Positions 1 to 46,551 of a stretch of DNA of 46,551 nt are shown here, in pieces (positions within the stretch are counted from its first letter, which is position 1; each line of letters begins with the position of its first letter). The DNA is from Actinomycetes bacterium (GTDB lineage: Bacteria; Actinomycetota; Thermoleophilia; BMS3ABIN01), in assembly GCA_021791195.1 (NCBI GenBank), contig JAJYXB010000001.1:1-46551 (forward strand). Direction: 5' to 3'. The notes under the pieces are model-generated. The model did no database searches, was not told the DNA's origin, and saw only the letters and a program-made list of their open reading frames with translations. The translations under genes were made by a program, and so were the position numbers.

Positions 1-127
1 CCTTTCCCGGCGTCTCCGGCGGACCGGTGGAGGTAAACGCCTGGACCGACTCCGGCAAGAGCGCCCCGGCCAACGTGATGGCCTCGCAGCGCGTGATGCT
101 CAACGGTTACTTCAATGAGCTGGACGG
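1..127 (+). repeat. Exact 127-bp repeat, copy A
   Basis: Bases 1-127 are identical to 1558-1684. Both encode the end of a WTWYD module. The window starts inside this repeat. Confidence 0.9.
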
Positions 128-2621
128 CGACGCTTCCGGCTCATATTTCAGCAATATGGCGCCAACCGGCGCGACCACGAACAACCGTCCCATCATCAGT
201 GCCGACCTGAGCAGTGATGATGGCATCAATCCTTCTTCGGTCAACATCAAACTCGACGGCCAGGACGTCACCGCCGGCGCCAACCGCACCAGCTCCTACG
301 TCAGCTACCGCCCGCCCGCCTCCTTAAGCGCCGGCACCCACTCAGTCACAGTCACCGCCGCCAACATCGCCGGCGCCTCGCAGTCGTCGACCTGGAGCTT
401 TACCGTGGCGGCCACCAACTACACGCCCCGCGACTATTACTGGCCCTGGTATGACGGGATAAGCTCCAACGACTGGGTGCTGATGGCCAATCCGTCCTCG
501 GTGGCCACCAGCCTTGACTTCGGCGTGGCTATCGCCGGACGCACGATGGACCTAAGCCCCTTCAGCCTGAGCGGCGCCGGCTGTCCCGGCGGCGCCAGCT
601 GCGGCGCCGGCCAGGTGCCCCCCGGGCGCACGCTGGTAAGCAGCCACGCCGGCATCCGCGGCGGACCGGTCGATGCCATGTCGCTTCAGGGCGGCCGCGG
701 CGTAGTCAGCCAGCGCACCATCTGGGGGACAAGCTCGCTGGAGGAGACGCCGGCCATCGATGGGCAGGACCTCTCAGACCATTACGTCTGGGCCTGGTAC
801 GACAACGCCACCCCCGGCTATACCAACTGGGTGATGGTGTCCAACCCGAACGCCGCAGCGGTCTACTACGAGATCAGGGTCGCCGGCCAGCTTAAGTCCA
901 GCGGCACCATCCAGCCCGGCGCCAACGTCACCCCGACCTTCCCCGGCGTGATGGGCGGGCCGGTGGACGTCGAGGCCTGGACCGGCTCCGGCAAGAGCGC
1001 CCCGGCCAACGTCATCGCCTCCCAGCGGGTGCTGATGGGCTCGGCCTTCAACGAGGTGGCCGGCACGCCGGCAAGCAAACTCTCCGACCATTACTACTGG
1101 ACCTGGTACGACAACAAGAGCCCTGGCTATACCAACTGGGTGCTGGTGGCCAACCCGTCTTCGGCTTCCCAGGTCTACTACGAGATCAGGGTCGCCGGCC
1201 AGCTTAAGTCCAGCGGCACCATCCAGCCCGGCGCCAACGTCACCCCGACCTTCCCCGGCGTGATGGGCGGACCGGTGGAGGTACAGGCCTGGACCAGCTC
1301 CGGCAAGACCCAGGCGGCCGACATCATCGCTTCCCAGCGGGTGGTCAGCGGACCGTCGCTGGAAGAGGTGCCCGGCTACGCCGCCGGCAGCCTCAACTCT
1401 TCCTACGACTGGACCTGGTACGACAACAAGAGCCCCGGTTACACCAACTGGGTGCTGGTGGCCAATCCCAACCCCATCCCGGTCTACTACGAGATATCCA
1501 TCGGCGGCGCGGTGAAGTCCAGCGGCGCCATCCAGCCCGGCGCCAACGTCACCCCGACCTTTCCCGGCGTCTCCGGCGGACCGGTGGAGGTAAACGCCTG
1601 GACCGACTCCGGCAAGAGCGCCCCGGCCAACGTGATGGCCTCGCAGCGCGTGATGCTCAACGGTTACTTCAATGAGCTGGACGGGACGGTATATAACGTG
1701 CGCCCGGGGGCGGTGCCGTCCGGTCCGAGTTCGACCGTCACCGCCACCAACACCGATTTCAATGTCACCGACAGCAGCGGCAAAGTGCTGACGACGCTGC
1801 ACGCAGGCCAGACGGCGACTACCATCTACTGGAACAACGGTTATTATGTTTATACCAGTACCGGCTTCGCGCATTACGGCAGCTCCTACATCCGCATGAC
1901 CCCGGTCAGCAGCGGCGGCATCATGCAGGTTACCTCGTATCACGACGTGCCATCATGGAACACCAGCCTGGACGACAACCTGTTCCGCGGTACGATCGAA
2001 TTTCGCTACTCGAGCGTGTCCAGCGCCGTCTGGGTGATCGAGGAGGTGCCGATCGAGCTTTACCTGCGCGGCATCGCCGAAACCAGCACCGGCTCGCCGC
2101 CTGAATTCCTGAAGACAATGAGCGTGGCAGCGCGCGACTATGCCCTCTACAATGTCAACAACGGCGGCAAGGATTACGGCAGCGGTCATGACATCTTCGA
2201 CCTGAAGAACAGCCGCAACGGTAACGGCGACGACCAGCAGTACCGCGGCTACGGCCTGGAGGAGCGCTTTCCCGACCTGACGGCGGCGGTTGACGCCACC
2301 ACCGGCCAGGTGGTCACCTACCAGGGCAGCCTGGCGCTCTCGCCGTATTTTTCGCAGAGTGACGGCCGCACCCGCTCGGCGCAGGAGGTCTGGAACATCA
2401 CCGACATGCCCTGGCTGGCAAGCGTGCCCGATCCCGACTGCAACGGCATGCAGCTGCTGGGCCACGGTGTCGGCATCTCCGCCTACGGCGCCCTGCAGCG
2501 GGCCAGCCGCGGCGACAGCTACCAGACTATCCTCGGCTACTATCTCACCGGCACAGCGGTTCAGACGATGGACACGAACAGGAACATCCGTGTCGCCATC
2601 GAGCAGGTCCCCAATCCGTAG
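1..2621 (+). CDS. Secreted repeat protein with C-terminal SpoIID/LytB-like domain (5' end outside window)
   Basis: The reading frame is open from base 3, so the gene begins upstream of the window. In order it shows the tail of one repeat, an Ig-like segment (about 130-415), four copies of a roughly 105-residue module carrying W-[TAP]-W-Y-D, N-W-V-x-x-[AS]-N-P, T-P-T-F-P-G-V, G-G-P-V-[ED]-V and I-A-S-Q-R-V motifs (about 420-1685), an SH3-like stretch (about 1740-1900), and a C-terminal SpoIID/LytB-like domain (about 1925-2610). The last is recognised by E-V-P-I-E-L-Y-L, S-V-A-A-R-D-Y-A and GHGVGISAYGA. SpoIID proteins are peptidoglycan lytic transglycosylases or amidase enhancers, so a wall-associated role is inferred. 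The modules probably bind or space the enzyme on the surface. No transmembrane segment is visible in this part. The same Ig-like and WTWYD modules recur in the S53 peptidase at 31555-35769. Confidence 0.85.
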   Translation, partial: FPGVSGGPVEVNAWTDSGKSAPANVMASQRVMLNGYFNELDGDASGSYFSNMAPTGATTNNRPIISADLSSDDGINPSSVNIKLDGQDVTAGANRTSSYVSYRPPASLSAGTHSVTVTAANIAGASQSSTWSFTVAATNYTPRDYYWPWYDGISSNDWVLMANPSSVATSLDFGVAIAGRTMDLSPFSLSGAGCPGGASCGAGQVPPGRTLVSSHAGIRGGPVDAMSLQGGRGVVSQRTIWGTSSLEETPAIDGQDLSDHYVWAWYDNATPGYTNWVMVSNPNAAAVYYEIRVAGQLKSSGTIQPGANVTPTFPGVMGGPVDVEAWTGSGKSAPANVIASQRVLMGSAFNEVAGTPASKLSDHYYWTWYDNKSPGYTNWVLVANPSSASQVYYEIRVAGQLKSSGTIQPGANVTPTFPGVMGGPVEVQAWTSSGKTQAADIIASQRVVSGPSLEEVPGYAAGSLNSSYDWTWYDNKSPGYTNWVLVANPNPIPVYYEISIGGAVKSSGAIQPGANVTPTFPGVSGGPVEVNAWTDSGKSAPANVMASQRVMLNGYFNELDGTVYNVRPGAVPSGPSSTVTATNTDFNVTDSSGKVLTTLHAGQTATTIYWNNGYYVYTSTGFAHYGSSYIRMTPVSSGGIMQVTSYHDVPSWNTSLDDNLFRGTIEFRYSSVSSAVWVIEEVPIELYLRGIAETSTGSPPEFLKTMSVAARDYALYNVNNGGKDYGSGHDIFDLKNSRNGNGDDQQYRGYGLEERFPDLTAAVDATTGQVVTYQGSLALSPYFSQSDGRTRSAQEVWNITDMPWLASVPDPDCNGMQLLGHGVGISAYGALQRASRGDSYQTILGYYLTGTAVQTMDTNRNIRVAIEQVPNP
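861..1270 (+). repeat. 98-bp exact direct repeat with 312-bp period
   Basis: Bases 861-958 and 1173-1270 are identical, a period of 312 bp (104 codons). Identity at DNA level inside protein repeats suggests recent duplication or gene conversion. Confidence 0.85.
1558..1684 (+). repeat. Exact 127-bp repeat, copy B
   Basis: Identical to bases 1-127. After 1684 the copies diverge: copy A leads into an Ig-like segment, copy B into the SH3/SpoIID part. Confidence 0.9.
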
Positions 2622-2732
2622 CCGCCCGCTACTGGTCCGGCGGTTTGGCCGCCGGGTCGATTGTGATAAAATCCCTATCCGACCTGCAAGCTTCTTTGGA
2701 GCTTTCTCCGGGCCCCGTTTAACCAGCCGCTG

Positions 2733-3527
2733 ATGATTTCCAATATAAAACAGATGTTTGAATACCGTGAGCTTTTGCGGACGCTCGTGTCCAAGGACAC
2801 CCGCTCCCGCTACAAGGGTTCGGTGCTCGGCTTTGCCTGGAACTTCGCCATTCCGCTGCTGCAGCTGCTGGTCTACTGGGCGCTGTTCGGGCTCATCTTC
2901 GGCGTCTCGTCGCCGGGGAACTATCCCTTTTCGGTATTCCTGTTCACGGGGCTGCTGCCCTGGAACTTCCTCACCAACGCGCTGCTGGGCGGCTCGATGT
3001 CGGTGATCGGCAACGCCAACCTGGTGAAGAAGATCTATTTCCCCCTGCAGGTCCTGCCGCTGACGACGGTGCTGTCGCAGTTCATCAGCCTGCTGCTGGG
3101 CGAGCTGGTGCTGGCCATCGTGCTGGTGCTGTTCGGCGTCGGCTTCAGCTGGTACCTGCTGCTGCTGCCGCTAGTCTTTGCCATACAGCTGGTGTTCACC
3201 GCCGGACTGGCCTGGTTCTTCGGCTGCGCCAATGTTTTTTTCCGTGATATCGAGCATATTCTTGGCATCATCATGATGGCCTGGATGTACCTGACGCCGG
3301 TGCTTTATCCGATCACGCGCGTGACCGCGCATGGCCGCATCGCCTCACTGGGCATCCATCTAAACCCGATGACCGACATCATCACCGCCTTTCAGAACCT
3401 CACTCTCGACCACAAGATGCCGGACTGGGCCTGGCTGGGATATGCGGCGGTGGCGAGTGTGGCCGCGTGCGTGATCGGCTTCAGCATCTTCAACCACTTC
3501 AAGTTCCGTTTTGAGGAAGAGGTATAG
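2733..3527 (+). CDS. wzm: ABC-2 type polysaccharide export permease (Wzm/TagG family)
   Basis: This 264-residue integral membrane protein has the family's usual length. The N-terminus carries the K-D-x-R-S-R-Y-K-G-S-V-L-G cytoplasmic motif typical of Wzm, TagG and KpsM permeases, followed by about six hydrophobic helices. It would form the membrane channel that exports an undecaprenyl-linked glycan. The stop codon abuts the ATG of the ATPase gene at 3528 with no spacer, so the two are translated as a pair. The start is the first ATG after the preceding gene, 111 bp beyond its stop. Confidence 0.93.
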   Translation: MISNIKQMFEYRELLRTLVSKDTRSRYKGSVLGFAWNFAIPLLQLLVYWALFGLIFGVSSPGNYPFSVFLFTGLLPWNFLTNALLGGSMSVIGNANLVKKIYFPLQVLPLTTVLSQFISLLLGELVLAIVLVLFGVGFSWYLLLLPLVFAIQLVFTAGLAWFFGCANVFFRDIEHILGIIMMAWMYLTPVLYPITRVTAHGRIASLGIHLNPMTDIITAFQNLTLDHKMPDWAWLGYAAVASVAACVIGFSIFNHFKFRFEEEV

Positions 3528-4793
3528 ATGGCGGATCCGGCGGTCATCTTCCACGATGTCTCCAAGACGTACCGGATGCGGCATCAGAAAGGCCGCACGC
3601 TCAAGGAGACTTTCCTGCGGCAGCGCGTCTTTCAGGAGACGATCAATGCCCTGGACCACGTCAGCTTCGAAACGCCGCATGGCGGCACGCTGGGCATCAT
3701 CGGCAGCAACGGCTCCGGCAAGAGCACGGCGCTGAAGCTGATCGCCGGCACCTCCCTGCCTTCGGGCGGCAGGGTGGAGGTCAACGGCCGGGTCTCGGCG
3801 CTGCTGGAGCTGGGCGCCGGTTTCCACCCCGATTTCACCGGCCGCGAGAACGTCTTTCTCTCCGGCGCCCTGATGGGGCTGCCGCGCCGGCTGATCGAGG
3901 AGCGCTTCGAGCAGATCGTCGCCTTTGCCGATATCGGCGATTTCATCGATTCGCCGGCCAAGACATATTCTTCCGGCATGTATCTGCGGCTGGCCTTCGC
4001 CGTGGCGGTCAACGTCGATCCGGAGATCCTCCTGATCGACGAGGTCTTTGCCGTCGGCGACCAGTCGTTCCAGCTTAAATGCATGGAACGGATCGACCGC
4101 TTCAAGAGCGAGGGCAAGACGATCATCTTCGTCTCGCACAGCCTCGACGCGGTGCGCTCGCTGTGCGAGAGAGCTGTTTGGATCGAGCGGGGCAAGATGC
4201 GGATCCACGGCGTCACGGAAAAAGTCATCGACCTCTACATGTCGGCGGTCAACGAGAAAGAGGAGGTGCGGCTGACCGCCGAGGCCGACACCAAGGAAGA
4301 GGATCCGAACCGCTGGGGCACGCGCCGGGGCGAGATCACCGGAGTGGAGCTGCTGGACGAAGAGGGGGAGCCGCGCCACACTTACAAGACGCGGGACAAG
4401 ATGAAGATTCGTATCAGTTATGATGTCAAAGAGCCGCTGGAAGAGCCGGTCATCGGTCTGGCCATCGTACGCGGCGACGGTGTGCTCTGCTTCGGCACCA
4501 ACACCACCGACACCGGCCGGACGCCGGACGTGCTGAAACGGGGGCAGGGGGGGTTGTGGTACGAGTTCAAGGATCTGAACCTGCTTCCCGGTGATTATTA
4601 TCTGTCAGTCTCGTTTCACAACCTGGACCAGTCGGAGACTTTCGATTATCTCGACCGCCAGTACCGCTTCAAGGTGCTGGAGGGTCCGGAGGTGGAGATC
4701 GGCCTGGTGCACATGTCGCATGCCTGGATTAACTGGGAAGGCCGGCCGATGAAGCGGCAGGGCCGCGGCAGGGTGATCAGCGGAGCGGAGTGA
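3528..4793 (+). CDS. wzt: ABC transporter ATPase with C-terminal glycan-binding domain (Wzt family)
   Basis: 421 residues. The N-terminal nucleotide-binding domain has Walker A GSNGSGKST (59-67), a degenerate signature YSSGM (147-151), Walker B ILLIDE (167-172) and H-loop His204. It powers glycan export with the upstream permease. Residues from about 260 to 405 form an extra C-terminal domain resembling the Wzt carbohydrate-binding module, which in O-antigen systems recognises a modified non-reducing end before export. That extension separates it from short KpsT or TagH-like ATPases. Its presence agrees with the methyltransferase gene next door (4849-5544), which could add the cap. A GAGGAAGAGG ribosome site lies in the end of the permease gene. 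Confidence 0.93.
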   Translation: MADPAVIFHDVSKTYRMRHQKGRTLKETFLRQRVFQETINALDHVSFETPHGGTLGIIGSNGSGKSTALKLIAGTSLPSGGRVEVNGRVSALLELGAGFHPDFTGRENVFLSGALMGLPRRLIEERFEQIVAFADIGDFIDSPAKTYSSGMYLRLAFAVAVNVDPEILLIDEVFAVGDQSFQLKCMERIDRFKSEGKTIIFVSHSLDAVRSLCERAVWIERGKMRIHGVTEKVIDLYMSAVNEKEEVRLTAEADTKEEDPNRWGTRRGEITGVELLDEEGEPRHTYKTRDKMKIRISYDVKEPLEEPVIGLAIVRGDGVLCFGTNTTDTGRTPDVLKRGQGGLWYEFKDLNLLPGDYYLSVSFHNLDQSETFDYLDRQYRFKVLEGPEVEIGLVHMSHAWINWEGRPMKRQGRGRVISGAE

Positions 4794-4848
4794 GGCGGAG
4801 GACGGGCGGGCGCGGGCGCCAGATCCCGCCGGCCGCCGGATGGCGAAG

Positions 4849-5544
4849 CTACCCGGCGGGCTCGGCCACCAGGATGAACTGGTAGACGTCGCCGTCCGGA
4901 CGCGCAAACAGGTAGTTCTTCAGCGGCAGCGGCCGGTCCCGGAGCCGCGGGTAGAATTCGCTCTGCTCGAAGGGCCAGCGGACGGCGTCCACATCGTAGA
5001 TCCGGAAACCCTGCTTTTCAATCATGCGCGTGATGGTGGCGCGGGTGAAAAAGCGGATGTGGGTCCGGTCCAGCAGGCCCAGTTCGGTGTACTCGAAGTT
5101 GCCGTCGATCAGATCCAATATCAGGCCGGCGTAAGCAGTGTTGGGGACCGAGACGATCAGCCTCCCTCCCGGCTTGAGCATTCCCTTGGTCTGAGCCACG
5201 ATGGCGGCGGGATCGTAAAGATGCTCGAGCACGTCGGCGCAGATGGCGACATCGTAACCGCCGGCGGGAAAATGCTCCCGCAGCGGCGCTTCCTCCAGGT
5301 CGGCGACGATCAGCTGCCGGTAAGCGGGGCGGGCCACGCTGGCCATGTCCTGGCTAAGCTCCATTCCGTCCACGGTACAATCCCACTGCTCGCCCAGGAA
5401 CCGGCCCAGGTAGCCTGTCGCCGTGCCCAGCTCCAGCACCGCGCTGCCGCGGGGAACGCGCTCGACGATCAGCGTCAGCGAGTCGCGCACCTCCAGGTTT
5501 ACTTCACGGATGTATTGTGTTTCTTCGCTCATGGGATTATTCAT
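4849..5544 (-). CDS. SAM-dependent methyltransferase, class I (Methyltransf_23/UbiG-like)
   Basis: 231 residues with a Rossmann methyltransferase fold. Motif I is VLELGTATGYLG (36-47), the acidic end of strand 2 follows at about residue 60, the post-motif ADVLEHL is at 103-109, and K-P-G-G-R-L-I-V-S-V-P-N is at 124-135. It is the last gene of the leftward glycosyltransferase operon and converges on the Wzt gene, 55 bp away. The position suggests methylation of a sugar, possibly the terminal cap read by the Wzt C-terminal domain. Substrate is inferred from context only. No strong ribosome site precedes the first ATG, and a second in-frame ATG lies at codon 5. Confidence 0.85.
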   Translation of the reverse strand: MNNPMSEETQYIREVNLEVRDSLTLIVERVPRGSAVLELGTATGYLGRFLGEQWDCTVDGMELSQDMASVARPAYRQLIVADLEEAPLREHFPAGGYDVAICADVLEHLYDPAAIVAQTKGMLKPGGRLIVSVPNTAYAGLILDLIDGNFEYTELGLLDRTHIRFFTRATITRMIEKQGFRIYDVDAVRWPFEQSEFYPRLRDRPLPLKNYLFARPDGDVYQFILVAEPAG

Positions 5545-5571
5545 GCCGGGGCTGCTGCCGCCGTGGCCGCG

Positions 5572-6936
5572 TCAGACTTTCTCCTCTGCCGTCAGGGCTT
5601 CCGGCGGTTGGGCGGCCTCTACTGAACCGTCCGCTCCGGGGGTGTCTGCGGTCTTCTCCAGACGACCGGCCGGCTGGTCCGGGATGCTGATCGCGCCGTA
5701 ATCGAGCGTCAGCCGGCTGGCGAATTCCAGCACGTGCTCCGGCTGGCCGGCGAGCAGGTCGCGCAGCCGCCGTTCGAGGATCTCCGGTTCGAACTTCAGC
5801 TTGCTGAAGGCGATCATCTCCAGTTCCTTCCAGATCCGGTAGGCTTCCTGGCTGCCGGTCAGCACATGCAGGCGGCGGTAGGCGGCCATCAGCGCATCCA
5901 GCGAGTAGAAAGGCTGATAACGGGTCGGATCGTAGTAGGGCAGTTCTGTGAAGGACAGCTTGAGGATTTCCTGGTCCTTGACCTGCCGCCGGCGCTGGAT
6001 CTCCCAGCGCTGCGGCAGCAGCCGCGGCAGGTCGGCCAGGAAGCCGGCGGCGATCGCCAGGCTGGTGGCGCGCGAACCGGCGCCGTTCAGCAGGGCGTTG
6101 CGCAGATGCGCCTTCAGGCGCCGGTAGCTGATCATCACCGCCTGGCGGCGCTGGTAATTCTTCACCACCGTGCGCAGCAGGTTCAGCTCGATCAGCTTGT
6201 ACTTGAAGTTGTATTTCCTGTCCTTGACGCTCGCCGAATGCTCGTGGTGCACCACGGCCGCCGGCGCCGTGCGGAACTCCCATCCCAGCAGGTTGGCGCG
6301 GAAGCACCAGTCGACGTCCTCGAAGTACATGAAGTAGGAATCGTCCAGCTGGCCGACGCTGTCATCGGCGAACGCCGAGCGCCTCAGCAGCGTGGCGCCG
6401 AAGCAGGAGCCGAAGACGCGTTCGCTGGCGTCGTACTGGCCGATGTCCGGCTGCCCGATCCCCAGGTTGAAGGCGCCGGCGTTGTCGCCCAGCGAGGTGC
6501 CAACGCTGTCGAAGATGCGCGACAGCCCCGCCAGCATCATCTTGGGAGCGACGCCGGCGATGCGGTCGCCGGCGCTGGCTGTCGCCACCATCTGTTCGAT
6601 GAAATCCGGATCGACGAAGGTGTCGAAGTTGAGCAGGCAGACGAAATCTGCGTCCGCGGCCGCGGCGACGCCGCGGTTGATGCCGCCGGAGAAGCCAAGG
6701 TTCTTCTCCAGCCGCAGTTGCCGGACGCCGGGGTACTGCGCGGCCACCCGGTCAAGGATGGCATGGGTCGAAGCATTGTCAACAAGAATGATCTCGTGCC
6801 TGGCATATGTCTGCGCTGCCAGCGAGGCGAGGCACTTGTCCATCGTTTCCCAGGGTGAATTATAGTTGAGGATGATCGTGGCCACCGCGGGCATGGCGGC
6901 TGATTTCCCGGCCGGTTTGTGTTTTTTTGCCGGCAC
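5572..6936 (-). CDS. Glycosyltransferase family 2
   Basis: 454 residues. The GT-A core begins with A-T-I-I-L-N-Y-N (19-26), L-V-D-N-A-S-T (51-57), a long conserved K-N-L-G-F-S-G-G-I-N segment (78-87), an N-F-D-T metal-binding variant of DxD (103-106), and a downstream Y-F-E-D-V-D-W-C acceptor motif. This pattern resembles rhamnosyltransferase-like GT2 enzymes. Residues after about 270 form a variable C-terminal tail. The GTG start is well supported: AAGGAGG lies seven bases upstream and TAGTG overlaps the preceding stop by one base. A later Met15 is possible but less likely. Donor sugar is not predictable. Confidence 0.9.
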   Translation of the reverse strand: MPAKKHKPAGKSAAMPAVATIILNYNSPWETMDKCLASLAAQTYARHEIILVDNASTHAILDRVAAQYPGVRQLRLEKNLGFSGGINRGVAAAADADFVCLLNFDTFVDPDFIEQMVATASAGDRIAGVAPKMMLAGLSRIFDSVGTSLGDNAGAFNLGIGQPDIGQYDASERVFGSCFGATLLRRSAFADDSVGQLDDSYFMYFEDVDWCFRANLLGWEFRTAPAAVVHHEHSASVKDRKYNFKYKLIELNLLRTVVKNYQRRQAVMISYRRLKAHLRNALLNGAGSRATSLAIAAGFLADLPRLLPQRWEIQRRRQVKDQEILKLSFTELPYYDPTRYQPFYSLDALMAAYRRLHVLTGSQEAYRIWKELEMIAFSKLKFEPEILERRLRDLLAGQPEHVLEFASRLTLDYGAISIPDQPAGRLEKTADTPGADGSVEAAQPPEALTAEEKV

Positions 6937-8045
6937 TAAAGAACCTCCTTAAGCAGGCGTTCGTAAGCCGTGACAGTATTTTCCCACAGAAAGCCTCCGG
7001 CATGCTCCAGTGCCGCCTGCGACATGTCGGCGCGCAGCTGTTCGTCGCCCGCGAGCCGGAGGACGGCGTCGCCCAGCTCATCCATGCCGGACGCCAGGAA
7101 ACCGGACCGGCCGGCGGCAACTACCTCTGGATGCGCGCCGATGTCAAGCGCCACCACCGGTTTGCCGAACGACTGGGCTTCCACCAGTGGCAAGTCGAAA
7201 CCTTCCCAGCGTGAGCCGGTGAGATAGAGGTCGCAGGCGCTGAAGATGGCGGGCATCTGCTCCGCCGGCGCGTTCTCCAGCACCAGCACACCGTTGGCGG
7301 TGAGCCACTCGCGCTCGCGGGGGCCGCCGAAGCCGACCATCAGCAGGCGCAGCCGCTTGTTCTGCCGGTGGAGGCGGCTGTAGAGCTCGACCAGCTCCGC
7401 CGTTCCCTTGTAGGGCTGGTCGGCAGCGGAAAGCCGGCCGACGTACAGCAGCAGCAGGTCGTCATCGTCCACGCCCAGCTCGCGCCTGAGTGCCACCGCC
7501 TCCGCCGGCGTGTCGCGGCCGGCGGCGTTAACGTAATGGTCGGCGCCCAGATGGATGACCTCGGTCTTCCTGGCGATGCCCCGGGGGAGGCCGTCCCTGA
7601 GAAAGGAGGAAATCGACGTCAGCCGCCGGGCGAAGCGGAAATAAATCTGGTTCTGCATGAAATTGACATAAGCGAAATTCGTCCTGATCCTGGCGGGGAA
7701 TCCCGCGGTGGAGGAGACCCCGTAGACTACTGCCACGGCCGGCGCTTTCAGGCGCGGCAGGTAGGAGAAATACGGGAAGGTCTGCACCAGCCAGATGTCG
7801 ATGTCCTCGCCATTCAGATACTTCAGATGCCGCTGGGCCGAGAGATCGTAGCGCGGGAAAAAGGCATACGCCGGCGTGGGGATCAGCTTCAGCTCGTAGC
7901 GTCCCGGCTGGAAGCTTTCATCGGAGACGCTGGCGAAGACGGTGACCTCGTGGCCCCGGGCCGCCAGCCCGCCGGCGACCTGGTCGATTACCAGGTCGAC
8001 GCCGAAGCCGCGCAGCATCCGCTCGGTGATGAAACCGATCTTCAC
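6936..8045 (-). CDS. Glycosyltransferase family 4 (GT-B)
   Basis: 369 residues. The N-terminal domain starts K-I-G-F-I-T-E-R and has the glycine-rich region typical of GT4 acceptor domains. The C-terminal donor domain has L-Y-V-G-R-L-S and the E-x7-E motif within WEGFDLPLVEAQSFGKPVV, followed by a G-A-H-P-E-V segment. The gene overlaps the upstream coiled-coil gene by ATGA and the downstream GT2 gene by one base, so it sits in a tightly coupled operon. It probably transfers a nucleotide-activated hexose to the growing glycan on the cytoplasmic face. Confidence 0.92.
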   Translation of the reverse strand: MKIGFITERMLRGFGVDLVIDQVAGGLAARGHEVTVFASVSDESFQPGRYELKLIPTPAYAFFPRYDLSAQRHLKYLNGEDIDIWLVQTFPYFSYLPRLKAPAVAVVYGVSSTAGFPARIRTNFAYVNFMQNQIYFRFARRLTSISSFLRDGLPRGIARKTEVIHLGADHYVNAAGRDTPAEAVALRRELGVDDDDLLLLYVGRLSAADQPYKGTAELVELYSRLHRQNKRLRLLMVGFGGPREREWLTANGVLVLENAPAEQMPAIFSACDLYLTGSRWEGFDLPLVEAQSFGKPVVALDIGAHPEVVAAGRSGFLASGMDELGDAVLRLAGDEQLRADMSQAALEHAGGFLWENTVTAYERLLKEVL

Positions 8046-8695
8046 GAGCGCCGCTTGTTCTTGCCGTTGCCCGAGCGCCGGCTGACGACGTCGCGCAGGC
8101 GGGTGCGATAGTCGTGCCAGCGGCGGCTGGAACTTTTCAGCAATATCAGCTGCAGGCTTCGCAGCTGGCGCTCCAGCTCGGCGATGGTGCGTTCGCGGCC
8201 GGCGATGATCCGCCGCAGGTTGATGTTGTCAGCCCGCTTACGGTTCTGCAGCTCGCTGAGCTGGCGGTCTTTCTCCGCCAGCATCTGCTGGAAGTTGCGG
8301 ATGTGGTTCTCCTTCTCCTGGACCATCTGCTGGAAGTTATGGATGTGGTTCTCCTGTTCCGAGACGATGCGGTTGAAATTGTCGATGTGGCCTTCCTTCT
8401 CCCTGGCCATCTCCCACAGCCTGTCGATGCTGGCATTGAGCGTCGCCATTATTTCCCTGAGCTCGGCCGCCGTCAGATCGCTGCTGAAGCCGGCGTCCTC
8501 GAGGGCGGTCACCAGCTCGGGCGGCGCCAGCAGATCGAGGCCTAGTCTATCAAAGGGACGGCGGTGGGGCCCGTAGTAGTGCGCTGCCTCCAGAAAGGGA
8601 AGCGTGGCCGGGCTCGCGGATGGCGCGGCCGGCTTTGCCGTGCCCCCGCCTTTCAGCGGTGCCGTATAGGCTTCAAGATAGGCGCTGGATCTCAC
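8042..8695 (-). CDS. Coiled-coil protein with tandem 14-residue repeats (candidate glycan-length ruler)
   Basis: 217 residues with no enzyme motif. Residues about 95-150 contain three consecutive 14-residue units (E-G/N-H-I-x-N-F-x-x-M/I-V-x-E) followed by a divergent fourth, which fits two heptads of a parallel coiled coil. The N-terminus is Pro/Ala-rich and the C-terminus is strongly basic. It is overlapped by GTGA and ATGA junctions on both sides, inside a glycosyltransferase operon. In O-antigen systems WbdD combines a methyltransferase/kinase with a coiled coil that measures chain length. A similar ruler role is inferred here, with the methyltransferase encoded separately at 4849-5544. 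It could instead be a scaffold for the transferases. Confidence 0.75.
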   Translation of the reverse strand: MRSSAYLEAYTAPLKGGGTAKPAAPSASPATLPFLEAAHYYGPHRRPFDRLGLDLLAPPELVTALEDAGFSSDLTAAELREIMATLNASIDRLWEMAREKEGHIDNFNRIVSEQENHIHNFQQMVQEKENHIRNFQQMLAEKDRQLSELQNRKRADNINLRRIIAGRERTIAELERQLRSLQLILLKSSSRRWHDYRTRLRDVVSRRSGNGKNKRRS

Positions 8696-10635
8696 GCTTC
8701 CACCCTTTTCAGGTCAACCCCGGTTTGCAGCCGCATCAGTTCGTCATTGACGCCGGCCGGCGGCAGCCCCGGGTCGAACAGGCGCGCCTGGAGGCCGTCC
8801 AGCCGCTCGCAGAAAATCTCCAGCGCCGGGGCAACGACCGTCAGACCGGTCTTGGCGGCGGCGCCCAGGGTGATGGCGTCCGGCTGGGGCCGGCAACCGG
8901 GGAAGAAGACCGCGTCGGCGCGCTCGCATGCGGCCAGCCGGGCCATCTCGGTTTCACCGACGGGGCCGGAGAAGGAGAGCGGCGCATCCGGCGCCAGCCG
9001 CGGCCGGCGCAGCGGCCGGCCGAGGACGCGGAAATAAATCGGCAGTTGGCGGCTGGCGGCGTCAGCGGCGCAGGCCTCCAGACTGTCGAGTCCGTTCTCG
9101 TCGGAAAGATCGCCCAGGATCAGGACCTTGAGCATCGGTGCCGAGGCCGCTCCGGCGTCATCCGGCTCTGCCTCCGGAACGGTCATCCGGACCACGTTTG
9201 CACCCGGAAAGAATTCCTGGAAATGCTTCTGCGCTGGCCGCGAGGGGACCAGAACCCGTTCGGCCCCGCTGAGCAGTTCGCGGTAGAAACGGCGCTGCTG
9301 CTCGAGGTCTTCTTCAGCAGGATCCTCCCTGCCAGAGTAACAGTCCTGGCAAACGGCCTCATCCGGCCGGCCGCAGAAGCTGCTTTCCCCGTCCCGCGAG
9401 TAGGTGAATGGGCATAGCGGCAGATAATCATGGACCGTGAAATCGTACGGCGCTCCGAGGTCGCGCAACAGGTCCAGCAGCCGGCGCTCGTGGCCGGCCG
9501 TCTGATGGATGTCGACGCGCACCGTGCCGGCGCCGCGCAGGAATCCCAGCAGCAGCTCGTAATCGGTCGCCAGGTCGAAGAAGGCGTTGAACTCCTCGCC
9601 GCCGCGGGCCCATTCGAGGCTGACGCTGCCGCCGTCAGCCGGGGTCAGCAGGAGGATGTCGTAAGCGGGTTCCAGCAGCCGCGCCAGCCGCTGCATCCGC
9701 GCCTGCGCGCCGCCGGGATTGCTGTCACCGATGAAGAGGATCTTCGGCCGGCCGGACCTGGTCAGGCGGGCGATGTCCACGCGCCGGCGCAGCTCCCGCT
9801 GCGGATCCTGCTGCAGGTGTTTGGCCACCAGGGGCCAGTAATGGGGGTGAAGGCGGTTGAACGTCAGCATCGCCGCCTCGCTGAGCGCGGTGGCGCCGGC
9901 GCCAAAAGATACGCCGCCCTGGTGGAAGACGAAAACGTCGCCACAGAGCAGATGGCGGAAACCGAGGCCATGGGCGCGGGCGCTGAAATCGTTCTCTTCA
10001 CAGTAGCCGCGGTCGTAGTGGAGCGAGTCGAGGAAGCCGACCTTATTGAGGCCGTGGCGGGTGAAATAGACGCAAAAACCGACCGCTGTCGGGATCTCGG
10101 CGCTGCGGCCCTTGTTGACTTCGCGGAAGATATCGTCGAGCTCCGCCGCGGTTTTGCCGGCCGGCAGCGCGTTGCCCTGCGACACGCGCGGATAGCTGCA
10201 CAGGGTGGCATTATTGGAAAAAGGGGTGACGGTGGCGACATCGGTGTGGCTGCGGGCGCAGGCGCGCATACGGTCCAGCCAGTCGCCGTGCACCTCGGTG
10301 TCGCTGTTAAGCAGCACGACGTCCCGGTCCGGATGCGCCATCAGCCCCAGATTGGCGCTGTCGACGAAGCCGACGTTGAACTCGTTCTCGATCAGCACTA
10401 TCCGGCCGGCGCCGCTCAGCTCGGCCAGGAAGGCGCGGATCGCGGCATCGGGACTGGCGTCGTTGACGACGATGATCTCAAAGGGCGTCGCCTGAGGATT
10501 GGCCAGCAGGCTTTCGAGGCAGCGGCGCGTTTCCTCCGGTCCCCCATAGACGGGCACCACCACATCCACGGCCGCCGTGGCCGCAAAATCTTCCGGATGG
10601 GGTTGGTGCGCAGGATGATCCATCTGACGATCCAT
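8692..10635 (-). CDS. Two-domain glycosyltransferase: N-terminal GT2 plus C-terminal GT-B-like domain
   Basis: 647 residues. The first roughly 290 residues are GT2: V-D-V-V-V-P-V-Y-G-G, V-V-N-D-A-S-P, L-L-N-S-D-T-E-V (the DxD-like site) and C-E-E-N-D-F-S-A-R. From about residue 300 a second domain begins K-I-L-F-I-G-D-S-N-P-G-G-A-Q and includes H-D-Y-L-P-L-C-P-F followed by a Cys cluster (FCG, CQDC). That cluster is seen in some GT-B-like sugar transferases, where it may bind metal. The E-x7-E signature is not obvious, so the second domain may be divergent. An AAAGGAACCG ribosome site supports the ATG start. A GTGA overlap links it to the coiled-coil gene. Confidence 0.88.
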   Translation of the reverse strand: MDRQMDHPAHQPHPEDFAATAAVDVVVPVYGGPEETRRCLESLLANPQATPFEIIVVNDASPDAAIRAFLAELSGAGRIVLIENEFNVGFVDSANLGLMAHPDRDVVLLNSDTEVHGDWLDRMRACARSHTDVATVTPFSNNATLCSYPRVSQGNALPAGKTAAELDDIFREVNKGRSAEIPTAVGFCVYFTRHGLNKVGFLDSLHYDRGYCEENDFSARAHGLGFRHLLCGDVFVFHQGGVSFGAGATALSEAAMLTFNRLHPHYWPLVAKHLQQDPQRELRRRVDIARLTRSGRPKILFIGDSNPGGAQARMQRLARLLEPAYDILLLTPADGGSVSLEWARGGEEFNAFFDLATDYELLLGFLRGAGTVRVDIHQTAGHERRLLDLLRDLGAPYDFTVHDYLPLCPFTYSRDGESSFCGRPDEAVCQDCYSGREDPAEEDLEQQRRFYRELLSGAERVLVPSRPAQKHFQEFFPGANVVRMTVPEAEPDDAGAASAPMLKVLILGDLSDENGLDSLEACAADAASRQLPIYFRVLGRPLRRPRLAPDAPLSFSGPVGETEMARLAACERADAVFFPGCRPQPDAITLGAAAKTGLTVVAPALEIFCERLDGLQARLFDPGLPPAGVNDELMRLQTGVDLKRVEA

Positions 10636-10712
10636 CGGTTCCTTTGGAAGCGGGCTTTGACCGGCCCGGATTTACCTGCAAGTGGCAGGAATAGCGCAAC
10701 AAATCATTTTAT

Positions 10713-11924
10713 TCAATCTGCCGCCTGCCGGCAACAGTCAGCCAGCAGCTTTCTGACGCAATCGGGCTGGCCGGCGAACAGGCGTTCGGTCTCCCTGGTG
10801 GGAACCGTGCCCGGCGGCTGCTGCTGTAGCCGGTAGAGCGCGGCCAGTTTTTTCCCATGCTCCGGGTCGCCGGTCTGCGCCAGCAGGCGGTGGTAAGTGG
10901 CCGCCAGCGATTCCAGCTGCCGGTGCGGGAGGTAGCCGACGGTGTCGAAAAAGGCGTCTTCGTCGGCGGCCAGCGCGAAGACGGCCCGGTCGGAAGCGGT
11001 CCGGCGGGCCTTGAGCCGCCGCCGCTCGCCCAGCAACCGCGGCAGCGCCAGCGAAAACGCCGCCAGGGTGGACAGGTTGGCGCGGATGAACCGGCGGCGG
11101 ATGAGCGTGCGCGCCACCAGCCGCGCGCAGCGCGAGGCGACGATCTCTGCCGCGCGCAGCGGGCTCTCGAAGTTGCGCACCACCATCTTCAGCGTGTTCA
11201 GCTCGATCAGGCGGTACTTGAACGGCAGCGATTCCAGCCGCGTGACGCCGGAGTGGACGTGGTAGACAACCGCGGCCGGCTCGGTGAGGAAGCGGTAGCC
11301 CATGCTCATGGCGCGCATGCACCAGTCGGAATCCTCGAAATACAGGAAGTAGCCCTCATAGAGTGGCCCCACTTTGCCGGGGCTGAACAGTTCCCGTTTC
11401 AGCAGCGCGGCGCCGAAGCAGACGCCGGCCACCTCGTCGGCGCTGTCGTACTGGCCCAGATCGCACTGGCCGATGCCGCGGTTGAACGGGGCGCCGTTCC
11501 GGGGGGTTACCGTGCCGACGGCGTCGATGATGCCGGCATGGGCGCTGGACAGCATCTTGGGAGCGATTCCGGCGACGTCTTCCGGAGCGGACTGGAGCGC
11601 TGCGGTCATCAGCTCCAGCGCGCCCGGCGCCAGCACCGCGTCGGTGTTGAGCAGCAGCACGAACGGTTCCATCGCCGTCTCGAGGCCGAGGTTGACCGCC
11701 GCGGCGAATCCCATATTGGCCTCCAGCTCGACGATCCTCACGGCCGGAAAATGCCGCCTGACTTCATCCAGCACGCCGTCGCCCGAGGCGTTGTCCACCA
11801 GCGTCACCGCCGGTCCTGTGCTGGCCTCTTCGCTGGTTTGCGGCTGCAGTGAATCCAGGCAGCGCTGAAGCATCTCCCATGGGGAGCGGTAGTTGACCAG
11901 GATGCATCTGACTTTTTGCCGCAC
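10713..11924 (-). CDS. Glycosyltransferase family 2
   Basis: About 403 residues from a GTG at 11924. The core has C-I-L-V-N-Y-R-S, V-D-N-A-S-G-D, an E-A-N-M-G-F-A-A-A-V-N segment, L-L-L-N-T-D-A-V (DxD-like) and Y-F-L-Y-F-E-D-S-D-W-C. It is similar in layout to the GT2 gene at 5572-6936, so the two may be paralogues. The open frame extends to 12119, but that would overlap the next gene by 61 bp and encode a Pro/Gly-rich non-conserved extension. The GTG at 11924 has GGAAG upstream and begins just before the conserved core, so I chose it. Confidence 0.88.
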   Translation of the reverse strand: MRQKVRCILVNYRSPWEMLQRCLDSLQPQTSEEASTGPAVTLVDNASGDGVLDEVRRHFPAVRIVELEANMGFAAAVNLGLETAMEPFVLLLNTDAVLAPGALELMTAALQSAPEDVAGIAPKMLSSAHAGIIDAVGTVTPRNGAPFNRGIGQCDLGQYDSADEVAGVCFGAALLKRELFSPGKVGPLYEGYFLYFEDSDWCMRAMSMGYRFLTEPAAVVYHVHSGVTRLESLPFKYRLIELNTLKMVVRNFESPLRAAEIVASRCARLVARTLIRRRFIRANLSTLAAFSLALPRLLGERRRLKARRTASDRAVFALAADEDAFFDTVGYLPHRQLESLAATYHRLLAQTGDPEHGKKLAALYRLQQQPPGTVPTRETERLFAGQPDCVRKLLADCCRQAAD

Positions 11925-11963
11925 GGCAACTTCCTTTGTCTGCTGGCGCCTGGAGCCGGGGGC

Positions 11964-12002
11964 CGAAGCCCCAGGCCCGAAAAGCCCGAAGCCCCAGGCC
12001 CG
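11964..12002. repeat. Short direct repeat between glycosyltransferase genes
   Basis: The 15-mer GAAGCCCCAGGCCCG occurs twice, about 24 bases apart, in the non-coding gap between the genes ending at 12059 and starting at 11924. No function is evident. Confidence 0.5.
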
Positions 12003-12058
12003 GTCAGCCGGTCCGTAGAATATAGCGTAGCGGCAGCCTCCCGGGAAAGAAAGGCGGC

Positions 12059-14083
12059 TCAGCGGCGCAAGTAGAACCAGACATGGCTGGCCGGGACCGC
12101 CGCTACCGGCCTCAGGCACGACGCCTGGCTGTCATTGGGTTTGTATGTGAACACGAAACCGTCCACGCCGGCCGCGGCCAGCTCCGGAGCGCAGGGATCG
12201 ATGGTGAGGATGTAGGCGTCGGGCTGGATCAGGGTAAAGCGCTCCCGCCGCTGCTCCGGGTCAGTGGGCAGGAGTTCGATATTGGCGTAGCGGTTGTATA
12301 TCACGCTATAGCGCCCGTCCGGATCGAGCGTGCGCATCAGCGTCATGTCCGGCGTGTAGCGGATGCCGTCGATGACGTGCATGCCGGCGGCCTCCAAAAA
12401 GGCGGGCAGGGCGCCGTTGCCGTAGACCGCCCACTTGAGGCCGGGGTTGGCGGCGTTTATCTGCTCCGCGGCCTGATATGCCTGTTTGCCGGTGATCGGG
12501 CCCAGGCCGAACGCGACCGGATTGGCCGTGAGCGATGATGACGCCAGCACCGGCAGCAGCAGCAGCGAGAACAGCAGCCACCGCCTTTTCATCAACAGGA
12601 GGAACAGCGCCGCGAACACCGCGGTGATTAGCGCCACTTCCGGCAGCGAGAAGTAATCATCCGTGCTGGCGCGCAGCCCCAGGCTGTAGATGATGAGGGC
12701 GGCAAGGATCAGCGCCCCGGCGGCCCAGGTCATCCGCCGGCCGCTTCGCGGTCCCTGCCGCCGCCCGCTGAGGAAGACCATGACGGTGATGATGCTGCCG
12801 GTGCCCAGCGCCAGAAGCGACCGGCTTGATGGCACGTAACTGAGCAGTGTCAACTTACCGAGCCAGGCTGGCAGGCCTACCGCGGCCCAGACGAACATGC
12901 CCAGCAAAAAGATGCAGAGGGAGGTTACCAGCGGGTCCAGCTTCAGGCGGCGGATGCGGTCGCGGACGCTGACGATGACCACGGCGGGAAAGAACAGCAC
13001 GAAATTGCTGGCTTCGCAGATATTGGTCCAGCTGACGGGATAGCGCGTGGCTCCCAGCAGCGGCGCAAAGAAGCCGTCCATCGTCCGCAGCAGGCCGATC
13101 TCACCACCGTTGGAGAGGCGGTTTCCGGGATAAGCGGTGGCGGCGATGGCGGCGATGGTGGTGCGGGTGTCGAGATAGAAAGCACCCAGGATGCCGGCTC
13201 CGGCCGCCACGGCGGCTCCGAGCAGGGCCAGCCGCCGCCACAGGCGATGCCTGAGCGCATCGATCTTCCCGCGCCGGAGCATGAATCCCGCCAGCATGAA
13301 GATGAACAGGAACACCAGCGGGATCTGGAAAGGCGGATAGAAGAAAAGCACAAAGTCAACCGAGAAGAGCATCAGTGCGGCGGCGCTGACCGCGGCCAGC
13401 CATTGCCGGCGTGTCAGCAGCAGATAGGCGAGGGCGATGAACGTGAGGCAGAAAGCGGTCAGCATCTCCGGCAGTGTCGTGGACAGCCACCACTGGACGA
13501 AGCCGGTGAGATAGATCCAGCCGGAGCCGATCGCCGACAGCCAGAAGTCGCTGCCCGTCAGCAGCATCAACAGCATGAAAAAGCTAAAAGTCAAACCGAT
13601 GACCTTGAAGCTCCAGTAGAAGGAGAAGCCGTGGGCGAGGTCAAAGATGAAGTAACCCCAGTTCTGCGGCCGGAAGAAAGCGAAGAAGTCCTTCACCGGC
13701 ATGCTCAGCATCAGCGGGTCGTTGTGAGCGCCGACATCGGGATTGCTCTCGGGGAAATCCATATGTGACTGGGACAGCAGCCAGGGCACGTAGCCCAGCC
13801 ACTCGTCGCTGCGGACGCCCCGGGGCTCTCCCATCAGCAGTCCGGTTTTATCCATTCCCCGCTGCGCGACGACGCTGTTCCAAACGCCGACCGAAGAGCG
13901 GTGGACGCCGGTTGCGGTCAGCAGCACGAAAACGGCCGCCAGCGCCATGATGAACAGCAGGCTGCGATGGTCGAAACGGATCAGCTGCTCCTCGCTGAAA
14001 CGCGCTCCCAGGCGGTCCAGCTTCAGCCGCAGCCATCCGTATTTCCTGGCCAGCAAATTATTCTTCAGCATGTGCATCGGCAT
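12059..14083 (-). CDS. Polytopic membrane protein, GT-C glycosyltransferase-like
   Basis: 674 residues with roughly 11-13 hydrophobic helices. A short basic N-terminal tail precedes the first helix (about 45-60). The first large loop carries G-E-P-R-G-V-R-S-D-E-W, an Arg/Asp/Glu-rich motif in the position where GT-C transferases keep their catalytic acid. The last ~150 residues form an extracytoplasmic domain. Such proteins use polyprenyl-phosphate sugars made by DPM1-like GT2 enzymes, and one is encoded at 15309-16052. It may therefore add side-chain sugars outside the membrane. The exact family was not confirmed. The 55-bp gap upstream has no visible promoter, consistent with operon transcription. 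Confidence 0.75.
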   Translation of the reverse strand: MPMHMLKNNLLARKYGWLRLKLDRLGARFSEEQLIRFDHRSLLFIMALAAVFVLLTATGVHRSSVGVWNSVVAQRGMDKTGLLMGEPRGVRSDEWLGYVPWLLSQSHMDFPESNPDVGAHNDPLMLSMPVKDFFAFFRPQNWGYFIFDLAHGFSFYWSFKVIGLTFSFFMLLMLLTGSDFWLSAIGSGWIYLTGFVQWWLSTTLPEMLTAFCLTFIALAYLLLTRRQWLAAVSAAALMLFSVDFVLFFYPPFQIPLVFLFIFMLAGFMLRRGKIDALRHRLWRRLALLGAAVAAGAGILGAFYLDTRTTIAAIAATAYPGNRLSNGGEIGLLRTMDGFFAPLLGATRYPVSWTNICEASNFVLFFPAVVIVSVRDRIRRLKLDPLVTSLCIFLLGMFVWAAVGLPAWLGKLTLLSYVPSSRSLLALGTGSIITVMVFLSGRRQGPRSGRRMTWAAGALILAALIIYSLGLRASTDDYFSLPEVALITAVFAALFLLLMKRRWLLFSLLLLPVLASSSLTANPVAFGLGPITGKQAYQAAEQINAANPGLKWAVYGNGALPAFLEAAGMHVIDGIRYTPDMTLMRTLDPDGRYSVIYNRYANIELLPTDPEQRRERFTLIQPDAYILTIDPCAPELAAAGVDGFVFTYKPNDSQASCLRPVAAVPASHVWFYLRR

Positions 14084-14138
14084 GGTATGTCCGGCCTCCG
14101 GTCGCTATCTCAAACGCCCGTCCCGCTCCCGGCGCCGG

Positions 14139-15296
14139 CTATATCTGCCCGGGATGCTGCTCCAGCAGTGCGGCGTAGGCTTCCAGATGCCTGTCAATGG
14201 TCTCGTCCCAGGAGAAGCGCTTCAGCCTGCTGGTCTGATACGCTCCGCGAAAGACGCGCTCGACGCCCTCGGCCAGCGCCGGAGAGCTCCGGGCCGGAAC
14301 TGTCACATAACAGCCGGATGTCACCTCGGGAAGGGAGCCGGCGTCGGTGGCCACTACCGGTTTCCGCATGGTAGATGCCTCGATACAGGTAAAGCCAAAC
14401 CCTTCGCTCAGGGACGGGATGATAACGCAATCGCTGGCCTGGAAGTATAACGGCAGTTCGCCCCGCGGTACGGGCGGGCGCAGGATGATGTCGTCCATCC
14501 CCAGGCTGTCGATCAGCCTGAGCGTCTGCCTGTACTTGGCGCGCGGCTTTTTTGAGAGCAGCAGCAGCAGCTTCGCCGCCGGCACTTTGCGCTTGATCTC
14601 AGGCATGGCTTTGAGGAGATATTCGACTCCCTTGACTACTCCCGGCCGGCCGGTGTAGATGCAGAGGAAGGTGGAGTCATCAAGTCCCAGCAGCCGGCGG
14701 ACCCGTTCGCGGCCGCCCGGGTTCGCCTCCGGGTCGAACAGGCCGTAGTCGATGCCCGGATAGGCCAGAAAGGCCTTGCCGGCCGGGACGCGGTCGGACT
14801 CCAGCAGCCTGCCGCGAGTATACTCCGAGATGCAGCTGTAAGCGTCGTAAGGGAAGGCCAGCACTGCTTTTTCGAACAGGCGGAAGCCGGCTGCCGCCAG
14901 CGGATTGAGACCGATGCGCGGCCACAGGCCGCCCAGAACCTCGAATGGATAAAGCACCACCGGTTTTCGATGGCGGCGGGCGGCGAGCCAGGCGGTGATG
15001 GCGCCGTTGTAAGTGCCTACCTGGACGAGGTCGCAGCCGGCGGCGACGCGGCTGATGAGCGGAAAAGCCAGGATTGTGAACCAGTAGCGGTCCCCAAGCC
15101 GTGGCACCGCTACCCGGTGGATCTCGACTCCGGCGAGAGTCTCGCGCGCCGGGGTCCGGGGCAGGCGCGAGGTGACGACGTGACATTCGTGGCCGCGCGC
15201 CGTCAGCCCCTCCGCCAGGTGCTGCATTAGCACCTCGGCGCCGCCGACGTGTGGATGGTAATACTCGTACACCAGGCAGATCTTCATGCCCGGCAT
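14139..15296 (-). CDS. Glycosyltransferase family 4 (GT-B)
   Basis: 385 residues. The N-terminus reads K-I-C-L-V-Y-E-Y-Y-H-P-H-V-G-G-A-E, the usual GT4 start with a glycine loop. The donor domain has Y-T-G-R-P-G-V-V-K-G, then E-G-F-G-F-T-C-I-E (the E-x7-E motif) and V-A-T-D-A-G-S-L-P-E-V. It lies 12 bp downstream of the DPM1-like GT2 gene in the same leftward operon. An alternative start three codons in (Met4) is possible. The likely job is cytoplasmic addition of a sugar to the lipid-linked glycan. Confidence 0.92.
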   Translation of the reverse strand: MPGMKICLVYEYYHPHVGGAEVLMQHLAEGLTARGHECHVVTSRLPRTPARETLAGVEIHRVAVPRLGDRYWFTILAFPLISRVAAGCDLVQVGTYNGAITAWLAARRHRKPVVLYPFEVLGGLWPRIGLNPLAAAGFRLFEKAVLAFPYDAYSCISEYTRGRLLESDRVPAGKAFLAYPGIDYGLFDPEANPGGRERVRRLLGLDDSTFLCIYTGRPGVVKGVEYLLKAMPEIKRKVPAAKLLLLLSKKPRAKYRQTLRLIDSLGMDDIILRPPVPRGELPLYFQASDCVIIPSLSEGFGFTCIEASTMRKPVVATDAGSLPEVTSGCYVTVPARSSPALAEGVERVFRGAYQTSRLKRFSWDETIDRHLEAYAALLEQHPGQI

Positions 15297-15308
15297 TGCC
15301 TCGCGGCC

Positions 15309-16052
15309 TCAATCGGCACGCTGCATCCGTTTCCGCGAACGCACCACCAGCAGCGCCAGCAGCACCTTAACCATGTAGTAGACCGAAGTGAGACTGGTGA
15401 TCGACGAGCGGCCGCCGCCGCGGCTGCGCATGCGCACGGGGATCTCCTCGACGCGCAGCCCTGCCATGTGCGTGCTGAGCAGCGCCTCCACCTCCGGGAA
15501 GTCACGCGGGTATTCATCGGCAAAAAGCTCGATCAGCTGCCGGTTGACAGCACGGAACCCCGAGGTGGCGTCCGTCAGCGGCTGGCGCAGCATCAGCGAG
15601 AGCACGCGGGAGAAAAAGGCTGTGCCCAGGCGGCGTCCCAGGGGACCCTTATAGCCGCTGTTCTTTAGATAGCGGGAGCCGAGCACGATGTCGCAGCGCC
15701 CCGCCTGGATCGTCTCAAGCAGCATCGGGATGAAGCTGGCGTCATGCTGGCCGTCGCCGTCGGTCTGGACGGCGATGTCGTAGCCCTCGCGGGCGGCGAA
15801 CTTGAAGCCCGTCTGCATGGCGCCGCCGATGCCGACGTTGAAAGGCAGCCGGAGCAGTTCCACGCCCTCGCTGAGGGCGATCGCGCCGGTGGCGTCTCCG
15901 GAACCGTCGTCGATGACGACGATGTCGGCCTCGACCGCGGCCCGGATATCGGCGATGACGCCGGCGATGCTGTCAGCCTCGTTGCGGGCCGGGACGATCA
16001 CCAGCACCCGTGACCCTGCGCCCCCCCGATGCCCGTCAGGCCGGCTCATCAT
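15309..16052 (-). CDS. DPM1/GtrB-like family 2 glycosyltransferase (polyprenyl-phosphate sugar synthase)
   Basis: About 247 residues from ATG 16052 (or 16049). Motifs are V-L-V-I-V-P-A-R-N-E, V-I-D-D-G-S-G-D-A-T, Q-T-D-G-D-G-Q-H-D (the DxD metal site), G-S-R-Y and a hydrophobic C-terminal part. Short DPM1-like enzymes move a sugar from a nucleotide to undecaprenyl or dolichyl phosphate. The open frame extends to 16256, but the extra N-terminal residues are Cys/Arg/Trp-rich out-of-frame sequence of the DUF2304 gene, so they are rejected. AGAGG lies just upstream. The start overlaps the end of the DUF2304 gene by about 15 bp, a common pairing. Confidence 0.9.
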   Translation of the reverse strand: MMSRPDGHRGGAGSRVLVIVPARNEADSIAGVIADIRAAVEADIVVIDDGSGDATGAIALSEGVELLRLPFNVGIGGAMQTGFKFAAREGYDIAVQTDGDGQHDASFIPMLLETIQAGRCDIVLGSRYLKNSGYKGPLGRRLGTAFFSRVLSLMLRQPLTDATSGFRAVNRQLIELFADEYPRDFPEVEALLSTHMAGLRVEEIPVRMRSRGGGRSSITSLTSVYYMVKVLLALLVVRSRKRMQRAD

Positions 16053-16428
16053 CCGCCTCTGCGGTGCTGGTGGCATCACCGCCGGCGCTTTCCCGCTGGC
16101 GGAGGTCACGCTCCAGCAGAGCCAGTTTCTGGGCCAGGAACTGGCTCTGATCGGTGAGGCGCGATACCAGCATCGAGAAATGCAGCGCCAGACCGAAGAG
16201 GAACAGCAGCGCCAGCAGGAACAGCGCATTCGAGGGCACGGAGATGCCCAGCGCACTGGAGATGCCGCCCAGCAGCGGCTCCCAGACCGCCAGCACCGTG
16301 ATGACGGCGGCGATCAGGAACCACATGAGCGAATACTGCTCTTTCAGCTTTTTCTTTCGCACAAGCTGAAAGATCGCCAGAATGAAAGCGATCGAAACCA
16401 GCAGGGCGAACAGCTGGATCTTGCTCAT
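16036..16428 (-). CDS. DUF2304 small membrane protein
   Basis: 130 residues from an ATG at 16428 preceded by AAGGAGGAAGCCGG, a near-perfect ribosome site. It has three hydrophobic helices, with K-K-K-L-K-E-Q-Y-S-L-M-W between the first two, which is typical of DUF2304. The C-terminal 40 residues are a charged amphipathic stretch. DUF2304 proteins commonly sit beside DPM1-like transferases and are thought to partner them in the membrane. It is the first gene of the leftward operon. The longer open frame to 16635 runs into the divergent flippase region and is not used. Confidence 0.85.
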   Translation of the reverse strand: MSKIQLFALLVSIAFILAIFQLVRKKKLKEQYSLMWFLIAAVITVLAVWEPLLGGISSALGISVPSNALFLLALLFLFGLALHFSMLVSRLTDQSQFLAQKLALLERDLRQRESAGGDATSTAEADDEPA

Positions 16429-16601
16429 CCGGCTTCCTCCTTCGAAAAACCATCCGTGCGCTCGCGTATGCGCCGGGCTGGTCGAGGGCAAAAAAACTTT
16501 GACCAGTATTATTTTATAGAAAAATGGCGGGAAGCGGCAGGAATTAAACCACCGGCTGCGGCCGGGGCGCGGGCGTCCTCCGACAAGCGCGGTGATTGGA
16601 G

Positions 16602-16607
16602 TATAAT
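16602..16607 (+). promoter_or_regulatory. TATAAT -10 element just upstream of the flippase start
   Basis: A perfect TATAAT ends six bases before the GTG at 16613. No good -35 is seen. If used, transcription would start at or within a base or two of the start codon. Confidence 0.45.
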
Positions 16608-16612
16608 CCAGC

Positions 16613-17908
16613 GTGATGATAAGCCTGGCGCGCAAAATCTACAGCGACAGCTTCGTCCAGAACAGTTTTGTCTTTTTTGTAGGTTCATTTATCGTCGCCG
16701 TGGTCAACTATCTCTATTACCCGGTGATGAGCCGCGTCCTCAGCATCGAGGACTTCGGCGAGGTACAGGTGATCGTCACCATCCTGCTGCAGATCACCGT
16801 CGTCCTCAATGTCTTCGGCTATATCGCGGTCAACCTGTTCGGTAATCTCGAGGACGAGGAGAAACGCACCGGCCGCGTCAGGAACCTCGAAGGCGCCGCC
16901 ATCACCATTGTCGCCGCCTGCGGGCTGCTGGCGCTGGCCTTCAGCGGCTACATCGATTCCTATCTCAAGATCGGCTCGGTACTGGTAGTGGCGACGCTGG
17001 CGCTGGTCTTCGTCGTCAACGTCCCCTTCACGATCAAGAGCGCCTGGCTGCAGGCGCAGAGCCGCTTCAAGGAGATCTCGCTGGCCAACCTGATCTCGGG
17101 TAGCGCCAAGATCCTGCTGGCGCTGCCGCTGATCGCGATGGGGCTGGGGGTGGATGGGGCGCTGTTCGGCCTGATCGCGGCCACCTTCCTGTCGCTGGCC
17201 TTCGTCAGCTGGCGGGCATATACCAACTTCCGGCTGATCGACCACCTGGGAGAGAATTATTTTCGGGTCATCATCCGCGATCCGGTGGTCCGGCAGGACC
17301 TCCGCTATGGCGCCCTCATCTTCTGCGCCCTGTTCTCGATCAACGTGCTTTATTCGGCGGATGTCATCCTCGTGCGCCGCTTCTTCTCGGTGACCGACGC
17401 GGGGCTGTACAGCGGCATCACCGTCATCGGCCGCATCATCTTCTTCTCCACCTTCGCCATCTCGGCGGTGCTGCTGCCGTCGATCAGGCTGACGGCCACG
17501 GCGCGCCAGAACAGCCGCAACCTGCAGAAGGCGCTACTGTTGACGATCCTGCTGGACGGCTTCTTCCTGATCCTGTTCCTGGTCTCGCCGGAAACGGTGG
17601 TCAAGGTGCTGATCGGTTCGAAGTACCTGGAATTCTCCGGGCTGCTGTTCCGCGTGGGGCTTTTTATCCTGCTGGCGTCCCTGCTCAACGTGCTGTTTGT
17701 TTACGCCATCGCTCTCAGGAAGATGTTCGTCTCGCTGATCGGCATCGTGGCGTCGGTGTCGGTGTTCGCGCTCTCTTACCTGAACAATGCCAGCATTCCG
17801 GCCGTGGTCAACAATTTCATCATTATCAACGCGCTGGCGCTGAGCGTCACGGCGGCGTATCTGGTCCTGAGCCGCAAACGGACCGGCGCGGTCGCCACGG
17901 AGGCGTAA
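16613..17908 (+). CDS. Polysaccharide flippase (Wzx/MOP superfamily)
   Basis: 431 residues with about 12 hydrophobic helices and the N-terminal pattern S-F-V-Q-N-S-F-V-F-F-V-G-S-F-I typical of oligosaccharide flippases. It would move an undecaprenyl-linked oligosaccharide across the membrane. It is odd beside a Wzm/Wzt exporter, since one glycan normally uses only one of the two routes, so the locus may make two products or export precursor for a membrane GT-C enzyme. The start is GTG 16613 or ATG 16616. No Shine-Dalgarno sequence is present, and a TATAAT box ends six bases upstream, so the message may be leaderless. Confidence 0.88.
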   Translation: MMISLARKIYSDSFVQNSFVFFVGSFIVAVVNYLYYPVMSRVLSIEDFGEVQVIVTILLQITVVLNVFGYIAVNLFGNLEDEEKRTGRVRNLEGAAITIVAACGLLALAFSGYIDSYLKIGSVLVVATLALVFVVNVPFTIKSAWLQAQSRFKEISLANLISGSAKILLALPLIAMGLGVDGALFGLIAATFLSLAFVSWRAYTNFRLIDHLGENYFRVIIRDPVVRQDLRYGALIFCALFSINVLYSADVILVRRFFSVTDAGLYSGITVIGRIIFFSTFAISAVLLPSIRLTATARQNSRNLQKALLLTILLDGFFLILFLVSPETVVKVLIGSKYLEFSGLLFRVGLFILLASLLNVLFVYAIALRKMFVSLIGIVASVSVFALSYLNNASIPAVVNNFIIINALALSVTAAYLVLSRKRTGAVATEA

Positions 17909-18002
17909 AGGCGGGCGGGTCGCCTGCGGGGCGTCTCCGGTTCCGGCCCGTCAGGACTGGTCAGGAAGGATCGGAAAAGCCGCGGTTCGTCGCGCCCCCG
18001 GC

Positions 18003-18872
18003 TCATCTTGCCCGCCGGCCGAGTTTCTCCAGCAGGGTCGTCAGCAGCAGTTTCGCCTTGGCGCCGTAGTTGCCGGTCAGGTAGCGGTTGCTAATATGCT
18101 GTCTCATGATAAAGAGCCGACCGAAGCCGTCCTCGCGGTAGAAGTCGTCTTCGTCGGGGGTGACCGCCGGCCAGCGCGACCGGTAGAGGCCGAGATTGCG
18201 GAAGACGCCTCCCAGCCGGTTCTTGCTGGCGCATTCCAGATGGTAAACGACGCTCTCGGGGCGGTAGACGACCTTCAGGCCGAGCCGGCGCACGCGGAAG
18301 CAGAGGTCGATGTCCTCGATGCCGTTCTCGTAGCTTTCGTCGAAGCCGCCGGCGCTGTCGAACAGTTCCTTCCTGATGGCGAGACAGGCGCCGGTGACCG
18401 CCTGGAACTCGCGCGGCTTGTTGGCCGCGGGCCAGCCGGCGGGGAAGCCGCGGTAGATGTGGCGCGGGATGCCATCGCGGGAGACCGCCAGGCCGGCGTG
18501 CTGGATGGTGCCGTCGGCGAACAGCAGCCGGGAGCCGGCGATGCCGGTGCCCGGCTCGGCCAGCGCTTCCAGCAGCGGCTCCAGCCAGCCGGGCGTGACC
18601 TCGGTGTCATTGTTGAGAAAGACCAGCATGCCGCCGGTGGCGGCGCGGGCGCCCTGGTTGCAGCCGGCGGCAAAGCCGGCGTTGCGGTCGTTGAAGATGA
18701 TGTGCAGGCGCGGATCGGTCTGCGCTTCGAGATACTCGACTGTGCCGTCGGTGGAAGCATTGTCGACGATGACCAACTCGAAATCGCCACGGGTATTTGC
18801 CAGGAGCGCGGCAACGCACTTCCGGTTGAGTTCAAGCCCGTTGAATGTCAGGATGATAATACTGGTCTTCAT
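18003..18872 (-). CDS. Glycosyltransferase family 2
   Basis: 289 residues, a compact GT2. Motifs are S-I-I-I-L-T-F-N-G, V-I-V-D-N-A-S-T-D-G-T, R-N-A-G-F-A-A-G-C-N-Q-G, F-L-N-N-D-T-E-V (DxD-like) and E-N-G-I-E-D-I-D-L-C-F-R. The closest type is the WcaA/rhamnosyltransferase-like GT2 group. It converges on the flippase (94-bp gap without a clear terminator) and diverges from the decarboxylase gene at 18977. The ATG start is immediately before the core motif. Donor and acceptor are unknown. Confidence 0.92.
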   Translation of the reverse strand: MKTSIIILTFNGLELNRKCVAALLANTRGDFELVIVDNASTDGTVEYLEAQTDPRLHIIFNDRNAGFAAGCNQGARAATGGMLVFLNNDTEVTPGWLEPLLEALAEPGTGIAGSRLLFADGTIQHAGLAVSRDGIPRHIYRGFPAGWPAANKPREFQAVTGACLAIRKELFDSAGGFDESYENGIEDIDLCFRVRRLGLKVVYRPESVVYHLECASKNRLGGVFRNLGLYRSRWPAVTPDEDDFYREDGFGRLFIMRQHISNRYLTGNYGAKAKLLLTTLLEKLGRRAR

Positions 18873-18976
18873 GCCGGTGCCGGTCGGTCATGCTGCTTTG
18901 CACGATCTGAATACTCTCGTAACATGCGCGCAAATATGAGATTATTCTATAAGTCGGCTAACAGGAGGACAAAGAA

Positions 18977-19927
18977 TTGGCTCAGCAGAAGGTCTCAGTC
19001 GTAACCGGCGCCGCCGGTTTCATCGCTTCCCATCTGTGCGATTACCTGCTTGCCAAGGGCAACCGCGTGATCGGCCTGGATAATCTGAACACAGGCACGC
19101 TGCGCAATCTGGAGCATATCAATTCCGACGATTTTGTCTTCATCAACATGGACATCACCGGCTTCATCGAAGTCCCCGGGCCGGTCGATTTCGTCTATCA
19201 CATGGCTTGCCCCGCCAGTCCGATCGACTATCTGCAGATGCCGCTGCATACGCTGAAGGTGGGCGCCGTGGGAACGCGCAACGCCATCGGGCTCTCGAAG
19301 TGGAAGCGGGCCCGCTTCCTGCTGGCTTCGACCTCCGAAGTCTACGGGGACCCCGAGGTCCATCCGCAGAAGGAGGATTACTGGGGCAACGTCAATCCGA
19401 TCGGGCCGCGCAGCGTCTATGACGAGGCCAAGCGGTACGCCGAGACGACGACGATGGCCTACCACCGGCAGCAGGGACTTGACACCAGGATAATCCGTAT
19501 CTTCAACACTTACGGGCCGCGAATGCGGCCGTTCGACGGCCGCGCCGTGCCGACCTTTATCCGTCAGGCCCTGGAAGACAAGCATCTGACCGTCTTCGGC
19601 GACGGCAGCCAGACACGCAGCTTCTGCTTCGTCTCCGACCTGGTGGAGGGCATCTACCGGGTGATGATGAGCGATCATCACATGCCCATCAACCTGGGCA
19701 ACCCGTCCGAATGCACCATCAGGGATCTGGCGGAGCTGATCATCAGGCTGACCGGCAGCAAGAGCGACGTCATCTACCAGATCCTGCCCACCGACGATCC
19801 CCGCCGCCGCCGGCCCGACATCTCGCTGGCCAAGAAGCTGCTGGACTGGGAGCCGACGGTGCCGGTCGAGGACGGCCTGAACAAGACCATCGACTGGTTC
19901 AAGGAATATCTGCGCGAGGTTGTGTAA
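18977..19927 (+). CDS. UDP-glucuronate decarboxylase (UDP-xylose synthase), extended SDR
   Basis: 316 residues. NAD-binding GAAGFIA is at 11-17. The UXS-specific H-M-A-C-P-A-S-P block is at 75-82, followed by [13 protein letters not shown] (118-130) and the catalytic Y-D-E-A-K at 148-152. The N-P-I-G-P-R-S and [10 protein letters not shown] segments also match UDP-glucuronate decarboxylases. It converts UDP-glucuronate to UDP-xylose and would supply pentose to the neighbouring transferases. The start is TTG, with AGGAGG eight bases upstream (18963-18968). The dinucleotide motif ends in Ala instead of the common Gly. Confidence 0.92.
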
Positions 19928-19974
19928 AGTAAAATCAGGAAACAGCATCGCCCGGCAACGGGCGCACTGTCCCC

Positions 19975-19996
19975 GGCTCCGGCCTTTTCCGGAGCC
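19975..19996 (+). terminator. GC-rich hairpin after the decarboxylase gene
   Basis: Perfect 8-bp stem GGCTCCGG/CCGGAGCC around a CCTTTT loop, 48 bp after the stop codon. It has only a three-T tail, so it may be a weak or factor-assisted terminator. Confidence 0.45.
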
Positions 19997-20007
19997 GCAT
20001 TTCCCGG

Positions 20008-20029
20008 GCGGATGTGGCGCAGCTGGCAA
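20008..20029 (+). pseudogene. 5' fragment of a tRNA-Gly gene
   Basis: Bases 20008-20029 match positions 1-22 of the intact tRNA-Gly at 24819 with two C/T differences, and six bases of upstream flank (CCCGGG context) also match. The sequence after GGCAA is unrelated, so only the acceptor 5' strand and D-arm remain. Confidence 0.75.
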
Positions 20030-20036
20030 TCCTTAG

Positions 20037-20228
20037 ATGGAAGCAGGTTTTACCAAAGAGCTGCGATTGCCGCTTGACGCTCAGAATTTAAGAGAGTATC
20101 TGAAAAACACCCCGCGCGTGCACGAAAGTGCTCTTGCCAAGCAATCCAGAACAGACAGACCAGATCAAAGACCACCGATTGGGACTTGCGGCTGCGGCCG
20201 GCATGGTCGGGAGAAGGAGGCTGGATGA
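20037..20228 (+). CDS. Possible small protein upstream of the J-domain gene
   Basis: A 63-residue open frame, rich in Arg, Lys and Pro, with no recognisable domain. In its favour, its TGA overlaps the next ATG as ATGA, as in coupled genes. Against it, there is no ribosome site before the ATG at 20037, which lies just after the tRNA fragment. It could be a chance frame over a regulatory region. Confidence 0.3.
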   Translation: MEAGFTKELRLPLDAQNLREYLKNTPRVHESALAKQSRTDRPDQRPPIGTCGCGRHGREKEAG

Positions 20229-20530
20229 CCAGTTATGAGGAAATAAACCAAGCAAGGCTATTGCTCGGGCTACCCGAGAGAGCGACCATGAATGAAATCA
20301 AGGCAAATTACAGGAAACTCATGGGAAGGTGGCATCCCGACAAATGCAGTGAAGGCAACAAAAAATGCGAAGAAATGTGCAGGAAGATCATATCAGCCTA
20401 CAAGCTCGTTATTGCCTATTGTGAGACTTATCGGTTCTCTTTTTCCGAGGAAGAAATTATGGAGCATGCTGCAGAGGAGGATATCTGGCTGGAGCGCTTT
20501 GGCAAGGATTCCTCGTGGGGCATCCCTTGA
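20225..20530 (+). CDS. Short J-domain (DnaJ-like) protein
   Basis: 101 residues. The N-terminus has Y-E-E-I-N-Q-A-R-L-L-L-G-L, then the helix II basic patch, the invariant H-P-D tripeptide in R-W-H-P-D-K-C, and a helix III with three cysteines nearby. No zinc-finger or C-terminal DnaJ domains follow, so it is a minimal co-chaperone that would stimulate an Hsp70. The ATG at 20225 has AAGGAGG six bases upstream, which decides the start over the longer frame from 20186. It is the first well supported gene of the lower-GC island. Confidence 0.8.
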   Translation: MTSYEEINQARLLLGLPERATMNEIKANYRKLMGRWHPDKCSEGNKKCEEMCRKIISAYKLVIAYCETYRFSFSEEEIMEHAAEEDIWLERFGKDSSWGIP

Positions 20531-20537
20531 TTCTTCC

Positions 20538-20565
20538 TTGGTCGATCTTGCTTTTTGTTTATAAA
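20538..20565 (+). promoter_or_regulatory. Promoter of the first ArsR gene
   Basis: TTGGTC (20538-20543), 16-bp spacer, TATAAA (20560-20565). The AT-rich segment between this and the ATG at 20587 could hold an autoregulatory ArsR operator. Confidence 0.5.
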
Positions 20566-20586
20566 TCTCTATATACTTAAACTCTA

Positions 20587-20919
20587 ATGAATGAGGACAA
20601 TGTAATACTAAAGATGCACGCAGAAGTGTGCAAGTCGTTTGCTCATCCCACCCGCCTGGCGATCCTCAACGCGCTTCATGATAAGGAAATGACGGTTACC
20701 GACATGACCCATTCGCTGGGCGTTGCCAAGGGCAACCTTGCGCAACATCTGGCAATCCTCAAACAGCGCCAAATAGTGGCCACCAGACGTGAAGGAATCA
20801 ATGTCTATTACCACGTTACAGACCCCAAGATCATCCAGGCATGTGAACTTATGCGAAGCGTTCTACTGGGCCAACTCAAGGAAACCGAAAAGCTCTCTCG
20901 CAAGTTCGCCGCTGGCTAG
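20587..20919 (+). CDS. ArsR-family transcriptional regulator
   Basis: 110 residues, full length for the family. The winged helix-turn-helix runs from K-S-F-A-H-P-T-R-L-A-I-L through N-L-A-Q-H-L-A-I-L-K (recognition helix) to the wing at R-R-E-G-I-N-V-Y-Y. Cys residues occur at about 15 and 84, but the classic C-V-C metal site is absent, so a thiol or sulfide signal is as plausible as metal. It precedes the truncated exporter gene and probably controlled it and itself. Confidence 0.88.
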   Translation: MNEDNVILKMHAEVCKSFAHPTRLAILNALHDKEMTVTDMTHSLGVAKGNLAQHLAILKQRQIVATRREGINVYYHVTDPKIIQACELMRSVLLGQLKETEKLSRKFAAG

Positions 20920-20940
20920 AACAAGCTAATCCTAATTTTT

Positions 20941-20969
20941 TTGACCTAAAGTCTCTAATTTTCGATATA
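20941..20969 (+). promoter_or_regulatory. Promoter upstream of the truncated exporter
   Basis: TTGACC (20941-20946), 17-bp spacer, GATATA (20964-20969). AT-rich flank downstream could be an ArsR target. Confidence 0.5.
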
Positions 20970-21028
20970 TACATTTATATTAACAACTAGACAGTCGCAA
21001 TCTGATGAAGTCGGTCGAGGAGAAGCAG

Positions 21029-21304
21029 ATGAAGTTTAGCCCCGTTGAGTTTTCGGTGAGACGACCTGTCCTGGTAATCATTTTCGTATTGTTGGTAACA
21101 GCCGCTTTTGCCACCCAGCTCCCCAGGATCAAAACTGATACTGATCCCAACAATATGCTTCCGGAAAATTCAGATGTGAGATTGAGCAACCGCGCGGTGG
21201 AACAAACTTTCGGTCTTCACAAGGACATGATCGCGGTCGCCATCGTTAATGGCGCAAGCGTGTTTAATCCCGCTACAGTTTCTAGATTCAGGACCTCTCG
21301 TTAA
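21029..21304 (+). pseudogene. Truncated RND/MMPL-type exporter (N-terminal fragment)
   Basis: About 91 residues from ATG 21029, with GAGGAG upstream. It shows the start of an RND-superfamily exporter: a short tail, R-R-P-V-L-V-I-I-F-V-L-L-V-T-A-A-F-A as the first transmembrane helix, then I-K-T-D-T-D-P-N-N-M-L-P and F-G-L-H-K-D-M-I-A-V. Full-length relatives have roughly 700-900 residues. The frame stops with TAA 34 bp before the next ArsR gene, so most of the gene has been deleted. It is probably a remnant of an exporter regulated by the upstream ArsR. Confidence 0.75.
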
Positions 21305-21337
21305 TTTACTCTTATATTAATTTTGACTCATTAATCC

Positions 21338-21682
21338 ATGAAATCGATCTCGACCAAAATCGACCAAAATAGAATCGAGCTTTTGAAGGTGATAGGGCAC
21401 CCTGTGCGAATCGAGATTCTTGAAAGGCTGGAAGGAGAGCCCAGATACGTTAACGACCTGAGCGCACTACTCGATGTCAGTCAGGCCAATATGTCCCAAC
21501 ATCTTGGTTTATTGAGGCGAGTTGGCTTGGTGAACTGTTCCATGGAAGGACAGCATCGATGCTACTTTCTGGTGGATCCGATGGTGCCGGACCTGTTAAA
21601 AGTCATCCGCAAGCAGTATAAGAATAAGCTTGCAGCACCCGGGACTGGTCTTGATACCAGAAAAAAACTTAATAGCAAGTGA
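21338..21682 (+). CDS. ArsR-family transcriptional regulator
   Basis: 114 residues. The helix-turn-helix core is visible as V-I-G-H-P-V-R-I-E-I-L, V-S-Q-A-N-M-S-Q-H-L-G-L-L and a wing ending R-C-Y-F-L-V. One Cys precedes the wing and one lies within it, with no C-V-C metal motif. It is only about 36% identical by eye to the regulator at 20587, so it is not a fresh duplicate. It lies 19 bp upstream of the DsrE-like gene and probably controls it. Confidence 0.87.
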   Translation: MKSISTKIDQNRIELLKVIGHPVRIEILERLEGEPRYVNDLSALLDVSQANMSQHLGLLRRVGLVNCSMEGQHRCYFLVDPMVPDLLKVIRKQYKNKLAAPGTGLDTRKKLNSK

Positions 21683-21701
21683 AATCTATCAGGAGGCACA
21701 A

Positions 21702-22133
21702 ATGAACGAAGAGAAAAAACCACGCAAGGTTGTATCAATCATGTGTTTTCATGATGAGATGTGCCAGGTGTTTAATGCTCTAATGACTGCGCAGAGCCTG
21801 CTGAGGTCCGGTTCGAAGGTGACTATCTTCTTCGGGTCCCGGGGCATTAATGCCGTCCACAAGGACAAGATCGACAAGTTGGTGTGTTTGCCAGATCAAC
21901 CGCAGGAAGTCCAGGATGCCGTCACAAAGAAGATGGAGGAAATGGACTTGCCCGAGATCAGCCTCCTGATGGAGACTCTTTACTATGAAGGCGCCACACT
22001 GCTTGCGTGCCCGCTTAACCTTGATGTGTTCGGCATGAGCAGGAACGACCTGGTGCTTGGAGTGACCGTAGCCGACCCGGCCACCTATTACAAAGAGGTG
22101 ATGATGGCTGCGGAAATGAATCTGGCATTCTAG
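21702..22133 (+). CDS. DsrE/DsrF-like sulfur-transfer family protein
   Basis: 143 residues from an ATG with AGGAGG six bases upstream. The order of a hydrophobic first strand with Cys (V-S-I-M-C-F-H-D-E-M-C), a helix, V-T-I-F-F-G-S-R-G-I, and a second Cys-containing strand (L-L-A-C-P-L-N-L-D-V-F-G) is typical of the DsrE/peroxiredoxin-like family. Such proteins carry or relay sulfane sulfur. The longer frame from 21630 overlaps the ArsR gene and is rejected. Its place next to the ArsR, rhodanese and SQR-like genes supports a role in sulfide or persulfide handling. Confidence 0.8.
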   Translation: MNEEKKPRKVVSIMCFHDEMCQVFNALMTAQSLLRSGSKVTIFFGSRGINAVHKDKIDKLVCLPDQPQEVQDAVTKKMEEMDLPEISLLMETLYYEGATLLACPLNLDVFGMSRNDLVLGVTVADPATYYKEVMMAAEMNLAF

Positions 22134-22201
22134 AAGCTCAGCTCTCAATCGCTTTCGGCGATGATTTCATAACGATTGTTCGTCTCATGGGGCAGGGGCC
22201 C

Positions 22202-22229
22202 TTGACAATGCTCAGCGTGCCTTTATAAT
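22202..22229 (+). promoter_or_regulatory. Consensus promoter of the ArsR-rhodanese / Trx-SQR operon
   Basis: Perfect TTGACA (22202-22207), 16-bp spacer, perfect TATAAT (22224-22229). Downstream, ATTTGATT and ATTTGAATT form a direct repeat before the ATG, a candidate ArsR operator. Confidence 0.75.
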
Positions 22230-22262
22230 AATAAAACGTCCATTTGATTATTTGAATTAATT

Positions 22263-22958
22263 ATGCAAACCTCTTCCCGAAAATTTAAAAACTCACTTTA
22301 CGAACAACTGGCTCAAGTGGGGAAATCGCTGTCTGCCGGGCCGAGGCTGGAGATACTCGACCTGCTATGCCAGGGCCCGCGGACGGTTGAAGCCCTCGCC
22401 AGGCAGGCAGGTCAGTCCGTAGCCAACACTTCGCATCACCTCCAGGTTCTCAGAAGGGCCCGGCTTGTGGAGGCCCAAAAGGATGGTGTCCACGTCACCT
22501 ACAGCCTGGCGGGGGAGGAAGTGTGCTCTTTCTTCGTGGCGTTGCGCGCGCTTGCCGAGTCACGTCTCCTGGAGATTGAGCAAGTTACTCAGCAGTATTT
22601 AAAAGAGCGCGGCGTCATGGAGGCGGTGGACCGGGAGGCTCTCGTGGACCGGGTCAGGAATGGCGAAGTGACCGTCCTCGATGTTCGCCCGGTCGAGGAG
22701 TACCAGGCCGGCCACATCCCAGGTGCAATATCCCTGCCCTTGGGCGAGTTGAAGCGAAAGCTGACCGAACTGCCCCGTGAACGCGAGATAGTGGCTTATT
22801 GCCGCGGGCCTTATTGTGTGCTGGCCATCGAAGCAGTCGAAATGTTGCGCGAGAACGGATTCACGGCAACCAGATTATCGGAAGGGGTGCCGGATTGGCT
22901 CGCCAGGGGGCTGCCGGTATCGCATGACTACACCAAAGAAAGGAGACATCACAAATGA
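22263..22958 (+). CDS. ArsR regulator fused to a rhodanese domain
   Basis: 231 residues. Residues 1-110 are an ArsR winged helix (S-A-G-P-R-L-E-I-L-D-L-L-C, then N-T-S-H-H-L-Q-V-L-R). Residues about 122-220 are a rhodanese domain with D-V-R-P-V-E-E-Y, G-H-I-P-G-A and active-site C180 in the loop CRGPYC (180-185). Such fusions can sense or transfer sulfane sulfur while regulating transcription. Cys36 and Cys88 of the DNA-binding part could form the switch pair. It has a consensus promoter but no clear Shine-Dalgarno sequence. Its stop overlaps the next start as ATGA, so the flavoprotein gene is coupled to it. Confidence 0.9.
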   Translation: MQTSSRKFKNSLYEQLAQVGKSLSAGPRLEILDLLCQGPRTVEALARQAGQSVANTSHHLQVLRRARLVEAQKDGVHVTYSLAGEEVCSFFVALRALAESRLLEIEQVTQQYLKERGVMEAVDREALVDRVRNGEVTVLDVRPVEEYQAGHIPGAISLPLGELKRKLTELPREREIVAYCRGPYCVLAIEAVEMLRENGFTATRLSEGVPDWLARGLPVSHDYTKERRHHK

Positions 22959-24589
22959 GGGTCATTGATGAAAGCCAAAAAGGCGTAACTGAGGGGCAAA
23001 TCATCCCTTTACAGGAACTGGGCCTGCCCGCCCCTGACAAGGGACTCCTGATCGTATTTTGGAAAGGCCAGTGACAGGGTTGCCGGCGGGAGGCTCCCGC
23101 CATAAAGCGCCTGTATGAGCGCTTCTCCTCCAAAGGATTTTCGGCAGTCTATGTGGGCCCTTTTGAAACAAAAGAGGCCTGCGAACAGTGGAAGGAAGAG
23201 TACAATCTGCCTTTTGACGTGATTCCCGATGAAGAGGGGACACTTTTTAAAGAGCTTAGCAACGGCTGGGTGCCTTACTCCATTCTCGTTGGCCCGGACA
23301 GCAAGGTGATCTTGTGGGAGAGTGAGTTTAACGAGGCTGGCTTCTCGGCTGCCATTGAGAAACTCTACGAGGAGCCGGAAGCGCCGGGCGAAGTGGCGCC
23401 GGCGGTTAAGGCTGCCCCCCGGCCTGGAGGCCGGCCATGGGGTGCAAACATCGTGATCCTCGGCGGCGGGGCCGGCGGCCTGGTGGCTGCCTATCACCTG
23501 CGCCAAAAGCTTCCCAAGGGCCATCGCATCACCATCCTCGATCGCCAGCCCAATCACCTTTTCCAGTCATCACTGCTCTGGCGAGCGGTTGGCCTGCGCC
23601 GGGCGGACCAGATTCAGCGGCCGCTTTCAGACCTGGTTCGAAAAGGGGTCGAATTTATCAACGAACCGGCGGTGCAGATAGATACAGCCCGCAAGCAGGT
23701 CAGAACCCCATCGCAGGAAATCGATTACGATTTCCTGATAATAGCGCTGGGGGCGGAGCTGGCTCCGCAAGAGGTGCTCGGGTTCGACGAGATGGCTCTT
23801 AACCTCTATGACCTGGAAGGCGCGGCAAGGATCCACGCCGCCCTTAACGATTTTTCCGGGGGCAAAGTGGGGGTTCTGGTTACAGATATGCCCTTCAAGT
23901 GTCCAGCGGCACCATACGAAGCAGCGCTACTGGTTGATTCTTTCCTGCGCAAAAAGGGCGTGCGGGAAAGATCGGAGGTTCACATCTATTCCCCCGAGCA
24001 TCAGCCCATGCCCATCGCGGGGCCGGTCATGGGAGAAGCGATAACAAAAGTCCTCAGCAAACGGGGAATTCAGTATCATCCGCTGTTTACCTTTGAGTGG
24101 ATAAGCCCCGGTGATCAGATGATCACGCCATCCAGCGGCGAGCCCCAGCACGTCGATCTGCTTCTCGCCGTGCCTCCCCACCGGGCTCCCGAGGTGGTGA
24201 AGTACTCTGGCCTGATTGGATCTTCGGGGTGGATCCACGTCGATCCGCACACCTTGGCAACCGAACACGAAGGCGTATATGCAATTGGCGATGTCAACAA
24301 CATCAGGCTGGCAAACGGCAAGAACCTGCCCATGGCGGGAGTTTTTGCCCACGCTGAAGCCAAAGTTGCGGCCGAGCGCATAGTAACTGAAATCGAAGGC
24401 GGCAAGCCCGAGGCGTCATATAATGGCAAAGGATACTGCTGGCTGGAACTCGGTGGCGGCAAAGCCGGTTTCGCCAGTGGCAACTTCTACGCCGATCCCG
24501 AGCCCGCGGTGCGCATGTATCCGCCAACCCGTCCTGCTCACTGGGGCAAGATAGCCTTTGAGAAGTGGTGGCTAAGGCATTGGTTTTAA
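22955..24589 (+). CDS. Candidate selenoprotein: thioredoxin-like domain (UxxC) fused to an SQR-like flavoprotein
   Basis: 544 residues if TGA at 23072-23074 is read as selenocysteine. ATG 22955 has AGGAG nine bases upstream and an ATGA overlap with the ArsR-rhodanese gene. Codon 40 is TGA in F-W-K-G-Q-U-Q-G-C-R-R-E, aligning exactly with the first Cys of the thioredoxin/TlpA motif F-W-x-x-x-C-x-x-C-R-R-E. Cys43 is present and the frame is open for 505 more codons. The N-terminal ~140 residues are thioredoxin/AhpC-like. From about 165 a pyridine nucleotide-disulfide oxidoreductase begins with FAD motif G-G-G-A-G-G (170-175) and SQR-type F-K-C-P-A-A-P-Y-E (Cys316). It probably oxidises sulfide or a persulfide and passes electrons to a redox partner. 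A nonsense mutation is the alternative, but its position argues for Sec. Confidence 0.82.
23085..23101 (+). promoter_or_regulatory. Candidate bacterial SECIS hairpin
   Basis: Stem GGCGGG (23085-23090) and CCCGCC (23096-23101) around loop AGGCT, starting 10 bases after the in-frame TGA. The loop begins 16 bases after the TGA and contains GG near its 5' side, which fits the usual description of bacterial SECIS elements recognised by SelB. Confidence 0.6.
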
Positions 24590-24703
24590 GACGCGTTCCG
24601 GATTAAGGATTTCATAATCTTCCTGGATGACATTCTGCGAAGAAACGAAATTTATTCTGATACGCATGTATGCTTATTATGTTTTAGAATGAGCGAGGCG
24701 CTC

Positions 24704-24729
24704 GTGCCATGCGGTAGTGCCATGCGGTA
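24704..24729 (+). repeat. 13-bp tandem repeat in the gap before tRNA-Gly
   Basis: GTGCCATGCGGTA occurs twice in tandem (24704-24716, 24717-24729) with a partial third copy. The rest of the 229-bp gap from 24590 shows nothing else. Confidence 0.6.
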
Positions 24730-24818
24730 AATAGTGCGGTAAGTTGGAAATCCTGCTGATTCCAAGCGAAAACAGCACGAAGAAAATTATTTGAATAACA
24801 TGGTTATTAATCTCCCGG

Positions 24819-24894
24819 GCGGATGTGGCGTAGCTGGTAACGCGTCGGCTTCCCAAGCCGAAGATCGCGGGTTCGATCCCCGTCATCCGCTCCA
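24819..24894 (+). tRNA. tRNA-Gly (anticodon CCC), with encoded CCA
   Basis: Folds as a complete cloverleaf. The acceptor is GCGGATG/CATCCGC, the D-stem GCGT/ACGC, the anticodon stem TCGGC/GCCGA with loop TTCCCAA (CCC at 24852-24854), and the T-stem GCGGG/CCCGT with loop TTCGATC. The gene ends in TCCA. Its 3' half is repeated at 31108-31158 and is the integration site of the adjacent element. Confidence 0.95.
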
Positions 24895-24895
24895 A
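24845..24895 (+). repeat. attL core (51-bp direct repeat)
   Basis: Identical to 31108-31158. Similarity continues with one mismatch to 24908. It lies in the 3' part of tRNA-Gly, so integration keeps the tRNA intact. Confidence 0.9.
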
Positions 24896-24964
24896 CTATT
24901 TTTCCTGCAAAACGTAACAAATTCTATCATTCGCTTTTTCGTCAAACACGATAGCCTTTCTCTC

Positions 24965-24985
24965 TTCCCAGCACTATTCCCAGCA
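24965..24985 (+). promoter_or_regulatory. Candidate integrase arm-type sites, left end
   Basis: TTCCCAGCA occurs twice (24965-24973, 24977-24985) with 12-bp spacing, 70 bp inside the left core. The same pair with the same spacing lies at the right end. Confidence 0.65.
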
Positions 24986-25023
24986 TGCCACACGAATTTC
25001 GAGCTGAAAGGAAGGGAATATCC

Positions 25024-25317
25024 ATGTCACAAGACATCCAAAAATTTACGATCCGCCGCGATGGGAAAAAGGACTTATCCTTTCGCGGCCAGCTCATAGC
25101 CGAAGCATCAGACCACGAACATCAGGGACCGCAAAACACAAGATGGTCAGAGATCGACATCTACCGGACAGACTCCGGCGCTTACGTCGTGTCTCAGACG
25201 TTCGTCACCCGCTGGAAGCAAGAATATCCGGCACAAAGGGACTTCAAAGATGTAGCAAATCGGTATAGCATTACAAGTCAGCTTAGGTTTGATAGCCGGC
25301 AGATGTCGTTAATCTAA
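25024..25317 (+). CDS. Small soluble protein of unknown function (EXLDI-like)
   Basis: 97 residues from ATG 25024, preceded by the purine-rich GGAAGGGAA. The sequence contains R-D-G-K-K-D-L-S-F-R-G, then R-W-S-E-I-D-I-Y-R-T and G-A-Y-V-V. This resembles a small actinobacterial family named for an E-x-L-D-I motif, but the match is from memory and unconfirmed. There is no signal peptide or membrane segment. A truncated relative lies just beyond the other att site at 31373-31516. It lies directly inside the left end of the element, a usual place for cargo. Confidence 0.7.
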   Translation: MSQDIQKFTIRRDGKKDLSFRGQLIAEASDHEHQGPQNTRWSEIDIYRTDSGAYVVSQTFVTRWKQEYPAQRDFKDVANRYSITSQLRFDSRQMSLI

Positions 25318-25331
25318 GTTCGGGAGGAATA

Positions 25332-25970
25332 ATGAAAGCCAGCAAATTTTTGATTGCCTGTTTTGTGCTCGGACTTGTTATGGCCGTTGTCGGTTGTGAC
25401 TCCACGGGTTGGACTCCGCATGATAGGGCCACGGCTAACACCACGGCAACCGCTACTATTGCTACCACTGCAACTACAACTGCTACCACAACCGCTACCA
25501 CTGAAGCGACCGTAGGAGCGTGGACGCCAACAACACCGGGGGCTATGCCTCCGCCTGACACCACACCCACGCCACCCACGCCAGAGCCGATTGATTACAC
25601 CGCTGCCATCTTGTCAGCCACAAAGGGTGCTGTCGGAGATCGAGCCATGAGTGATCAGATATCATATAGCCCTATTGGCCAAGTCGCCACGGTCGCCTTC
25701 CAATGCGGGGCCGAAGATTTAACGCTCTATGCTACTCAGGCAGATATTGTAAAAATTGCCAAGGCCGTAGTTAATGCTTCGCCGGATGTACAGACGATAA
25801 ATGTTGATGCCTATTCCGATGCCACTGATAAATTTGGGAATACGAAGAATGAGATAGCTATCAGCACTCAGTTTAAACGCGCAACAGTAGACGAGATCAA
25901 TTCAGATAATTTTGATCCAACCAATCTCCCCCGAGTTGCTGATTTCTACAAAGAAATGATCAAGTTCTAA
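25332..25970 (+). CDS. Secreted lipoprotein with Thr-rich linker
   Basis: 212 residues. A signal peptide with a lipobox ending in V-V-G-C (Cys about residue 22) is followed by a Thr/Ala/Pro-rich linker to about residue 85, then a compact domain of about 125 residues with no recognised motif. The linker is typical of surface lipoproteins that hold a domain away from the membrane. GGGAGGA lies upstream of the ATG. It is probably cargo of the element that alters the host surface. It could be cotranscribed with the gene at 25024, 14 bp upstream. Confidence 0.8.
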   Translation: MKASKFLIACFVLGLVMAVVGCDSTGWTPHDRATANTTATATIATTATTTATTTATTEATVGAWTPTTPGAMPPPDTTPTPPTPEPIDYTAAILSATKGAVGDRAMSDQISYSPIGQVATVAFQCGAEDLTLYATQADIVKIAKAVVNASPDVQTINVDAYSDATDKFGNTKNEIAISTQFKRATVDEINSDNFDPTNLPRVADFYKEMIKF

Positions 25971-25975
25971 GTCGG

Positions 25976-26098
25976 GTGGAGAATATTTCTCGCAAAGCCG
26001 TTAGTGGGAGCGATCTTTCCAACCTGGCGAAAGAGGCGCTGGAGGCAGCGGCGGAGAACGATCCAGCCTTCGAGGGACTAACGCTCGAAGAAGTCTAG
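25976..26098 (+). CDS. Possible 40-residue small protein or remnant
   Basis: An open frame from GTG 25976 to TAG 26098 encodes an acidic helix-like peptide ending L-T-L-E-E-V. It starts six bases after the lipoprotein stop and has an overlapping GGGTGGAG purine stretch but no clear ribosome site. It may be a real short gene, the end of a decayed gene, or chance. Confidence 0.3.
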   Translation: MENISRKAVSGSDLSNLAKEALEAAAENDPAFEGLTLEEV

Positions 26099-26141
26099 CA
26101 GGCGCGCCAGACAGAAGCCTAAGATGGCTTCTGGGGGCTTC

Positions 26142-26185
26142 AAAGGGAAGGGTTCGAGGAGATCACGGACCCTTTCCCTTTTTTT
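26142..26185 (+). terminator. Intrinsic terminator (end of rightward cargo genes)
   Basis: Arms AAAGGGAAGGGT (26142-26153) and ACCCTTTCCC (26169-26178), followed by seven Ts. It ends the rightward cargo unit and overlaps the last codons of the convergent leftward operon. Confidence 0.8.
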
Positions 26186-26588
26186 GTCCGTGCAACGGTG
26201 CATTCGCCGCCTCCTTGCGGTGGGCCTCGAATACTTGCATGGCGAAGCTCTCCCGCTTCTGAATCGCTGCCGTGAGTCCCCGCCGGTCAAGCGTCCGGTA
26301 AGCGCGGTGAAGCTCGTTTTCCAGGCGTTCCCACTCCGGGGAATCCAGCGGGCAGCCGGCAGGCCATGCCCGAGAAAGTCGCTGGGTTGATTCGAGCAAC
26401 AGCGCGTCAGCTTGTTCCTGGTGGCGGAGAAGAGAAACGACTTCTGGTTTGTGGGCCTTGAGTTCCGTAATCAGTCCAGGCGGCAGCTCGCGGCTGAAAT
26501 CGTTTGCTTCGATGTCAAGAGCATCATCTTCAAGCCTGAGTTCGTAATAATGGCCGGTGACCTGCTGCCAGATTTCGAGGGCTTTCAT
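26163..26588 (-). CDS. Small helical protein, replication-module partner
   Basis: 141 residues. The N-terminus (residues 1-55) has L-R-L-E-D-D-A-L-D-I-E and L-K-A-H-K-P-E-V-V-S-L-L-R, resembling the TubC-like docking fold that often accompanies phage-type primases. The rest is charged and helical, with no catalytic motif. It overlaps the primase-helicase gene as ATGA and is the last gene of the leftward replication operon. A role as partner of the primase is inferred from that coupling. Confidence 0.6.
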   Translation of the reverse strand: MKALEIWQQVTGHYYELRLEDDALDIEANDFSRELPPGLITELKAHKPEVVSLLRHQEQADALLLESTQRLSRAWPAGCPLDSPEWERLENELHRAYRTLDRRGLTAAIQKRESFAMQVFEAHRKEAANAPLHGQKKGKGP

Positions 26589-28858
26589 ATCGCTAACCTG
26601 CCCTGCTCTCGAAGCTCGGAAAGCTCCGGTTCTGGTTCGTCGCTGTCACCCGGTACACTTGGGACAAACGGGACACTTGGGACAGAATCGTCGGATAAGA
26701 CATATCGGCGGCGGAGTTTGGATAGCACCGCGTCATCGTAAACCAGCCACCGGCCCTTTTGACCGTCAATCCTGTCTTGCTTAGTTTTCAGTCCTAAGTT
26801 CTTGAGAATCTGCCCTACCGCCTGGGACGTTTTGCCCGTCTTTTCCGCGATGTCCTTACTTTGGATATGAAGCAACCTCTCACCGGTGGGAGTTTGAAAT
26901 GTCCCGTCTGCCCCGTTTGTCCCGTTTGTACCGGGACTCAATGAGAAGAGGGTTTCCACTACCTGCCCTACGAGGGTAGAAGCCCGTTGTTCGATAAGTT
27001 CCCGCTGTAGTTCCCGGATGAATGCCTTGTAATCCTCAAGCACGTCATCCATGCCGGCGAACACGGCCCCGAAAGCACTACTAACCTGCCTGAGCCTGGG
27101 CTCAATGTCACTGCCGAGATCAAACGCCCCGGCCTGCTCTGCATCCGTACCGTGCCAGTTGCGAAAGCGGAACATCAGCAGCTTGTTCCTTAAGTTGGCT
27201 TGCTCCCGGTAAAAGCTCTTACCGAGGAAAACCGGGATGTCGGTTCTGTCGGTTTCCTGCATGATCTCAGTCAGACACCTGGCCTCAAGCGCCGCGTCCT
27301 TGAACCGGCGGCGGGTGCCAAAGACTTTAGGGCAGTAGGTGGGCAGGAATTGCAACTTGTCCGGGTTGTCCTTCATAGCCCTGATTACAGGGCGGCCACG
27401 CTCGAAGCCGCAATTTAGGATCGTAATTACCTCGTTATACTCATCGCTGTTTTTCATGTCGGCTTCATCCAAAACCACAGTGCCGCCCCACCTGCGAATC
27501 ATCCGGTAGATAGAGGCCGGGGTGACTGAGCCGGAAACCACGGTGGACTTGTAGCAGAGTCGGCCTACTGTGTCGATCAGCCGCGACTTGCCGCAGCCAG
27601 TGTCACCTAGCGCCCTGAGATACGGCAGCGTATTCATTTTGTCGTACAGATAAGTCAGCAGAACGTAGTAGGAAGCAAACTTGCGAAAGTTTGGGCTCAC
27701 GTCCACGTAACGGTTGATATGTTCTTGAATTGCGGTGAGAAGTGACTTGGTATCGCCGTAATCAGCAGCGCCGGTGGGCAACAAAACGGCCAGGAGTTCG
27801 TTCTCATCGGAAGGGAGCCGAGGGATTATCCTTTTCCCGTCCTCAAGTATAATTTCGTCTGCTTCCTCAACCTGGCCGTTGGCTATCTCGTACCTCAAGA
27901 AAGTCAGATGATGTCCGCCTAACAAAACTTCATCGTAAAGAAAACTGTCATCTGCATGGAAGCTTGTTTGACGCGGCTTCTCATCGTCTTTACGCGGGCG
28001 TTTCGGCCTAGATTTCGATGCTGGCGGTTCCGGCTCCGGCGGCGGGTTCTTAACCAGTTCCCTCAGCCCCTCCACCGTGCCGCCTGCCGCTATCCAGTCG
28101 CTAACGTCGCCCTTCGCCGGCAGGCCGGGCAGATGGATCACCTTCACGTCGGCAGCTACGCCTTCCAAAGCCTGCTTAACGTCCTGTGCGTGCTTGTGGC
28201 CTGTCGTGTCATTATCGGGGATGATAACCACATGAGCGCCCGCGAGGGCCTGAGAATAGCTATCAAGCCACTTGCCGGCACCACCACAATTACAGGTAGC
28301 CACGAGGCCGAGCTTTTTATCGAGATTGTCAGCATCCTTTTCACCCTCCACCACGTGAATGGTCTGACCGGCAGCAACCGCTTCGATCACTTCCGGCAGC
28401 CGGTACAGCACCCGGCGGGTGTCATTGAGGTTATTGATCAAGCCGCCCTTACCGTCCGGCCTTCGCTGATAGAAGCCTTTGGGATTGAGTCTTACAGCCT
28501 GATAAAGCAGGTGGCCGGACTCATCAACGTAATCATAAGTAGCGATGATCTCTTTCTTCTGTTTCTTTGCTTGGCCGCCGTCTGGAAACAAATCCTTCAA
28601 CTCCAAATCCATCGCCACGAGGATGTTTTCCGTTTCGCAGCCGGCGTGGCAATTGAGAAGGACTTTGCCGTCCGCCTCGGATACGCTCAGAGAATTTCGT
28701 TTGTCATCATGGGATGGACACCTGGCGGTCCATGAACTGTTACCGCCCTTGACGCCCTCGAGCCTTGAGAGGACTTTTTCGATGGGGGGTGATATAGTTG
28801 GTCCACCGAAGTTTTGAGAGACCTCCGCCGCCCGTGGGGGTTTTTCATTTCCAGTCAT
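26585..28858 (-). CDS. Primase-helicase replication protein (zinc finger, TOPRIM, AAA+-like)
   Basis: 757 residues in three parts. The N-terminal zinc-finger-like region has C-P-S-H-D-D and C-H-A-G-C (about 47-75), as in CHC2-type primases. A TOPRIM domain follows with V-E-G-E-K-D-A-D-N and I-I-P-D-N-D-T-T-G-H (about 165-225). The C-terminal half carries Walker A G-D-T-G-C-G-K-S-R and Walker B V-V-L-D-E-A-D, an ATPase/helicase core. A low-complexity V-P-S-V-P run precedes the C-terminus. It would start and unwind replication of the excised element. It overlaps its neighbours by TAATG and ATGA. Confidence 0.9.
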   Translation of the reverse strand: MTGNEKPPRAAEVSQNFGGPTISPPIEKVLSRLEGVKGGNSSWTARCPSHDDKRNSLSVSEADGKVLLNCHAGCETENILVAMDLELKDLFPDGGQAKKQKKEIIATYDYVDESGHLLYQAVRLNPKGFYQRRPDGKGGLINNLNDTRRVLYRLPEVIEAVAAGQTIHVVEGEKDADNLDKKLGLVATCNCGGAGKWLDSYSQALAGAHVVIIPDNDTTGHKHAQDVKQALEGVAADVKVIHLPGLPAKGDVSDWIAAGGTVEGLRELVKNPPPEPEPPASKSRPKRPRKDDEKPRQTSFHADDSFLYDEVLLGGHHLTFLRYEIANGQVEEADEIILEDGKRIIPRLPSDENELLAVLLPTGAADYGDTKSLLTAIQEHINRYVDVSPNFRKFASYYVLLTYLYDKMNTLPYLRALGDTGCGKSRLIDTVGRLCYKSTVVSGSVTPASIYRMIRRWGGTVVLDEADMKNSDEYNEVITILNCGFERGRPVIRAMKDNPDKLQFLPTYCPKVFGTRRRFKDAALEARCLTEIMQETDRTDIPVFLGKSFYREQANLRNKLLMFRFRNWHGTDAEQAGAFDLGSDIEPRLRQVSSAFGAVFAGMDDVLEDYKAFIRELQRELIEQRASTLVGQVVETLFSLSPGTNGTNGADGTFQTPTGERLLHIQSKDIAEKTGKTSQAVGQILKNLGLKTKQDRIDGQKGRWLVYDDAVLSKLRRRYVLSDDSVPSVPFVPSVPGDSDEPEPELSELREQGRLAI

Positions 28859-29073
28859 TAGGCGACACCTCCAGTCGCGTCTTTGCCCGGGCTTGAAAAA
28901 TCCTTAGCTACGCCGCTGTTTTCTGGCTCAGAATCGATCTTGGGCCGTTTGCCAAACCTCACCGGCCAAAGCACGCAATCCTCACACGGGCAGAGGCGGA
29001 CTTCCTTGGGAGAATCCGCGCAACAGTCCAGGCATTTGAGCCTGATGCGTTGCATGGGGGTTAGATTGGCCAT
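28858..29073 (-). CDS. Small Cys-rich, zinc-finger-like protein
   Basis: 71 residues. The N-terminal half has six cysteines arranged C-x2-C-C and C-x-C-x2-C, in the pattern of a small metal-binding domain, with basic residues between. The C-terminal half is charged and probably disordered. It is linked to both neighbours by one-base TAATG overlaps and sits between the excisionase and the primase. It may be a DNA-binding regulator or a replication accessory factor; no family was identified. Confidence 0.7.
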   Translation of the reverse strand: MANLTPMQRIRLKCLDCCADSPKEVRLCPCEDCVLWPVRFGKRPKIDSEPENSGVAKDFSSPGKDATGGVA

Positions 29074-29285
29074 TAAGATTCACCCCCCGGCACTACCCGC
29101 CCGGATTCCATGTAATTCATGACATCGGAAATCGCGTAGCGGACGCTCCGCCCGATTTTTGAATAGGGAATCCCGCGTGCCTCAGCTCTTTGATTGCGCA
29201 GCGTATGAACGGATATTCCCGTCATGTCGGACACTTGCTTTTCGTTCAAGTACTTTTCCCAAGCTGCTTTTTGTGCTTCATTCAT
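29073..29285 (-). CDS. xis: Excisionase / AlpA-like DNA-binding protein
   Basis: 70 residues with the helix-turn-helix of MerR/AlpA-type excisionases: E-K-Q-V-S-D-M-T-G-I-S-V-H-T-L-R-N-Q-R, followed by the G-I-P-Y-S-K-I-G-R-S-V-R-Y wing. It probably bends the att DNA and directs the integrase towards excision. It also may regulate the leftward operon, of which it is the first gene. AAAAAAGGAG lies upstream of its ATG. Confidence 0.88.
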   Translation of the reverse strand: MNEAQKAAWEKYLNEKQVSDMTGISVHTLRNQRAEARGIPYSKIGRSVRYAISDVMNYMESGRVVPGGES

Positions 29286-29321
29286 TTGATAATACTCCTT
29301 TTTTGTGGTTCTTTGGGCATT

Positions 29322-29344
29322 AAAAAAGCCGCTCGCTGGCGGCT
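29322..29344 (-). terminator. Intrinsic terminator in the xis leader (second)
   Basis: Leftward hairpin AGCCGC/GCGGCT with a six-base loop followed by six Us. It lies between the promoter and the xis start, so it may attenuate the operon. Confidence 0.7.
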
Positions 29345-29368
29345 CCGCTGTCCTGCTTATGTGATTGT

Positions 29369-29377
29369 CTATCTCAT
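29369..29377 (-). other. Three-codon minigene ATG AGA TAG
   Basis: Leftward ATG-AGA-TAG with GGAGG (29385-29389) seven bases upstream, an ideal ribosome site. It lies between two terminators in the xis leader. Minigenes like this can stall or drain ribosomes. Confidence 0.45.
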
Positions 29378-29422
29378 TGGTTTACCTCCAATAAAAAGGT
29401 TCCTCCCGCGAAGTGACGAAGC

Positions 29423-29445
29423 AAAAAAACCGCCCCCGAGGCGGT
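29423..29445 (-). terminator. Intrinsic terminator in the xis leader (first)
   Basis: Leftward hairpin ACCGCC/GGCGGT with a five-base loop and seven Us, about 30 bases after the predicted start of transcription. Confidence 0.75.
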
Positions 29446-29484
29446 GTCTGATTTTGGGTACGGCTCGCCCCCCACATATTTTCA

Positions 29485-29513
29485 ATATTAGCATGTCCCG
29501 AGATGCTATGCAA
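29485..29513 (-). promoter_or_regulatory. Promoter of the xis operon, with dyad operator
   Basis: Leftward -35 TTGCAT (29508-29513), 17-bp spacer, extended -10 TGCTAATAT (TAATAT at 29485-29490). The inverted repeat TAGCAT-N8-ATGCTA lies between the boxes and would suit a repressor. Confidence 0.7.
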
Positions 29514-29580
29514 TACTAAACTTGCCTTCTTGTCCCCTGATTTAACGGGGAATGACTTGTGTCAGTAGTTCATGGGCAAG

Positions 29581-29596
29581 GGAATATTGATATTCC
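29581..29596. promoter_or_regulatory. 16-bp palindrome, candidate operator
   Basis: GGAATATTGATATTCC is a perfect 7-bp dyad with a two-base centre. It lies in the 507-bp gap between xis and integrase. The rest of that gap also has a TAATAAC/GTTATTA inverted repeat near 29641-29670, but no gene. Confidence 0.5.
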
Positions 29597-29792
29597 AGCA
29601 CATCGTAAGCGTATGGGGCTGTTATGGTTTTGTTGTCGTTCTGTAATAACAGGCCAGAGGAAAAGTTATTATACTGCGATTTCTAGCGTTTGACTGCCTG
29701 CGGAATCTGCCCCCAAAATATACCAGAGATTAACCCCCCCTTCCCCGTCTGGTCAGGCTCCCGCCGCCATCTGTCAAAATAGGTTGTTGTTT

Positions 29793-30935
29793 TCATGCCT
29801 TTAGGTGTATCACATTCTCAGCAGCCGCCTCTTCCACTAGCCGTCCGGCCAGCTCCGCCGCCCGTCTGAGGATGCCGTCCTCAAAGTGCGCATACCGATG
29901 CGTTACACTGCGGCCCTTGTGTGTCAGCAGCCGGGATACCACGTCCAGGGAAACGTCGTGAGAGACAAGCAGAGAAGCGAACACGTGCCTGAGTCCATGC
30001 AGGGGCCTAAAATCAGCCGGTAAGCCTGCCTCTGCCTTGATCTGGTTCACCTGTTGTTTGATATCCACGAGCTGGCCGCCGCCCCTGCCGGGAAAGACGT
30101 AAAGTGAATCAGACTTTGCCGCTTGAATTTCGTTAAGCAGCCGCTCCGCGTAGCTACTCATGGGGATGATCTCATCGCGGCCTGATTTTGCATCCTTAAG
30201 CGTGATGTTCTTCCGGTGCCAGTCGATGTCATCCCACGTGAGTTTGAACATCTCTCCGCGTCTCATACCAGTGTAAAGCGCAAGCTGCATCATGGTTGCG
30301 CCTTGGCGCTGTGGGCTATTGTATTTAACGTGGTGGTCGATCACCTCCAGCAGTCTCCTAAGTTGCACGGGATTGAGGTCTTCCGTTTTTACGTTATCCA
30401 ACCTCGGCATTTGAACTGTGAATGTCAGGCCCCGGCATAGGCCGCGCTTGAGGCCAAAGTTACAGAGCCGCCTAAGCAGCTCCAGGGCGTGGGCTTGAGT
30501 CTGAGGGGATTTGTCTTTTAGCTCACGTCGTTTTAGCCGGTCGATGTCCAGCACGAGAATGTCGGCAGGCTGCTTGTCTGCAAATCGTGGCGCAAGGTAG
30601 CGGTTAAAAAGGGTGCTGTCGCTGGCATGGTTTTTATGTCCAGGGTTAAACTCCAGATATTCCTCCCAGAGCGCCGATATGGTCCAGGTCTTCTTTTTCC
30701 TGGCGGCCTTGGCCCGGCGCTCCTGGTTTGGTAGCTGCTCCCCATGCATCCGCTTAGTCCTAATGTGCGATGCCCTGGCCGGTGTCATTGCGTCGCGGTG
30801 TTGGCGGCCTGCCACCTCTTCGACCTGCTTAAAGGTTCCGTCACCCTGGCGCAGCCGGTAGAAGATGTAAAAGGTTCGCTCTCCGTCGTGGTCACGGTAA
30901 TACACACCCGGATATTTCGTCTTCTGGCGCTTCAT
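29793..30935 (-). CDS. int: Tyrosine-type site-specific integrase
   Basis: 380 residues. An N-terminal arm-binding part is followed by a core-binding region and the catalytic domain. The catalytic residues are seen as Y-T-G-M-R-R-G-E (first Arg), H-G-L-R-H-V-F-A-S (His and second Arg), L-T-H-K-G-R-S (third His) and the tyrosine in T-H-R-Y-A-H-F. The strand places it at the right end, reading towards the centre of the element. The preceding 170 bp contain repeated TTCCCAGCA motifs and the right att core. It would recombine attP with the tRNA-Gly 3' half. Confidence 0.95.
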   Translation of the reverse strand: MKRQKTKYPGVYYRDHDGERTFYIFYRLRQGDGTFKQVEEVAGRQHRDAMTPARASHIRTKRMHGEQLPNQERRAKAARKKKTWTISALWEEYLEFNPGHKNHASDSTLFNRYLAPRFADKQPADILVLDIDRLKRRELKDKSPQTQAHALELLRRLCNFGLKRGLCRGLTFTVQMPRLDNVKTEDLNPVQLRRLLEVIDHHVKYNSPQRQGATMMQLALYTGMRRGEMFKLTWDDIDWHRKNITLKDAKSGRDEIIPMSSYAERLLNEIQAAKSDSLYVFPGRGGGQLVDIKQQVNQIKAEAGLPADFRPLHGLRHVFASLLVSHDVSLDVVSRLLTHKGRSVTHRYAHFEDGILRRAAELAGRLVEEAAAENVIHLKA

Positions 30936-30954
30936 GATCTGCCTCCTTGGCCTT

Positions 30955-30990
30955 TGCTGGGAAACGCTCTTCCCAGCACTCTTCCCAGCA
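30955..30990. promoter_or_regulatory. Candidate integrase arm-type sites, right end
   Basis: TTCCCAGCA at 30970-30978 and 30982-30990 (12-bp spacing), with an inverted copy TGCTGGGAA at 30955-30963, just upstream of the integrase start. Confidence 0.65.
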
Positions 30991-31107
30991 CGAAGACAGT
31001 ATATTGTGGTAAACTAGCGCAAGTCAAGGGAAGATGTATGGGGTTAAAGTGCCTGCTAATCAGGGAAAAGAGGTGAGCTCGTGTCAAAAGAGGGAAAAGG
31101 TGATATT

Positions 31108-31158
31108 TCGGCTTCCCAAGCCGAAGATCGCGGGTTCGATCCCCGTCATCCGCTCCAA
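31108..31158 (+). repeat. attR core (3' half of tRNA-Gly)
   Basis: Identical to 24845-24895; matching continues to 31171 with one mismatch. The 5' part of the tRNA is missing, so this copy cannot encode a tRNA. Confidence 0.9.
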
Positions 31159-31372
31159 TTATTTTTCCTGCTCATTACGAGCTTTGCCGGCTTTCTGTCA
31201 CTGATATCCTTCCTGCTGGTCGTATTGATAGCCATGATCTTTCTTCCCGCGTAAGTCTCGTCACGAAAAGCCCTCCGCCGGTTGCTGGTTGCCTAACCAG
31301 AGATTATTCGGCGCGGAGCTCCCTGAAAGAATCGTGGGGTGCGGGAAACTACGTGTCACTTAAGAGGGGAGG

Positions 31373-31516
31373 ATGTGGTGTCTGGCTACAGAACGTTTCA
31401 AAGTCTTGCGCGACGGTGACAAGGACCTGTCGTTTACCGGCGTCCTGCCCGGCTTGAGACCCGATGACGAACAGCAGGGACCTGGGAGCGGCCGCTGGCC
31501 AGCCGGTCAACCGTAG
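31373..31516 (+). pseudogene. Truncated relative of the small protein at 25024
   Basis: A 47-codon frame reads R-F-K-V-L-R-D-G-D-K-D-L-S-F-T-G, then Q-G-P-G-S-G-R-W, and ends with TAG. It aligns with the first half of the protein at 25024-25317 (R-D-G-K-K-D-L-S-F-R-G, Q-G-P-Q-N-T-R-W) but stops before the E-I-D-I-Y core. GGGGAGG lies directly before the ATG. It sits just beyond attR, so each att copy is followed by a member of this family. Confidence 0.65.
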
Positions 31517-31554
31517 TTTTGGCAATAAGGTCTTTCGTAACAAAACCTGGGAAG

Positions 31555-34500
31555 ATGAAGGTGGGGCAGATCGATTTAAAGATTAAGCTGATTGCGGCTT
31601 TTTATATTCTGGCGCTGCTGGTACTTATCGTGCCCGCGAGTGGCCTGGCCAGCCGGGTCTCACCGGCTCTCTTGGCAGCTGGCAATACGCAATCTTCCCT
31701 TGTTTCTCTTCCCCAGGGGAAATCTTCCCTGGCTGACATGGGACAGGACTTGGGGAAAGTTCCCGGCAGCATGCCAATCAGGCTGGTTGTGCTCCTGTCG
31801 CTGCGTGATGAGCGCGGCCTAAAAGATCTGATCGCTGCTCAAAACACACCCGGTTCCGCGGACTATCACAAGTTTCTTTCGCCAGAGCAGTTTCTGGACC
31901 GGTTCGGACCAACCCAGCAAAATTATGATTCTGTTGCCAATTTTCTGGTCCAAAATGGCTTTGCCATCGAAAAGACCCCTAACCGGCAGCTGATAACTGC
32001 TACGGGGACGGCGGTCCAAGCCGAGCAGGCGTTTAACACAGAACTGCACAGCTACAAGATCAAAGGCAAAGAGGAATATGCAAACGTAACTGCGCCTCAG
32101 ATACCTGTGTGGCTGTCCGGCATTATCAAGGGAGTACAGGGACTTGATTCCAGGAAGCTGAGCACGGCTGTCAGGCACTCAGCCAACCCGGCGGCCGTTC
32201 AGCAATCAGGAAGCACTTCTGGTTACACGCCTTTGCAGATCGAAACAGCATACGATTATCCGATCTTGCACGGCTCCAACGGCAGCGGCAGGACAATCGC
32301 CGTAGCGGCGGCCGGTGACTTCTATGATTCCGACCTGCAGGCTTTTGAGACCCGGTTCGGATACCAGGCCGCCGTAACCCGTCAGTGGAAATTAGGAAAC
32401 CCGGTCGTCGATGACATGGAGACCACGATGGACGTGGAATGGTCCACAGCGCTGGCCACCGGCGCCAATGAACTCGTTTACATTATCCCCGCCACCAACG
32501 GCAGCGCCTCCTTGAGCGATTTTACCACTGAATATAACCAGATCGTCACTGACAACAAAGCCGATGCAGTCACCTCGTCCTGGGGAGCATGCGAAATTTC
32601 AACCGGCGCCAGCCTGATGGCCCAGGATGACAGTATCTTCATGCAGGGCGTTGCTCAAGGTCAAACGTGGTTTGTAGTCAGTGGCGACTACGGCTGCAAC
32701 TGCGACGCAGATGGCAGTTTTGGTGTTCAATATCCCGCTTCCTCCCCCTATGTCACTGCCATGGGCGGCACCACGCTTCAGCTAAACAGCTCCGGCGGGA
32801 TTGCCAGTGAGATTGCCTGGAATGATCATCAAGGCCTTTCATCCAAGGATGCCACAGGAGGGGGGACCTCACTATTTGAGTCGCTTCCGTCCTGGGAATA
32901 CGGCTCTTCGTATTTTGCCAACGGCAGGAGGTGGAATTCGGATTTTGCCATGGACGCTGATTATCTCAACAGCGGCATGCTGACGGTGTATAACGGTACT
33001 TGGTACTCTGCCGGCGGAACCAGTATTGATGCCCCGTTTGCCTCTGCTCTGGCGGCGGAGGTCGGGCAGCACTGGAATAAGCGGTTGGGCATCTTTGCCG
33101 CCCGGATTAACCAGTTGGCGAACTCGTCTGACTACTCCAGGGTGCTTCATGACATTACTTCCGGAGACAATAGCGGATTTTATACAGCTTTCTCTCTGGC
33201 CGTCTCTCCAAATTACTCAACGGATCAGACTCTTTTTGCCGGCACTGGCGGCGGTGGCGCCTTAAAGTCTACTGACGGCGGCTCAAACTGGAGCGCGGTA
33301 AATACCGGCCTGGCCAACAACTTGTATGTTTACTCCCTGGCCGTATCGCCGGCCTTCGCCACCGACCACACCCTCTTTGCCGGCACATACGGCGGCGGCG
33401 TCTTTAAGTCCACCGACGGCGGCTCAAACTGGAGCGCGGTCAACACGGGCCTGACTAACATGTATGTCTACTCCCTGGCCGTGTCGCCGGGCTTCGCCAC
33501 CGACCACACCCTCTTTGCCGGTAGCTACGCCGGCGCCTTTAAGTCTACCGATGGCGGCGCCAGCTGGAACGCCGCAAACAGCGGGTTTCCTGCTAACACG
33601 AGTATTCAATCCCTGGCCGTATCGCCGGACTTCGCCGCCGATCACACCATTTTTGCCGGCACCAGGGCCAGTGGCGTCTATAAGTCAACCGACGCCGGCG
33701 CCAGCTGGAGCGCGGTAAATACAGGGCTTACCGACATGGGAATATGGGCGCTGGCCGTATCGCCGGGCTTTGCCACCGACCACACCCTCTTTGCCGGCAC
33801 CACTACCGGCGTCTTTAAGTCAACCGACGCCGGCGCCAGCTGGAGCGCGGTAAATACGGGGCTTACCAACACGGACATTGACTCCAACTCATTGATTCTC
33901 TCCCCGAACTTTGCCAACGACCAAACTATCTTTGCCGGCACTTACGGCGGCGGCGTCTTTAAGTCAACCGACGCCGGCGCCAGCTGGAGCGCTAGCGGGT
34001 TTTCTGGCGTGGATATTTGGGCGCTGGCCATCTCCCCAAACTATGCCAGCGACAACACCATCTTTGCCGGCCCCAACAGCGGCAGCGTCTATAAATCAGC
34101 CGATGGCGGCGCCAGCTGGACTGCGGCAAATAGTGGATTTGCCAGTGGATATTATTCGGCGCCTGGCTGGGATCCGCCGACCGGGTGGGGCAGCCCGGAT
34201 GGTTACATGCTCATGTCGCTCTTTGAGCCCGATACGACTCCGCCGACAGTTAGCAACGTGCTGCCCACAGGCAGCATTGACACAACAACAACAACGATCA
34301 GCGCCGACTACTCCGATTCCGGCTCCGGTATCAACACCAACTCCGTGATTGTTAAATTGGACGGCTCGGCGCTCTCCGGCTGCACGGTTACAGTCACACA
34401 TGTTTCCTGTCCGGCCAGCGCTTTGGCCCATGGTGCCCACACCATCAGCGGCTCTGTTTCCGACAACGCCGGCAATACCGCTTCAATAAACGGCTCCTTC

Positions 34501-35769
34501 ACGGTGGTGCCGCGCGACTACTACTGGACCTGGTACGATAATGTTTACGGCGTCAACTGGGTGCTGTTGGCCAACCCGCCAGGCGCCGCTGCCAGTCTGA
34601 ACTTTAGCCTTTCCATTGCCGGCACCCCCAGGTCGCTGCCTGGCGGCGGGGTGGTGGCTCCGGGTAAGATCATTACCCCCACTTACCCCGGAATCATGGG
34701 CGGCCCGGTTGTAGCCAGCTCCCTTACCGGAGGCAATGGCATCGTTTCCCAGCGGGTCCTGTGGGCGGGCGGCAGTTCCCTGGAAGAAGTGCCGGGCAGC
34801 GGGGCGTCAAAACTCTCCGACCACTACTACTGGACCTGGTATGATCAGTCAAGCTCCGGCTTCACAAACTGGATACTGATTGCCAACCCCTCGGCCACCG
34901 AGTCGGTGCACGCGGTCATCTCCTTTACCAACCTGGCCGACGGCCAGCCGGTAAGCCAAGCCAGCGACATCGCTCCAGGGGGCAACTGGAATCCCACCTT
35001 CCCCGGCAAGATGGGCGGTCCGGTAGAGGTAAAGGCCTACCTTACGGGTGGCACCTGGCCCGCCGAGAAGCGCAACGTCATCGCCTCCCAGCGCGTTCTT
35101 TCCAGCGGCGGCTCCGCCTTTAACGAGGTCCCCGGCATCCCGGCGGCCCAGCTGTCTGACCGCTACCTGTGGACCTGGTACGACAATAAGTCCCCGGGAG
35201 CCAGTGACTGGGTGCTGATCGCTAACCCGGGTGTTGATAGCAGCGGCAATCCCCAGGGAACCGTCACCGCCCACATCAGGATCGCCGGCGTCTCTTATGG
35301 ACCGTACACCATCGCCCCGGGCAATAACGTCACGCCCACCTTCCCTGGCGAGATAGGCGGCCCGGTCGAGGTCTGGACCGACTCCGGCAACGTTATCGCC
35401 TCCCAGCGCAGCCTCTTTGGCCCCTCCTTTGAAGAGGTGCCCGGTCTGGCAGCCTCTCAGAGCGGCGGTTACTCGGCGCTGGCCGCCAGTTATTACTGGA
35501 CCTGGTACGACCAACAGAGCCCGGGCATGAGCAACTGGGTGCTCGTGGTCAACCCGGGCAGCACCACGGTTAACAATGTCACAGTCAAGATTGCAGGCAC
35601 CACCGTCTGGGGTCCGGCCAACCTCGGCCCCGGCCAGAGCGTTACGCCTAGCTTCCCCGGCCTGATTGGCGGCCCGGTGGAAGTTGATGCCAGCGGTCCG
35701 GTAGTGGCTTCACAGCGGGTCCTTTATAACGGCTACTTTAACGAGGTGCTGGGGAGCGTGCTGGGCTAA
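31555..35769 (+). CDS. Secreted S53 (kumamolisin-like) peptidase with inserted seven-repeat propeller and WTWYD modules
   Basis: About 1404 residues from ATG 31555; the frame extends to TTG 31519 without a ribosome site. A signal peptide is followed by a pro-kumamolisin domain (about 70-190) and an S53 catalytic domain with E289 and D293 (E-T-T-M-D), oxyanion D378 (S-G-D-Y-G) and nucleophile S490 (G-G-T-S). After H-D-I-T-S-G-D-N-S-G the peptidase is interrupted by seven BNR-like repeats (about 544-862; S-L-A-V-S-P, T-L-F-A-G, K-S-T-D-G-G, W-S-A-V-N-T-G-L). It then resumes with A-P-G-W-D-P-P-T-G-W-G-S-P. An Ig-like domain (about 892-985) and four WTWYD modules complete it. It is probably an acid-type protease held at the surface, with a lectin- or protein-binding propeller. 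Confidence 0.9.
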   Translation: MKVGQIDLKIKLIAAFYILALLVLIVPASGLASRVSPALLAAGNTQSSLVSLPQGKSSLADMGQDLGKVPGSMPIRLVVLLSLRDERGLKDLIAAQNTPGSADYHKFLSPEQFLDRFGPTQQNYDSVANFLVQNGFAIEKTPNRQLITATGTAVQAEQAFNTELHSYKIKGKEEYANVTAPQIPVWLSGIIKGVQGLDSRKLSTAVRHSANPAAVQQSGSTSGYTPLQIETAYDYPILHGSNGSGRTIAVAAAGDFYDSDLQAFETRFGYQAAVTRQWKLGNPVVDDMETTMDVEWSTALATGANELVYIIPATNGSASLSDFTTEYNQIVTDNKADAVTSSWGACEISTGASLMAQDDSIFMQGVAQGQTWFVVSGDYGCNCDADGSFGVQYPASSPYVTAMGGTTLQLNSSGGIASEIAWNDHQGLSSKDATGGGTSLFESLPSWEYGSSYFANGRRWNSDFAMDADYLNSGMLTVYNGTWYSAGGTSIDAPFASALAAEVGQHWNKRLGIFAARINQLANSSDYSRVLHDITSGDNSGFYTAFSLAVSPNYSTDQTLFAGTGGGGALKSTDGGSNWSAVNTGLANNLYVYSLAVSPAFATDHTLFAGTYGGGVFKSTDGGSNWSAVNTGLTNMYVYSLAVSPGFATDHTLFAGSYAGAFKSTDGGASWNAANSGFPANTSIQSLAVSPDFAADHTIFAGTRASGVYKSTDAGASWSAVNTGLTDMGIWALAVSPGFATDHTLFAGTTTGVFKSTDAGASWSAVNTGLTNTDIDSNSLILSPNFANDQTIFAGTYGGGVFKSTDAGASWSASGFSGVDIWALAISPNYASDNTIFAGPNSGSVYKSADGGASWTAANSGFASGYYSAPGWDPPTGWGSPDGYMLMSLFEPDTTPPTVSNVLPTGSIDTTTTTISADYSDSGSGINTNSVIVKLDGSALSGCTVTVTHVSCPASALAHGAHTISGSVSDNAGNTASINGSFTVVPRDYYWTWYDNVYGVNWVLLANPPGAAASLNFSLSIAGTPRSLPGGGVVAPGKIITPTYPGIMGGPVVASSLTGGNGIVSQRVLWAGGSSLEEVPGSGASKLSDHYYWTWYDQSSSGFTNWILIANPSATESVHAVISFTNLADGQPVSQASDIAPGGNWNPTFPGKMGGPVEVKAYLTGGTWPAEKRNVIASQRVLSSGGSAFNEVPGIPAAQLSDRYLWTWYDNKSPGASDWVLIANPGVDSSGNPQGTVTAHIRIAGVSYGPYTIAPGNNVTPTFPGEIGGPVEVWTDSGNVIASQRSLFGPSFEEVPGLAASQSGGYSALAASYYWTWYDQQSPGMSNWVLVVNPGSTTVNNVTVKIAGTTVWGPANLGPGQSVTPSFPGLIGGPVEVDASGPVVASQRVLYNGYFNEVLGSVLG
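33186..34145 (+). repeat. Seven tandem BNR-like repeats (about 135 bp each)
   Basis: Seven repeats of about 43-48 residues, each with L-A-V-S-P, L/I-F-A-G, K-S-T-D-G/A-G and W-S-A motifs. Seven is the number of blades in a closed propeller. DNA segments such as the one encoding KSTDAGASWSAVNTGL are nearly identical between copies 4 and 5. Confidence 0.85.
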
Positions 35770-35928
35770 AAGAGAGGCTACAATCATCGTTAATCAAGAG
35801 GTCGGCCTGAGCCAGCCCTCCTTTTGCCTGGTGCGCCCGGCCGGGCGCGCCGGAAAAGAAGGCCATTATCTTCAAAGTCCGGTACCCGCACGGAAGTTAA
35901 AAGTTACAACGCTGAGAAGGGGTGAACG

Positions 35929-36226
35929 CTAAACTTTGGTGGGGTTGTACTTACCGGCCTCTTTGACAACTTTGTCACCAATGTCGAACTCCCCAAATTT
36001 TCTTGCCCAGACGGACTCGCTTTTGCTCCCCGTTGTCGAGTGTAACCACGACGTAATAGGAGATACTTGAGCCACCAGCGTCACTGCCTTCAATCTCGCT
36101 CGTGTCCTTGACGGTTACTATTCCCTGCCAGGCTCCAGCTTTCATCTTTTTCAGTATCAGCCATGCGATTACGCTGATGACAATCAGCGTACCAACGACC
36201 GTGATGATTGCTACTACTGCTCCCAT
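35929..36226 (-). pseudogene. Small membrane protein gene with apparent frameshift
   Basis: ATG 36226 has GGAGG seven bases upstream. The N-terminal part has one hydrophobic helix (V-V-A-I-I-T-V-V-G-T-L-I-V-I-S-V) and a soluble domain with Y-Y-V-V-V-T-L-D-N-G-E-Q. As read it stops at 35975 after L-G-K-K-I-W. A shift within AAAATTT (about 36000) would continue as F-G-E-F-D-I-G-D-K-V-V-K-E-A-G-K-Y, with a TAG at 35929. That second version looks like a natural protein end, so an extra A is likely, either a real mutation or a sequencing error. Function is unknown. Confidence 0.65.
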
Positions 36227-36330
36227 CTTTCTCCCTCCATGTTTTAGCTTCCCCAGGCTTATAACCGCAAAAGACGCAAGGGAAACGGGGCGTGGCGCCG
36301 ATTGCCGCCTGATTTCTTCAAACATAACTT

Positions 36331-36358
36331 TTGACAGTAACTCGCCGAAAGGTATTAC
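36331..36358 (+). promoter_or_regulatory. Promoter of the membrane protein gene with structured leader
   Basis: Perfect TTGACA (36331-36336), 16-bp spacer, TATTAC (36353-36358). The TTG of this box is also the first codon of the longest open frame, so that longer start is not used. Confidence 0.65.
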
Positions 36359-36365
36359 AGGACAA

Positions 36366-36543
36366 GATCCCAGGGTTGCTTATTCCGCCGGCTGGGCATC
36401 TATCCCCCGTCAGCGGACATCTGCCGATCAAAGATGCATGCAGGTGTGGCGGCCGAAGAATAGGTAAGCTCAACCGGGGGCAGGCAGGGGACAGCCGCCG
36501 GGCTGCTCTTTGGGATTTCCGAGGGTTTTGGAGGCAGAACAAC
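36366..36543 (+). ncRNA. Structured 5' leader, candidate regulatory RNA or riboswitch
   Basis: A long helix pairs GCTTA-TTC-GCCG (36378-36390) with CGGC-GAA-TAAGC (36450-36469). It encloses hairpin GCTG/CAGC (36391-36394, 36411-36414) and hairpin ACATCTGC/GCAGGTGT (36417-36424, 36440-36447). The first loop holds CCCCCG (36404-36409), which can pair with CGGGGG (36475-36480) to make a pseudoknot. A further hairpin CAGCC/GGCTG (36492-36505) lies before the ribosome site. I could not assign it to a known riboswitch class. Confidence 0.5.
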
Positions 36544-37485
36544 ATTTCCGGACAGTCAGACAAACCCGAACCGCCGCCCGGCACCAACTTCGCCCGGGTT
36601 CATACGTTGCCTTCTGCCGCCACGGCGCCGCTGGCTCCAGCGGCGGCGGATGAAGGCGAGGGCTGGCAGTGGCGCATTGACCTAAAGTGGATATTTGCCA
36701 TACCGTTCACGTTCTTCCTCATCCTGTCGCTGGCGCTTTTCACGCTTTTCCGGCTCACCGGAGAGCAGCAGGCGGAGGGCATCATTGCGGCGATGAACGC
36801 GCCGATCGTGGCGCAGCCGCAGTTCAGGGACGATCTGTCCGTGGGGGCTCCGGAGCTTTATAAATTCCTCGACAGCCCGGGCTTCGCCGCCGCGGTATAC
36901 CAGAACCCCGACCGGCTCCAGAACCGGATCGGCACCATCCCCGACAATCTCACTGCCGCAAACCTGCCGCCGGCTGCCCCGCAGACGCCGGCGGGCAGCG
37001 GCTCCGCGGGCTCTGGGCTGGGCGGCTCCGGCAGCGCCTACCGGGCGGCGCTCGGCATCTACAGCTCCCCGATGTGGTTCCTGAGCAGCGGTGTGCACAT
37101 CACTGTCGGCAAGATCCTGGCGATAATGATCGTCCTCCTGCTGGTGACCGGCATCCCGCTGGTCATTTTCAGCCGGCGGCTGGGAAAGGCGGTCAGCATC
37201 GGCGCCAGCCTGGCGGTGGCCAGCTGGCTTCCCTATCTGTTCCTGACGCTGGTCAGCCGGGGGCTGAACGGCTGGGTCACGGACGGCGGCGTCCAGGCGC
37301 AGACCGGCCAGCAGCGGCTGCTCAAGGATGCGATGAGGCCGTTTTTTGACGGGGTGTTCGCGGAGGCTTCCAGGGTTTACCGGTACTTCTCGGTGGGGGC
37401 GCTGCTGTTCCTCGCCGCGGCCGCGATCGCCTACCTGATTCTGAAGCTGCGGCCGGGCGGCTATCCGGACAGGCGCCGGGCCTGA
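36544..37485 (+). CDS. Membrane protein of unknown function
   Basis: About 313 residues if translation begins at ATT 36544, which has GGAGG (36530-36534) nine bases upstream. No ATG, GTG or TTG has comparable support. The N-terminal 60 residues are Pro/Ala-rich and cytoplasmic. A first helix (W-I-F-A-I-P-F-T-F-F-L-I-L) is followed by a ~130-residue extracytoplasmic loop with Gly/Ser linker, then three more helices. No enzyme motif was seen. The consensus promoter and structured leader suggest it is regulated by a signal. If the true start is a TTG at 36605, the protein is about 20 residues shorter. Confidence 0.7.
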   Translation: MSGQSDKPEPPPGTNFARVHTLPSAATAPLAPAAADEGEGWQWRIDLKWIFAIPFTFFLILSLALFTLFRLTGEQQAEGIIAAMNAPIVAQPQFRDDLSVGAPELYKFLDSPGFAAAVYQNPDRLQNRIGTIPDNLTAANLPPAAPQTPAGSGSAGSGLGGSGSAYRAALGIYSSPMWFLSSGVHITVGKILAIMIVLLLVTGIPLVIFSRRLGKAVSIGASLAVASWLPYLFLTLVSRGLNGWVTDGGVQAQTGQQRLLKDAMRPFFDGVFAEASRVYRYFSVGALLFLAAAAIAYLILKLRPGGYPDRRRA

Positions 37486-37520
37486 CCTGGCGGCAAATCC
37501 TCAGACGGGACATCCCTGTG

Positions 37521-38330
37521 TTACAGCTGCTGGCGGCGGCTTTTGGTTACCCGCCAGCCGAACCTGGGCAGCGCCAGCATCCGGCGGTAACGGCTCGGTT
37601 CCAGCCACAGCCGGTAGAGCCACTCCAGGCCCGCTTTCCTCAGCGGCCCCGGCGCCCGGGGGACATCTCCGGAGATGAAGTCGAAAGCGCCGCCGACGCC
37701 GATCGCCACCCGAACGCCGGTGAGCCGGTCGCGGTTGCGCTCGATCCAGAAATCCTGTTTGGGACAGCCGTAGGCGACCGCCAGCACGGCGGCGCCCGAT
37801 TCATTGATAGCCCGGACGGTCTGTGGGTCGGTCTCGGGGCCGGGATCGTTGCTGCTGGTGCCGGCAATGCGGCAGCCGGGGAACCGGGCGCTCAGGTTTT
37901 TGGCTGCCTGCTCGGCCACGCCGGGCGCGCCGCCCAGCAGAAAGATGCTTTCCTCACGCCGGGACAGCAGGCGGCAGATGTGCGGCAGCAGGTCGGTGCC
38001 GGTAACGCGCGCCGCAATCGGCTTTCCCAGCAGCCGCGAGGCCCAGACGATGCCGATGCCATCCGGCACGTTCAGCTCGGTGCGGTTGAGCAGGCGTTTG
38101 AGCCGCGGGCTGCCGTCCGCCAGCATCACATATTCCGGATTGACGGTCACCACCTGCTTGCATCCCGGCGCATCGAGCATCGCCGTGATGCGTGCCATGG
38201 CGCCTTCGGTGGTGGTGCGGTCGATGTTGACGCCGAGCACCGCGACCTGGGGTCGCTGGAGCTGCCACTCCCAACCGGTTTCTAGGCTATCGTCAGACAT
38301 TGTTGCCGCCATGTCTTCAACTGTCTTCAT
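37521..38330 (-). CDS. WecG/TagA/CpsF family glycosyltransferase (GT26)
   Basis: 269 residues. Family motifs are V-T-V-N-P-E-Y-V, V-P-D-G-I-G-I-V, L-L-G-G-A-P-G-V-A-E, Y-G-C-P-K-Q-D-F-W-I and G-V-G-G-A-F-D-F-I-S-G with R-A-P. Members transfer N-acetylmannosamine or similar sugars to GlcNAc-diphospho-undecaprenol, an early step of wall teichoic acid or other wall glycans. The start overlaps the end of the upstream GT4 gene by 14 bp, so the two are coupled. The gene is separate from the main polysaccharide locus by the island and the S53 peptidase. Confidence 0.93.
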   Translation of the reverse strand: MKTVEDMAATMSDDSLETGWEWQLQRPQVAVLGVNIDRTTTEGAMARITAMLDAPGCKQVVTVNPEYVMLADGSPRLKRLLNRTELNVPDGIGIVWASRLLGKPIAARVTGTDLLPHICRLLSRREESIFLLGGAPGVAEQAAKNLSARFPGCRIAGTSSNDPGPETDPQTVRAINESGAAVLAVAYGCPKQDFWIERNRDRLTGVRVAIGVGGAFDFISGDVPRAPGPLRKAGLEWLYRLWLEPSRYRRMLALPRFGWRVTKSRRQQL

Positions 38331-39435
38331 GATCCGCGAGCACCTGCCTGTAGACCTCGATTATATCCTCAGCCACCCGTCCCCAATCATACCGGGAAGC
38401 GGTCGCCTGCGCCCGGGCGCCGATCTTGGCCAGGCGCCCGTCCGGCAGTTCGAGGGCGGCGGCGACGGCAGCGGCTGCCGTTGCCGGTGTGGAGAAATCC
38501 GTCAAAAAGCCGTTCTCGCCGCTGTGGACGAAGCCGCGGAAGGCCTCGATATCGTTGAGCACCGGCACTGTGCCGCTGGCCATCGCCTCCATCGCCGAGA
38601 GGCCGAAAGCCTCATTCTCCGCCGCGGAGACAAACAGGCGGGCCTGGCTGAGGCGATCCAGCATCTGCCCGTGCGGCAGCTCGCCGGTGAAGGTGACGCT
38701 GTCCTCAATCCCCAACGCCGCCATGCGGGCCTCCAGCCCGCCGCGCAGACCCTCCCAGTCGGGTCCGACGACCGTCAGCCGCGCCTGGGGCCGGGTCTGG
38801 CCCAGCGCGGCCATCATTTCTATCAGCCTGTCAACACGTTTATTTTTGGAGATACGGCCGATGAAGAGCAGTTTCTCGCCGTCGATCCGCTTTTCCAGGC
38901 CGGCAAAGCCGCTGAAATCGATGCCGTTGGCCACCAGGGTCAGCCGTGGCGCCACCGGGGCGAACATCGCTTCATCCCGGGGGCTCGAGGCGATGACGCG
39001 GTCTACGCCGTGAAGCGCCATCCGCGTGACTGTATGGAAATACGCCCGTTTCAGGGAGGGAAACCAGGCGGTGTGGAAGAAACCCCCGTGCGTTGACAGG
39101 ACTACCGGTTTGCCATGGAAACGGCGGCCGCTGCCCAGGAGGTCGATAAAGAAATCGACCCCGTGCACATGGATGAGATCGTAGCGCGGTAGCAGCTGCA
39201 GCAGGCGCGGCGCCACGAAGTAACGCGCCGTTCCCAGCGATGGCAGCCGGATGACGTCGATGCCTGCTACGTTCTGGTAGGGCGGCAGTGGCTTCCGGCT
39301 CTTGAACAGGTAACCCAGCGTGGCCACATCGGAGCGGTGTCCGCGCTCCTTCAACTCGCGGCAAAGGCTGGAAACATAGGTTTCCATTCCACCGGTGCCG
39401 GGGAAATATTGCCTGACTACCTGAAGAATCTTCAC
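38317..39435 (-). CDS. Glycosyltransferase family 4 (GT-B)
   Basis: 372 residues. The N-terminus I-L-Q-V-V-R-Q-Y-F-P-G-T-G-G-M-E-T-Y has the GT4 glycine loop. The donor domain has L-F-I-G-R-I-S-K-N-K-R-V-D, V-V-G-P, and E-A-F-G-L-S-A-M-E-A-M-A-S-G (the E-x7-E motif). It is the first gene of a two-gene leftward unit with the TagA-like enzyme, and probably adds the next sugar to the same lipid-linked intermediate. The ATG directly precedes the conserved core. Confidence 0.93.
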   Translation of the reverse strand: MKILQVVRQYFPGTGGMETYVSSLCRELKERGHRSDVATLGYLFKSRKPLPPYQNVAGIDVIRLPSLGTARYFVAPRLLQLLPRYDLIHVHGVDFFIDLLGSGRRFHGKPVVLSTHGGFFHTAWFPSLKRAYFHTVTRMALHGVDRVIASSPRDEAMFAPVAPRLTLVANGIDFSGFAGLEKRIDGEKLLFIGRISKNKRVDRLIEMMAALGQTRPQARLTVVGPDWEGLRGGLEARMAALGIEDSVTFTGELPHGQMLDRLSQARLFVSAAENEAFGLSAMEAMASGTVPVLNDIEAFRGFVHSGENGFLTDFSTPATAAAAVAAALELPDGRLAKIGARAQATASRYDWGRVAEDIIEVYRQVLADHEDS

Positions 39436-39495
39436 AATCCAAGAGTTTATATGAAAACAGGCTGGATGGCCGCCTTGCAGGAAAGCAGCGCGGCA

Positions 39496-39524
39496 TTGAA
39501 ATAATTATGGCCTGGCCGGTATAC
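39496..39524 (+). promoter_or_regulatory. Candidate promoter of the lipoprotein gene
   Basis: TTGAAA (39496-39501), 17-bp spacer, GTATAC (39519-39524), 116 bp upstream of the ATG at 39640. The -10 is a weak match. Confidence 0.35.
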
Positions 39525-39639
39525 TGGCTGCTAACCGGCGAATCGGCCCACAATACTTCAACCGCGGAGTGCCGCATTCGGGCGGCGCCTCAGCGAATCA
39601 CATACAAGTTTTATCTAACCGGACAGAAAGGCGAAGACC

Positions 39640-40761
39640 ATGAAAAAACTTGTATTCTCGCTACTCGCAGCAGTGCTCCTGGCGGCGACCATAGCTGTCG
39701 GCTGCGGCGGCAGCGCGCCGGGAGACGCGATCAACAAGGCCATCCAGAACAACAGCACCATAAAAACCGTGCATGTGGATTACAACCTGGTGCTGGACAT
39801 CCAGGGAGACGCCTCGGCGTTAGGGCCGCGATATGCCAGTCTGCTGCCGCTGCATCTGACCGTAGATGGCGGCACTGATGTCGATCAAAGCAACCAGAGC
39901 AATCCCAAGGTGCGGGGTGACGTCAAGCTCGGTGGGCTGGACAAGTTGATAAGCGGCCTCGCGCAGGTGGGCGGGGCCAGCGGCATGGAGTCACAGCTGG
40001 GCGCCACTGTCGCCAGCAGTCTGGCGTCAGACATCCAGTTTGCGGTGCTCGACAATACCCTCTATCTGAAACTGGCGGGGAGCTGGTACAAGACGCCCAT
40101 TCCGGCGGGTAGCGCCGCCGGGGCGATGACGACCACGGCGCCCGTAAACAGGTCCTGCATTAGCAATGCCCTCAAGGACACCAGCAAGTTCGGCTCCAGC
40201 ACGATCTTCAAGGATCTGACCGACGCCGGCACCGAGTCCATTGACGGCACCAAAACGCATCACTACACGGCCAACATCAACTTCGACGCGTTGCTGACGC
40301 AGCTGGCGAACACGTCCCGCGATTGCGGCAATGCCTCGGCGGCCGGCGGTCTGGAAGCGGCCAAAGGCCAGATCGGCAAGGTTTTCAAAACCGCGTCGGT
40401 CGATATGTGGGTCGGTGACGACAACTACTTCCATCAGGTCAAGCTGAACCTGCAGCTGGATCCCAGCACGGTTTCCGGGTTGGTCGACAGCCTGTCCTCC
40501 GGTAGCAGCCGATCCGATCAGCAGGCCGGGAGTCTGCTCAAGGCGCTGAAGACGGTGACGCTGACGGTGACCCTGAAGCAGTCCAAGATCAACCAGAGCA
40601 TGAACATCGCCAAGCCGCAGGGCAATATCCAGAACCTGTCGGACCTGGCCGGCTCGCTGGGGCTTGGCGGTGCCTCTTCAGGTTCCGCGTCGGGTAGTTC
40701 TCGCGGCAGTGGCAATTCAGGCGGCTCCAGAACCGGCACCGTCCCGGGAGCGGGCTTGTAG
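39640..40761 (+). CDS. Large lipoprotein (LolA/LppX-like fold suspected)
   Basis: 373 residues. A signal peptide ends in lipobox A-V-G-C (Cys22) followed by G-G-S-A-P-G. The mature part has alternating strand-like segments (V-D-Y-N-L-V-L-D-I, V-R-G-D-V-K-L, L-Y-L-K-L-A-G-S-W-Y-K, H-H-Y-T-A-N-I-N, V-D-M-W-V-G-D-D) that resemble LolA/LppX-type lipid-binding lipoproteins. The C-terminus is a Gly/Ser-rich tail. GAAAGGCGAAG precedes the ATG. A strong terminator follows 48 bp after the stop. Function inferred from fold pattern only. Confidence 0.75.
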   Translation: MKKLVFSLLAAVLLAATIAVGCGGSAPGDAINKAIQNNSTIKTVHVDYNLVLDIQGDASALGPRYASLLPLHLTVDGGTDVDQSNQSNPKVRGDVKLGGLDKLISGLAQVGGASGMESQLGATVASSLASDIQFAVLDNTLYLKLAGSWYKTPIPAGSAAGAMTTTAPVNRSCISNALKDTSKFGSSTIFKDLTDAGTESIDGTKTHHYTANINFDALLTQLANTSRDCGNASAAGGLEAAKGQIGKVFKTASVDMWVGDDNYFHQVKLNLQLDPSTVSGLVDSLSSGSSRSDQQAGSLLKALKTVTLTVTLKQSKINQSMNIAKPQGNIQNLSDLAGSLGLGGASSGSASGSSRGSGNSGGSRTGTVPGAGL

Positions 40762-40809
40762 TTCCACCCAGGCCGCGAGCTTAAACGCGAATAAGGAGTC
40801 GCTTCAGGA

Positions 40810-40838
40810 GGGGCGGGAGAGATCCCGCCCCTTTTTTT
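40810..40838 (+). terminator. Strong intrinsic terminator
   Basis: Perfect 9-bp stem GGGGCGGGA/TCCCGCCCC with a four-base loop, followed by seven Ts. Confidence 0.92.
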
Positions 40839-40891
40839 CGGTGCCGGATTAGCGAAAGCAATGACTTTTTTACAAACTTATTACATGCGCA

Positions 40892-40913
40892 TAACCGCTT
40901 TCTAACCTTTGCT
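40892..40913 (+). promoter_or_regulatory. 11-bp direct repeat, candidate response-regulator site
   Basis: TAACCGCTTTC (40892-40902) and TAACCTTTGCT (40903-40913) are spaced exactly 11 bp, the spacing of OmpR/PhoB-family half-sites. It lies 48 bp upstream of the ATG at 40961 and near an OmpR-type regulator gene. Confidence 0.35.
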
Positions 40914-40960
40914 GCGGATAATGCTTAGGTCAGAACAAAGATTTCAGGAGGTATGACCGG

Positions 40961-41638
40961 ATGAAAAACAAACACAGATTGCTGATAGTCGCGGCGCTGG
41001 CGGCCGTGCTCATGCTGGTGGTGGGCATCGGCCTGGCACTGGCGCAGTCAGGCGGGACCAGCACCCAGCCTGCGCCGGGACAGCCGCAGGGACGCGGGCC
41101 CGGTTCCAGGGGCCGGGCAAAGGGATGCATGATGGGCGGCAGCGTCACCAGGGTCGAGAACAACACCATCACCCTGAAGGCGGCCGCCGGCGGCGAGAAG
41201 ACGGTCAAGGTCGATGAGGCTACCCGCTATGTGAAGCCGGGCGGCAAGGCGACGCTCGCCGACGTCAAGCCGGGTGAGCGGGTGCGGATCCTGCTGAAGC
41301 AGCCGGCCAGCAGCGGCAATCTCACCGCCAGGGTGGTCAGGATCGGGAAGCCGGGTGCAAGGCGCAAGGCTATGGTAGGAAATATCACCTCCATCAACGG
41401 CAACACCGTTACGATCCATACCGCCAACGGCGACAAGCAGTTCACCGCTCCGCAACTGCAGCAGGGCGAGCGTGTCGGCGTCATGACCGGCCCGGACGGC
41501 TCGGTGACCGGGATCATCTATAATCCGCCGCAGAAGCCGGCCGCTTCCTCCGCGGGTGGCCATCGCAGAAGCGGCCCGAGCGGCAGCGGACAGACGCAGA
41601 CCAATGGCCAGACTCAGACAGGAGGCCAGGGGGCCTGA
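40961..41638 (+). CDS. Secreted protein with two DUF5666-like domains
   Basis: 225 residues with a signal peptide (K-N-K-H-R-L-L-I-V-A-A-L-A, cleavage probably after A-L-A). The mature protein has a Gly/Pro/Arg linker and two similar small beta domains: G-S-V-T-R-V-E-N-N-T-I-T-L and G-N-I-T-S-I-N-G-N-T-V-T-I, each followed by a D-V-K-P-G-E-R-V or Q-L-Q-Q-G-E-R-V turn. This is the DUF5666/OB-like pattern. A Gly/Gln-rich tail ends it. AGGAGG lies ten bases before the ATG. It precedes the two-component genes and may be their target. Confidence 0.8.
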   Translation: MKNKHRLLIVAALAAVLMLVVGIGLALAQSGGTSTQPAPGQPQGRGPGSRGRAKGCMMGGSVTRVENNTITLKAAAGGEKTVKVDEATRYVKPGGKATLADVKPGERVRILLKQPASSGNLTARVVRIGKPGARRKAMVGNITSINGNTVTIHTANGDKQFTAPQLQQGERVGVMTGPDGSVTGIIYNPPQKPAASSAGGHRRSGPSGSGQTQTNGQTQTGGQGA

Positions 41639-41826
41639 TTGCGGCAGCCCGCAGCCCTTTTTGGGAACCGGAAACCGGCTGACCCCTGGTGCAGTGGTGG
41701 CCGCAGAACCAACGAAACGAACAGGCAGGGCGGCGGTCGCGGGGATCGCCGCTTTTCCTGTTTCTTGCCGGCGTTTATATTCTGCTATTCTTTGATATAG
41801 ACAATAAACATGACTTCCCTGCAAAA

Positions 41827-42501
41827 ATGAGCAAAACACGTATATTGCTGATTGAAGACGAGGAGAACATCGCCTCTTTTGTGGCGATGTATCTCAAAAA
41901 GGATGGTTTCGAGGTGGACACGGCCGCTACCGGCGCCAGGGGGCTCGAGCTGGCGGCCAGGGAGCAGCCTCAGGCCGTGATCCTTGACCTGATGCTGCCG
42001 GACATGGACGGCTTCGATGTCTGCCGCCGCCTCCGCCGCGATTCGGACGTGCCGGTTATCATGCTGACCGCGCGCGACGCCGCTACCGACAAGGTGGTCG
42101 GTCTCGAGCTCGGCGCCGACGACTACATCACCAAACCCTTCGATCCGCGGGAGCTGGTGGCGCGAGTCAAGTCCGTGCTCCGGCGCGTGCAGGGCCGCGG
42201 GCAGGCCGGTGGGGGCGTCAAGCTGATGGCGGGAGAGCTCACGCTCGATCCCGACCGGCACGAAGTCGCCATCGCTGGCGAGCCGGTGAAGATGACCGCC
42301 AAGGAATTCGATCTGCTTCACTACCTGCTTACCAACCGCGGTCTGGCGCTGTCCCGGCAGCAGCTGCTGGAGCACGTCTGGGGATACGATTTCCTCGGGG
42401 ATACGCGCACCGTCGACGTGCATATCAACCAGGTGCGCAAAAAGATCGCCGGCGCCGCCGAAATCGAAACCGTCTGGGGCATGGGCTATAAATTGAAGTA
42501 A
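41827..42501 (+). CDS. OmpR/PhoB-family response regulator
   Basis: 224 residues from ATG 41827. The receiver domain has I-E-D-E-E near the N-terminus, phosphoacceptor Asp in V-I-L-D-L-M-L-P-D-M-D-G, T in M-L-T-A-R and K in I-T-K-P-F. The C-terminal winged helix has A-K-E-F-D-L-L-H-Y-L-L, R-Q-Q-L-L-E-H-V-W-G-Y and R-T-V-D-V-H-I-N-Q-V-R-K-K-I. It is cognate to the kinase 25 bp downstream. The frame extends upstream to 41689 but the extra residues are not conserved. No clear Shine-Dalgarno sequence precedes the start. Confidence 0.95.
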   Translation: MSKTRILLIEDEENIASFVAMYLKKDGFEVDTAATGARGLELAAREQPQAVILDLMLPDMDGFDVCRRLRRDSDVPVIMLTARDAATDKVVGLELGADDYITKPFDPRELVARVKSVLRRVQGRGQAGGGVKLMAGELTLDPDRHEVAIAGEPVKMTAKEFDLLHYLLTNRGLALSRQQLLEHVWGYDFLGDTRTVDVHINQVRKKIAGAAEIETVWGMGYKLK

Positions 42502-42526
42502 CGCCCGCCGATGCCCCTTACCGACC

Positions 42527-43924
42527 ATGTTCAACTACACCAAAAGCCTCAAGGGCCGGCTGGCGATCTATTTCGCGCTGGCCATCACGGCGTCATTGCT
42601 GCTCTCCGGATTCCTCACTTTTGGCCTCATGCAGCGCTATCTGCGCATGCGGCTGGTTTCGGACCTGAAATCCCAGGCGGAGTCGCTCTCACACCAGATC
42701 GAAACAGAGGGGCTGCCGCAAAAGCGGTATATCGTCGACCTGGAGCGCATGTACGGCACGCGGGCGCTGATTGTACCCCATAACGACCAGGCTATCAACC
42801 AACTTCCTGGAGAACCCGGCAGCGCCGGTCTCAGCCAGCAGCTGTCGCAGCTGATGAACTGGAACGCGATCTCCAACGGCCAGACGCAGGTTGAGCGGGT
42901 GCAGCTGAAGCTGCCGGGGTTCTACAGCGAGCAGATAGTCGCCATTCACGGCTTCAACGCCGGCGGTCAACTGGCCGGCGCCGTGGTGCTGGCCAAACCC
43001 GTCAATCAGCTGCAGCCCTGGCGGCCGATCGCGGGCTGGCTGCTGATCTCCGCCATCTCCTCGCTGGTCATTTCCATGCTGCTGGCATTTATGCTGGCCA
43101 GGCGGCTCTCGCGGCCGCTGCACGAGATCACCCAGGCTGCCACGGCCGTGGCAGCAGGTGACTTCTCCAGTGAGATCGACGTGCAGTCGGAGGACGAGAT
43201 CGGCCGGCTGGCCGACGCCTTCCGCTTCATGTCCGACGAGGTGCAGAAGTCCCAGGAGCAGCAGCGCCAGTTCGTCATCAGCGTCAGCCATGAGCTGAAA
43301 ACGCCGCTGACGGCGATCGCCGGTCACACGCAGGCGCTCCGGGAAGGCGTCGCTGAAGACCCGCAGGCGGTGGCAGAGTCGCTGAAGGTGATCGAAGCGG
43401 AGACGCGCCGGCTGCACCGCCTGATCGAGGACCTGCTCAGCATCGCCAAGGCCGACGCGCGTCAGTTCGAGCTCAAGCGCAGCTCGATCCACGTGGGCGA
43501 CATCGCCGCCGACACCATCAGCCGCTTCTCGCGGGAGGCGAAGCAGCGGCGAGTCCAGCTGAGCAGCACCGGTGAGAGCGGTCTGGTCATCAGCACCGAT
43601 CCCGACCGGCTGCGCCAGATCGTATCCAATCTGGTCAACAACGCCCTGGCGCATACGCCCGCCGGCGGCAAGATCACGGTATCCATGCGCCGCTTCGCCG
43701 GCAACGCCGAGGTCGAGGTGGCCGATGACGGCCCGGGCATCGATCCTGCCGATCTGCCACACATCTTCGACCGTTTTTATCGCTCCGCCAGCGTCCGCAA
43801 CGGCCCTGGCCTCGGACTCGGCCTTTCCATCTCCCGGGAGCTGGCACATGCGCTGGGCGGCGACATCACTGCTTCATCCAATCCGGGGCGGGGCTCGCGC
43901 TTTGTGGTGAAGCTGCCTCTCTAG
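42527..43924 (+). CDS. Membrane sensor histidine kinase
   Basis: 465 residues. Two membrane helices (about 14-36 and 168-190) enclose a ~130-residue sensor domain. A HAMP domain follows, then the dimerisation helix with phospho-His in V-S-V-S-H-E-L-K-T-P-L-T. The ATPase part has the N box N-L-V-N-N-A-L-A-H, G1 A-D-D-G-P-G-I, F box I-F-D-R-F-Y-R and G2 G-L-G-L-G-L-S-I. It phosphorylates the upstream regulator. The sensed signal is unknown. The periplasmic domain shows no recognised motif. Confidence 0.95.
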   Translation: MFNYTKSLKGRLAIYFALAITASLLLSGFLTFGLMQRYLRMRLVSDLKSQAESLSHQIETEGLPQKRYIVDLERMYGTRALIVPHNDQAINQLPGEPGSAGLSQQLSQLMNWNAISNGQTQVERVQLKLPGFYSEQIVAIHGFNAGGQLAGAVVLAKPVNQLQPWRPIAGWLLISAISSLVISMLLAFMLARRLSRPLHEITQAATAVAAGDFSSEIDVQSEDEIGRLADAFRFMSDEVQKSQEQQRQFVISVSHELKTPLTAIAGHTQALREGVAEDPQAVAESLKVIEAETRRLHRLIEDLLSIAKADARQFELKRSSIHVGDIAADTISRFSREAKQRRVQLSSTGESGLVISTDPDRLRQIVSNLVNNALAHTPAGGKITVSMRRFAGNAEVEVADDGPGIDPADLPHIFDRFYRSASVRNGPGLGLGLSISRELAHALGGDITASSNPGRGSRFVVKLPL

Positions 43925-44008
43925 GCGCCCGCGGCCGTAAATTTCATCACATCCCTGCCGATAAAATAGCTCGATTTGGGTACAAGCTGCTGACAGGGAT
44001 TGTGATCT

Positions 44009-44024
44009 GGCGGCGTTCGCCGCC
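44009..44024 (+). terminator. GC hairpin after the kinase gene
   Basis: GGCGGCG-TT-CGCCGCC, 85 bp after the stop codon, without a T-run. It may help end transcription. Confidence 0.35.
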
Positions 44025-44030
44025 GGCTCC

Positions 44031-44059
44031 TTGCAACCCGGCGGGGCAAACCTTATAAT
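44031..44059 (+). promoter_or_regulatory. greA promoter
   Basis: TTGCAA (44031-44036), 17-bp spacer, TATAAT (44054-44059), giving a short leader before the TTG at 44098. Confidence 0.75.
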
Positions 44060-44097
44060 TTACCGTCACTTTTACATGGAAAGGCAGGCGGAGTGAA

Positions 44098-44577
44098 TTG
44101 CCAGACAAGGAAGTAATTCTGACGCCCGATGGCTTCAAGCGGCTTTCGGAAGAGATTGAATACCTGGCCTCGGTCAAGCGTGAAGAGATCTCCGAAAGGA
44201 TCAAGGACGCGCGCGAGTTCGGCGACATCAGCGAGAACAGCGAGTACAACGAGGCCAAGAACGAGCAGGCCAAGCTGGAGATGCGCATCAGCAACCTGGA
44301 GCACAAGCTCCGCAACGCGCGCGTGCTGGAAGGCTCGGAGATCCGTACCGACACCGTCGGCATCGGCTGCTTGGTCAAGCTCAAGGACGTCAAGCACGGC
44401 GACACTTTCCAGTATGTGGTCGTCGGTTCGGCCGAGGCCGATCCCGCCAACAGCCGGCTCTCCAACGAGTCGCCGGTGGGCAAGGCGATCATGGGCCAGA
44501 AGGCGGGCGAGACCGTCAAGGTGACCACGCCGCGCGGCAGCTACAAATACAAGATCGTTTCCATCAAGAAGGCTTAA
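44098..44577 (+). CDS. greA: Transcription elongation factor GreA
   Basis: 159 residues, usual length. The N-terminal coiled coil contains L-T-P-D-G-F-K-R-L, R-I-K-D-A-R-E-F-G-D-I-S-E-N-S-E-Y-N-E-A-K, with the tip acidic pair (D-I-S-E) that reaches the RNA polymerase active site. The C-terminal domain has the S-P-V-G-K-A-I-M-G-Q-K-A-G-E motif. It rescues backtracked polymerase by stimulating transcript cleavage. The start is TTG, with GGAG four bases upstream. lysS follows after three bases, so the two form an operon. Confidence 0.97.
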   Translation: MPDKEVILTPDGFKRLSEEIEYLASVKREEISERIKDAREFGDISENSEYNEAKNEQAKLEMRISNLEHKLRNARVLEGSEIRTDTVGIGCLVKLKDVKHGDTFQYVVVGSAEADPANSRLSNESPVGKAIMGQKAGETVKVTTPRGSYKYKIVSIKKA

Positions 44578-44580
44578 GGC

Positions 44581-46083
44581 ATGGCCGACCGGCCCGCCGA
44601 ACGGCCTGCGTCCGAGGCCGAAGAGCGCCGGCGAAAGCTCGACGAGCTGCTCGCCGCCGGCCAGTCACCTTACCGTAACCGCTTTCCCGCGCCGGAACCG
44701 GTAGCGCCTCTGCTGGAGCGCTTCGCCGGCTTCGAGCCGGGCGACCGCAGCGAGGAGAGCTTCCGCGCCGCCGGCCGCATCATGATCAAGCGGGGGATGG
44801 GGAAGGCCGCCTTCATGGTGCTCAAGGACGCCAGCGGCCGCATCCAGCTTTACGGCAGCATCGACTCGCTGGGCGAGGAGGGCTTTGCCGCCTTCCGCCG
44901 TCTCGACGTCGGCGATCTGGTGGGCGTCAGCGGACCTGTGTTCCGCACCCGCCGCGGCGAGCTCTCCATCGAGATCACGGATTTCACGCCGCTGGCCAAG
45001 TCACTTAACCCGTTGCCAGAGAAGTGGCACGGACTGACCGATGTCGAGATCCGCTACCGCCAGCGCTATCTGGACCTGATCGTCAACGACGAGGTTCACC
45101 GCGCCTTTTACATCCGCGGCAGGATCCTTACGGCGCTGCGGGGCTTCATGGACGCGCGCGGCTTTCTCGAGGTGGAGACGCCGATCCTGCAGACCATCCC
45201 CGGCGGCGCCACCGCGCGCTCGTTTGAGACGCATCACAACGCGCTAGACATCGACCTTTACATGCGCATCGCCCTGGAGCTGCACCTGAAGCGGCTGGTT
45301 GTGGGCGGTTTTGATAAAGTGTATGAAGTCGGCAGAATCTTCCGCAACGAGGGCATCTCCACCAAGCACAACCCTGAATTCACGATGATGGAGTCGCAGC
45401 AGGCCTACGCCGACTACAACGACGTCATGGAGATGATCGAGCAGCTGGTGGCCCACATCGCCCGGGAGGTGCTGGGCACGCTGAAGGTTCCCTGGAAAGG
45501 GGAGGAGCTCGACCTGACGCCGCCGTGGCCGCGGCACACGCTGCGGGAGCTGATCCTGGAGCACAGCGGTGTTGACTTCGTGGAATATCCGGAGCTGGAG
45601 GCGCTTCAGGCGCGGGTGAAGGAGGCCGGCATCGAGGTCGATCCAGCCTGGTCCTGGGGCAAGCTGGTGGACGAGCTGCTCTCCAACTTCGTCGAGCCGA
45701 AGCTGATCCAGCCGGCGTTCATCATCGACTATCCGCTGCAGCTATCGCCGCTGGCGCGGCCCAAGGACGACGACCCCACGCTGGTGGAGCGCTTCGAGGG
45801 CTTCATCGGCGGCATGGAGATCGCCAACTGCTTCAGCGAGCTGATCGACCCGCTGGACCAGCGCCGCCGCTTCGAGGCGCAGGCGGCCCAGCGCGAGGCC
45901 GGCGACGAGGAAGCCGGTTACGTCGACGAGGATTTCCTTACGGCGCTGGAATACGGCATGCCGCCCAGCGGCGGTTCCGGACTGGGCATCGACCGGCTGA
46001 CGATGATCCTCACCGACAGCCCGTCGATCCGCGACGCCATCCTCTTTCCGCTGCTCAGGCCGGAAAAGCCCAATACCTATTGA
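44581..46083 (+). CDS. lysS: Lysyl-tRNA synthetase, class II
   Basis: 500 residues, usual length. An N-terminal OB fold (G-R-I-M-I-K-R-G-M-G-K) binds the anticodon. The catalytic core shows motif 1 (F-L-E-V-E-T-P-I-L-Q), motif 2 (Y-E-V-G-R-I-F-R-N-E-G-I-S-T-K-H-N-P-E-F) and motif 3 (G-S-G-L-G-I-D-R-L-T-M). It charges tRNA-Lys. A Lys/Gln-poor N-terminus, rich in Arg, Ala and Glu, reflects the high GC content. It starts three bases after greA. Confidence 0.98.
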   Translation: MADRPAERPASEAEERRRKLDELLAAGQSPYRNRFPAPEPVAPLLERFAGFEPGDRSEESFRAAGRIMIKRGMGKAAFMVLKDASGRIQLYGSIDSLGEEGFAAFRRLDVGDLVGVSGPVFRTRRGELSIEITDFTPLAKSLNPLPEKWHGLTDVEIRYRQRYLDLIVNDEVHRAFYIRGRILTALRGFMDARGFLEVETPILQTIPGGATARSFETHHNALDIDLYMRIALELHLKRLVVGGFDKVYEVGRIFRNEGISTKHNPEFTMMESQQAYADYNDVMEMIEQLVAHIAREVLGTLKVPWKGEELDLTPPWPRHTLRELILEHSGVDFVEYPELEALQARVKEAGIEVDPAWSWGKLVDELLSNFVEPKLIQPAFIIDYPLQLSPLARPKDDDPTLVERFEGFIGGMEIANCFSELIDPLDQRRRFEAQAAQREAGDEEAGYVDEDFLTALEYGMPPSGGSGLGIDRLTMILTDSPSIRDAILFPLLRPEKPNTY

Positions 46084-46128
46084 TCTAACCTGGCGTTTTC
46101 ATGTGTGTAGACGGGAAATGTTTCTGAA

Positions 46129-46353
46129 ATGATATTCACATATGACGAAGAATCTGGCGCCGCCTATCTTCAACTCATCGAGGTCGATGATGACAGTGGT
46201 GCGGTCAGGAGAACCGAGCCGATCTCGAACGATATCAATGTCGATTACGATTCTAGCGGCAGGATATTCGGGATCGAGTTTCTGAACGCGTCCACTCAAT
46301 TGCCGGAATCCTTGCTCACTGAAGAGAATATCCACTACAGGAAAAGCGCCTGA
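46129..46353 (+). CDS. DUF2283 small protein
   Basis: 74 residues. The pattern Y-D-E-E-S-G-A-A-Y-L-Q-L near the start, V-N-V/I-D-Y-D-S-S-G-R-I-F-G-I-E-F-L in the middle and a short charged tail is that of DUF2283, a small beta protein often found in bacteria near toxin-antitoxin or mobile genes. No partner gene is visible here. It lies 45 bp after lysS with no obvious ribosome site beyond GGGAAATG, so its start is the first ATG of the frame. Confidence 0.85.
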   Translation: MIFTYDEESGAAYLQLIEVDDDSGAVRRTEPISNDINVDYDSSGRIFGIEFLNASTQLPESLLTEENIHYRKSA

Positions 46354-46413
46354 AGTTTTCGTTTTCGCCCTCGACTCCTCTCCAGACCCTCCGGCCCGTT
46401 CAAAACCCCTCAT

Positions 46414-46436
46414 AAACCCGCTGGCAGTGCGGGTTT
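46414..46436. terminator. Hairpin after the DUF2283 gene
   Basis: Stem AAACCCGC/GCGGGTTT with a seven-base loop. The A and T ends give it a weak U-tail on both strands. Confidence 0.55.
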
Positions 46437-46463
46437 AAGCCGGGATACCCCATGTGCTATAAT
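46435..46463 (+). promoter_or_regulatory. Promoter reading out of the window
   Basis: Extended -10 TGCTATAAT (TATAAT at 46458-46463) with TTAAGC 17 bp upstream. The weak -35 overlaps the terminator arm. Confidence 0.6.
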
Positions 46464-46497
46464 GGAACAGCTGATCCGGGGGAGAGTTGCATCTAGT

Positions 46498-46551
46498 ATG
46501 AGAGCGGCGGCGACAGGCCGCATCACTGTAAACCACGCATTTTTCCCCAGC
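46498..46551 (+). CDS. Possible start of a gene cut by the window edge
   Basis: ATG 46498 opens a frame of 18 codons to the edge (begins M-R-A-A-A-T-G-R), with a GGGGGAGAG stretch about 11 bases upstream. It may be the first gene of the downstream promoter, but the visible part is too short to identify; it could instead be part of an untranslated leader. Confidence 0.3.
   Translation, partial: MRAAATGRITVNHAFFPS

Follow-up and report, generated by a model that had tools for sequence, protein, structure and literature searches.

The human S53 peptidase TPP1 binds calcium through D517, V518, G539, G541 and D543, at a site equivalent to the one discussed here, and the self-maturation of the enzyme needs calcium (PMC2914745). 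Propellers built from Asp-box blades typify Vps10 receptors and glycoside hydrolases (PMC2716378), and highly repetitive propellers have repeatedly been amplified from single blades, with a high incidence in Actinobacteria (PMC9218822). A gene in the window (the whole 46,551-nucleotide stretch that was analysed, from an Actinomycetes bacterium) combines the two: a complete seven-blade Asp-box propeller has been spliced into an S53 peptidase, at a turn of variable length within its C-terminal calcium-binding segment. In the open-access literature, as far as its incomplete coverage goes, we found no description of a propeller inside S53.

Architecture of the gene

The gene lies in an uninterrupted reading frame (31519-35769, forward strand, 1416 aa) that opens with TTG at 31519, and its start is likely the ATG of residue 13, ahead of a hydrophobic signal-like stretch, in agreement with the start given by an earlier sequence-only reading of this DNA. 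The best PDB match found with phmmer is pro-kumamolisin (1t1e), in two separate segments (residues 74-552 and 876-905) with the propeller between them, and the middle of the protein matches the Pfam families Sortilin-Vps10 (5.6e-15), YCF48 and BNR. Seven repeats of 44-47 aa each occupy residues 557-876 and are seen in the DNA as well; the blades start at nt 33187, 33328, 33466, 33604, 33742, 33883 and 34015, and seven copies of the Asp-box motif S-x-D-x-G-x-x-W are found in 33187-34146. The two-segment match and the Pfam matches bear out the order that had been read from the letters, with an S53 domain, seven BNR-like repeats and then the end of S53. The parts are listed in Table 1, where the boundary of the insert was placed by comparison with relatives that have none.

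Table 1. Parts of the nested S53-propeller gene in the window
Feature	Coordinates	Strand	Evidence
Whole nested S53-propeller gene	31555..35769	+	ORF, ATG, signal-like stretch
Kumamolisin-type activation propeptide, residues 77-211	31747..32151	+	Pfam PF09286 (Pro-kuma_activ), E 1.2e-34
N-terminal part of the S53 catalytic domain, residues 230-551	32206..33171	+	kumamolisin alignment, HMM
Inserted seven-blade Asp-box/BNR propeller, residues 552-876	33172..34146	+	Pfam, repeats, model
S53 C-terminal end GYYSAPGWDPPTGWGSPDGYMLMSLFE, residues 877-903 (27 residues)	34147..34227	+	second HMM segment, phmmer, structure alignment
Ig-like stretch	34333..34506	+	weak Big_13 match, below cut-off
Four WTWYD...WVLIANP repeats, about 110 aa each	34516..35766	+	common to other secreted proteins of the genus

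The N-terminal S53 part holds E301, D305, D390 and S502 and ends with D545-I546-TSGDN. By alignment E301, D305 and S502 are the catalytic Glu, Asp and Ser of kumamolisin and D390 is its oxyanion Asp (E78, D82, S278 and D164 in kumamolisin numbering), and all four are intact. The calcium-site residues fall on both sides of the insert, D545-I546 before it and A881, G883 and D885 (A881-x-G883-W-D885) after it, which slightly corrects the sequence-only reading: the loop sequence is split by the propeller. Ala881 stands where six of six relatives keep Gly, and the change is a one-residue deletion. The Gly that the window protein has lost is kept in a second insert-bearing gene (G004:C34), and Ala881 could still serve if this calcium ligand is a backbone carbonyl. 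A propeller added to the C-terminus of a truncated S53 domain was considered and ruled out, because the end of S53 resumes with the correct residues and folds back.

The repeats at the end of the protein have the fuller pattern YYWTWYD...WVLIANP...GGPVEV...ASQR...EVPG, four copies of it in this gene, and recur on numerous secreted proteins, both in this genus and in a related one (L033, L035, L036, L039-L042, L046). Searches of Pfam and NCBIfam gave no match to the repeat, which is perhaps a module for surface anchoring or secretion. Upstream, the gene start lies about 380 bp outside the right att site of a 6.3-kb integrated element (24819-31171), which begins with a tRNA-Gly (24819-24894), the 3' end of which is repeated nearly exactly at 31108-31171 (98% over 64 bases). 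Between the tRNA gene and the repeat of its end, the element carries a tyrosine integrase (29793-30935, reverse strand) and a primase/helicase-like gene (26585-28858, reverse strand).

Predicted structure

In a model of the full nested protein, the S53 parts on either side of the insert superpose jointly on residues 2-356 of kumamolisin-As (Z 43.4, 2.4 A; model residues 173-844, 324 residues taken in). The propeller part of this model has low confidence, since only two rows of the alignment covered it, and its placement relative to the S53 core is not fixed by the model; the insert was therefore folded alone. The isolated insert (AF2, pLDDT 88.1, pTM 0.89) shows seven strand groups and aligns over 7-326 with the designed seven-blade propeller 7bie (Z 33.4), and also with the designed seven-blade 7big (Z 33) and with GH74 propellers (Z 31). 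The insert is, in this model, a closed seven-blade ring. In blade 1 it starts at the inner strand, and in blade 7 it stops beyond the outer one, which means that the ring is opened at a linker between blades, and the predicted fold would bring its two ends to linker distance. The proposal that a closed propeller can sit in this loop with the host fold unbroken is supported by both models, which are the kind of check that had been suggested for it, and by the empty site of the orthologues: the repeats are predicted to close and the S53 core to match kumamolisin across the insert, and neither of the outcomes named beforehand as refuting it (an open ring, or an S53 core that lacks its calcium loop) was obtained.

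Relatives and origin of the insert

The genus was sampled with six species, the one of the window included, all Actinomycetota MAGs and several of them labelled Thermoleophilia. The insert is absent from five intact S53 genes (G001:C3, G002:C33, G005:C36, G004:C27 and G005:C23), all of which read D-I-T-x-G-x-N and then directly G-x-Y. The one further case of an insert in this loop that the search turned up is G004:C34, from another MAG, with 353 residues and seven blades at the same residue as the 325 of the window protein. When the insert is removed in silico, an ordinary S53 core is left. The cores of the sister-species pair G004:C34 and G005:C36, with and without the insert, are 77% identical.

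How unusual this is can be seen from the length of the loop between the two calcium-site Asp, which in about 100 reading frames found with an S53 profile (from Actinomycetota, Acidobacteriota, Chloroflexota, Bacillota, Polyangium, archaea and others) is 15-69 residues, with 340 in the window protein and 369 in G004:C34 as the sole exceptions. It is because ordinary S53 proteins hold 15-69 residues there that we call the insertion site a length-variable turn. The profile gave no other domain-size insert among the matches listed from 299 genomes of the class, nor in 396 genomes of the phylum, and 79 loci from GTDB species had no further one; S53 matches that ended early turned out, once retrieved, to have loops of 43-69 residues or truncated or frameshifted ends. 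On viral contigs neither the S53 core nor the insert alone gave matches, and distant BNR proteins of phages, which came up with the propeller profile, were used only for alignment. Judging from these surveys, a whole domain at the S53 calcium turn is rare.

The likely source of the insert is the free BNR proteins of the genus, since its identity is 60% to L040, one of them in the same genome, and 59% to L039 of a sister species. The two inserts share only 46% identity. The genus is rich in large free BNR proteins whose blades are numerous and alike (L040, L039, L041-L048), L040 being a protein of 1445 aa on contig 6 of G000. In the tree of S53 cores, G004:C34 pairs with the insert-less G005:C36 (support 100/100), and a clade of the two insert-bearing cores is rejected (AU p 2.5e-6). 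As these cores are not sisters, the insert must have been captured twice, exchanged, or lost several times. The best fit is capture on two occasions at a single permissive site; an exchange between paralogues is less likely, as is one capture followed by several exact losses. Compared blade by blade, the two inserts have no shared register, the in-register shift coming third of seven (permutation 0.28). A direct repeat, AATAG[C/T]GGATTT (N-S-G-F, AATAGYGGATTT), flanks the insert on both sides (33169-33186 and 34129-34164) and is a possible trace of recombination, and the ends of the insert also carry the similar flanks SGFYTA and SGYYSA.

Role of the propeller

The protein is best read as a secreted, probably acid-active S53 peptidase of the sedolisin/kumamolisin kind. 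We hypothesize, with about even confidence, that the propeller is an accessory binding or targeting module that is rigidly held on this enzyme. The two ends of the ring would be adjacent, each joined to one side of the turn, so that the host fold closes around the insert, and a propeller held by two such tethers could bring the protease to a polymer, a surface or a protein substrate. Maturation would still proceed through the propeptide, by self-cleavage.

It is rather unlikely, we think, that the insertion is a tolerated product of recombination that does little by itself, or that has cost the protease part of its function. The core of the window protein departs from otherwise invariant columns at 24 of 237 positions (31696-33171), against 3-6% in the relatives, about twice as often, and no branch is longer than its own, at 0.44, where the others outside one near-identical pair have 0.15-0.22. 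This faster core and the lost calcium-site Gly would fit relaxed constraint as well, BNR and WTWYD modules are produced and shuffled in large numbers in this genus, and the short N-S-G-F repeat at both junctions points the same way. On the other hand, a full-length seven-blade insert, an open frame and the catalytic residues have been kept in two separate species, and the branch of G004:C34 (0.15) is not accelerated.

That the propeller is a gate over or beside the active cleft, limiting the entry of substrate as in prolyl oligopeptidase, we regard as improbable. Gating of a serine peptidase by a propeller is established in the S9 prolyl oligopeptidases (PMC9147577). The predicted ring is closed and seven-bladed like theirs, but the poor propeller part of the nested model does not fix where the domain lies. 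In S53 the loop of insertion is also part of the C-terminal calcium segment and would not lie on the rim of the substrate cleft, which counts against a gate.

A ligand on the propeller might also switch the activity of the protease, or the self-cleavage of the propeptide, by way of the calcium site, which seems to us quite improbable. The insert parts the calcium-binding residues into two halves, and the dependence of TPP1 self-maturation on calcium is at the equivalent site (PMC2914745), but the window protein has Ala for one calcium-site Gly that the other insert-bearing gene keeps, and the loop is naturally variable in length. Since ordinary S53 proteins vary so much there, coupling does not follow from closeness to the calcium site alone, and the suggestion in the sequence-only reading that ligand binding is linked to protease activity was not borne out. 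The strongest form of the idea is very improbable: the propeller would be a sensor that reshapes the calcium site upon ligand binding and controls self-maturation or activity, an allosteric switch acquired twice at the same residue within one genus. If true, it would be a natural allosteric switch made by domain nesting.

That assembly has fused an S53 gene with a BNR gene can practically be dismissed, and a frameshift was likewise rejected, for although the genus has many BNR genes and these are repetitive, the frame is open across both junctions, the S53 end picks up with the correct residues, and G004:C34, from an independent MAG of another study, has the same layout and junctions at the same residue.

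Since sister species have the same S53 enzyme, in one with a complete propeller and in the other lacking it, nature has set up a clean experiment on domain nesting, and such pairs make the effect of a closed ring in the calcium loop directly measurable. That the S53 calcium turn accepts a whole domain could help protein engineers to fix a binding module rigidly to an acid protease.

Comparison with known systems

With kumamolisin and sedolisin (MEROPS S53) the window protein shares the propeptide, the Glu, Asp and Ser together with the oxyanion Asp, the subtilisin-like fold and the C-terminal D-I...G-x-G-W-D segment, in which Ala881 stands for the first Gly, but this calcium segment is broken by a propeller of 325 residues, where about 100 relatives have 15-69 residues. 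The fungal sedolisins also have inserts at surface sites of S53, of which the cluster-specific insert CSI3 is near the calcium site, but these are tens of residues long and not a folded domain (PMC6278154).

Prolyl oligopeptidase (S9) likewise unites a seven-blade propeller with a serine peptidase domain (PMC9147577). Its catalytic domain is an alpha/beta hydrolase of another clan, whereas that of the window protein is S53 and subtilisin-like; the layouts are similar without a common origin, and a gating position is established for prolyl oligopeptidase alone. The Asp-box propellers of GH74, YCF48, 3b7f and Vps10/sortilin have the same S-x-D-x-G-x-x-W type of blade motif and the same build of the blade, but the ring described here is an insert inside a protease, and sortilin differs further in having ten blades followed by a cysteine-rich 10CC module, against seven blades and no cysteine module. 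The dispase autolysis inducing protein DAIP (5fzp, 6fhp) is a propeller that binds proteases, and its match to the insert is by fold and should be taken as a lead only; it is a separate protein of about 20% identity that binds metalloproteases of the thermolysin type, while the propeller of the window protein is nested within the S53 peptidase itself.
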